DNA of 38,284 nt from Thermodesulfobacteriota bacterium (lineage in GTDB: Bacteria; Desulfobacterota; Anaeroferrophillalia; Anaeroferrophillales; Tharpellaceae): NCBI GenBank assembly GCA_024763535.1, contig JANTFH010000019.1, positions 1-38,284 on the forward strand, written 5' to 3'. A program made the translations under genes and the position numbers. The notes under the pieces were generated by a model. It worked only from the letters and a program-made list of their open reading frames with translations. It did not search any database and was not told where the DNA came from. Of this stretch, positions 1 to 38,284 are shown one piece after another. Positions within the stretch are counted from its first letter, which is position 1. Each line of letters begins with the position of its first letter.

Positions 1-4
1 AATT

Positions 5-27
5 GGTTATTTCGCCAAATAAAATAA
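5..27 (+). promoter_or_regulatory. Putative ArsR operator upstream of arsR
   Basis: A perfect inverted repeat, TTATTT-CGCC-AAATAA (7-22), lies 20 bp before the ArsR-family start codon. ArsR/SmtB repressors bind AT-rich imperfect palindromes over their own promoters, so this is a likely autoregulatory operator. A second palindrome with the same half-sites lies at 401-417. The promoter itself may extend beyond the left edge of the window. Confidence 0.5.
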
Positions 28-41
28 CATGAGGTGAGAAG

Positions 42-362
42 ATGAATGCACAAGAAAAGCGTATTTACGAAGCAAAAGCCAAAGTTTTGAAGGCTCTGGC
101 TCACCCAACCCGATTGTGGATGGCGGAGCAGTTGGGGAACGGTGAGCGATGTGTCTGCGAATTTGTTGATGAGATTGGAGCTGATTTTTCGACAATCTCA
201 AAACATCTGTCGGTTTTGAAACAGGCGGGAATTGTTGAAGATGACAAACGCGGTAAACAGGTTTTCTATCGTTTGAAAGTGCCGTGTGTCTTAAGTTTTA
301 TGAGCTGTGTCGAAGCGGTAATCGAGTCGCAGGTAAGGACTCAGGCGGCCCTGATCGCCTAG
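42..362 (+). CDS. arsR: ArsR/SmtB-family metalloregulatory repressor
   Basis: This is a 106-residue winged-helix repressor of usual family length. The ALAHPTRL segment (residues 18-25) is the family's typical N-terminal helix. ERCVCEF (residues 36-42) supplies the Cys-X-Cys pair (C37, C39) of the alpha-3 metalloid or metal site, as in ArsR and CadC-like sensors. The recognition helix follows (FSTISKHLSVLKQAGIV), then a beta wing (GKQVFYRL). Two more cysteines near the C-terminus (PCVLSFMSC) could add ligands. The start ATG has GAGGTGAG just upstream. The protein probably represses the whole downstream operon through the TTATTT/AAATAA palindromes and releases on binding As(III) or a thiophilic metal. 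The inducer cannot be read from the sequence. Confidence 0.9.
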   Translation: MNAQEKRIYEAKAKVLKALAHPTRLWMAEQLGNGERCVCEFVDEIGADFSTISKHLSVLKQAGIVEDDKRGKQVFYRLKVPCVLSFMSCVEAVIESQVRTQAALIA

Positions 363-400
363 AAGGCTGTCCGAGAATGCTCTTTTTCCCTGGTTCTTCG

Positions 401-417
401 TTATTTTTTGAAAATAA
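401..417 (+). promoter_or_regulatory. Second ArsR-operator-like palindrome
   Basis: TTATTTT-TTG-AAAATAA is a perfect inverted repeat in the 161-bp gap between the ArsR gene and the permease gene. It shares the TTATTT and AAATAA half-sites with the palindrome upstream of the regulator. It may be a second operator, giving the transport genes their own regulated promoter. No clear -35/-10 pair was identified here. Confidence 0.35.
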
Positions 418-523
418 TGTTCGGGATACCAGAGGTGTATGCCTGTGCTTTTTGTCAAAAGTACCTTGATCTGAGAAAAAATTTCTATTTTCGGATAACC
501 AGGGGGCCGTTAGAGAGGTTTGT

Positions 524-1825
524 ATGAGTTGGAAGTCGGAATGGGAAAAACTCCTGCTTATTGTCGGGGTTTTTTTAGCTTTTTTCTATCTGCCGGTAGG
601 TTCGCAGAGATTTGACAATGCGATTATGGAGGCGCTCTATCTGGCGAAATGGTACGCCCGGGAGCATGTCCTTTTATGCCTGATCCCGGCCTTTTTTATT
701 GCCGGGGCGATTGCGGTTTTTATCAGTCAGGCCTCGGTAATGAAATATCTTGGTGCCCGGGCCAATAAAATCCTGGCCTACGGGGTGGCCTCGGTTTCCG
801 GGACGATTCTCGCGGTCTGTTCCTGTACGGTTCTGCCGCTGTTTGCCGGAATTTACCGGATGGGCGCCGGTCTCGGGCCGGCGACGGCTTTTCTCTATTC
901 CGGCCCGGCGATAAATGTTCTGGCGATTGCCATGACAGCCCGGGTTTTAGGCCCGGAACTCGGCATCGCCCGGGCCGTGGGCGCGATTCTGTTCAGTGTC
1001 GTTATCGGCATCCTGATGCATCTGATTTTCATAAAAGAGGAGACTGAAAAATCTCTGGCTCAGGTGGCTATGCCGGAGGAGGAGGTCAAACGTCCCCTGT
1101 GGCAGAATGCTCTCTATTTTGCCGCAATGGTCGGGATTCTGGTTTTTGCCAACTGGGGAAAACCGGATGAGACTACCGGTTTATGGGTGGCAATCTACAG
1201 TGCTAAATGGATTGTAACTTCACTTTTTGCTCTGGCTCTGGGAGTGATGCTGGTGCGCTGGTTTGCCGTGGCCTGGTGGAAGGTCGTGGCGACGGCTCTG
1301 CCGGTTGCCGGGCTGGCACTGGCTTTTCCCCATCAGCCGCTGATCGCGTTTGCCGCCGCGACCATTGGTCTGTCTATTTTTACAAGTACCGACAAGGGTG
1401 AAAACGGCGAATGGTTTGCATCCTCATGGGGGTTTGCCAAACAGATAATGCCGCTTTTGCTCTTCGGGGTTTTAGTCGCCGGTCTGCTGCTCGGCCGGGT
1501 CGGCAATGAAGGTCTGATCCCTTCGGAATGGGTGGCGCATGCGGTCGGCGGCAACTCTCTGGCGGCTAATTTCTTTGCCTCTTTCGCCGGCGCCTTTATG
1601 TATTTTGCTACCCTGACCGAGGTTCCGATTCTGCAAGGCCTGATCGGTAACGGAATGGGCAAAGGCCCGGCTTTGGCCCTGCTGCTGGCCGGGCCGGCTT
1701 TGAGCCTTCCCAATATGCTGGTTATCCGCAGCGTCCTGGGAACGAAAAAGACAGTTGTTTTCGTCTCTCTGGTAATCGTTATGGCGACTATCAGCGGTAT
1801 CCTGTTCGGAGCGTTTTTCGCTTAA
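524..1825 (+). CDS. COG0701/DUF318 permease (ArsP or SO_0444-like metal/metalloid efflux)
   Basis: This is a 433-residue polytopic membrane protein of the predicted permease family COG0701 (DUF318). The family includes ArsP, which exports trivalent organoarsenicals, and the SO_0444-type Cu/Zn efflux proteins. The diagnostic block is near residues 96-130: a CSC motif followed by TVLPLFAGIYRMGAGLGPAT and SGPAINVLAI. It is repeated in the second half as TEVPILQGLIGNGMGKGPAL and LAGPALSLPN, matching the internal duplication of the family. In ArsP a conserved Cys pair binds arsenic, and the CSC here is the natural candidate. The start ATG follows AGAGAGG. With an ArsR-type gene upstream and ArsF/ArsG-like genes downstream, a role in arsenical or soft-metal efflux is likely. 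The substrate is inferred. Confidence 0.85.
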   Translation: MSWKSEWEKLLLIVGVFLAFFYLPVGSQRFDNAIMEALYLAKWYAREHVLLCLIPAFFIAGAIAVFISQASVMKYLGARANKILAYGVASVSGTILAVCSCTVLPLFAGIYRMGAGLGPATAFLYSGPAINVLAIAMTARVLGPELGIARAVGAILFSVVIGILMHLIFIKEETEKSLAQVAMPEEEVKRPLWQNALYFAAMVGILVFANWGKPDETTGLWVAIYSAKWIVTSLFALALGVMLVRWFAVAWWKVVATALPVAGLALAFPHQPLIAFAAATIGLSIFTSTDKGENGEWFASSWGFAKQIMPLLLFGVLVAGLLLGRVGNEGLIPSEWVAHAVGGNSLAANFFASFAGAFMYFATLTEVPILQGLIGNGMGKGPALALLLAGPALSLPNMLVIRSVLGTKKTVVFVSLVIVMATISGILFGAFFA

Positions 1826-1856
1826 CTTATTAACAAAAACAAAAAAGGAGAGAATC

Positions 1857-2450
1857 ATGACTAATGAACAATTTGCGGCAGCGATGGCTTTTCATGGCCA
1901 CAAATGTCCGGCAATGCCTCTGGGTTTTCGCTCGGCGGAAGCGGCGATGAAGACTCTGGGGGTCAAACGGGCCCAGGATAAGGAGCTTTATGTTATTTCG
2001 GAAACCGGTAAAGGCCATGCGGCCGGCTGCTTTCTGGACGGCATAATGTCGGCTACCGGTTGTACCTACGGTAAGTCAAATATTGAGAAATTGTACTACA
2101 ACAAAATGGCCTTTACTCTGATTGACATTGCGGGCCGGAAAGCGGTTCGGGTGCGCTTAAAAGATGATTTTTTCGGTAATATGCTGAATTCGCCTTTTGT
2201 TAAACTGCGCCGGGACGGGGTGCTGCCGCAGGATGTTCCCGCCGAAGTCGCAGATCCGCTGGTTGAGAAGGTTCTGCAGATGCCGGAGGAGGCTTTTCTG
2301 GAGGTCGGACCGGTTGAAGAGTACGATTTTCCCAAAGGTGCCGGCTGTTTTGAAACGGTTCTCTGTGCAAAATGCGGCGAACGGGTTTTTGCCAATAAAG
2401 TGACTGAAACCGACAGCGGCTCAATTTGCGCCGCCTGTAATGTCGGTTAA
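1857..2450 (+). CDS. FmdE-family zinc-ribbon protein
   Basis: This 197-residue protein is related to subunit E of formylmethanofuran dehydrogenase (FmdE/FwdE). The N-terminal HGHKCPAMPLGFR motif (H13, H15, C17) and GKGHAAGCFLDGIMSATGCTYGK are the FmdE core. The C-terminus carries a zinc ribbon (CAKCGERVF then ICAACNVG). There are no other methanogenesis genes, so the formylmethanofuran role does not apply. Stand-alone FmdE proteins are common in anaerobes and are thought to bind metals or molybdopterin-type cofactors, but their role is poorly known. The gene has a strong AAGGAGAG ribosome site and lies 31 bp after the permease, so it is probably cotranscribed and may act as a cytoplasmic metal-binding accessory. 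Confidence 0.85.
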   Translation: MTNEQFAAAMAFHGHKCPAMPLGFRSAEAAMKTLGVKRAQDKELYVISETGKGHAAGCFLDGIMSATGCTYGKSNIEKLYYNKMAFTLIDIAGRKAVRVRLKDDFFGNMLNSPFVKLRRDGVLPQDVPAEVADPLVEKVLQMPEEAFLEVGPVEEYDFPKGAGCFETVLCAKCGERVFANKVTETDSGSICAACNVG

Positions 2451-2492
2451 ACCGTAACGGTTCATAGTACTTAAGTTTAGAGAATGTAACCC

Positions 2493-2672
2493 GGTCTGGA
2501 AGGCAATTTTCTTTCACTTCTTACGCTTAATTTCTGTTTTTCCAGCGCGTATTACGCCCAAATTGCCGAACTCGCACTATCGCACTCAAACAGCGGCAAT
2601 TTTAATGGGCTCCATTTGCTGGGAAAAACGACGAAACTTCGCGAGACGTTACAGGAAACACCCTTCCAGACC
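2493..2672. repeat. Foldback (MITE-like) intergenic element
   Basis: The 298-bp gap between the FmdE-like and TauE-like genes contains a 180-bp imperfect foldback. The outer arms GGTCTGGAAGG (2493-2503) and CCTTCCAGACC (2662-2672) are perfect inverted repeats. Further matches occur in the same order inside, including GTTTTTCC/GGGAAAAAC and AAATTGCCG/CGGCAATTT. Ordered nested complementarity over the whole length suggests a non-autonomous MITE-like or REP-like element rather than a simple terminator. No coding sequence is apparent in the gap. Confidence 0.55.
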
Positions 2673-2748
2673 TGGAATTCAAGGTCGGCTGAATGTTGAA
2701 TATTTATGTTCAATCAATCGAGCAGACTGCAATCAGGGGTAACTCTTT

Positions 2749-3549
2749 ATGACGACAACCCTTCTTCTGGCGTTGGTATTCTTCCTTATCTCGACCATCT
2801 TTTCAATGATCGGGATGGGAGGGGGCATTCTTTATGTTCCGATCCTGCTTTTTGCCGGATTTACCTTTGAACAGGCCCCTGCGATCAGTCTGATGTTGAT
2901 CAGCGGTACCTCCCTGGCCGCACTTCTGACCTTCTGGCGTAACCGTAAGGTTGACTGGAAGCTGGCCCTGGTGATGGACCCGCCGACGGACATTATGGCT
3001 TTTGTCGGGGGCTACTACAGTTCTCTGGTTCCGGAGCCGGTTTTAAGGTCGATTCTGGTCGGAATTCTGATGCTGGCCGGGACTTTGATGCTGCTCAATA
3101 AAACCCGCCCGGTCGTTGATCGGGCCGTGGCCGACGGTAAATGGTGGCTGTGGCACCGCAGTTTCAACAATGTCAGCTACACGGTCAATCTGCCTCTGGT
3201 CCTGACGGCCACAGCATCAATCGGGATGTTGTCGGGTATGCTGGGAATTACCGGCGGTATTATTAAGCTGCCGATCATGGTGCTTTTGTGCGGTGTGCCG
3301 ATGGATATCGCCGTGGCTACCTCCACGGTCATGGTGGCGATTACGGCTCTGTCGGGGTTGGCGGGCCACGCTCTGAGTACCCAGTTGGACTGGCGGGTCG
3401 GTCTGGTGCTGGCTCTGGCGGCGATTATCGGCGGCCGGCTCGGCAGCCGGATCTCGATTTCAATGGACAAAGCCCGGCTTAAAAAATGGTTCGGGATAAT
3501 TATCTGGCTGATTGCCCTGCGGATGTTGATGCAGCTGCTGATGCCTTAG
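2749..3549 (+). CDS. TauE/SafE-family sulfite/anion exporter
   Basis: This 266-residue inner-membrane protein has about eight hydrophobic segments. The family's duplicated motif appears as GMGGGILYVPILLFAG near residues 22-37 and as GITGGIIKLPIMVLLCGVP in the second half, followed by AVATSTVMV. TauE/SafE proteins export sulfite, sulfoacetate and related sulfur anions, or take up similar compounds. The gene is followed closely by a periplasmic thioredoxin and ArsF/ArsG-like genes. It may therefore move a sulfur compound used in thiol redox chemistry, or a metal-thiol conjugate; this is inference. The ATG follows GGGGTAACTCTTT, a moderate ribosome site. The gene lies just after the foldback repeat and may use a separate promoter. 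Confidence 0.85.
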   Translation: MTTTLLLALVFFLISTIFSMIGMGGGILYVPILLFAGFTFEQAPAISLMLISGTSLAALLTFWRNRKVDWKLALVMDPPTDIMAFVGGYYSSLVPEPVLRSILVGILMLAGTLMLLNKTRPVVDRAVADGKWWLWHRSFNNVSYTVNLPLVLTATASIGMLSGMLGITGGIIKLPIMVLLCGVPMDIAVATSTVMVAITALSGLAGHALSTQLDWRVGLVLALAAIIGGRLGSRISISMDKARLKKWFGIIIWLIALRMLMQLLMP

Positions 3550-3564
3550 CTGTTGGAGATGTTT

Positions 3565-3957
3565 ATGAAGTTTTGTTTCAAATATATGGTAGCAGCGATA
3601 CTGATCTCAGGCTTTCTGGCGGTTTCAGCCGGGGCCCGAGAAGAGGGGAAGGCCCTGCCTAAATTGATGGATCTCGGCGCTCATAAATGTGTGCCCTGTA
3701 AGAAAATGGCCCCTATCTTAGAGGAACTGGCCCGGGACTACAAGGGCGTATTCGAAGTTGAGTTTGTTGATGTCTGGCAGTCGGAGAACCGGGAAAGAGC
3801 CATGCAATACAAAGTCAGGATGATTCCCACGCAAATCTTTTTCGATGCCGAAGGTAAAGAACTCTGGCGCCATGTCGGATTTTTCTCAAAAATGGATATC
3901 TTGAGGGAGTGGCGAAAATTGGGTTATGACTTTAAAGTGCCGAATGGAAAAAAGTAG
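3565..3957 (+). CDS. Exported thioredoxin-fold protein (CVPC)
   Basis: This is a 130-residue thioredoxin-like protein. A signal peptide or N-terminal anchor (residues 1-23, ending VSAGA) places the domain outside the cytoplasm. The active site is CVPC (C42, C45) in LGAHKCVPCKKMAP, followed by the cis-proline segment RMIPTQIFF and GKELWRHVGF. The start chosen is the ATG at 3565, because GGAG (3555-3558) sits six bases before it. Earlier in-frame TTG and ATG codons overlap that ribosome site. It overlaps the next gene by 14 bp. CcdA/DsbD-like permeases relay electrons from the cytoplasm to such proteins, so the downstream ArsG/CcdA-like protein is a plausible reductant. Confidence 0.88.
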   Translation: MKFCFKYMVAAILISGFLAVSAGAREEGKALPKLMDLGAHKCVPCKKMAPILEELARDYKGVFEVEFVDVWQSENRERAMQYKVRMIPTQIFFDAEGKELWRHVGFFSKMDILREWRKLGYDFKVPNGKK

Positions 3958-4414
3958 AAAAATTTTAACCCGGCTGCTGCTCGCCTTTGTTCTGATAAGT
4001 ATCGGTTTCGCTTTCGGCCGGCATTCTGTTAAGAACAGCAGTCTGCCGGTGGCTGAATCGTCAGCTAAAGGGAGCTATGTCAATGTTTACTATATGCACT
4101 CTACCTTTCGCTGTGAAACCTGCAATACGATCGAAGCTATGACCCGGGCGCTGCTTGATAAAGATTATGCCGCGGAGCTGGCTGACGGCCGGGTGAAATG
4201 GCTGGAGGTCGATTTTCAGGAGGAGAAGCTGCTGGCCGAAAAATTTTCGGTGGTCAGCAGCTGTGTCGTTGTGGCTTTGATGGCTGATGGCGAAGTAGTT
4301 GATTTCAAGCGTCTGGACGAGGTCTGGACCCTGATGCAGAAAGCGGATCAGTTTAACCGCTATATCAGTGATGCCGTCAACCTTATGCTCCGGCAGCAAG
4401 GTGAAAAAACATGA
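3944..4414 (+). CDS. arsF: ArsF-like thioredoxin-fold protein (nitroreductase subunit family)
   Basis: This 156-residue protein has one N-terminal membrane anchor (about residues 8-25) and then a domain with MHSTFRCETCNTIE (C57, C60). That motif is characteristic of the ArsF family. In Shewanella putrefaciens arsEFG, ArsE and ArsF together are implicated in reducing nitroaromatic arsenicals and ArsG exports the amine product. An additional cysteine lies in SVVSSC (C107). Family members occur in many anaerobes without known arsenical chemistry, so the substrate here is open. The ATG at 3944 lies inside the end of the thioredoxin gene, and the stop overlaps the next start (ATGA), indicating translational coupling. 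No ArsE was recognised; the exported thioredoxin upstream could substitute. Confidence 0.75.
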   Translation: MEKSRKILTRLLLAFVLISIGFAFGRHSVKNSSLPVAESSAKGSYVNVYYMHSTFRCETCNTIEAMTRALLDKDYAAELADGRVKWLEVDFQEEKLLAEKFSVVSSCVVVALMADGEVVDFKRLDEVWTLMQKADQFNRYISDAVNLMLRQQGEKT

Positions 4415-5097
4415 TTGGCGCTGCAATTTTTTCCGCATTCTGGTTCGGTATTATGACCGCAATCAGTCCCTGTCCCCTGGCGACGAATATTGCCGCAATC
4501 TCCTTTATCGGGCGTAAGGCAGGGCAGCATAGCCATGTTTTAGGTTCCGGTTTCCTCTATGCGCTGGGCCGGACTCTGGCTTATGTCGCTCTGGGAAGTA
4601 TTATCACTTTGGGAACCCTGAACAGCTCCGAAATCTCCCGTTTCCTGCAGCAATATATGAACGAAGCCCTCGGGCCGACTATGATTGTTCTGGGACTGGT
4701 ACTGCTCGGCTGGGTCGGCTCCGGAGCCTCGCTTAACCTGGGGACGGTGGCGCTGCAGGAGAGAGCCGGCCGCGGCGGGGTGCTCTGGGCTTTACCGATC
4801 GGTATCATTTTTGCTCTGTCATTCTGTCCGGTTTCAGCCGGGCTTTTTTTCGGCGGGTTACTGCCGTTGGCTCTGCAGCAGCACTCCTGGCTGCTGCTGC
4901 CGGCTGCCTACGGTATCGGCACGGCCCTGCCGGTAATCATCTTCGCCTTCATCATGGCTTTTGCCTCCGCTTATCTCAGCCGGGCTTTCAACCGTCTGGC
5001 CCGGATTGAGCGCTGGATGCGTTATCTGACCGGGACGGCTTTTATTCTGGCGGGGATCTATTATTCTATAACCCATATTTACGGGGTTAATATCTAA
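4411..5097 (+). CDS. arsG: ArsG-like CcdA/DsbD-type membrane protein
   Basis: This 228-residue polytopic protein of the cytochrome-c-biogenesis/DsbD transmembrane family has about six membrane segments. Two conserved membrane cysteines are visible: SPCPLATN (C21) and SFCPVSAG (C139). This is the pair that carries electrons across the membrane in CcdA/DsbD. ArsG of the arsEFG system is a member described as an efflux permease for trivalent aromatic arsenicals. Here it could equally pass reducing equivalents to the exported thioredoxin and the ArsF-like protein. The start codon overlaps the arsF stop (ATGA), so the two genes are tightly coupled. The next gene begins 18 bp after the stop and is probably in the same transcript. 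Confidence 0.8.
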   Translation: MIGAAIFSAFWFGIMTAISPCPLATNIAAISFIGRKAGQHSHVLGSGFLYALGRTLAYVALGSIITLGTLNSSEISRFLQQYMNEALGPTMIVLGLVLLGWVGSGASLNLGTVALQERAGRGGVLWALPIGIIFALSFCPVSAGLFFGGLLPLALQQHSWLLLPAAYGIGTALPVIIFAFIMAFASAYLSRAFNRLARIERWMRYLTGTAFILAGIYYSITHIYGVNI

Positions 5098-5114
5098 ATA
5101 AAGGTATATTTTTC

Positions 5115-5345
5115 ATGGAAAAGTTTGTATGCTACTGTTTTGAGTACACGGCCGCGGATATTGAAAAAGATGTCCTTGAAAATCGTGGCCGGTCGACAAT
5201 AATCGAAAGAATAATGGCTGAAACCAAAGCCGGAAACTGTCAGTGTCAGATCAAAAATCCCAAAGGCAGCTGATGCTTGTCTGATGTCCGCCGGGTTGCG
5301 GAACAGACTGCCGATCACTCGCACAAGGGTGTTTCGAAAACTTGA
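5115..5345 (+). CDS. BFD/CopZ-like [2Fe-2S] protein, probable selenoprotein (UGA = Sec53)
   Basis: Conventional reading gives 52 residues: [17 protein letters not shown] at the N-terminus, then GRSTIIERI, ending [11 protein letters not shown] before TGA (5271-5273). This is the BFD-like [2Fe-2S] domain of CopZ-type metallochaperones, which usually ends in a conserved NP-x-G-x-CC-L-G-D-V. Reading through the TGA gives GS-U-CLSDV and then 18 more residues to a TGA at 5343-5345. The UGA falls exactly where the first Cys of the CC pair is expected. A SECIS-like hairpin follows (5279-5308). The predicted product is 76 residues with C6, C8, C42, C44, Sec53 and C54. It lies 18 bp after arsG, suggesting a redox or metal-handling partner. 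The alternatives are a sequencing error or a TGC-to-TGA nonsense mutation. Without a SelB/SelC system the gene would be a truncated relic. Confidence 0.72.
5279..5308 (+). promoter_or_regulatory. Bacterial SECIS-like hairpin
   Basis: The RNA just after the in-frame UGA (5271-5273) folds into GUCUG (5279-5283) paired with CAGAC (5304-5308). Above that, UCCGC (5287-5291) pairs with GCGGA (5298-5302), closing a six-base apical loop CGGGUU (5292-5297). Unpaired bases sit on the 5' side between the two helices. The loop begins 18 nucleotides after the UGA and has G in its second position. Both fit the published bacterial SECIS rules: loop about 16-37 nt after UGA, and a G in the first two loop positions. 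Confidence 0.68.
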
Positions 5346-5359
5346 TACGGGGAAAACAT

Positions 5360-5887
5360 ATGGCCGAGCTGACTGCCGTACAGGCCGATATTACTACGCT
5401 TGCAGTTGATGCGATTGTCAATGCCGCGAATTCATCACTGCTCGGCGGCGGCGGGGTTGACGGCGCCATTCACCGGGCCGCCGGACCCGAACTGCTTGAT
5501 GAGTGTCGTCAACTTGGCGGCTGTCGAACCGGTGAGGCGAAAATAACTAAAGGTTACCGGCTGCCGGCGGCCTATGTCATCCATACGGTCGGCCCGGTCT
5601 GGAACGGCGGCCACCGGGGTGAACCTGATCTTTTGGCTTCATGTTATCGCCGGACACTGGAGATCGCGGCCGCCCATAATCTTCACTCCCTCGCTTTTCC
5701 CTGTATCAGCACCGGAGTTTATGGATATCCGGTGGCTCCGGCGACCGCCATTGCCGTTGCGACGGTAAAATTATTTCTGCATAAATCCCCGCATAACATT
5801 GAAAAAGTCATCTTCTGCTGTTTCTCAACGGGCAATCTGACCGTTTATCGGGAACTTTTGGGTGAGCTGACGGATTCGATCACTTAG
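5360..5887 (+). CDS. Macro-domain O-acetyl-ADP-ribose deacetylase
   Basis: This is a 175-residue single macro domain of the MacroD/YmdB type. The signature is strong: [27 protein letters not shown] near residues 17-43, then [20 protein letters not shown], and the ADP-ribose-binding loop [11 protein letters not shown]. Enzymes of this class remove ADP-ribose from proteins and deacetylate O-acetyl-ADP-ribose. The start ATG at 5360 follows GGGGAAAA. An in-frame TTG at 5342 would overlap the end of the Sec reading frame and is less likely. It may be the last gene of the preceding transcript. Its link to metal resistance or to the SOS-type polymerase downstream is unknown. Confidence 0.9.
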
Positions 5888-5964
5888 TCCGCGGGAGTAA
5901 TTCTGAACGATAAAAATATAGCCGCCGCACCTTGAAAAACTCTCTGATAAGGTTAAATATCTCT

Positions 5965-7233
5965 ATGGCTTCAGTGTTTGCCCTGGTTGACTGCAACAAT
6001 TTCTACGTCTCCTGCGAGCGGGTTTTTAATCCGCGGCTGATCGGCAAACCGGTGATTGTGCTCTCCAATAATGACGGCTGCGCCGTGGCCCGTTCAAATG
6101 AAGCCAAAGCCCTGGGGATAAAAATGGCGGTGCCGCTGTTTCAGATAGAAGATATCGTCAGAAAAAATCGGGTGCAGGTTTTCTCCTCCAACTACGCGCT
6201 TTATGCTGATATGTCGAACCGGGTGATGCGGATTCTAACTCAGTTTACGCCGAAGATGGAGGTCTATTCCATCGATGAAGCCTTTCTGGATTTGTCGGAT
6301 TCAGGCGGTATCGATCTGACTGAATACGGCCGCAAGCTCAAACAGAGGGTTGAGAAGTGGACCGGTATCCCGGTCTCTGTCGGCATCGCCCCAACCAAGA
6401 CCCTGGCCAAGTTGGCCGGGCATCTGGCTAAAAAATCAGAAAAAGCGGCCGGGGTGCTCAATCTTTGCCGGAGCCCATATCAGGAGAAGGCGCTGGCAAG
6501 CGTCAAGGTTGCCGATGTCTGGGGTGTCGGTCGCAGATATGCAAAGTTTCTGACGGCTAACGGGATTGATAATGCTCTGCAGCTGCGGGAGGCCGAGGCT
6601 GAGTTTATCCGGAAAAAGATGGGGATTAACGGGGTCAGGCTGATTAATGAGCTTAAAGGTATCTCCTGTTATCCGCTCGAAAATTCGCCGCCATCCAAAA
6701 AATCGATTACTGTTTCCCGCACCTTCAGGCAGGCGATTACAGCTCAGTCTGAACTGCTTGAAGCGGTTTCGGCCTATGCCGCCGCCGGAGCCGAGAAATT
6801 AAGAAAGGATAGGGCTGTGGCCGGAGTCCTGACCGTCTATGTGCTGACCAATCGTTTCAGTGATAACTATTATTACAACAGCGCCGCATTTAATCTGCCG
6901 GTTAGAAGCAGTGACTCCTCAGAGCTGATTCACGCCGCCCGCAAAGGACTTGAGAAAATTTACCGGAAGGATTATCAGTATAAAAAGGCCGGTATTATAT
7001 TAAATGATCTGGGGCCGGAGAGTCTGGTTCAGGCCAGCTTTCTCGATTCCGTCGACCGGCGGCGTTCAAAGAAACTGATGCTGACTCTGGATGAAATTAA
7101 TCGCGGTATGGGGGCTGGTACGATTAAATACGGCGCCGTCGGCCTGTCTCGGCGGCAGAGGTGGAAAACATCTTTTAATCAGCGTTCAAAGGCTTATACC
7201 ACCCGCTGGGAGCAACTGCCGGAAGTCTCTTGA
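5965..7233 (+). CDS. umuC: Y-family DNA polymerase V catalytic subunit
   Basis: This 422-residue UmuC-type translesion polymerase starts with the classic FALVDCNNFYVSCERVFNP. The acidic catalytic residues are in LVDCNNFYVS and in YSIDEAFLDL. The palm and little-finger motifs follow (GVGIAPTKTLAKLA-like segment, WGVGRRYAKFL), and the UmuC C-terminal region is present. The ATG at 5965 is preferred because family members begin a few residues before FALVDCNN; an in-frame TTG at 5932 is possible. UmuC copies damaged DNA when complexed with UmuD'2 and RecA. The partner umuD lies downstream rather than upstream. No convincing LexA box was recognised in front of the gene. Confidence 0.93.
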   Translation: MASVFALVDCNNFYVSCERVFNPRLIGKPVIVLSNNDGCAVARSNEAKALGIKMAVPLFQIEDIVRKNRVQVFSSNYALYADMSNRVMRILTQFTPKMEVYSIDEAFLDLSDSGGIDLTEYGRKLKQRVEKWTGIPVSVGIAPTKTLAKLAGHLAKKSEKAAGVLNLCRSPYQEKALASVKVADVWGVGRRYAKFLTANGIDNALQLREAEAEFIRKKMGINGVRLINELKGISCYPLENSPPSKKSITVSRTFRQAITAQSELLEAVSAYAAAGAEKLRKDRAVAGVLTVYVLTNRFSDNYYYNSAAFNLPVRSSDSSELIHAARKGLEKIYRKDYQYKKAGIILNDLGPESLVQASFLDSVDRRRSKKLMLTLDEINRGMGAGTIKYGAVGLSRRQRWKTSFNQRSKAYTTRWEQLPEVS

Positions 7234-7279
7234 AATTTAGCCGGTGACTGTTTTTTACCCGCCGGAAGAGAACATAAAT

Positions 7280-7711
7280 ATGAATCTGACCGCAGAAATT
7301 ATCTATAAGCCCGGGCCGTCGACGGATTCTCAGCACCCGCTTTTCTTCGTCCCGGTCTCTGCCGGATTTCCTTCGCCGGCGGACGACTATATTGAGAACT
7401 CTCTCGATCTCAACCGGCATCTCATCAAGCATCCGGCGGCGACCTTTTTTGTTCGGGTCAAAGGCGAATCGATGATTGAAGCCGGTATCCATTCCGGTGA
7501 TATCCTGATTGTCGACCGCTCCCTTGAGGCGACCGATAAAAAGGTGGTTATTGCCGTAATTGATGGTGAGTTGACGGTCAAGAGGATCAGCCTGATTGAT
7601 CAGGAGGTCTACCTGCTGCCGGAGAATGAGGCCTACACTCCGACTAAAATTACCGATACGATGAATTTCAGCATCTGGGGGGTGGTTACCAATGTCATTC
7701 ATGCGCTTTAG
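7280..7711 (+). CDS. umuD: UmuD/LexA-type S24 self-processing protein
   Basis: This 143-residue protein is of typical UmuD length. PVSAGFPSPADDYIE contains the Ala-Gly self-cleavage site. VKGESMIEAGI holds the nucleophilic serine. IDGELTVKRI provides the lysine of the Ser-Lys dyad. The ATG at 7280 follows GGAAGAG; a GTG at 7244 is an alternative. There is no N-terminal winged helix, so this is UmuD rather than LexA. It lies 46 bp after umuC, giving the order C-D instead of the usual D-C. RecA-stimulated cleavage would yield UmuD', which activates the polymerase. Confidence 0.92.
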   Translation: MNLTAEIIYKPGPSTDSQHPLFFVPVSAGFPSPADDYIENSLDLNRHLIKHPAATFFVRVKGESMIEAGIHSGDILIVDRSLEATDKKVVIAVIDGELTVKRISLIDQEVYLLPENEAYTPTKITDTMNFSIWGVVTNVIHAL

Positions 7712-8030
7712 GGCTTTTCGCCCCGGGTTTTTATCGTGTCTGCTTCTGGCCGGGTTAATTTTTACAGCCGGGATTGCCTATGCTGGCAGCGGTGTTATGA
7801 TGTGCAGCCGGAAAATCATCAACGCCGGCGACAGCAAATATCTGCTTATCTCCCGCTTCGGCCAGCCCGACAGCAAAGAATTTACCGGGACGGTTCAGAG
7901 AGGCAACGAATGTATTAAAGTCGAAGAGTGGGTTTATATCTGCCATGATCACGCCAAACCGAAGATGTATGTGATCCGTATTATCGGCACCACCATCGAT
8001 TCCATTTACTGGCAGCCGGATGTGCAGTAG
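7692..8030 (+). CDS. DUF2845-family secreted small protein
   Basis: This 112-residue protein has a Sec signal peptide (about residues 1-31, ending AGIAYA) followed by a mature domain with MMCSRKIINAGDSKYLLISRFGQPDS and VEEWVYI. This resembles DUF2845, small periplasmic proteins of unknown function frequent in deltaproteobacteria. Two or three cysteines in the mature part could form a disulfide. It starts inside the last codons of umuD (20-bp overlap), so translation may be coupled, although its role in DNA damage tolerance is not evident. An ATG nine bases later is an alternative start. Confidence 0.7.
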   Translation: MSFMRFRAFRPGFLSCLLLAGLIFTAGIAYAGSGVMMCSRKIINAGDSKYLLISRFGQPDSKEFTGTVQRGNECIKVEEWVYICHDHAKPKMYVIRIIGTTIDSIYWQPDVQ

Positions 8031-8032
8031 AA

Positions 8033-8056
8033 AACGGGTAATTTCTATTACCCGTT
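8033..8056. terminator. Bidirectional hairpin between convergent genes
   Basis: AACGGGTAAT-TTCT-ATTACCCGTT is a perfect 10-bp stem with a four-base loop, immediately after the DUF2845 stop and 24 bp from the end of the convergent DUF502 gene. The T-run is poor on the plus strand, but on the minus strand TTTT follows the stem. It probably separates the two convergent transcripts. Confidence 0.6.
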
Positions 8057-8079
8057 GAACTCCAGAAGTCCACTATTCG

Positions 8080-8685
8080 TCAGCCGCTTACGGATTTACC
8101 GAAATCATCCGGATTATTAAGGTTGGCCGCCGCTCCTTTCCCCAGTTTTTTCAAGATATTGGTTGTCGTCAGAGAACCCAGATTCAGCTCTGTTACTCTT
8201 TCAGCCTCGACAATTGCCACCGAACCCGACCAGGGGTCGGGAGATCCCGGCAGGAAAATAACCACTTTGTCAGGCTGCAAGCGTTCAACTTCAAAGGCGA
8301 TCTGCCATGAGTCATCAAACCGGGCCATGATCGGAGTCAAATCCTGCGCCTCTTTCGAACTCAGGACATTCTGGCTTTTAGCTTTCAGCAGAGCGTAGGC
8401 GGGTACTTTTTCCAGAATATTTACTTCCAGGTATTCAACAAATTTTTTGGCTCTTTTGGTTCTTGCGGCCAGTCCTGCAAGAAAGCAGAACAGCAGTAGA
8501 ATTAAAATTGCCAGAAATTGGGTTGCGGCAATGCCGCCGAACGAACTGATGCCGAAGAGCTCGGCCAGCGGCATGGCAAGTTTAACGGTGATTTGCAGGG
8601 CTTTGCCGATGATGGCGATGAAGGCAATAATTGGAACCAGAAATATGATTCCGCCGAGGATTGTGGTTTTGAAAAAGTTAGCCAT
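8080..8685 (-). CDS. DUF502-family membrane protein
   Basis: This 201-residue protein has two N-terminal transmembrane segments (about residues 9-30 and 52-73) and a soluble C-terminal domain. Recognisable DUF502 blocks are GGIIFLVPIIAF, the second membrane helix, and FLPGSPDPWSGSVAIVEAERV. The function of the family is unknown, although members are widespread in proteobacteria and plants. The ATG at 8685 is preferred over an in-frame TTG three codons upstream. An AGGAGT ribosome site lies just upstream. The gene stands alone on the minus strand between two plus-strand regions. Confidence 0.85.
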   Translation of the reverse strand: MANFFKTTILGGIIFLVPIIAFIAIIGKALQITVKLAMPLAELFGISSFGGIAATQFLAILILLLFCFLAGLAARTKRAKKFVEYLEVNILEKVPAYALLKAKSQNVLSSKEAQDLTPIMARFDDSWQIAFEVERLQPDKVVIFLPGSPDPWSGSVAIVEAERVTELNLGSLTTTNILKKLGKGAAANLNNPDDFGKSVSG

Positions 8686-8942
8686 ACTATTCAATCACTC
8701 CTTTTTTCCTGTAATCAAGGTGAGAATTAATACTAATATCTCCTGCACTTAAGTTATCAGTTCACTCGGCTAATGGCAATATTAAAATGATATTACAATA
8801 TCGGATTGTTTTTTCTTTATATTCAGGTTTTTTTAGAGGGCCTGATTGATGGGAAATCAGGTGCATTTTTGCAGCGGGGGCTGATTTTTTGGTCAGGTCG
8901 CACCCGACTGACTGCTCATTCGATAATTATTTGCTAAAAGCC

Positions 8943-8988
8943 CTTGCTTTGTGACAAAGATTTGTATTATATAGACTTGCTTTGTGAC
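8943..8988 (+). repeat. Direct repeat in the upstream region of a DUF4143 ATPase
   Basis: The 357-bp gap 8686-9042 has no gene. CTTGCTTTGTGAC occurs twice (8943-8955 and 8976-8988), 33 bp apart, with a TATTATAT-like -10 element between them. The first copy could double as a -35 region (TTGCTT) for the ATPase gene at 9043. A weak hairpin (CCTGATT/AATCAGG, 8841-8861) with a short T-run lies further upstream. Nothing else is recognised. Confidence 0.4.
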
Positions 8989-9042
8989 GATGTGGCCAAA
9001 TTAATGGCATTGTTTTGTGTAAATGTAAGGAAAGGGTGATCT

Positions 9043-10377
9043 ATGTTTTGTCGGTTGATCAATGAAGATTTGCATAAGTGGCGCAGATTGCCTGGGCGCA
9101 AGCCGCTAGTTCTGCGCGGCGCCCGGCAGGTCGGGAAAACCATTGCGATCCGCATGTTTGGCGAGTCGTATGATCTGTTTTCAGAGTTGAACCTGGAAAC
9201 CCCGGAGAATGCGGCACTGTTTAGTCAGGGATTAAAACCGCAGGAAATACTTCAGGCGATAAAATTAAAACAGCGGGTTTCGGTTTCTGAGAGCGGTTCC
9301 TGGCTCTTGTTTCTGGATGAAATTCAAGCTTGCCCGGAAGCTGTGGCCCAGTTACGGTATTTTTATGAAGATGTGCCCGAACTCCACCTGATCGCGGCGG
9401 GGTCACTACTGGAAGTAGCATTGCAGCGCGAGCAGATATCCTTTCCTGTCGGGCGGGTTGAATTTCGTTATCTGTATCCAATGTCTTTTGAAGAATTTCT
9501 GGGAGCGTCTGTCGGTCAGGATATGGTTGATGTTTTTCGGCAGGTTCCCTCTCCGGTCTATGCGCAGGAAGAGCTGTTTCGACTTTATCACTTATACGCA
9601 CTTGTCGGGGGGATGCCGGAAGCGGTGAAAGAATATGTTCGAACCCGCGATATGGTGGCGGTGAATCGGATTTATGAAAATTTGTTTACCGCCTACATTG
9701 ATGATATCTCAAAATATGCGCGCAATAATTCTATGGCAAAATTACTGCGTTTCTGTCTTAAAACAGCGCCTCTGGCTGCGGGCAGGCGCATACGGTTTGC
9801 GGGGTTTGGCGAGTCGGCATACGGGTCTCGGGAAGTGGGGGAGGCTTTGCGCACGTTGGAGCAGGTTATGTTGGTAGCATTGCTCTATCCGACCGTTTCG
9901 GTTTCTTTGCCTCTGCTGCCGAATACCCGAAAATCACCGCGCCTGCAATTTATCGATACCGGTTTGATTCATTATGTCCACGGCATTCAGCATTTACTGA
10001 TCGGCATTAATGATTTGTCGGCGGATTTTCGCGGCGGTTTACTGGAACAGCTGACCGGGCAGGAATTAATGGCTGCGCGTAATGATATCCGCAAACTGCC
10101 CCGGTTCTGGGTTCGGGAAAAGACGCAGTCGCAGGCCGAAGTCGATTTTCTGGAATCCTGCGAATCGTTTCCGGTGCCGGTGGAGGTTAAATCCGGCGCG
10201 GTCGGAAAATTGCGCTCACTAAACCGATTTATGGAAATGAGTCCGTCCACGAAAATTGCGGTGCGGCTTTATCGGGGAAGTTTTAAGCGGCAGCAGGCGG
10301 GCTCGGCCACTAAATTCAGTTTACTGAACCTGCCCTACTATCATGCGGCAAAGATCAATGAATACTTCGCCCTGTAA
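9043..10377 (+). CDS. AAA ATPase with DUF4143 domain
   Basis: This 444-residue protein is of the archaeal-type AAA_14/DUF4143 family. The Walker A is RGARQVGKT (about residues 27-35), the Walker B is LLFLDEIQAC, and the sensor segment is IAAGSLLEVAL. The central part (PMSFEEFLGA, then LYHLYALVGGMPEAVKEYV) and the C-terminal nuclease-like part (AEVDFLESCESFPVPVEVKSG, an EVDF...VEVKS motif like restriction-type folds) complete the architecture. Such genes are abundant and scattered in genomes, often near repeats, and their physiological role is uncertain; toxin-antitoxin-like or defence functions have been proposed. It is flanked by gene-poor regions with repeats. It is full length and intact, unlike the related fragments at 15162 and 37166. 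Confidence 0.88.
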   Translation: MFCRLINEDLHKWRRLPGRKPLVLRGARQVGKTIAIRMFGESYDLFSELNLETPENAALFSQGLKPQEILQAIKLKQRVSVSESGSWLLFLDEIQACPEAVAQLRYFYEDVPELHLIAAGSLLEVALQREQISFPVGRVEFRYLYPMSFEEFLGASVGQDMVDVFRQVPSPVYAQEELFRLYHLYALVGGMPEAVKEYVRTRDMVAVNRIYENLFTAYIDDISKYARNNSMAKLLRFCLKTAPLAAGRRIRFAGFGESAYGSREVGEALRTLEQVMLVALLYPTVSVSLPLLPNTRKSPRLQFIDTGLIHYVHGIQHLLIGINDLSADFRGGLLEQLTGQELMAARNDIRKLPRFWVREKTQSQAEVDFLESCESFPVPVEVKSGAVGKLRSLNRFMEMSPSTKIAVRLYRGSFKRQQAGSATKFSLLNLPYYHAAKINEYFAL

Positions 10378-10429
10378 TAAGTATTCCTGAATAATGCACC
10401 TCCCCAAAATCCAACTTTTCAGAAAGAGT

Positions 10430-10458
10430 CAGGCTTGACTTATGGGTATTCTTTATTG
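10430..10458 (+). repeat. Dispersed 29-bp repeat, copy 1
   Basis: The segment beginning CAGGCTTGACTTATG matches 16491-16519 at 27 of 29 positions. Its first 11 bases (GTCAGGCTTGA, with the preceding GT) recur again at about 10460. The 333-bp gap 10378-10710 otherwise holds no gene, only a possible promoter near 10584-10612. The repeat may be a remnant of a REP or transposon end. Confidence 0.5.
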
Positions 10459-10583
10459 AGTCAGGCTTGATCATGGTGATGAGCTGTGCGGTCTTAAACG
10501 ATAAAGTAATAAGCACGTTACGGCGTGTGCAACCAATTTGTGTCTTCGTCGACAGGGGGGAGGGAAAAAGTTGACATTTTAAC

Positions 10584-10612
10584 TTGACTTAAAATATGCT
10601 TGAAAGTATCAA
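10584..10612 (+). promoter_or_regulatory. Possible sigma-70 promoter for the MFS-korAB operon
   Basis: TTGACT (10584-10589) is followed after 17 bp by TATCAA (10607-10612), about 100 bp before the MFS start codon. A further TTGACA lies at 10571. The match is moderate, so this is a candidate only. Confidence 0.3.
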
Positions 10613-10710
10613 TTCAAATAACTGTAGAAAAACATCTTGTTTTTCGATGGGAATAAAGATTTATATTTTTCACCTCTAATGACAGATGGCCAGCTCTAAA
10701 GGTTTTCTAA

Positions 10711-11970
10711 ATGTTTGCAAATATAAATGATTCGGAAAAACTACATTATGCCTGGGTTATCTCTCTGACCGGGGCAGCAGTGCTCTTCTCCTGTTTGGGT
10801 TTGGGGCGTTTTTCTTTAGGGATGCTATTGCCTTCAATGAGTGTTACTCTTGAACTTTCCAATTCCCAAATGGGCCTTGTCGGAACCTGTAACTTTGTCG
10901 GTTATATGATTGCTGTAGCTTGCGCCGGTTCTGTTTGTAAACGTCAAGGTGCACGGTGGACTATTACTTTTGGTCTCTTTCTGGTTGCCGGAACGATGGT
11001 CGCCATCAGTTGGGTTAAGACTGTTATTGTATTGCAAATCCTCTATTTTTTTACCGGAGTCGGTAGCGGCCTTGCCAATGTTCCGATGATGGGCCTGGTT
11101 TCTCATTGGTTTCTGAAAAGTACGCGGGGGAAAGCTGCGGGAATTATGCTTTCGGGAAATGGTCTGGCAATCGTCTTCGCCGGTTTTTTTATCCCATTTA
11201 TCAATCGGTCATTAGGTGTTGAAGGCTGGCGTTCGAGTTGGTTGGTAATGGGGTTGATTTCGGCTGGTATTGCCGTTATTGCTTTTGTTTTGGTGAGAAA
11301 CCAGCCGGCCGACAAAAATACTTCAGCTCTGGGTAAAATCTCGGTAGCGTCTCCTGTGGTCAGCGATGGCTTATCTGAAAAAGGAAAGTCTAAAGTTGGC
11401 CATCGCGGTACGTTGATTCATCTCGGTATGATTTATGCGATTTTTGGCAGTACTTATGTCGTCTATGCAACTTTTATTGTGGTATCATTAGTTAATGAAC
11501 GTGGTTTTGGTGAGGGGGTGGCCGGTAGCTTTTGGGCTGCGGTCGGTTTTTTAGGGATCTTTTCCGGCCCTCTTTTTGGTTGGGTTTCAGATCATTTAGG
11601 TCGAAAACAGGGAATTTTAATTGCTTATTCGCTCTTTACCGTCGCATATGCTCTGGTTGCAGCTGATCTGCCCAATATTTTTCTCTATCTCTCTGTTTTT
11701 ATCTTCGGGATCTCGGTCTGGAGTCTGCCGACCATCATGTCGGCGGCCGTCGGCGATTACATGGGGCCGTCCGAAGCTGCCAAATCATTTGCTTTTATAA
11801 CGCTCTTTTTCGGTGGCGGCCAGATTGTCGGGCCTGCTTTGGCAGGTTATCTGGCTGATATCACGGGGTCATTCAATACCGCTTTCGGACTTTGTGCCGG
11901 CTTGACTGCATCCGGAGTAATATTGACCCTTTTTTTACGCTCCCCACAGGGTTCCGGCAGCACTCAATAA
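10711..11970 (+). CDS. Major facilitator superfamily transporter
   Basis: This 419-residue protein has about 12 hydrophobic segments and a hydrophilic central linker (residues about 200-235), as expected for an MFS carrier. Family features include GYMIAVACAG, ARWTITFGLFL, and in the second half FGWVSDHLGRKQGIL, the typical MFS loop motif (G-x-x-S-D-x-x-G-R-K). YbfB/YjiJ- or oxalate/formate-antiporter-like carriers resemble it, but the substrate cannot be read. It lies 48 bp upstream of korA, so it may import the organic acid that the 2-oxoacid oxidoreductase, or a pathway feeding it, consumes. Confidence 0.85.
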   Translation: MFANINDSEKLHYAWVISLTGAAVLFSCLGLGRFSLGMLLPSMSVTLELSNSQMGLVGTCNFVGYMIAVACAGSVCKRQGARWTITFGLFLVAGTMVAISWVKTVIVLQILYFFTGVGSGLANVPMMGLVSHWFLKSTRGKAAGIMLSGNGLAIVFAGFFIPFINRSLGVEGWRSSWLVMGLISAGIAVIAFVLVRNQPADKNTSALGKISVASPVVSDGLSEKGKSKVGHRGTLIHLGMIYAIFGSTYVVYATFIVVSLVNERGFGEGVAGSFWAAVGFLGIFSGPLFGWVSDHLGRKQGILIAYSLFTVAYALVAADLPNIFLYLSVFIFGISVWSLPTIMSAAVGDYMGPSEAAKSFAFITLFFGGGQIVGPALAGYLADITGSFNTAFGLCAGLTASGVILTLFLRSPQGSGSTQ

Positions 11971-12018
11971 AGGCTCATAGTCTTTTTTTACTATAATTTG
12001 GGGGCCCAGGAGGTCTGT

Positions 12019-13728
12019 ATGTCTAATTCCCGCAATATCGTTATCGCCGGAGCGGCCGGTCAGGGAGTTGATTCGGCGGTAGCATTAGCTGGAAAAGTTC
12101 TTCTGAAAGCCGGCTTTCAACTTTTTATAACCGCAGATTATCAGTCCCGGGTGCGCGGCGGGCACAATTTTATGCGTATCCGCTTTAGCGATCAGCCCCT
12201 GTTAGCTGCCGTTACATCAATAGATTACCTTTTAGCTTTAAACGAAGAGAGTCTGCTTCTCCATCTTCCCGATTTGAAAAATGATGGTCTCGCTTTTGTG
12301 ATGGCAGCCGACGCGACTAATCTGAAAGATCAAAGAATTATCACTCTGCCTGCAACTGTGGGCCCCAAGGCGGCTCAAGGTACAACCTTTACCGGGATTA
12401 AACTTTTAAGCCTGCTCTTTGTGAAGCTCGGCTTGTCGATGGCAATATTTAAACAGACGATAGAGCGAGAATTTTCCCAGAAAATTTCGCAAGCGTTACT
12501 TAAAACCAACCTTGATACTATCTCTGAAATCGCAACCTTTTTTGCCCCTGATTTCCCCCAAGTCTTAGACTTTGCAGCAAAACCGGAGCCCCGGAGGATG
12601 TTGGTTAATGGTAATGAAAGCATTGCCTTGGGGATGATTGCTGCCGGGATTGGTGTCTATACAGCCTATCCGATGACTCCTTCAACGTCGGTCTTAAATG
12701 TTTTGGCCGGTTGCGGCCCGCAATTGGGGATTGCCGTCGAACAGGTTGAAGATGAAATTGCCGCATTAAATGCGGCATTAGGTGCCTCTTATGCCGGAGC
12801 CCGGGCCGCCACCGGCTCTTCCGGAGCCGGTATCTGTTTGATGGCCGAAGCCATTGGTATGGCCGGAATCTGTGAAATTCCGATTGTTATCTTTGATGCG
12901 CAACGCTCGAGTCCGGCTACCGGTATGGCAACTCGCACCGAACAGGCTGACTTACTTTTTGTTGCCCACGTTTCTCATGGTGATTTCCCCCGTCTCATAA
13001 TTGCCCCGGCAAACCACACTGAATCCTTTTACTTAAGTGCCGAAGCCTTCAACCTGGCAGATAAGTGGCAAATCCCAGTCTTCATTTTGAGCGACCAGGC
13101 TCAGGCCAGCGCCGATTGTAGTGTTGAAGAATTTGACCTTGAAAAGGTTAGCATCGACCGCGGTGTTATTGCCGCAGAACCGCAAAGTAATGAGATGTTG
13201 CGCCGTTACGAGGTTACAGAAAATGGCATCTCCGCCCGGGCCTTTCCCCAGCTTTCGCAATGGCTTATCTCTAGTGACAGTCACGAACATAATGAAATCG
13301 GCCAGGTAAGTGATGATATCGACAATCGCAACCGCCAGCATCAAAAAAGAATGCGTAAGCTTAAGTATCTGGCCGCCAGTTTACCGGCCCCGGAAATTAT
13401 CGGTGCCCCTGCTGATAAGCTGATTATCTGTTGGGGTTCGACTGTCGGCCCGGTACTTGAAGCGGCAGAGATCTTTCGTGCACAAGGAAATCAGCTAGCC
13501 GTAGCTATTTTTCAGTATCTATATCCTCTAAATCGTGAACGTATCGAAAAGGTTCTGGCTCCTTTCAATAATATTTACACGATTGAGGGCAACTACAGCG
13601 GCCAGCTTGGTAAATTGCTGCAGATGGAAACGTCTGTGCGCATCACCGGCCATATCGGCAAAACCGATGGTCGTCTGTTTACGGTTGAAGATGTTTTGCA
13701 AAATTTTTCCAAGCTCGTAGGAGGTTGA
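12019..13728 (+). CDS. korA: 2-oxoacid:ferredoxin oxidoreductase, fused gamma-alpha subunit
   Basis: This 569-residue subunit has the gamma domain at its N-terminus (IAGAAGQGVDSAVALAGKVL, then YQSRVRGGHNFMRI). The alpha (pyrimidine-binding) domain starts near residue 195 (GNESIALGMIAAG, TAYPMTPSTSVL, TGSSGAGICLMAEAIGMAG). The gamma-alpha fusion is the usual KorA arrangement. With KorB and TPP it oxidatively decarboxylates a 2-oxoacid to an acyl-CoA, reducing ferredoxin in the cytoplasm. The specific substrate (2-oxoglutarate, a branched-chain or an aryl 2-oxoacid) is not decided by these motifs. The ATG at 12019 is chosen because AGGAGG sits seven bases upstream; an in-frame TTG at 11998 precedes it. 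Confidence 0.9.
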   Translation: MSNSRNIVIAGAAGQGVDSAVALAGKVLLKAGFQLFITADYQSRVRGGHNFMRIRFSDQPLLAAVTSIDYLLALNEESLLLHLPDLKNDGLAFVMAADATNLKDQRIITLPATVGPKAAQGTTFTGIKLLSLLFVKLGLSMAIFKQTIEREFSQKISQALLKTNLDTISEIATFFAPDFPQVLDFAAKPEPRRMLVNGNESIALGMIAAGIGVYTAYPMTPSTSVLNVLAGCGPQLGIAVEQVEDEIAALNAALGASYAGARAATGSSGAGICLMAEAIGMAGICEIPIVIFDAQRSSPATGMATRTEQADLLFVAHVSHGDFPRLIIAPANHTESFYLSAEAFNLADKWQIPVFILSDQAQASADCSVEEFDLEKVSIDRGVIAAEPQSNEMLRRYEVTENGISARAFPQLSQWLISSDSHEHNEIGQVSDDIDNRNRQHQKRMRKLKYLAASLPAPEIIGAPADKLIICWGSTVGPVLEAAEIFRAQGNQLAVAIFQYLYPLNRERIEKVLAPFNNIYTIEGNYSGQLGKLLQMETSVRITGHIGKTDGRLFTVEDVLQNFSKLVGG

Positions 13729-13730
13729 AA

Positions 13731-14591
13731 ATGAACTGCGAATATGAATCAGCTTTCGTCCCGCAATGGTGTCCCGGCTGTGGTAATTTTGTTACCCTTG
13801 ACTGTTTGCAAACTGCGCTTTGTAATCTGAATATTAAAGCTCGGGATTTTGTGATCGCGGCGGGTATTGGTCAAGCGGCAAAGCTCGGTTTTTCGTTGAA
13901 ATGTAACTTGTTGGCCGGGCTGCATGGCCGGGCTTTACCGCTGGCTATGGGCCTTAAAATGGCCAATCACCAATTAAAAGTTTTAGCCATCTCCGGAGAT
14001 GGTTGTTTCTATGCCGAAGGCGGCAATCACCTGCTGCACACCGCCCGGCGAAACCTGGATGTAACAATGCTTGCCAGTGATAACCGGGTTTTCGGCCTGA
14101 CCAAAGGCCAGGCCGCACCAACAGCCGCAGCCACATTTACAACCAAAGTTCATCCCGAAGGTACGGGTGCCAAACCGTTGGAACCAACCCTGATTGCACT
14201 GAGTGCCGGGGCGACATTTGTTGCCAAGGCTTTCACCGGCAACCCCGAAGAGCTGACGTCCCTTATGGAAAAAGCAATTCAGCATAAAGGTTTTGCGTTA
14301 ATCGATATTCTGGCTCCGTGTATATCTTTCAATAAAGTTAACACCTTTGCCTGGTTCAAAAAGAGGGTACATAGTATATCCGCAGATCATGATCAGAATA
14401 ACCTGGCTGCGGCTATTGAACTGGCTCAATTCGACCCTGAGGTTACAATACCCACCGGTCTTTACTATCAGGCCAAAAAGCCGGTCTACGGCCGCAATAA
14501 AAAAGCCCTGCAAGGTGAATCCATTGCGATTCGTACTCAGAACTACAAACCCGAACGTGTTAAAGGCCTGTTTGCCAACTACCAAAGCTAA
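13731..14591 (+). CDS. korB: 2-oxoacid:ferredoxin oxidoreductase, beta (TPP) subunit
   Basis: This 286-residue beta subunit binds thiamine pyrophosphate. It opens with QWCPGCGNFVTLDCLQTAL, whose Cys residues belong to the family's [4Fe-4S] site. The TPP motif is ISGDGCFYAEGGNHLLHTARRN, followed by DNRVFGLTKGQAAPT. The ATG at 13731 has TAGGAGG (13718-13724) upstream and lies just after the korA stop at 13728, so the two subunits are coupled. KorAB alone, without separate delta/ferredoxin subunits, is the two-subunit form. The C-terminal extension (YKPERVKGLFANYQS) is as in KorB. Confidence 0.92.
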   Translation: MNCEYESAFVPQWCPGCGNFVTLDCLQTALCNLNIKARDFVIAAGIGQAAKLGFSLKCNLLAGLHGRALPLAMGLKMANHQLKVLAISGDGCFYAEGGNHLLHTARRNLDVTMLASDNRVFGLTKGQAAPTAAATFTTKVHPEGTGAKPLEPTLIALSAGATFVAKAFTGNPEELTSLMEKAIQHKGFALIDILAPCISFNKVNTFAWFKKRVHSISADHDQNNLAAAIELAQFDPEVTIPTGLYYQAKKPVYGRNKKALQGESIAIRTQNYKPERVKGLFANYQS

Positions 14592-14619
14592 CAACATTAA
14601 TGATACGGAGGAGGAAAAA

Positions 14620-15141
14620 ATGAATAATGACAGAATCAGTGCTTTGGAGATTGCTCTTAACAATGAAATGAAGGAACGGGAATTTTACTTAAAACATTTT
14701 GAAAGGACCTCTAATGTTTTGGGTAAGGCGATGTTTCTGCAAATTGCTAACGAAGAGCTTGAGCACTATGAACGCCTTAAACAGTTGCATGAAAAATGGC
14801 AAAAAGAGGAGAAGTGGCCAGAGGATTTACCTTTGCAGGTTGCAGGCTCAAACCTTAAGACGATTATGCAGGAAGTTATTGCTGAAACTCAGAATATGCA
14901 GCCCGGTGATGTTGACGATCTTGAAGCTTTACGTACAGCCATTGACTTTGAGGCTGCCGGCGTAAAATTTTATGCAAAGCTCAGAGATGACTCCAGCGAT
15001 GAACAAGAGAATGCTTTTTTTGATCTGTTGGTCAAGATTGAAAACGAGCATCTGCAGTCTCTGATTGACAGCGAAACTTTTTTCGTGGATCCGGCCCAGT
15101 GGTATCAGCAGAATGAACGCAGTGGTCTTGACGGAGCTTAG
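14620..15141 (+). CDS. Ferritin-like/rubrerythrin-family protein
   Basis: This 173-residue four-helix protein has diiron-type carboxylate motifs: EMKEREFYLKHFE in the first helix, ANEELEHYERL, AIDFEAAGVKFYAKL and IENEHLQSL. It lacks the C-terminal rubredoxin domain of classical rubrerythrin. Members protect anaerobes against peroxide or act on metals in redox complexes. GGAGGAGG lies seven bases before the ATG. The gene is 28 bp after korB and is probably in the same transcript, perhaps protecting the oxygen-labile ferredoxin-linked enzyme. An upstream start that would run into korB is not supported. Confidence 0.82.
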   Translation: MNNDRISALEIALNNEMKEREFYLKHFERTSNVLGKAMFLQIANEELEHYERLKQLHEKWQKEEKWPEDLPLQVAGSNLKTIMQEVIAETQNMQPGDVDDLEALRTAIDFEAAGVKFYAKLRDDSSDEQENAFFDLLVKIENEHLQSLIDSETFFVDPAQWYQQNERSGLDGA

Positions 15142-15161
15142 TCATTTGATTCAAAATTATA

Positions 15162-15320
15162 TCCCGGAACTCTGGAGTAATCCCCATCTCGAGCCAGAGG
15201 ATTTCTTTGAAAACTATGTTAGAACCACTATTGAGCGTGATTTGAAATAGATAGAGTGTGCAGTTGTTCGATACTCTAATTCATTGAAAATTCATCATTG
15301 TTGATTGACTTTTCAATGTA
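15162..15320 (+). pseudogene. Decayed fragment of a DUF4143 ATPase gene with its 3' flank
   Basis: Bases 15162-15249 closely match part of the ATPase gene at about 24637-24726 (encoding the CPELWSNPHLEPEDFFENY-like segment). Bases 15254-15262 match the region near 25255. Bases 15280-15316 match the flank downstream of that gene (25447-25483, beginning CATTGAAAATTCATCATT). Two internal stretches of the parent gene are therefore missing. It is not translatable as a functional protein (a stop occurs at 15247-15249). It lies directly after the rubrerythrin-like gene; the gap 15142-15505 holds no intact gene. Confidence 0.75.
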
Positions 15321-15373
15321 AATGAGCTGGGCATAATTGAACGAGTTATTTGTACATAATTTAATTCTACTCC

Positions 15374-15443
15374 GACCCCAATTATTCGCCAATTATTCGC
15401 GACCCCAATTATTCCGACCCCAATTATTCGACCCCAATTATTT
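15374..15443. repeat. Cluster of GACCCCAATTATT repeats
   Basis: Copies of GACCCCAATTATT[C/T] occur at 15374-15387, 15401-15414, 15416-15429 and 15430-15443, with a partial copy (CCAATTATTCGC) near 15389. The spacing is irregular (14-27 bp), so this is not a CRISPR. Short units of this kind are often seen around REP-associated transposase sites, but no transposase gene is present here. Confidence 0.65.
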
Positions 15444-15505
15444 GCCAAGATTGGGAACGGGTATAGATCCGCAGAGTTATCGTTAAAAAATTGAAGGAGG
15501 GAAGA

Positions 15506-16420
15506 ATGAAAGTTTTCATTACCGGAGGCAGTGGTTTTGTCGGCAGCAACCTGACCCAAGATTTAAGCGCCAAAGGACATCAGGTAAGCATCCTCACGAG
15601 GCGAGCGAAAAGTAACTCAAATTTGCCGAATGGCGCCGTTTACGTCACCGGAGACCCCAATGCCCCGGGCCCCTGGCAGCAGGCAATTGCCGGTCACGAT
15701 CTTATTATAAATCTGGCCGGGGCTTCAATTTTTACGCGTTGGAGCGCTGAAAATAAACAGAAGATCAGAGACAGCCGCATCAATACCACCCATCATCTGG
15801 TCGATGCCTTAGATATGGCGCCGCCGGAGAAACGGCCCCAAACCCTGCTCAGCACCTCGGCCGTAGGCTACTATGGCGATCATGGTGACGAGATTCTAAC
15901 CGAAGAGACGCCAGCCGGAGATGATTTTCTCGCCCGGGTGGCCCTAGCCTGGGAAGGCGAAGCAGAGCGTGCAACTAATCTGGGCGTTAGGGTGGTTTGC
16001 TGCCGCTTCGGCATTGTCCTGGGCAGCAAAGGTGGGGCCTTAAGCAAAATGTTACCCCTTTTCAAATTCGGCCTCGGCAGCCCGCTTGGTCATGGCAGAC
16101 AATGGTTTCCCTGGATTCACGAAAAGGATTTGGCCGGGATCTTCTCGTTTCTGGTTGAAAGCCCGGAGATCGTAGGGCCAGTCAACTGTGTTTCGCCAAA
16201 TCAGGTGACTAATACCGATCTGACGCAAGCGCTGGCTTTAGAACTCGGCAAAAAAGTGTTTCCCTTAAATGTGCCGGCCTTCGTCTTAAAAATAGTTATG
16301 GGTGAAATGTCCTCTATTTTGCTGAAAGGGCAAAGGGTCGCGCCCAACAAACTCAATAAGGCCGGTTACCAATTTACATTTTCCGATCTTAACGCCGCCT
16401 TGCAAGATATTATCCGCTAA
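15506..16420 (+). CDS. TIGR01777-family NAD(P)-dependent epimerase/oxidoreductase
   Basis: This 304-residue extended short-chain dehydrogenase carries the nucleotide-binding motif TGGSGFVGSNLTQDL (about residues 5-19). Family marks are NLAGASIFTRWSAENKQKIRDSRI, the catalytic-like STSAVGYYGDHGDE, and HEKDLAGIF. These fit the TIGR01777 (YfcH/SulA-like) group, whose substrate is unknown. The ATG at 15506 follows GGAGGGA. It appears to be a single-gene unit beginning after the repeat cluster. Confidence 0.88.
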   Translation: MKVFITGGSGFVGSNLTQDLSAKGHQVSILTRRAKSNSNLPNGAVYVTGDPNAPGPWQQAIAGHDLIINLAGASIFTRWSAENKQKIRDSRINTTHHLVDALDMAPPEKRPQTLLSTSAVGYYGDHGDEILTEETPAGDDFLARVALAWEGEAERATNLGVRVVCCRFGIVLGSKGGALSKMLPLFKFGLGSPLGHGRQWFPWIHEKDLAGIFSFLVESPEIVGPVNCVSPNQVTNTDLTQALALELGKKVFPLNVPAFVLKIVMGEMSSILLKGQRVAPNKLNKAGYQFTFSDLNAALQDIIR

Positions 16421-16490
16421 ACTTTACGTGCGGAAATCGCGCGGAAGCTCGCACGCACAGTACAGAGAACGGGGTCATAGAGAAGGGGGG

Positions 16491-16519
16491 CAGGCTTGAC
16501 TTATGCGTATTCGTTATTG
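16491..16519. repeat. Dispersed 29-bp repeat, copy 2
   Basis: This segment matches 10430-10458 at 27 of 29 positions and starts CAGGCTTGACTTATG. It abuts and overlaps by six bases the 3' end of the multicopper oxidase gene (its stop lies at 16514-16516), so it may mark the edge of an inserted or deleted segment. Confidence 0.5.
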
Positions 16520-17602
16520 GGTTAAACTAAGTTTCGGTGTGTAATCTGAAATTTTCCCGTTTTTATTCGCTACGCCGATGAGGAACATCGTGCCGCCGGG
16601 GAAGTGACCGTTATTGGTGGAACCGGATTCGGCATGATCGTGAACCGCCCACCAGCCCGGAATTTTCGGTTGTAGAATCAGATCTTTGGCCTGGCCCGGA
16701 AACAGCGGCACCGCATTGACTTTGTAGGGGCTTTCCAGGGTGTTGCCGTCGATTGCCACCACGGTAAGCTGCATGCCGTGAAAATGGAAATAGTGGGGAA
16801 TATTGCCGGCATTGATCATCCGCAGACGGACGGTATCGCCGATTTTGGTTTTGACCGGCGGGATCAGCGGATAGGGGTGGCCGTCGATCAGATGATATTT
16901 ATAGCTTGGTTTAGGCAGGCCTTTCAGGTAGGGGCTATGATAGCCGTCTTTAATCGCCTGTTTATATTCAGCAACACTCTTGAAAAGACGTTCGCCGCTC
17001 GATTTCTCCCCGCTTTTTTTGGCGTTCATGGCTTCCATGGAATGCATCTTTTCCATCATGGTCAGCATTTTTGTCTGCCATTCGGGGTCGATACTGTCGA
17101 CCATCATAGTTCGATCTAAAGTAACGTTGTATTTTTTATTGAGGTCTTGTGCCGGATCCCGGGGATGGATGATCAGCGGCCCGTACATGCCGCCGCTGAT
17201 ATGCAAAAGTGTGCTCCAATGGCAATGCCAGAAGCGGCTGCCGGCCGGAGTGGCAACAAAGTGGTAAGTGAAGGATTCGCCTTTTTCGATCGGGTCCTGG
17301 GTAACATAGGGAACGCCGTCCTGATTGTTGGGAACCTCAAGGCCGTGCCAGTGAATCGTATGTGGCGGGACGCTGTTGTTAACTACCTTGACTTCAACAG
17401 TATCACCTTCGGTAACCTCAATCGTCGGGCCGGGAATCTGATCGTTGATGAGCAGGGATTTTACTTTGACATCCGGCAGAATATTCCACTCTCCGATACT
17501 GATATTGAATGTATAGTGCTTAACTGTTGCCGCCCCGAAAACCAGAGCCGGCAACAGCATAATAATAGAAATTGATATCGCTAAAGTCCATTTTTTCTTC
17601 AT
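16514..17602 (-). CDS. Two-domain multicopper oxidase, type-1 site in domain 1
   Basis: This 362-residue exported protein has a signal peptide (residues 1-24). Domain 1 has HTIHWHG (H81, H84, H86) and FWHCHW (H126, C127, H128), then H134 and M139 (HISGGM), so a full type-1 ligand set lies there. Domain 2 has HYFHFHG (H270, H273, H275), but the corresponding HxH is H321-D322-H323, with Asp in place of the type-1 Cys. The trinuclear site would form across subunits, as in trimeric two-domain laccases. A Met-rich insert (about residues 178-191) is typical of copper-binding cuprous oxidases. Its place after copA suggests periplasmic Cu(I) oxidation. The start ATG follows AAGGAG, 26 bp after the copA stop. 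Confidence 0.88.
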   Translation of the reverse strand: MKKKWTLAISISIIMLLPALVFGAATVKHYTFNISIGEWNILPDVKVKSLLINDQIPGPTIEVTEGDTVEVKVVNNSVPPHTIHWHGLEVPNNQDGVPYVTQDPIEKGESFTYHFVATPAGSRFWHCHWSTLLHISGGMYGPLIIHPRDPAQDLNKKYNVTLDRTMMVDSIDPEWQTKMLTMMEKMHSMEAMNAKKSGEKSSGERLFKSVAEYKQAIKDGYHSPYLKGLPKPSYKYHLIDGHPYPLIPPVKTKIGDTVRLRMINAGNIPHYFHFHGMQLTVVAIDGNTLESPYKVNAVPLFPGQAKDLILQPKIPGWWAVHDHAESGSTNNGHFPGGTMFLIGVANKNGKISDYTPKLSLTQ

Positions 17603-17628
17603 TGACGGTCTCCTTGAAAAAAATCAGA

Positions 17629-20136
17629 TTATATTTTTGTGTTTCTTAGACGTAGAGCATTGGTGATAACCGATACCGATGAGAGGCTCATGGCGGCGGC
17701 GGCAATTACCGGGCTTAAGAGGATACCGAAAAACGGGTAGAGCACCCCGGCCGCTATCGGGACGCCTAAGGAGTTGTAGATAAATGCGAAAAAGAGGTTT
17801 TGCTTGATGTTGGCCATCGTCGCCCGGCTTAGTTTACGGGCCCGGACAATGCCTAAAAGATCCCCTTTAACCAGGGTTACTCCGGCTGATTCCATCGCCA
17901 CATCAGTGCCGGTGCCCATGGCGATACCAACTTCAGCTAAGGCCAGCGCCGGGGCATCATTGATGCCGTCACCGGCCATCGCCACGAGGTGTCCCTGATC
18001 CTGAAATCTTTTTACGGCTGCCGCTTTTTCATCGGGCAGGACTTCGGCAATAACCTCGTCAATGCCAAGTTTATCGGCCACCGTCTGGGCGGTGGCCCGG
18101 TTGTCGCCGGTGAGCATGACCAGGCGGATATTTTCGCCATGCAGCTGGCGTACCGCTTCCGGCGTGGTTTCCTTGATGGGGTCGGAGACTGCCAGCAGGC
18201 CGGCGGCGGTGCCGTTGACGGCGATAAAAATAACGGTTTGTCCCTCTTGATGCCGGGTGTTCGCCGCCGTGTCTAAATCATCGGTTGAAATTGAAAAATC
18301 CGCCAGCAGTTTGCGGTTGCCGAGCAGAATTTTTGCTCCGGCAATCTCCCCGGAAACCCCTTTGCCGGTATGGGAGGTGAAATTTTCGACTTTGGCATCG
18401 AGATTGAGGCCGCGTTGGGCGGCCCCGGCAACAATTGCGTCGGCTAAGGGGTGTTCACTCCCTTTTTCCAGGCTGGCCGCAGCTTTAACCAGTTCATCTT
18501 CGGAATAGCCCTCTGAATTAACCACCGTAGTCAGCTGCGGTTTGCCTTCAGTCAGGGTGCCGGTTTTATCGACGACCAGTGTATCTATTTTACGTAAAGT
18601 TTCAATCGCTTCAGCATTCTTAAACAGAACCCCCATCCCGGCGCCTTTGCCGGTGGCGACCATAATCGACATTGGGGTTGCCAGGCCCAGGGCACAGGGG
18701 CAGGCAATGATGAGGACGGAGACTGCAGCAATCAGAGCATGCGCCAGGCGCGGTTCGGGGCCGACCAGGTACCAGACAAGAAAAGCGATGATGGCGGAAA
18801 CGATAACTGCCGGGACAAAATAACCGGCCACCAGATCAGCAAGTTTCTGAATCGGGGCGCGGCTGCGCTGGGCCTCGGCGACCATTTGGACAATCCGGGC
18901 CAAAAGCGTATCGCTGCCGACTTTCTCGGCCCGAATGATGAGCGAGCCTTTGCCATTGACGGTGGCCCCGACAACCTTGTCATTGACGGTTTTAGCGACC
19001 GGCAGGGGCTCGCCGGAAATCATCGACTCATCAATACTGCTGCGACCTTCGACAACGACGCCGTCGACCGGCACCTTTTCGCCGGGGCGCACCCGTAAAC
19101 TATCACCGGGATGAACCTTATCCAGCGGAATATCAAGTTCGCTGCCGTCCGGATTAATTTTGCGGGCGGTTTTCGGGGCCAGACCGAGGAGTTTTTTGAT
19201 CGCGGTGCCGGTTTGGCTCCGGGCTCGTAATTCGAGCATCTGACCGAGCAGAATCAAGACCACAATCACGGCGGCGGCTTCAAAATAGACCGCGACACTG
19301 CCGTCGTTAGCCCGCATTGTCGCCGGGAAGATTTCCGGCATTATAACTGCGATGATACTGTAGGTATAGGCGACCGAGACCCCTAAAGCGATCAGTGTAA
19401 ACATATTGAGGCTGCGATTTTTAACCGACTGCAGGCCGCGGACAAAAAAGGGCCAGCCCGTCCATAAAACTACCGGGGTGGCCAGTAACAGTTCAATCCA
19501 GTTAAGGATATGCGGCGCAATCTGGTTTTCGATGGCCCCGACTCCGGGAAGCATATCCCGCATCGCAATAATTACCAGCGGTACGGTTAAAATCGTGCCG
19601 CTGATAAAGCGGCGGCGCATATCGTCGTACTCGGGGTTGGCTTCCTCCGCGATAATAGTTTTAGCTTCCAGAGCCATACCGCAGATCGGACAGTTGTCGG
19701 GGTGCTCCCGGATGATTTCCGGATGCATCGGACAAGTGTATTCAACCTTCTCCAACGGTGTGACCGGGGTTAAAGGTTCCAAGGCCATGCCGCATTTGGG
19801 ACAGCTGCCCGGATGATCCTGTTCGATTTCCGGGTGCATCGGGCAGGTATAGGTTGCGGAACCGGCAGCCGGGTTTGCCGCCGCATTTTTTTCAGCGGCT
19901 GGCGGCTGATCTCCGGCAGCTTTCTGCGCTTTAAATTTTTCGAGACAGTGCGGGCCGCAGAAATAGTGACTTTCGCCATTTTCTTCGTAATGAATAAAGG
20001 CTTTCGGGTCGTCAGTACTCATCCCGCAGATGGGGTCAACGTAGGGTTTGGCCGCCGGTTGCTTATGGCAATCGTGATGTGGTTGCTGGGTATGGTCGGG
20101 ATCGGAGTGATGGTGATGGTCTTTGTGCTCTGACAT
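17629..20136 (-). CDS. copA: Cu(I)-translocating P1B-type ATPase with YHS and double HMBD N-terminus
   Basis: This is an 835-residue P-type ATPase. The N-terminus is His-rich (residues 5-28), followed by a YHS domain (VDPICGM...YFCGPHC) and two heavy-metal-binding CPMHPEI...CGMALE motifs (about residues 95-157) instead of HMA domains. The membrane core has [29 protein letters not shown] and [18 protein letters not shown] in the seventh helix and MSLSSVSV in the eighth are the P1B-1 Cu+ signature. It exports Cu+ (possibly Ag+) to the periplasm, where the following multicopper oxidase could act. It lies 29 bp after the sigma-54 regulator gene and probably belongs to the same transcript. Confidence 0.93.
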
Positions 20137-20165
20137 AGGATGTTCCTCCTAGGAATATTTTAGTT

Positions 20166-21533
20166 TTACAGGATATCATACTCCTTCATTTTGTTCAGAA
20201 GAGTCTGGCGGGCGATGCCTAAGATCTTGGCGGTTTTGCTTTTGTTGTGACCGGTCTCCTCCAGGGTGTTTAAGATCATCTCTTTTTCCATATCCCGCAG
20301 GGTCGGCCCGCTGCCGGGTGCTGCGGTGTTTCTGGTCTTTTGCGGCAGCATATCTGCCGGTGCAACCTGCGGCGGCAATTCGCGCGGGGTAATCTCTTCG
20401 CCGAGGCAGAGAACCACCGCCCGTTCAATACAGTTTTCGAGTTCCCGGATATTGCCCGGCCAGTCATAACGCATCAGCAGGTTTAAGGCCTGGGGATGAA
20501 TGCCTTTAATGTCTTTACGGTTCTTCTCCCGGTAACGTTTAAGAAAAAAACGGGCCAGATCGGGGATGTCGCCGCAGCGCTGCCTGAGCGGCGGCAGTGC
20601 GATTGGAACGACACTTAAGCGAAAGAAAAGATCCTGGCGAAAAGTGCCCTCTTCGACCATGGCCGCAAGGTCGCGATTGGTGGCGGCGATGATTCTGACA
20701 TCAACGTGGATTGATTGGGATGCCCCGAGCCGTTCAAATTCACCTTCCTGGAGAACTCTTAAGACCTTGGCCTGGGTTGCCAGGGTCATATCACCGATTT
20801 CATCGAGAAAAAGAGTACCTTTATGCGCCAGTTCAAAGCGGCCGCGGCGTTGTTCCAGGGCCCCGGTAAAAGCTCCTTTCTGGTGGCCGAAAAGCTCACT
20901 TTCGAGCAGGTTTTCATGTAATGCGGCGCAATTTATCTTGATAAAAGCCTTATCCTGGCGCAAACTGTTTTCAAACAGAGCGTTGGCGACCAGTTCTTTC
21001 CCGGTGCCGGATTCGCCGGTAATCAGGATGGTGGCATCGCTTTTGGCCACGAGTGAGATAGTTTGGTAAAGTTCCTGCATAACCGGGCTTGAACCTATAA
21101 TTTTGGTGATTGGAAACTGTTCCCGCAACTGCTCTTTAAGGTTGCGGTTCTCGGTTTTAAGCTCTTCATAACCTAAAGCCCGGGTAATCATTAATTTCAG
21201 CTCTTCGATATCGATCGGTTTGGTGATATAGTCGAAAACACCCTGTTTCATTGCCTGTACGGCACTCTCGACCGAGGAAAAGGCGGTGATAATTATTACC
21301 GGTACCTGACAATTATGTTCCTGTAAAAGAGCGAGAGTTTCCAAGCCCTGCAGTCGTTTCATCTTGAGATCGAGCAGCAGCAGGTCGACAGGTTCTGAAG
21401 CTAAAATTGCCTCTACCTCATCGCCGTCAGCCGCCTCGACAATGCGATAGCCGGCCTTGCTGAGATTCGCCTTGAGCATGGTGCGGTGGGCCCTGTCATC
21501 ATCGGTGATGAGAATCGTTGTTTGGTTGCTCAT
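20166..21533 (-). CDS. zraR: Sigma-54-dependent response regulator (ZraR/NtrC type)
   Basis: This 455-residue regulator has three parts. The receiver domain has ITDDDRAH and phosphoacceptor D55 in LLLLDLKMK. The AAA+ domain has Walker A GESGTGKE near 171, GAFTGA near 217 and LFLDEIGDM. A Fis-type helix-turn-helix ends it (EETGHNKSKTAKILGIARQTLLNKM). It would activate sigma-54 promoters on phosphorylation by the neighbouring kinase. A likely target is the GG-N10-GC promoter at 23932-23947. ZraR is a family label; the signal is probably copper or zinc, given copA and the multicopper oxidase downstream. It lies 12 bp after the kinase gene. Confidence 0.92.
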   Translation of the reverse strand: MSNQTTILITDDDRAHRTMLKANLSKAGYRIVEAADGDEVEAILASEPVDLLLLDLKMKRLQGLETLALLQEHNCQVPVIIITAFSSVESAVQAMKQGVFDYITKPIDIEELKLMITRALGYEELKTENRNLKEQLREQFPITKIIGSSPVMQELYQTISLVAKSDATILITGESGTGKELVANALFENSLRQDKAFIKINCAALHENLLESELFGHQKGAFTGALEQRRGRFELAHKGTLFLDEIGDMTLATQAKVLRVLQEGEFERLGASQSIHVDVRIIAATNRDLAAMVEEGTFRQDLFFRLSVVPIALPPLRQRCGDIPDLARFFLKRYREKNRKDIKGIHPQALNLLMRYDWPGNIRELENCIERAVVLCLGEEITPRELPPQVAPADMLPQKTRNTAAPGSGPTLRDMEKEMILNTLEETGHNKSKTAKILGIARQTLLNKMKEYDIL

Positions 21534-21545
21534 GCAAATCTCCTG

Positions 21546-22934
21546 TCAGCTATTTTGCGGATTGCGGGGTAAAATTATACTGATTCGGGTACCCTGGCCG
21601 GGACGGCTGTCAACCTCGAAACGGCCGTTATGTTGCTCGATAATCTGGTAACTGACGGCGAGACCCAAGCCGGTGCCGGTTTTCCGGGTGGTAAAGAAAG
21701 GGTCAAACATGCGCTCTTTTTCCTCCGGATCCATCCCCCTGCCGGAATCTGTAATTGTCAGGATGATGTGATTATCCTGAAGCGTCGAGGTCAGAATTAT
21801 CTGATCTCCCGGCCCCGATGCGGCCAGGCTGTTTTTCATAAGGTTGATCAGAACCTGAAGCAGCAGGTCAGGGTCAGCCCGAAACTCGGCATTGTCATCA
21901 CTGGTAATTTCCGGTGTGATTGCCTGTTTATTGAAATCTGCCGCCAACAGACGGACAGCCCGTTCCATAATATCCCGGGCGCTAACAGTTTGCAGCTCAG
22001 GTTCACGGGGCCGGGCAAACTGTAAAAGAGCCGCAATGATATGATTAAGGCGATCAACTTCACCAATCATAATATCAGCATATTCGCGGCTTTCCGAATC
22101 ATTTGCGGCCTGGTCTTTAAAATACTGGGCAAACCCTTTCAACGTGCCTAGGGGATTGCGGATTTCATGGGCAATTCCGGCCGCCATTTTCCCAAGTGCC
22201 GCCAGTCGGCGGGAGCGTTCCAGGCTAAGTTCCATTTTGGCCAGGGTAGTTTTTGTGAGCTGCATCTCCTGATAGAGGAAGATGAAATAGAATCCGGCGC
22301 TGCCCAAAAGGAAGAGAATCAGTCCCATAAACAGGCTGTGTTTAAGGTCTGCCTGCCGGGCCTGGATGAATTCTGCGTTATTAAGGGCGACAAAGATTAC
22401 CTGACGCTGGTTTTTCAGGGATTTGCCGGGAACCGGGGTGCAGCAGCCTGTGGTACACTGCATGATTTTCTGCTTGCGGCGGCCGGGGCGGATCGGGTTG
22501 AATTCACTGGCAACTGCAAAGACATGGCTTTGGCGCTTAAGGATTGTCAGTTGATCGGGGTCGGTATTGAGAATTTTGCTGATGGTCGATTGGCTTTCTG
22601 CCGCGGGAAGTTCGCCCGCTTCGGCCATAACCTGCCCGTTGGCAGTGACAATTCGAATGTAGACGATATTGTTGCCCAGTAAGGTTTCCTTGACCAGGGT
22701 TTGCAGGGGGTCATCACCAAAACGGCAATGCATTCTTGAGGTCCTAGCTCCGGCCTCAAAACTGTGAATAAGCGTCAGGGCCTCGCGCTTGAGAAAATCT
22801 TCCATCAAACTCTGTTCGCGGTCGAGATTGCGGATCGTGCTGATGCCCAGAATAATACCCAGCAGTATACTGGCAATCAGAATCACCAGAGCGGTGCGGG
22901 AAAACTTGAATGACGGGGTTGTTCGGGGAAACAT
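21546..22934 (-). CDS. zraS: Two-component sensor histidine kinase (ZraS type)
   Basis: This 462-residue kinase has a transmembrane segment near residues 11-30, a periplasmic sensor domain, a second one near 200-220, an H-box HEIRNPLGTLKGF (His near 255), and a HATPase domain with SGRGMDPEE and TGLGLAVSYQIIEQHNG. The sensor domain contains CTTGCC (about residues 158-163), a possible soft-metal site not typical of ZraS. The ATG at 22934 is preferred; a GTG 12 bases upstream is an alternative. No cytoplasmic PAS domain is present. It heads a kinase-regulator-copA-oxidase block on the minus strand. Confidence 0.88.
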   Translation of the reverse strand: MFPRTTPSFKFSRTALVILIASILLGIILGISTIRNLDREQSLMEDFLKREALTLIHSFEAGARTSRMHCRFGDDPLQTLVKETLLGNNIVYIRIVTANGQVMAEAGELPAAESQSTISKILNTDPDQLTILKRQSHVFAVASEFNPIRPGRRKQKIMQCTTGCCTPVPGKSLKNQRQVIFVALNNAEFIQARQADLKHSLFMGLILFLLGSAGFYFIFLYQEMQLTKTTLAKMELSLERSRRLAALGKMAAGIAHEIRNPLGTLKGFAQYFKDQAANDSESREYADIMIGEVDRLNHIIAALLQFARPREPELQTVSARDIMERAVRLLAADFNKQAITPEITSDDNAEFRADPDLLLQVLINLMKNSLAASGPGDQIILTSTLQDNHIILTITDSGRGMDPEEKERMFDPFFTTRKTGTGLGLAVSYQIIEQHNGRFEVDSRPGQGTRISIILPRNPQNS

Positions 22935-23078
22935 GTTGATACTCACTCGATGAAAGTGGTCGAAATTTCTTGGTAAGGGTATAAACCTAACCGATTTTCA
23001 CGGAATTAGCAATAGCTGATCATATATTGAGGCTTTTTAAGTTGCGAAACGGTTGTAGTGTGGGAGTATAGAACGTAA

Positions 23079-23097
23079 TGCGGGAATAAGTCCCGCA
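23079..23097. repeat. Inverted repeat upstream of the kinase operon
   Basis: TGCGGGA-ATAAG-TCCCGCA is a perfect palindrome with a five-base centre. It overlaps a weak GG-N10-GC arrangement on the minus strand, so it could be an activator site or a weak sigma-54 promoter for the kinase operon. The 368-bp gap 22935-23302 has no gene; it also holds an AT-rich perfect palindrome at 23146-23171 (TTTTCTTGTT/AACAAGAAAA). Confidence 0.4.
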
Positions 23098-23236
23098 ACC
23101 CAAAAGGGATTTATTAGCCCGCAAATAAGTGCTCTTATCAGAACATTTTCTTGTTAAAAAAAACAAGAAAATAACCTGTAAAGCACTAAATTATGGGTAA
23201 AGTTCAGTCGGGTTAGCTGCTCTATAGTGGAAAGCA

Positions 23237-23272
23237 GTCGGCGGGCGTCATTCAGTTTGCACGCCCGCCGAC
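23237..23272 (-). terminator. Strong hairpin after the zraP-like gene
   Basis: GTCGGCGGGCGT pairs perfectly with ACGCCCGCCGAC over 12 bp around a 12-base loop, about 30 bp beyond the stop codon of the minus-strand ZraP-like gene. There is no clear T-run, so it may be a weak terminator or an mRNA-stabilising stem. Confidence 0.6.
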
Positions 23273-23302
23273 AGGAGGAGGAAAAATCTGTCAATCTATT
23301 TG

Positions 23303-23818
23303 TTAACGATTCATCATGCCGCCGCGACAATTTCCACCACAATTTCCCGGGCCCATATTACCGGAATTAGTCTGGTTGCCATTCATCATCCGGCATTTTC
23401 CGGGACCTTGACAATTACCATTGCCGCATTGACAATAAACCACTCCAATTTTGCTGGTTATCTCCTGATTTACGCTTATTTTCAATTTTCGATAGTCCTG
23501 TTTGAGCAGAAACATTTCAGCCCGTACCTGGTTTAACTGGGCAACGGTTGTCTGATCATTTGCCATCAGCTGGCTCATCTCATCTGCCTTGGCTTTGATC
23601 GCACTCTCTTTTTCGGCAAATTGGTCAGCATAGGTATCCTCAATCGCCTGGACCTGGGCCTGTTGTTCCGCAGTCAGATTGGCGGTTCGGCATTGGCAAC
23701 CACCCATTTTACCATAGCCATTGTGCTGGCCGCCGTTCATCCAGGCAAATCCCGGACTTGTGATAAGTAACATTGCGACAATTGCGAAACCGGTAAACAT
23801 CGAAGTAGCTTTTTTCAT
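23303..23818 (-). CDS. zraP: ZraP/Spy-like periplasmic metal-binding protein, Cys/Met-rich
   Basis: This 171-residue exported protein has a signal peptide (about residues 1-25). The core (LTAEQQAQVQAIEDTYADQF, then a heptad-rich helix with AEMFLLKQDYRKLK) resembles the Spy/CpxP/ZraP chaperone family, which limits protein damage during metal stress. Its tail is unusual: YCQCGNGNCQ, GPGKCRMM and NCGGNCRGGMMNR give a Cys/Gly/Met-rich metal-binding region; GGCQCR lies near the N-terminus too. The ATG at 23818 is chosen because the GGAG inside the preceding in-frame codons sits six bases upstream. It carries its own sigma-54 promoter and probably responds to the ZraR-type regulator next door. Confidence 0.82.
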   Translation of the reverse strand: MKKATSMFTGFAIVAMLLITSPGFAWMNGGQHNGYGKMGGCQCRTANLTAEQQAQVQAIEDTYADQFAEKESAIKAKADEMSQLMANDQTTVAQLNQVRAEMFLLKQDYRKLKISVNQEITSKIGVVYCQCGNGNCQGPGKCRMMNGNQTNSGNMGPGNCGGNCRGGMMNR

Positions 23819-23931
23819 AATAAACTCCATACTTTTTAAAGGTTAGGCAGCTTGAACATCATTAAAAGATGTTTTATTGCTGCTGTTTAGTCTCAGCAGG
23901 CAATTTCAAACTTAATTATGTCTTTTGCTTT

Positions 23932-23947
23932 TGCAGGGGTCGTGCCA
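23932..23947 (-). promoter_or_regulatory. Sigma-54 promoter of the zraP-like gene
   Basis: On the minus strand the sequence is TGGCACGACCCCTGCA: GG and GC separated by exactly 10 bases, with TGGCACG as a perfect -24 block. It lies about 114 bp upstream of the start codon. Transcription should start near 23921. The sigma-54-dependent ZraR-type regulator at 20166-21533 is the obvious activator. Confidence 0.8.
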
Positions 23948-24183
23948 TAAGCACGATCAATTTTCTGCTATCATATAAGTTGTTGAAATCACTAGGAGCT
24001 TATTGTTATGTTTTATGATTTGCTTGATGTGAGAAGCTGACTGCCCAGAAACTAGTCAATCATATTGTAGAGATCAGGATAGAAAATGTATAAAAATTAG
24101 GCACGTTAATTTAAGAAAAATCCTTGACATTAAGATGATTCAATATTAAAACTTGATATATCCTAATGTATAAGGATAAAATT

Positions 24184-25356
24184 ATGTGGATAGAAAGAAA
24201 AATTAAGGATAGGATTTTCCGCTCAGTCAGGTCACGGCCGGTGGTGCTGCTTACGGGAGCCCGACAGACCGGAAAAAGTTCATTGTTAAAGCGGCTTTTT
24301 CCAGAAAGTCGGTACATTACCTTTGATTATATCAGGGAGGTTGAGGCTGCCAAGGAGTCACCGCAACAGTTTCTACAACAATCTCAAGGCCGGATAATTA
24401 TTGATGAAATTCAGTATGTCCTGGAACTTTTTCGTGAACTGAAAATCCAGGTTGATAATCACCGTGACGCTTATGGAAAATGGATTATTACAGGTAGTCA
24501 ACGGTTTGAATTGATGGAGCAGGTCAGTGAAAGTTTGGCCGGCCGGATTGCGGTTATCAACCTTGAAACCCTTAGCGCCCTGGAGTTGAGAGAGTGCAGG
24601 GTCGAGCGCGTCGATGATCTTCTTTGGCGGGGCGGCTATCCGGAACTTTGGAGTAACCCTCATCTCGAACCGGAAGATTTCTTTGAAAACTATATTAGAA
24701 CCTACATTGAGCGTGATTTGAAACAGATCATTGAGGTGAAAAACCTTAATGACTTTAGAAGATTCATCAGGGTTCTGGCGACCAGGGTGGGGCAACTCAT
24801 TAACCATCGGGATATTGCCAGGGATGTCGGGATTACTGATGTTACGGTAAAACGCTGGCTCCACGCACTCGAAATGGGTGGGTTAGTCACGCTTCTGCCG
24901 CCATTTTCTGCAAATATAGGTAAACGTCTGGTCAAGGCGCCGAAACTCTATTTCAACGATCATGGCCTGGCCGGTTACTTATTAGGTATTGTCGATGCGG
25001 AAACCTGGTCTGCACATACGCATCGAGGCAACTTGTGGGAAAATTTTGTCTTAATGGAGCTTATCAAAAATAACCACTTGGCCCCAGGCCGGGAGTTGTT
25101 TTTTTATCGGGATCAAAACGGAGTTGAAGTTGATTTTATTATCGAGCAAGGTAACAAAATTACACTTTTAGAAGCAAAAGCCGGAGAGAACATTGATAAG
25201 CGGAAATTGAATTTTAATAAAATAGTACCGCTTCTTCAGGAAAAATATCAGCTGGAGTGTGCGGTCGCACACACTCCATTGGATGCCAACGTGGTCAAGC
25301 TTAAAAATTATAAAACATATAACCCTCTCAAGGTTAATTATGTTCCTTTTGAGTAA
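24184..25356 (+). CDS. AAA ATPase with DUF4143 domain (second copy)
   Basis: This 390-residue protein has Walker A LTGARQTGKSSLL (about residues 23-35), Walker B IIIDEIQYV, and ITGSQRFELMEQVSESLAGR. Then come the family's YIRTYIERDLKQI and a winged-helix segment. The C-terminal nuclease-like motif is GVEVDFII...LLEAKAG. The start at 24184 follows AAGGAT. It differs clearly from the DUF4143 ATPase at 9043 but is the parent type of the decayed fragment at 15162. A TTGACA (24124-24129) lies upstream, although its -10 element is poor. The function of the family is uncertain. Confidence 0.87.
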   Translation: MWIERKIKDRIFRSVRSRPVVLLTGARQTGKSSLLKRLFPESRYITFDYIREVEAAKESPQQFLQQSQGRIIIDEIQYVLELFRELKIQVDNHRDAYGKWIITGSQRFELMEQVSESLAGRIAVINLETLSALELRECRVERVDDLLWRGGYPELWSNPHLEPEDFFENYIRTYIERDLKQIIEVKNLNDFRRFIRVLATRVGQLINHRDIARDVGITDVTVKRWLHALEMGGLVTLLPPFSANIGKRLVKAPKLYFNDHGLAGYLLGIVDAETWSAHTHRGNLWENFVLMELIKNNHLAPGRELFFYRDQNGVEVDFIIEQGNKITLLEAKAGENIDKRKLNFNKIVPLLQEKYQLECAVAHTPLDANVVKLKNYKTYNPLKVNYVPFE

Positions 25357-25521
25357 AAGGAAACTGCAGGAATGGGGGTCACCCAAAACTCTGAACTTCA
25401 ATTTATTACCACTAAGTTGGGCTTTCGCAAAAATTAACTTCGTGATTCTGATCCATTGAAAATTCATCATTAAAGATTGATTTTTCGTTGAGTCATTCAG
25501 TATAAATTGAAGCGATCGACA

Positions 25522-26145
25522 TCAAACTTTACTGCTGATCGCAATTCCCCGATAATTGTAAGACGCGGGGCGCCAGCCTGAAATATAACCGGCATCGAGT
25601 TCGGAAATCTTGAAGCCCCCAGCTTCAATTAATACCGGCATGTTACGATCAAGGTGGCACCCGCCGCCAATTTTATTCCAAACCGGGTTAAGCCGGCTCT
25701 GCCAGCGGCGGATATTTGTATCCGGGGCGACTCCGTGTTCACAGAACAACAGTTTCCCTTGCGGTTTGAGTACGCGCTGCATCTGCTCCAGGGCACTTCC
25801 GGGATCAATGATGCTGCATAATGTGTAGGTCATAAGAATTGTGTCGATGCTGTTATCCTCCAGAGGAATATCTTCGCCGGGCGAGTCGATAAATTCAACC
25901 GCAAAGGGCACCGATCTCGCCGCTGCCGCCGCCATTCGGGTTATCTCTATGGCCGGATCCAGACCGATTACCTTTGTGATCCGACTTATATTGTAATAGG
26001 GCAGATTTAATCCCGAGCCGATGCCGACCTCCAGAACCACTCCTTGCGCCCGGGGTACCAGTTGGCGCCGCTGGTTCGCCTGTGAATCCAGGCTGCAGGC
26101 CCAGTGAACAAGCTTGGGAAATATATAGCGGCTGTAAAAGTTCAT
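25522..26145 (-). CDS. Class I SAM-dependent methyltransferase
   Basis: This 207-residue protein has the S-adenosylmethionine motif I VVLEVGIGSGLNLPYY, an acidic loop ending IGLDPAIEITRMA, and DTILMTYTLCSIIDPGSALEQMQRVLKPQGKLLFCEHG in the motif IV-VI region. MNFYSRYIFPKLVHWA is the typical N-terminus of this UbiE/METTL7-like group, so the ATG at 26145 is chosen although the frame extends upstream to 26214. Members act on membrane lipids or unknown small molecules; the substrate is not evident. GCHLDRNMP near the end matches the family. It is a single gene on the minus strand. Confidence 0.85.
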   Translation of the reverse strand: MNFYSRYIFPKLVHWACSLDSQANQRRQLVPRAQGVVLEVGIGSGLNLPYYNISRITKVIGLDPAIEITRMAAAAARSVPFAVEFIDSPGEDIPLEDNSIDTILMTYTLCSIIDPGSALEQMQRVLKPQGKLLFCEHGVAPDTNIRRWQSRLNPVWNKIGGGCHLDRNMPVLIEAGGFKISELDAGYISGWRPASYNYRGIAISSKV

Positions 26146-26287
26146 CGATAATTGTCTGCTCTGACAGGTGATCCGGTTTTTTTTGCCCCTCTGTGGTTTC
26201 ACTCCAATTTGCACAGATACTATAGTAATCTTACAGGTGTTTGCTTGACGGTAAACTTGAGGGAGTTGACGGTAACCACTAATTGAC

Positions 26288-26310
26288 GTAGATTTTGTGT
26301 CTAAATCTAC
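26288..26310 (-). terminator. Hairpin after the DUF6880-like fragment
   Basis: GTAGATTT and AAATCTAC pair perfectly around TGTGTCT, immediately after the stop codon of the small minus-strand gene at 26314. There is no strong T-run. Just downstream in the same gap TTGACGGTAA occurs twice, at about 26246 and 26266. Confidence 0.4.
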
Positions 26311-26313
26311 TTG

Positions 26314-26580
26314 TCATACTTTCCCCAGAAGCTGCGTTTGCGGCCAGAGGCCGGAGAGTTTTTTGGCAAGACCACCAGTTCCCCGCCAGTCGATAAAACG
26401 GCGGGCCCGTTTCAAGCCGGAAAGTTTGGTTTTGAACTTCTTCATCTTCTCCGCCGGCGTGGCCGTCAATCTCTCTATCAGATCATCGGCAGTATCAGAA
26501 TGTACGGCAAGTTCCAATAAAGCATCGGCAAGAGTTTCAGCTCCCAACTCAATCAGTTTTTGTCTGCAATCATTTTTCAT
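26314..26580 (-). pseudogene. Truncated DUF6880-like protein (N-terminal part)
   Basis: The 88-residue product resembles the N-terminal region of DUF6880-type proteins (LIELGAETLADALLELAVHSD...RARRFIDWRGTGGLAKKLSGL). Those proteins are normally several hundred residues long. The similarity ends at about residue 79 with WPQTQLLGKV before a stop, and no continuation was recognised in neighbouring frames. It is probably a truncated relic, although a short expressed protein cannot be excluded. Confidence 0.5.
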
Positions 26581-26729
26581 TCAACAGCTCCTCGTTCTCT
26601 AAGAAGTTGTAAGGCATGTTGCGGATGTTTGCGAAAGAATTCTTCGTGCTACATAATGGATACCTTGACAAAAAACATATTCCCCATGATGATATTATGG
26701 GCAACATATGGATAAGTCAAATGGAAATT

Positions 26730-29492
26730 TCAGCGCAGACCTAATTTTGTCATGCGTTTGTAAAGGCTGGTGCGTTTCATGCCGAGCATTGCCGCGGCCC
26801 CTTCTTCTCCCGCAATCTTGCCATTGCATTTTTCGAGCGCGTAAAGGATATACCTTCGCTGAACTTCGTCCAGGCTGGGAAAGTCCGCGAAAGGGTGGCC
26901 TGCGGTGCTATGTTTTTGGGTCGCCGGCAGGTTCAGCTCAATAGTGTCTTCGGTCGACGTCAAGAGTACGGAGCGCTCGATGGTGTTTTTGAGTTCGCGT
27001 ACGTTCCCCGGCCAGTTATAGGCTTTGAGCTCTATTTCGGTTTCGGGCGTTAATTGCAGCAGAGGGCGATTGAATTTGCCGCAAAACTTTTCGATAAACA
27101 GGCGAGCAAGCAGAACTATGTCATCTCCTCGATCCCTTAAAGGGGGCAGCGTTAGGGGGATTACGTTCAGACGATAAAAGAGGTCTTCGCGAAAACGTCC
27201 CGCTTCAACCTCTTTTGCCAGATCCCGATTGGTGGCGGCGATAAGGCGAAAATCGGAAGTATGCGTTTTGTTGCCGCCGACGCGGACCATGGTCTTTTCC
27301 TGAATCGCGCGCAAAAGTTTGGCTTGCATCGACAGCGGGATTTCACCGACCTCATCTATAAACAGAGTGCCTTTGTCGGCCAGCTCGATACGGCCGGGTT
27401 TCTGCCGGTCGGCGCCGGTAAAGGCGCCTTTTTCATGGCCGAAGAGTTCACTTTCCACAAGCATTTCGGGGATTGCGGTCGGGTCTACTACGACTAAAGG
27501 ATGGCCTCCGCGAGGGCTGCGGTTGTGGACGTGTTTTGCCAGCAGTTCCTTTCCGGTTCCGGTCTCTCCGAGAAGTAACACTGAACTGTCCGTGTTGGCA
27601 ATGCGATTCGTTTGATCCAGTATTTTTTTCAGGGCCGGGCTTTGGCCGAAGATCTCGCTTTGGTCATGGATCTCTATGTGACCCAACTGCCCCTTGGCTC
27701 GTTGTTCCAGCTTTTTGGTGAACTTGAGTGTCTGGTCAACGTATTGTGACAGCGATTGCCCCATCCGGTTCAGTTGTTCGGTGGTGAACCGGGTAAAACA
27801 GTCATTGACATAGGAGTTGTCGTGGTAAAGTACCCCCCGGACGCGGTTTTCGCTTTGAAAAGGTATGGCCATCATGGCGCGAACCCGGCCCGGAAATGAG
27901 AGGTCGCTGAGTTGGCGAACTATTTGCGGCTGGTTTTTCCGGTGGGCATCGAATATAAGTGTCATGCTGGAACGAAAATCTTCATCGTTGATATCCGACT
28001 GGAAAAGATTGCAAGCCGCGCGCAATTTCGGGGCTTTTTTGGATCGATAATCCCGAAACCAGAAGATTCCGCCGCGCTCGGCGCTGAAGAAGCGGTTGGT
28101 TACGATAACCATTTGTTGCAGGAGTTCATCCGGTTTGTCGCTGGGGATGAGATCTTTGATCAATGTGCTGAACATATCCGTCAGTTCCTCCCGGGCCGTG
28201 AATTCCGGCGTATAATCTTCTGATCCGGTCAGCAGGTGTCTTAAGTCGTCCGGATAGAAGACATCGCTGTAACCGGAGAAATTCTTCCATGCCTTTCGTG
28301 CCGATTGCCGGGCGCCGGCAGGATTATTCCTGCTGAGTTTCAGACGGGTTATGGCTATATAGGTTTTGCCCAACTGTATGGGGTCGCCGGATTGCAGCAG
28401 TAGTTTTTCGCTCTGTTTGAGATCGGCTTCGATATTTCGGTCCGGCACAGTTCCCCCGGCCATTGCATTTAGCGACATAAGCCTGAGAACAACTCCCCGC
28501 ATATGGATATTGGGCTCCTTAAGCAGGCGCCGACATTCATCTTTGAATGTCATATCCGGTATCACGTCCAGTTCGTTACGGTGGAATTCAAAGAGTATTT
28601 CGAGTACGAATGGAGACGCATATTGCCGGATCAATCCGGCTTTGGCGCCCTCGGCAACCGCATGTGACAGCCATTTTCGGGATTCTTCCAAGTGACCTGT
28701 CGTCATATGGTGAAAGGCCAGGCCACCCATGGCAAAGTAGCTGGCCAGAATGTTTTGCGTTTCCTTAGCTTCCCGGAGTGCACCGGAGAGGTGAAAGATT
28801 GCCTCTCTGCTCCTTTTTATCCTGGTCAGAAACATTCCCAACACGGCTCTGAGTGTGGCTGCCAGTGCGCGGTCTCCACGCTCGATGGCCAGGCGTCTGA
28901 AAAAATCCAGTGTCCCGATGGCCTGATGATACCTGCCCATGAATGCGGCGCAGTAACTCAACCACATTGTGCCGGAATGGCCCTGTTCACCGAATTCGAA
29001 GTGCCTGGCGGCCGTCTCGAAGTAGGGCATGGCATCGGGATAGCGTCCCTGAATGAACAGGTAAAGACCGATCAGTTCCGCAGCGTTGGCGCTTATATCC
29101 TCGTCTCCCAGGGACTCCACTTCGGCTTTGCCTTTTGCGAAAACGTCCATGGCCTGATTTCGTTGTTCGCCAAAATAGTAGAGGCGTCCCAAATGCAGGT
29201 TGAGCATGGCGGTTGAGCGTTTGTCTCCAAGGCGGCCGGAGGCTTTTAGGGCGCTTTTTAAGAATTGAACAAGGCTGTCGAAGCCCTTGCCTACAATAAA
29301 AGATAATTTAGCCAGTTCCAGGCAGGTACTGACGAAAAGCGCATCGCGTTCGGCGGAAGCCGGCTGACTCTCAATCCCCGCTAAAACCTGATTAAAGTGC
29401 GCCCAGACGCTGGCATGGTCACCGATGTGTCCCGTGATTTCGTGAATCGGCAAGGGTTTCGGTGTAATTTCGTCACGGCTGTTTTTATTCAT
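26730..29492 (-). CDS. Sigma-54 activator with TPR-like, GAF and AAA+ domains
   Basis: This 920-residue enhancer-binding protein lacks a receiver domain. Residues 1 to about 410 are helical repeats of TPR/MalT type (for example FVKGKGFDSL- and RYPDAMPYFETAARHFEFG-like helices). Residues about 440-600 look like a GAF sensor. The AAA+ domain has GETGTGKE (about 641), GAFTGAD (about 687) and TLFIDEVGEIPLSMQAKLL. The C-terminus carries a Fis-type helix-turn-helix (EEGAAAMLGMKRTSLYKRM). It is divergent from the catabolic operon at 29762, with two palindromes and a -24/-12 promoter between them. It therefore probably activates that operon in response to a small-molecule ligand or partner. Regulators of this layout are typical for carbon-source control. 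Confidence 0.9.
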   Translation of the reverse strand: MNKNSRDEITPKPLPIHEITGHIGDHASVWAHFNQVLAGIESQPASAERDALFVSTCLELAKLSFIVGKGFDSLVQFLKSALKASGRLGDKRSTAMLNLHLGRLYYFGEQRNQAMDVFAKGKAEVESLGDEDISANAAELIGLYLFIQGRYPDAMPYFETAARHFEFGEQGHSGTMWLSYCAAFMGRYHQAIGTLDFFRRLAIERGDRALAATLRAVLGMFLTRIKRSREAIFHLSGALREAKETQNILASYFAMGGLAFHHMTTGHLEESRKWLSHAVAEGAKAGLIRQYASPFVLEILFEFHRNELDVIPDMTFKDECRRLLKEPNIHMRGVVLRLMSLNAMAGGTVPDRNIEADLKQSEKLLLQSGDPIQLGKTYIAITRLKLSRNNPAGARQSARKAWKNFSGYSDVFYPDDLRHLLTGSEDYTPEFTAREELTDMFSTLIKDLIPSDKPDELLQQMVIVTNRFFSAERGGIFWFRDYRSKKAPKLRAACNLFQSDINDEDFRSSMTLIFDAHRKNQPQIVRQLSDLSFPGRVRAMMAIPFQSENRVRGVLYHDNSYVNDCFTRFTTEQLNRMGQSLSQYVDQTLKFTKKLEQRAKGQLGHIEIHDQSEIFGQSPALKKILDQTNRIANTDSSVLLLGETGTGKELLAKHVHNRSPRGGHPLVVVDPTAIPEMLVESELFGHEKGAFTGADRQKPGRIELADKGTLFIDEVGEIPLSMQAKLLRAIQEKTMVRVGGNKTHTSDFRLIAATNRDLAKEVEAGRFREDLFYRLNVIPLTLPPLRDRGDDIVLLARLFIEKFCGKFNRPLLQLTPETEIELKAYNWPGNVRELKNTIERSVLLTSTEDTIELNLPATQKHSTAGHPFADFPSLDEVQRRYILYALEKCNGKIAGEEGAAAMLGMKRTSLYKRMTKLGLR

Positions 29493-29567
29493 CTCATTTC
29501 TCGATTTTGTAGTTTGAGGGTTTCACGCCGCTACTACCATCGGCAGTGATGTTTCGTCAAGCGTTTC

Positions 29568-29603
29568 GTCCCTATAGGGACACATAAATGACCCTATAGG
29601 GAC
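29568..29603 (+). promoter_or_regulatory. Tandem palindromic enhancer (UAS) for the sigma-54 activator
   Basis: GTCCCTATAGGGAC (29568-29581) is a perfect 14-bp palindrome. GACCCTATAGGGAC (29590-29603) differs at one base. The centres are 22 bp apart, two helical turns, so dimers would sit on the same face. The sites lie about 65-95 bp before the -24 element, in the gap between the activator gene and the operon. Confidence 0.75.
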
Positions 29604-29663
29604 AAGATGGGGTTGACACCTTTTTTATGAGTAATAAATTCAATAGGTTATTTTCGATAACGG

Positions 29664-29680
29664 TTGGCACCTGTATTGCT
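29664..29680 (+). promoter_or_regulatory. Sigma-54 promoter of the catabolic operon
   Basis: TTGGCAC-CTGTA-TTGCT contains GG and GC separated by exactly 10 bases and matches the -24/-12 consensus nearly throughout. It lies about 85 bp before the start of the acyl-CoA ligase gene and downstream of the tandem palindromes. Transcription should begin near 29691. Confidence 0.82.
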
Positions 29681-29761
29681 AATATATTAATGTCTAATGT
29701 CAACAAGGGTATTTATCGGCCCGCAAATAACCTGCATAACACTAAATTTAAGGAAAAGATT

Positions 29762-31360
29762 ATGACCGGAACAAAAACATTAAATCCCGAAATACCGTCG
29801 CATTTCATTGAGCTTAAATCCCGGGAGATACCGGATCAGGAGGTGCTGATCTTCGAGCGCGGCGAGCAGGGCGAGGTGCGTCTCTCTTATCGCGACATAT
29901 ATGAAAATTCAAACCGTATTGCCCGCCTGTTGCTGGATAATGGAATTGGTGCCGGTGATGCCTTTGCCGTTTATATGAATAACCAGCCGGAGTTTGTTTA
30001 CTCGATCTTTGCCGCCAATACGATTGGTGCGATCATGGTGCCGATTGATCCGCGGACCATCGGCGAGCGGCTTAAGTTTTTGATAAATGACAGTAAATCC
30101 AAAGCGATTATCGCTACCGACAATTGTCTGCCGCAGTTGAACCAGGTTATCGCTGATCTTAAAGGACTTAAATTTACCTCTATCTCCTATGTCGGTGGAG
30201 GTAATACGGTTGACGACCGTTTTCATGATCTCAATGATTGCCTGGTGCAAAAAGAGTGGGAAAGGGTTGAACAGCAGTGTTTTGATCCCGCCATGCCGTT
30301 GGAGATAATCTATACTTCGGGAACTACCGGTGATCCCAAAGGGGTTGTTATTCGGGTTGCGCGGGTGGCCTCTTTCAAGATGCTGGCCACGGCGATTATG
30401 AAGTACACCGATAAGGACGTTCTCTATACCGGTCTCTCGCTGACGCATGGCAATGCTCAGGCAGTTACCCTGTTTCCGGCACTGTTTCTTGGGCTAAAGG
30501 CGGTTTTGAGCGTCAAGTTTACTCGTACCCGGATCTGGGACATCTGCCGAAAATATGGTTGTACGAGCTTTTCCCTGCTTGGTGGGATGATGCCCGGCCT
30601 GGCTAATGTTCCCGAGAAAGAGAATGATGGAGACAACCCGGTCAGGGTGGTTATCAATGCTGGAACCCCGGCCAATCTCTGGGAGTATTTCGAGAAGCGT
30701 TTCAATGTCCAAATCCTGGAGTGGTACGGCGCGGTTGAAGGCGGTCTTGCCTATAAGCCGATCGGTGAGGGGCCGATCGGATCCTTCGGTAAACCGGTTC
30801 CCGGCATTATGGAGTTCAAGGTGGTTGATGATGACGATAACGAGGTTGGGCCCGGAGTTGTCGGCGAACTTATTTCGCGCATGGTCAAAGGGGAGACCAA
30901 GGTCGATTATCTCGGCAAAAAGGATGCCTCGGACGAGAAAACCCGGGGTGGTTGGCTGCGTAGCGGCGATATGGTGCATAGGGATGAGGAGGGCTGGTTC
31001 TTTTTCGACTATCGTAAAGGCGGCGGTCTGCGGCGGTTCGGGGATTTTGTTCAGCCGGAATTCGTTGAAACCGTGATAGGACGTCATCCTGATGTGAGCG
31101 AGGTTTGTGTTTACGGGGTTCCGGCGGCTTCCGCTGCTCCGGGTGAGAGCGATATCGTGGCCGCGGTGGCGCCGTTTGCCGGAAAAAAGATCGATCCCAG
31201 GAAGATTTTTGCTTATTGCCGGAAAAGTCTGGAAAATAGCAATATCCCGACATACTTGCAGGTTGTTGCTGAAATTCCTAAAACCGTATCGGAAAAGCAT
31301 CAGCCCAGGATTTTAAAGGAACAGTTTTCGCCGGATAGCGAGAACGTTTTCACAGAATAA
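29762..31360 (+). CDS. ATP-dependent acyl-CoA ligase (CaiC-like)
   Basis: This 532-residue ANL-superfamily enzyme has the AMP-binding P-loop IIYTSGTTGDPKGVV near residues 180-195, the A5-like segment EWYGAVEGG, the A8-like segment GWLRSGDMVHRDEEGWFFFDYRKGGG, and a C-terminal lysine region (AEIPKTVSEKHQPR). It resembles crotonobetaine/carnitine-CoA ligases (CaiC) but has no other carnitine genes nearby. It would activate a carboxylic acid to its CoA thioester, opening the pathway. The ATG at 29762 follows AAGGAAAAG. A frame extending upstream to 29627 crosses the sigma-54 promoter and is not supported. Confidence 0.88.
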   Translation: MTGTKTLNPEIPSHFIELKSREIPDQEVLIFERGEQGEVRLSYRDIYENSNRIARLLLDNGIGAGDAFAVYMNNQPEFVYSIFAANTIGAIMVPIDPRTIGERLKFLINDSKSKAIIATDNCLPQLNQVIADLKGLKFTSISYVGGGNTVDDRFHDLNDCLVQKEWERVEQQCFDPAMPLEIIYTSGTTGDPKGVVIRVARVASFKMLATAIMKYTDKDVLYTGLSLTHGNAQAVTLFPALFLGLKAVLSVKFTRTRIWDICRKYGCTSFSLLGGMMPGLANVPEKENDGDNPVRVVINAGTPANLWEYFEKRFNVQILEWYGAVEGGLAYKPIGEGPIGSFGKPVPGIMEFKVVDDDDNEVGPGVVGELISRMVKGETKVDYLGKKDASDEKTRGGWLRSGDMVHRDEEGWFFFDYRKGGGLRRFGDFVQPEFVETVIGRHPDVSEVCVYGVPAASAAPGESDIVAAVAPFAGKKIDPRKIFAYCRKSLENSNIPTYLQVVAEIPKTVSEKHQPRILKEQFSPDSENVFTE

Positions 31361-31389
31361 TTAAGCGGAATAATTAAAAGGAGTCATTT

Positions 31390-32625
31390 ATGAGCTATAA
31401 TGATATCGATACCAATATTACCAACGATCACAATATGTTAAAACAGTCGGTGCGTGATTTTTCCATGGAGGTTTTACGGCCGGCGGCGCTTGAGCTCGAT
31501 CAAATGAGCCCGGAACAGGTGGTCGAGAAGAACTCGCTTTTTCATGACTGCATGCGCAAGATGTATGAACTTGGTTATCATACCGCTATGCTGCCGGCTG
31601 AGGTCGGCGGCCTCGGTCTGGATCCTTTGGGGCAGCATATCTTTTTTGAAGAGGTCGGTTGCGCCAGCGCCGGTTTTGCGGTTGCGATCGCGGTTGCCGC
31701 TTTCGGGCCGTTTTTTACCGCATTGACTGGTAACGCCGAGCTGATTGGCAAATACGTGATTCCGTTTACCGAATGCAAGGATGCTTCGAATTTCAGTTGC
31801 TGGGCCATAACCGAGCCCAATCACGGTAGTGACAATCTGGCGGTCGGTACCAGCCATTTTCAGAACCCCGATATCGCCCAGCAGGTCCGGGCGGTGAAAA
31901 AGAATGATCAGTGGATTCTCAACGGTCAGAAATCGGCCTGGGTTTCCTGTGGCCCGGTCGCGACGAATGCCGTTGTTTTTGTTAATATTGACCCCTTGAT
32001 GGGCATGGCCGGTGGCGGCATCTGCGTGGTCGATTTGACCCAGCCCGGAGTTTCCAAAGGCAAGCCGCTGGATAAAATCGGGCAACGTGAGCTCCCTCAA
32101 GGTGAGCTCTATTTCGATGATGCGGTAGTCCCCGAAGAGATGATGTTTTTCAAGCAGGACAGCTACGAAATAATGACCGGCTCCACTTTGGCTCATGCTA
32201 ATGCGATTATGGGGGCAATCTTTACCGGGGTTGCACGTTCAGCCTACGAATTATCCTTGCAGCACTCACTTGAACGGTGTCAGGGCGGCAAGCTTCTTTG
32301 CCAGCATCAATCGGTGCAGAAATCTCTTTTCGGAATGTTTCGTAAAGTCGAAGCGGCCCGCAGTTTATCCCGTAAAGTCCTTAATTTTCATTTAACTACA
32401 GCGATTCCCGACAAGAAATACTCGATTGCCTCAAAGGTTACGTGTACCAATTCAGCCTTTGAAGTGGCCAATGATGCGTCCCAGCTTTTCGGGGGGTATG
32501 GTTTGAGTAAAGAGTATCCGATTGAAAAGATTTTTCGCGATGCCCGCGCCGGTTTGATCGAAGACGGCTCCAACGATATCCTGGAAATTGTCGGTGGCAA
32601 CCAGATTGTCAAAGAGGAGGAGTAG
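31390..32625 (+). CDS. Acyl-CoA dehydrogenase with atypical catalytic segment
   Basis: This 411-residue flavoprotein of the acyl-CoA dehydrogenase family has the N-terminal helical domain, CWAITEPNHGSDN (FAD/substrate motif), and QLFGGYGLSKEYPIEKIFRDARAG. The catalytic Glu normally sits in an I-Y-E-G-T segment. Here the equivalent reads LIEDGSNDIL (residues 389-398), so the aligned position is D392 with a Glu directly before it. That suggests a non-standard substrate or base, possibly a cyclic acyl-CoA; this needs alignment. RBS AGGAG precedes the ATG. The gene is 29 bp after the ligase. Confidence 0.87.
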   Translation: MSYNDIDTNITNDHNMLKQSVRDFSMEVLRPAALELDQMSPEQVVEKNSLFHDCMRKMYELGYHTAMLPAEVGGLGLDPLGQHIFFEEVGCASAGFAVAIAVAAFGPFFTALTGNAELIGKYVIPFTECKDASNFSCWAITEPNHGSDNLAVGTSHFQNPDIAQQVRAVKKNDQWILNGQKSAWVSCGPVATNAVVFVNIDPLMGMAGGGICVVDLTQPGVSKGKPLDKIGQRELPQGELYFDDAVVPEEMMFFKQDSYEIMTGSTLAHANAIMGAIFTGVARSAYELSLQHSLERCQGGKLLCQHQSVQKSLFGMFRKVEAARSLSRKVLNFHLTTAIPDKKYSIASKVTCTNSAFEVANDASQLFGGYGLSKEYPIEKIFRDARAGLIEDGSNDILEIVGGNQIVKEEE

Positions 32626-32628
32626 CCT

Positions 32629-33867
32629 GTGGGAAATATCTACATAGTCGGGGTCGGCAAGATTCGTTTTAACAAGTATCCGACCGAAACCGTGCGCACC
32701 ATGGCGGAGAAGGCAGTTAACCTGGCGCTTGCCGATGCGGGTTTAAGGAAAGAGGATCTGGAGTCGGTCTATTTCGCCAACAGTTTTTGGGGGATGTTCG
32801 ATAAGCAGGATTCAATCAGAGGCCAGGTCATTATGCGGGGCATGGGAATCGACAAGATTCCGGTTACCAACGTAGAGAATGCCTGCGCCGGGGCCTCGAC
32901 CGCCCTGCATCTTGCCTATACCGGGATTCGGGCTGAGATGTTCGATGTCGCTCTGGTGGTGGGCTCCGAAAAAATCACCAATCCGGACAAGGCCTTGTCG
33001 TTTGCGGCTTATGCCCGGGCCATGGATGTCGAGAATTTCGAAAAGCATATTGAGCTGATTACCGGACTCGGAAAATCATTCAAGCTGCCGGATATGGCAA
33101 ATGAAACGGCTCCGGGCCAGGGGCGTAGTGTCTTTATGGATGCCTATGCCATGATGTGCCGCTGGCATATGGATCGCTACGGTACGACCCAGCGCCAGTT
33201 GGCCGAGGTTTGTTCGAAAAATCATTTCCATGCTTCGTTAAATCCCCTGGCCCAGTACCAGAACACCATGAGCGTAGAAGAGGTTCTGGCCGATGCGCCG
33301 ATTACCTATCCGTTGACCCGGGCGATGTGCGCCCCGGTCGGAGACGGGGCTGCGGCGGCGATTGTCTGCTCGGAAAACTATCTGAAAAAGCTTAAGGATG
33401 TAATGCCCGTAAAGATCCTGGCTTCGGTGCATGGACAGGGGGCGGACCGGGATATGGACGGTATTGATATCGGTGAGCGCCTGTCGAAAAAGGCTTATGA
33501 AATGGCCGGTGTCGGACCCCAGGATATTGATTTTGCCGAGCTTCACGACGCCACCGCTTATGGTGAGTTGCATCAGAGTGAGGTTATGGGTTTCTGTCCC
33601 GAAGGCGAGGGCGGTCCTTTCGCCGAATCGGGGGCTACCAGGCTTGGGGGGAAAATTCCGCTGAATACCTCCGGCGGTCTTGAAAGTAACGGTCATCCGA
33701 TCGGCGCCTCGGGATTGTCGCAGATTCACGAACTTGTCACCCAGCTGCGAGGCAGTGCCGGGAAACGCCAGATAGACGGCGCCGGGATTGGTTTGGCCGA
33801 AAACGGCGGCGGCAGCATCGGCGTTGAAGAAGCGGCGATGTGTATTCATATCCTTGAGAAAGGGTGA
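32629..33867 (+). CDS. Thiolase-family acyltransferase (SCP2-type)
   Basis: This 412-residue thiolase-superfamily enzyme has NACAGASTALHLA with the nucleophile C88. HDATAYGEL and SNGHPIGASGLSQIHEL provide the histidine motifs. The C-terminal segment LAENGGGSIG has Asn where classical degradative thiolases have the second catalytic Cys, as is usual in SCP2-type thiolases. It probably cleaves a 3-oxoacyl-CoA. The start is GTG, a few bases after the acyl-CoA dehydrogenase stop (GGAGGAG upstream), so translation is coupled. A repeat element covers its stop codon. Confidence 0.87.
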   Translation: MGNIYIVGVGKIRFNKYPTETVRTMAEKAVNLALADAGLRKEDLESVYFANSFWGMFDKQDSIRGQVIMRGMGIDKIPVTNVENACAGASTALHLAYTGIRAEMFDVALVVGSEKITNPDKALSFAAYARAMDVENFEKHIELITGLGKSFKLPDMANETAPGQGRSVFMDAYAMMCRWHMDRYGTTQRQLAEVCSKNHFHASLNPLAQYQNTMSVEEVLADAPITYPLTRAMCAPVGDGAAAAIVCSENYLKKLKDVMPVKILASVHGQGADRDMDGIDIGERLSKKAYEMAGVGPQDIDFAELHDATAYGELHQSEVMGFCPEGEGGPFAESGATRLGGKIPLNTSGGLESNGHPIGASGLSQIHELVTQLRGSAGKRQIDGAGIGLAENGGGSIGVEEAAMCIHILEKG

Positions 33868-33945
33868 AGTGTGAAGTGAAAAGTGTGAAAGAAGGGTTTC
33901 GCGCCGAAGGCGCTTCCACACTTCACCCTTCTAACTTCATACTTT
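33862..33945. repeat. MITE/REP-like palindromic element over the thiolase stop
   Basis: GGGTGAAGTGTGAAG (33862-33876) pairs with CTTCCACACTTCACCC (33913-33928) with one bulge. AAAGTGTGAAAGAAGGG (33880-33896) partly pairs with a segment at 33926-33945. A central GCGCC-GAA-GGCGC (33901-33913) closes the fold. The element begins inside the last codons of the thiolase gene and supplies its TGA stop codon. It looks like a mobile or REP-type repeat and could affect mRNA stability between the two halves of the operon. Confidence 0.6.
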
Positions 33946-33992
33946 AAAATAGTGTTCTGAGAACTGGATTTTTATAAAAAAAGGATATGTTT

Positions 33993-34799
33993 ATGAACAG
34001 TTATTCCATGGATAATAAAGTCGCTCTGGTAACCGGCGGGGCGACGGGGATTGGGGCTGCGGTTGTCGATAGCCTGACGCAGGCCGGAGCTATGGTAGTT
34101 ATAAGTGATATCAACGTTGCCGCCGGCAAGGCCAAGGCCGAAGATTTAAAGGCAAAAAATCTGCGGGCGGAGTTTATCGAGCATGATGTTTCCAGTGAAG
34201 CTCAATGGCAGTCCACAATCGATAAGGTTGTCGCTAATAACGGGGGGCTGGATGTGTTGGTCAATAACGCCGGTATTCTGATCGGCGGCCTGTTGGCCGA
34301 TCTCTCAATTGAAGATTTCCGCCGTATCTATTCGATTAATGTCGAAGGTGTTTTTCTCGGGATGAAATACGCGGCTTTGGCGATGCGTCCCGGCGGCAGT
34401 TGTGGGCGCGGTGGCTCGATTATCAATCTCTCTTCGGTTGCCGGGATAGTCGGGACTCCGGGCGAATCTATTTACGGATCGTCAAAAGGCGCTGTCCGCG
34501 CCATGACCAAGCATGCGGCGGTCGAGTTTGCGACGCTGGGTTACGGTATCCGGGTCAACTCGGTGCATCCCGGCCCGGTTGCAACCCCGATGGGCGGACA
34601 GGTGCTTGAAACCCTGGCCTCCGACAAACTTCTCGGATCGGAAGAGGCGGCCATGCAGCTTGTCCAAAACCTGATCCCGATGAAGCGTTTCGGCGAACCT
34701 CATGAGATAGCGCAATTGGTACATTTTCTCGCTTCCGACGCTTCGGCCTATGTAACCGGCTCGGAATATGTTGTTGACGGCGGTTTTACTGCAATGTAA
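33993..34799 (+). CDS. Short-chain dehydrogenase/reductase (SDR) 1
   Basis: This 268-residue classical SDR has VTGGATGIGAAV (cofactor), NNAGILIGG, and the catalytic S-YGSSK set (INLSSVAG, then IYGSSKGAV). The C-terminus has VTGSEYVVDGGFTAM. An acidic residue after the second strand (ISDIN) suggests NAD(H) preference. The ATG at 33993 has AAAGGA seven bases upstream. It would oxidise a hydroxyl of a CoA-bound or free alicyclic or beta-hydroxy intermediate; the substrate is not determined. Confidence 0.9.
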   Translation: MNSYSMDNKVALVTGGATGIGAAVVDSLTQAGAMVVISDINVAAGKAKAEDLKAKNLRAEFIEHDVSSEAQWQSTIDKVVANNGGLDVLVNNAGILIGGLLADLSIEDFRRIYSINVEGVFLGMKYAALAMRPGGSCGRGGSIINLSSVAGIVGTPGESIYGSSKGAVRAMTKHAAVEFATLGYGIRVNSVHPGPVATPMGGQVLETLASDKLLGSEEAAMQLVQNLIPMKRFGEPHEIAQLVHFLASDASAYVTGSEYVVDGGFTAM

Positions 34800-34812
34800 A
34801 GGAGATTTATTT

Positions 34813-35583
34813 ATGGGACGTGTAGGTGGAAAGGTGGCTCTGGTTACCGGCGGGGCCATGGGGATCGGGGCGGCAACTTGTCGGCTTCTGGCACGGGAAG
34901 GTGCCAAGGTTGCAGTTACGGATATAAACTCGGAAGCCGGTGAAGCTGTCGCTCGCGATATTGTTGAAAACGGCGGCAATGCCCGTTTTTATCGGCACGA
35001 TGTTGCCAGTCAGGATGATTGGCGGCGGGCGCTTGCCGCTGTGCGCAACGATTTTGGCCCTCTCGATATCCTTGTCAACAATGCCGGTATTGTAATTGTC
35101 AACACGGTCGAAGATGCTACGCTTGAGGAGTGGCGCAGGACCCAGGAGATTAACCTGGAGAGCGTTTTTGTCGGTACGCAGGAAGCGATCGGGGTGATGA
35201 AGGATAACGGCGGCGGTTCAATTATCAATATTTCTTCGGTTATGGGACTTGTCGGCGGTACTATTGAGGCGGCTTATTGTGCAAGTAAAGGCGGCGTGCG
35301 TATGTTTACGAAAAGTGCCGCAGTCTATTGCGCCGAACAGGGCTACGGCATTCGGGTTAATTCGGTTCATCCCGGTTATATCATGACACCGCTTCTGACT
35401 AATGCCGCCTCTACCTTGCCGAACGCGGAAGAGGTTGTCAGCGATCTGATTTCCCGGCATCCGCTGGGGCATCTGGGCGAAGCCGATGACATAGCTTACG
35501 GTATTCTCTATCTCGCCTCCGACGAATCGAAGTTCGTTACCGGTTCGGAATTGGTTATCGACGGCGGTTATACGGCTAAATAA
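34813..35583 (+). CDS. Short-chain dehydrogenase/reductase (SDR) 2
   Basis: This 256-residue classical SDR has VTGGAMGIGAAT, NNAGIVIVN, INISSVMGLVG, and AYCASKGG (Tyr and Lys of the active site), then VTGSELVIDGGYTAK. VTDIN after the second strand points to NAD(H). It is clearly related to the previous SDR but diverged, so the pair may act on two hydroxyl groups or stereoisomers. GGAG is seven bases before the ATG; the gap to SDR 1 is 13 bp. Cyclohexanol/levodione-type dehydrogenases are close relatives by motif. Confidence 0.9.
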   Translation: MGRVGGKVALVTGGAMGIGAATCRLLAREGAKVAVTDINSEAGEAVARDIVENGGNARFYRHDVASQDDWRRALAAVRNDFGPLDILVNNAGIVIVNTVEDATLEEWRRTQEINLESVFVGTQEAIGVMKDNGGGSIINISSVMGLVGGTIEAAYCASKGGVRMFTKSAAVYCAEQGYGIRVNSVHPGYIMTPLLTNAASTLPNAEEVVSDLISRHPLGHLGEADDIAYGILYLASDESKFVTGSELVIDGGYTAK

Positions 35584-35593
35584 TGAGGATAAT

Positions 35594-36652
35594 ATGATTA
35601 ATATTTTTGCAAGATTTAGGCAGTTGAGTGATCCTGAAGTCAGCGATGTTCCTTACGCGGTCAACATTGATAAGGACAAATGCATAGGTTGCGGGCTCTG
35701 TGTTAAACAGTGCCCGACGCAGACTTTAGCTCTGAGCGAAAAGGATGCCGAGGGGCGTCGATATGTAGAGTTTGTCAAGAATTGTGAATATTTCGAGAAA
35801 ATTTGTATCGCCTGTCATAACTGCGAGGTTATCTGTCCTAAGGGAGCTTTGGCGTTTCCGCACTATTACGAGGTGAAAAAAGGCTACTGGAAAACCGATT
35901 TTGATTACCCCGATGCTTTACAAAACGGCTACCCCAACCCCTTTAAGGAGAAGAAAACCCCTGAATTTGCTACGATTGCAGATAAATTGACGGAGACCGA
36001 AAAGGTTATTTATCAGCGGCGTTCGATCCGGATTTACAAAGATAAGCAGGTCCCTGAAAAAGAGATACACCGGATTATTGAAGCGGGGCGATTCGCGCCC
36101 TCGGCCGGAAACGGCAGACCCTGGCAGTTTATCGTATTGCGTGATCCTTCAGTGCTGGCTGAAATAAGTGAAGCGACGCTCAAGTGGACGACGAAAATAA
36201 CCAAACTTTATCAGGGGAAAAATTTCTGGCGTCAGGTGTTGAAAAATTCCATGGCCCTGTTTAAACCGGCAGCTATAGACCAGCGCCCCATGGTGGCGAT
36301 GCAGGCTCTGGCGACACCGGCTTTTCAGGATGAGCCGCTTGATGTTTTTTTCGGCGCGAAGACCTGTATTCTGGTATTGCGAAACTCGCTTGGTATATCC
36401 AACCCCGATTTCGACGCCGGGATATGTTCGCAGAATATGGTTCTGGCCGCTCATTCCATGGGGCTTGGCACCTGTTATGTCGGTTTTGTCTCAACCGGAA
36501 TGAAGATGGATGGTGCGCTCAAAAGAATCAAGAAACGCCTTGGTGTGAGGTGGCCTTACGATATTGCTACCGCAATTACCGTAGGCTATCCGGCCGCCAG
36601 GATCGATGGAGTTGTAAAACGGGAATTTCCCAAAGTGGAGTGGTTTGAATGA
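35594..36652 (+). CDS. Nitroreductase-family protein with N-terminal diferredoxin domain
   Basis: This 352-residue cytoplasmic protein has two [4Fe-4S] motifs near the N-terminus (CIGCGLCVKQCPT and CIACHNCEVICPK). They are followed by an FMN-binding nitroreductase domain (RRSIRIYKDKQVPEKEIHRIIEAGRFAPSAGNGRPW, then AHSMGLGTCYVGF). Such fusions pass electrons from ferredoxin-type clusters to flavin and may reduce C=C or other bonds. In this operon it may reoxidise electrons from the acyl-CoA dehydrogenase or reduce an unsaturated intermediate; that is inference. It lies 11 bp after SDR 2. Confidence 0.87.
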   Translation: MINIFARFRQLSDPEVSDVPYAVNIDKDKCIGCGLCVKQCPTQTLALSEKDAEGRRYVEFVKNCEYFEKICIACHNCEVICPKGALAFPHYYEVKKGYWKTDFDYPDALQNGYPNPFKEKKTPEFATIADKLTETEKVIYQRRSIRIYKDKQVPEKEIHRIIEAGRFAPSAGNGRPWQFIVLRDPSVLAEISEATLKWTTKITKLYQGKNFWRQVLKNSMALFKPAAIDQRPMVAMQALATPAFQDEPLDVFFGAKTCILVLRNSLGISNPDFDAGICSQNMVLAAHSMGLGTCYVGFVSTGMKMDGALKRIKKRLGVRWPYDIATAITVGYPAARIDGVVKREFPKVEWFE

Positions 36653-36682
36653 TTGACGGTGTTAATCGAGAAGGGGCAAAAT

Positions 36683-37060
36683 ATGTCTACGCAAACGATG
36701 TTCAGAGTGGCGGCACTGTTTAATGTTGCTGTCGCGATTGCTCTCGGATTTTTCCATCAGGAGTTGCTGCCCTGGTTAGGGATGCCGGATTTTGTCAATC
36801 CGGCTTTCCTGCAGCTCTTTCTCGCCCTGGTTTTTGTTTTCGGGATCGGTTATTTTTGGATTTCAATCGATTTCGAAAAAAACAGGAATATTATCAAACT
36901 CGGCGTGGCCGGAAAACTTGCCGTGGTTTTTCTTCTTTTGTTGCATGCGGTTTTGGGCAATGTCTCATGGCGTCTGGCGGCGCTGGGCCTGGTTGATCTC
37001 TGGTTCGCTAAATTATTTATGAACTTCCTGACATCTACGGAAACTCAAAGCTCCAAATAA
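36683..37060 (+). CDS. Small four-helix membrane protein
   Basis: This 125-residue protein has about four hydrophobic segments (VAALFNVAVAIALGFFH, then LQLFLALVFVFGIGYFWISI, VVFLLLLHAVLG and a last one). It is not assigned to a named family. Its length and topology resemble DoxX- or DUF4345-like proteins. The ATG at 36683 follows AAGGGG. It is the last gene of the catabolic operon (31 bp after the nitroreductase stop) and might support electron transfer at the membrane. Confidence 0.65.
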   Translation: MSTQTMFRVAALFNVAVAIALGFFHQELLPWLGMPDFVNPAFLQLFLALVFVFGIGYFWISIDFEKNRNIIKLGVAGKLAVVFLLLLHAVLGNVSWRLAALGLVDLWFAKLFMNFLTSTETQSSK

Positions 37061-37165
37061 TCGCGGGGCAGCACTATATTAACCAGTGTCGGTACTTCCC
37101 GATTTGCAAGTAAAATTATTATACTCTATCTGTTTTCACTCTATTTTCCTCCGTTTTCTGCTATC

Positions 37166-37798
37166 TACGATCATTTTTCATGCGGCAACTCGCATCCCAA
37201 GGCTGTCAAGGACCTCGCGCACCGGCTGATAGACAATACGGCATCGCTCTACTCTGTAAACAGCCTGACCGGCTATCTGAAGTCACTCGGTCACAAAGCT
37301 CCCAAGTACGCCGTGTCGGAATATCTGGAGTGGTTCGAAGACGCCTATTTTCTGTTTACCGTGCGGATATTCGACGCATCCCTGGCTCGCAGCAAAACCA
37401 ATCCAAAGAAGATCTATTGTGTCGACCACGCCATGGTTACCTCGGTGGCGTCCGGTATTCTCGTCAACACCGGGCATCTGTTGGAGAACCTGGTGTTCAT
37501 TGCGCTTCGACGTGTTACTCCCGATATCTGGTACTGTAAAACAAAAGGCGGTATGGAGGTGGATTTCCTGGCACAGTTACAAGACCGCTCACGCTTGCTG
37601 GTTCAGGCCTGTGAATCGATGGCCGTCCCGCAAACCAGGAAACGGGAGATCGCGGCTCTGGCCGAGGCAATGGCGGAATACGGCTTGAAGTCCGGTACAG
37701 TGGTAACGCGAAATGAAGAGGACCAAATCAAGGTAGATGCAGGGAAGATAGAGGTTGTGCCGGCATGGCGTTTCCTGCTGAATCTATCGGAATCTTGA
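37166..37798 (+). pseudogene. 5'-truncated DUF4143 ATPase
   Basis: The frame reads SCGNSHPKAVKDLAHRLIDN, YSVNSLTGYLKSLGHKAPK, EYLEWFEDAYFLF, NPKKIYCVDHAMV and GHLLENLVF, then GGMEVDFLAQL...AWRFLLNL. This is the C-terminal half of an AAA/DUF4143 ATPase. The Walker A/B half is absent, and the sequence before about 37166 is unrelated. Its sequence differs from both intact DUF4143 genes in the window, so it is a separate lineage. A GTG at 37313 could give a shorter protein, but the ATPase part would still be missing. Confidence 0.75.
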
Positions 37799-37890
37799 GG
37801 CGGCTCCATAATATAACAGGGATTGCCCCACCAGACGAGCTTCGGTACTTCATCTAGAGAAAACAGAGAATCTGGGGGGCAAACAGAGAA

Positions 37891-37920
37891 CGGACGTGGG
37901 TTCGATTCCCGTTTACATAT
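37891..37920 (+). other. tRNA/tmRNA-like T-arm remnant (possible att site)
   Basis: GTGGG-TTCGATT-CCCGT (37896-37912) is a T-arm-like fold with the conserved TTCGATT loop. It follows CGGAC and precedes TTACATAT. The rest of a tRNA or tmRNA is not present. Such 3' fragments are often the att site left by integrases that target tRNA or ssrA genes. The 207-bp gap 37799-38005 also holds ACAGAGAA twice (37863-37870 and 37883-37890). Confidence 0.35.
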
Positions 37921-37957
37921 CCGGCGGTGAATTTTACAACCCCTGTCTGAAAAATCC

Positions 37958-38011
37958 TGTCACAGAAGTAGTCACAGTAATGTCACAGCTCCGTGTCACA
38001 GCTTGTCATAG
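37958..38011. repeat. TGTCACAG repeat array
   Basis: TGTCACAG or a one-base variant occurs at 37958, 37970 (AGTCACAG), 37981, 37994 and 38004 (TGTCATAG), spaced 10-13 bases. The array runs into the 3' end of the winged-helix gene. It may be an integrase or regulator binding region. Confidence 0.4.
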
Positions 38012-38284
38012 CTTGGATAAAGCATAATGGCGGGTTGGATCTGTTGGTCCTGCGCCGATTTCTAAAATGAGCTCCTTATTCAGCATTCCCTTGAGGTCAC
38101 GCTGCAGGCTACGTCGATTCACATCAGGGCAAAGATTCTCAAAGTCCTGAATGGTCAGTTGCTTATGTTCCAGCAAAAAGCCGAGAGCCTTGCCTTGACG
38201 TTCACTCAATCCATATTTCCGAACCAGCACGTCTCGACGAATAACCTGTTCGCCACGTTCTTTGACCTCAATCATCTGAGTTTC
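38006..38284 (-). CDS. C-terminal part of a winged-helix protein (partial)
   Basis: The frame is open to the right edge of the window, so only the C-terminal 92 residues are visible. [26 protein letters not shown] and [21 protein letters not shown] form a DeoR/MarR-like winged helix. This domain often ends ATP-binding AlbA_2-type or Fic-type proteins; which one cannot be decided here. [11 protein letters not shown] is the C-terminus. Confidence 0.65.

Follow-up and report, generated by a model that had tools for sequence, protein, structure and literature searches.

The gene at positions 5115 to 5345 of the window, that is, of the whole 38,284-nt stretch of DNA that was analysed, almost certainly encodes a bacterial selenoprotein, because its in-frame UGA is conserved among relatives, the RNA following the UGA is under selection, and the genome carries the selenocysteine machinery. 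The overall explanation that fits best, and that we regard as very likely, is a Sec-containing BFD/CopZ-like protein with a predicted [2Fe-2S] cluster and a proposed soft metal(loid) site, encoded beside arsenical permeases.

5115 to 5345, plus strand: predicted selenoprotein gene, stand-alone BFD/CopZ-like, 76 amino acids with Sec53 (translation with TGA read as U)
5271 to 5273, plus strand: in-frame TGA, predicted selenocysteine U53 in the motif G-S-U-C (comparison of homologous columns)
5286 to 5303, plus strand: SECIS-type hairpin (fold, synonymous-codon null and covariation)

The frame opens at the ATG at 5115 and comprises 76 codons. The first-pass annotation had placed the TGA at 5271–5273 in a BFD/CopZ-like frame at 5115–5345 that runs on for 23 codons, and these coordinates were confirmed. 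The 23 codons are followed by a stop, the TGA at 5343–5345, and UGA is used twice in the gene, once for Sec and once as the stop. The sequence around the first TGA reads NPKGS-U-C, and the motif residues in the protein are G51-S52-U53-C54. The CxC is preceded by just five residues, and both the translation and its alignment with homologs showed that the N-terminal Cys-rich (zinc) domain is absent; the translation also showed no copper-binding CxxC domain. The early description of the protein as CopZ-like was therefore right for the BFD half but not for the CopZ zinc domain, which is absent here. Against NF047645 the protein scored 60.4 bits, below the cut-off of 100, and matched only the C-terminal 53 positions of the profile, and against PF04324 it gave a partial match of 23.3 bits, below the cut-off of 26. 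Since these scores lie below the curated cut-offs, the protein is a related stand-alone form and not an NF047645 equivalog. The usual annotation of such a gene would be a truncated 52-residue protein, or the gene would be overlooked.

When the protein was run as a query against 59 related genomes, the window's own genome among them, seven matches were obtained, each with one in-frame TGA. A profile search covering 395 genomes of the phylum gave matches in 68 of them, and there were about 55 close homologs of the window protein in the 395 genomes. In total, 62 loci were read, namely 60 with fetched flanks, the window and one further locus (L025). At the Sec column, a TGA followed directly by a Cys codon (TGC or TGT) was found in 60 of the 62 homologous loci. 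The remaining two, L113 and L114, had Cys-Cys in place of UGA-Cys; L113 is a full CopZ-NT protein, and L114 (genome G075, a 709-aa frame) is a CopZ-NT/BFD domain fused to a MerA-like flavoprotein/reductase. Five plasmid homologs also carried Cys at this column. None of the sequences read had anything but Cys or Sec in this column, which bears out the initial proposal of Sec in place of the first Cys in the CC pair. C44, P49, the Sec/Cys53 column and C54 were invariant among the loci compared. The gene itself was found in only 3 of 12 genomes of the same genus. A more distant Sec-BFD subfamily was represented by L117 and L118, which had UGA-Cys at the same column within the motif x-C-T-x-GRC-x-E-x-x-PRGR-U-C. 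L118 has a perfect hairpin (GUCAAGC/GCUUGAC) and an adjoining cation-efflux gene; unlike L118, L117 has an ambiguous hairpin after the UGA. Further weak TGA-bearing matches occurred in genomes G107, G199, G286 and G394, those in G107 and G199 being known from the TGA count alone and not from the motif.

The hairpin has a core stem in which 5287–5291 (UCCGC) pairs with 5298–5302 (GCGGA). Its apical loop, CGGGUU at 5292–5297, begins 18 nt after the UGA and has a G at loop position 2, exactly as had been noted before. By itself the window hairpin was only moderately above chance and is suggestive only, with z = −1.86 against dinucleotide shuffles (9 of 200 shuffles folded equally well) and P of about 0.05 against synonymous recoding. 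Because a single hairpin of this strength is too weak, a family-level test was used in which the codons of each locus were redrawn 500 times from its own usage with the protein kept, so that the RNA was tested. The five core pairs were complete in 95% of 59 distinct sequences, compared to 6.9 ± 3.1% under the synonymous null, where the maximum in 500 draws was 18.6% of sequences fully paired. The mean minimum free energy was −12.2 kcal/mol, compared to −6.6 ± 0.3 kcal/mol in the null. For covariation, 28 sequences were aligned without gaps, and two-sided compensatory changes were seen in 5 of 7 pairs, a level reached in none of 500 shuffles; the signal was lost once the pairing partner was slid. 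RNAalifold independently recovered the same five-pair stem. Stem swaps were evident as a change from CCGC paired with GCGG or GUGG to CAAC/GUUG in L105 and to CCAG/CUGG in L094. An outer GUCUG/CAGAC stem in the window's own fold was absent from the consensus structure and was dropped. The proposal of a bacterial SECIS element is thus upheld by a hairpin that is conserved in the family with compensatory changes, and the roughly 60 relatives together with the RNA-level test provide a firm SECIS consensus for the CopZ-like Sec family.

selA, selB, selC and selD, which the first-pass annotation had proposed looking for, were all present in the genome. The tRNA-Sec scored 70.3 bits and was given the anticodon TCA by ARAGORN (tRNA-Sec(UCA)), and selB, selA and selD scored 411, 589 and 371 bits, respectively. 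The selD gene has an in-frame TGA at the classical GUAAK Sec site, and this selD (L056) is itself a selenoprotein with the motif SGUAAK. The same genome also encodes a second ArsP_1/SO_0444-like permease (G000:C36:19383-20252; L130, 380–1618) with an in-frame TGA in IPL-U-SCGTLP. It is likely a selenoprotein of the SO_0444 type, a type already in a 2026 catalogue of prokaryotic selenoproteomes (PMC13188914).

The selenoprotein gene occupies the terminal position of an arsR-arsP-like-fmdE-tauE-trx-arsF-arsG cluster on one strand, with 20 nt between the end of the ArsG gene and the selenoprotein ORF.

42 to 362, plus strand: ArsR/SmtB-family metalloregulator (NF033788, 85.8 bits, above the cut-off of 55)
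524 to 1825, plus strand: ArsP_1/SO_0444-like permease, 433 amino acids (PF03773, 236 bits; NF033936, 111 bits, below the cut-off)
1857 to 2450, plus strand: FmdE-domain protein (PF02663, 103.8 bits)
2749 to 3549, plus strand: TauE/SafE-type permease (PF01925, 175 bits)
3553 to 3957, plus strand: thioredoxin-like protein (PF00085, 47.5 bits)
3926 to 4414, plus strand: ArsF-family protein (NF040494, 91.8 bits, above the cut-off of 60)
4411 to 5097, plus strand: ArsG-family arsenical efflux permease (NF040495, 259.8 bits, above the cut-off of 200)
5360 to 5887, plus strand: macrodomain protein, the next gene downstream (NF001664, 246 bits)

No ArsE model matched in the window cluster, in which the thioredoxin-like gene at 3553–3957 precedes arsF. 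The macrodomain gene likely starts at the ATG at 5360, the mechanical ORF beginning at the TTG at 5342. After it, directly beyond the ars cluster and on the same strand, lie umuC- and umuD-like genes (5932–7711). Among 60 Sec loci, an ArsP_1-like gene was found within 5.5 kb in 20 and directly upstream (<60 nt) in 10. ArsR was near 12 of the loci, Thioredoxin_3 near 12, and a low-molecular-weight arsenate-reductase-like gene, labelled from its CTQNACRSQMAE motif, near 9, while ArsF and ArsG were each detected at 3. There were 36 ArsP_1 matches in 20 of the Sec-locus genomes, or about 1.8 per genome, and from this number the chance of proximity within such a stretch is about 0.7%. The observed proximity, in about one third of the sampled members, was thus some 50 times the chance level, in a sample of ArsP_1 loci that is not fully independent because seven are closely related or of one family. 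The linked loci span at least six families (f1, f55, f61, f64, f79 and f101). An ArsP_1-like neighbour is lacking in about two thirds of the family, and for that reason arsenic cannot be the function of the whole family; many members sit in unrelated neighbourhoods. With the window gene, arsenic-resistance clusters gain a selenoprotein component.

The Cys-containing relatives on plasmids (L119–L123, from Deinococcus, Stanieria, Stenotrophomonas, Peribacillus and Methylomonas) are full-length CopZ-NT genes that adjoin merR, merT, merF or merB. The name 'copper chaperone' is probably misleading for these homologs, and the MerA-like fusion in L114 supports a mercury role for the Cys relatives. 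For the window selenoprotein, the gene context speaks for arsenic or mercury and not for copper, and soft metal(loid) handling is the common denominator of the Sec and Cys contexts in the family.

The CxC...C...NPxGxCC signature is present in the window protein, with Sec replacing the first Cys of the CC pair, and Archaeoglobus fulgidus CopZ (2hu9), reportedly a copper chaperone, could be aligned with it.

5130 to 5138, plus strand: C6-x-C8, the first two predicted cluster ligands (alignment with C75/C77 of A. fulgidus CopZ, 2hu9)
5238 to 5246, plus strand: C42-x-C44, with C44 predicted as the third ligand of the cluster (counterpart of C109 in the 2hu9 alignment)

The match to 2hu9 was weak (E = 0.3), with C75, C77, C109 and C118-C119 aligning with C6, C8, C44 and U53-C54. 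Cys was found at C6 and at C8 in 57 of 60 sequences each, the remainder being gaps plus one Gly, and at C44 and C42 in 60 and 59 of 60, respectively. The signature and the alignment together make binding of a [2Fe-2S] cluster probable. As 2hu9 has no residue equivalent to C42, either U53 or C54 is expected to be the fourth ligand. An AF2 model built from three sequences had moderate confidence (pLDDT 76) and placed the Sec-Cys pair where the last helix begins. A fold search of the PDB with this model gave no significant match, the best being Pseudomonas Bfd (E = 5.0).

The comparative evidence indicates that the UGA at 5271–5273 is almost certainly recoded in a SelB-dependent manner directed by the hairpin at 5287–5302, so that Sec53 takes the place of the first Cys in the C-terminal CC pair of the family. 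From the A. fulgidus CopZ alignment, the [2Fe-2S] cluster is probably held by C6, C8 and C44 together with either Sec53 or Cys54. The other residue of this pair might then be a free, strongly nucleophilic thiol or selenol forming an exposed soft-metal site, which is a guess. Such a group could bind or reduce soft metal(loid)s, which in this cluster of genes would be trivalent or organic arsenicals; the protein could relay electrons or hand arsenicals to the neighbouring ArsP_1/ArsG-type permeases. The best-supported role is that of a cytosolic [2Fe-2S] protein that would serve soft metal(loid)s as a thiol/selenol relay or as a chaperone. Its narrower form, a relay or chaperone for arsenicals, is tentative and falls somewhat short of an even chance.

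The Sec-Cys pair could instead be a redox-active selenenylsulfide/thiol-reductase site that has no role in a cluster and passes electrons to reductases such as ArsF and ArsC. Adjacent Sec and Cys residues could cycle, C42 and C44 might pair as well, and the Thioredoxin_3 and low-molecular-weight arsenate-reductase-like genes near some of the 60 loci would suit such a site; however, the near-invariant C6, C8 and C44 match the cluster cysteines of CopZ and would be superfluous for a simple redox pair, which makes this alternative rather unlikely. A little less likely still is that the protein, in the manner of A. fulgidus CopZ, carries [2Fe-2S] clusters in general or chaperones copper, and that its proximity to ars genes is incidental. 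The closest family names are those of CopZ N-terminal domains and many family members have unrelated neighbourhoods, as this would predict, but ArsP_1 is enriched across several families, and the protein has neither the copper-binding CxxC domain nor the zinc domain. A more specific version of the preferred soft metal(loid) reading, in which Sec53 itself ligates the [2Fe-2S] cluster and creates a natural Se-ligated centre for sensing, binding or reducing trivalent organoarsenicals, the selenoprotein being a dedicated component of arsP/arsEFG-type systems, appears doubtful and less probable than either alternative. That the TGA is an ordinary stop ending a 52-residue protein, or that a sequencing error or mutation has disrupted the frame, would agree with the borderline strength of the window hairpin alone but is ruled out at the family level by conservation and covariation, the same TGA recurring across dozens of families, in about 60 loci where the frame and the RNA stem are conserved beyond it, and we give it almost no weight.

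Selenocysteine is already known in relatives of this protein. The 2026 catalogue (PMC13188914) contains an entry '(2Fe-2S)-binding protein (copper chaperone CopZ family) form 1, cd10141, GxUC' as well as a 'form 2, CU' of the CopZ family, and a 2022 review (PMC9312934) gives both forms. The window protein shares the named domain family and the Sec position with form 1, a likeness that rests on the family name and motif in the catalogue, where the example is WP_245779778.1; the form 1 passages of the catalogue and the review do not mention an ars context. Form 2 corresponds to NF045877, the 'Csac_0668 family 2Fe-2S cluster-binding (seleno)protein'. This name and the GxUC entry agree with the remark in the first-pass annotation that some family members are labelled as possible selenoproteins. 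The BFD-type half of NF045877 matches the window protein (30.3 bits, profile positions 98–156 of 161), but there Sec is the second residue of the pair and the profile is about 160 residues long, whereas the window protein has Sec first and 76 residues. Membership of NF045877 was rejected, the motif being UC and not CU and the score 30.3 bits of 190. If the UC and CU forms both bear a cluster with one shared ligand position, one of them would have a Sec ligand. UC, CU and CC occur naturally in the family as variants of a single adjacent pair, in or next to the expected [2Fe-2S] site, and a protein of just 76 residues thereby allows a direct test of selenium as a ligand of the cluster or of soft metals.

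The window protein aligns unambiguously with NF047645 (putative iron-sulfur cluster-binding metallochaperone, CopZ_Nterm_CC), with which it has C-x-C...C-x-C...NPxGxCC in common. In contrast to the window protein, which has Sec and lacks the domain, mer homologs of the NF047645 type begin with a Cys-rich domain and have Cys in the Sec column. The N-terminal domain of A. fulgidus CopZ (2hu9) includes an additional zinc-binding part that is likewise missing here. Among the ArsEFG organoarsenical detoxification genes (Chen 2019, as cited in PMC9144182), the ArsF and ArsG families lie directly upstream in the window, and compared to the genes described there the selenoprotein is an additional gene in the cluster. 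In the literature searched, which did not extend to a 2025 paper on selenoprotein neighbourhoods (PMC12013261), no mention was found of the link to ars genes, of the stand-alone form or of covariation in the SECIS element, and no paper specifically connected a selenoprotein with an ArsP permease operon. The Sec form of the CopZ family is thus already catalogued; the window gene adds a stand-alone BFD member, and the present analysis adds wide, RNA-supported conservation and a repeated link to arsenic genes.
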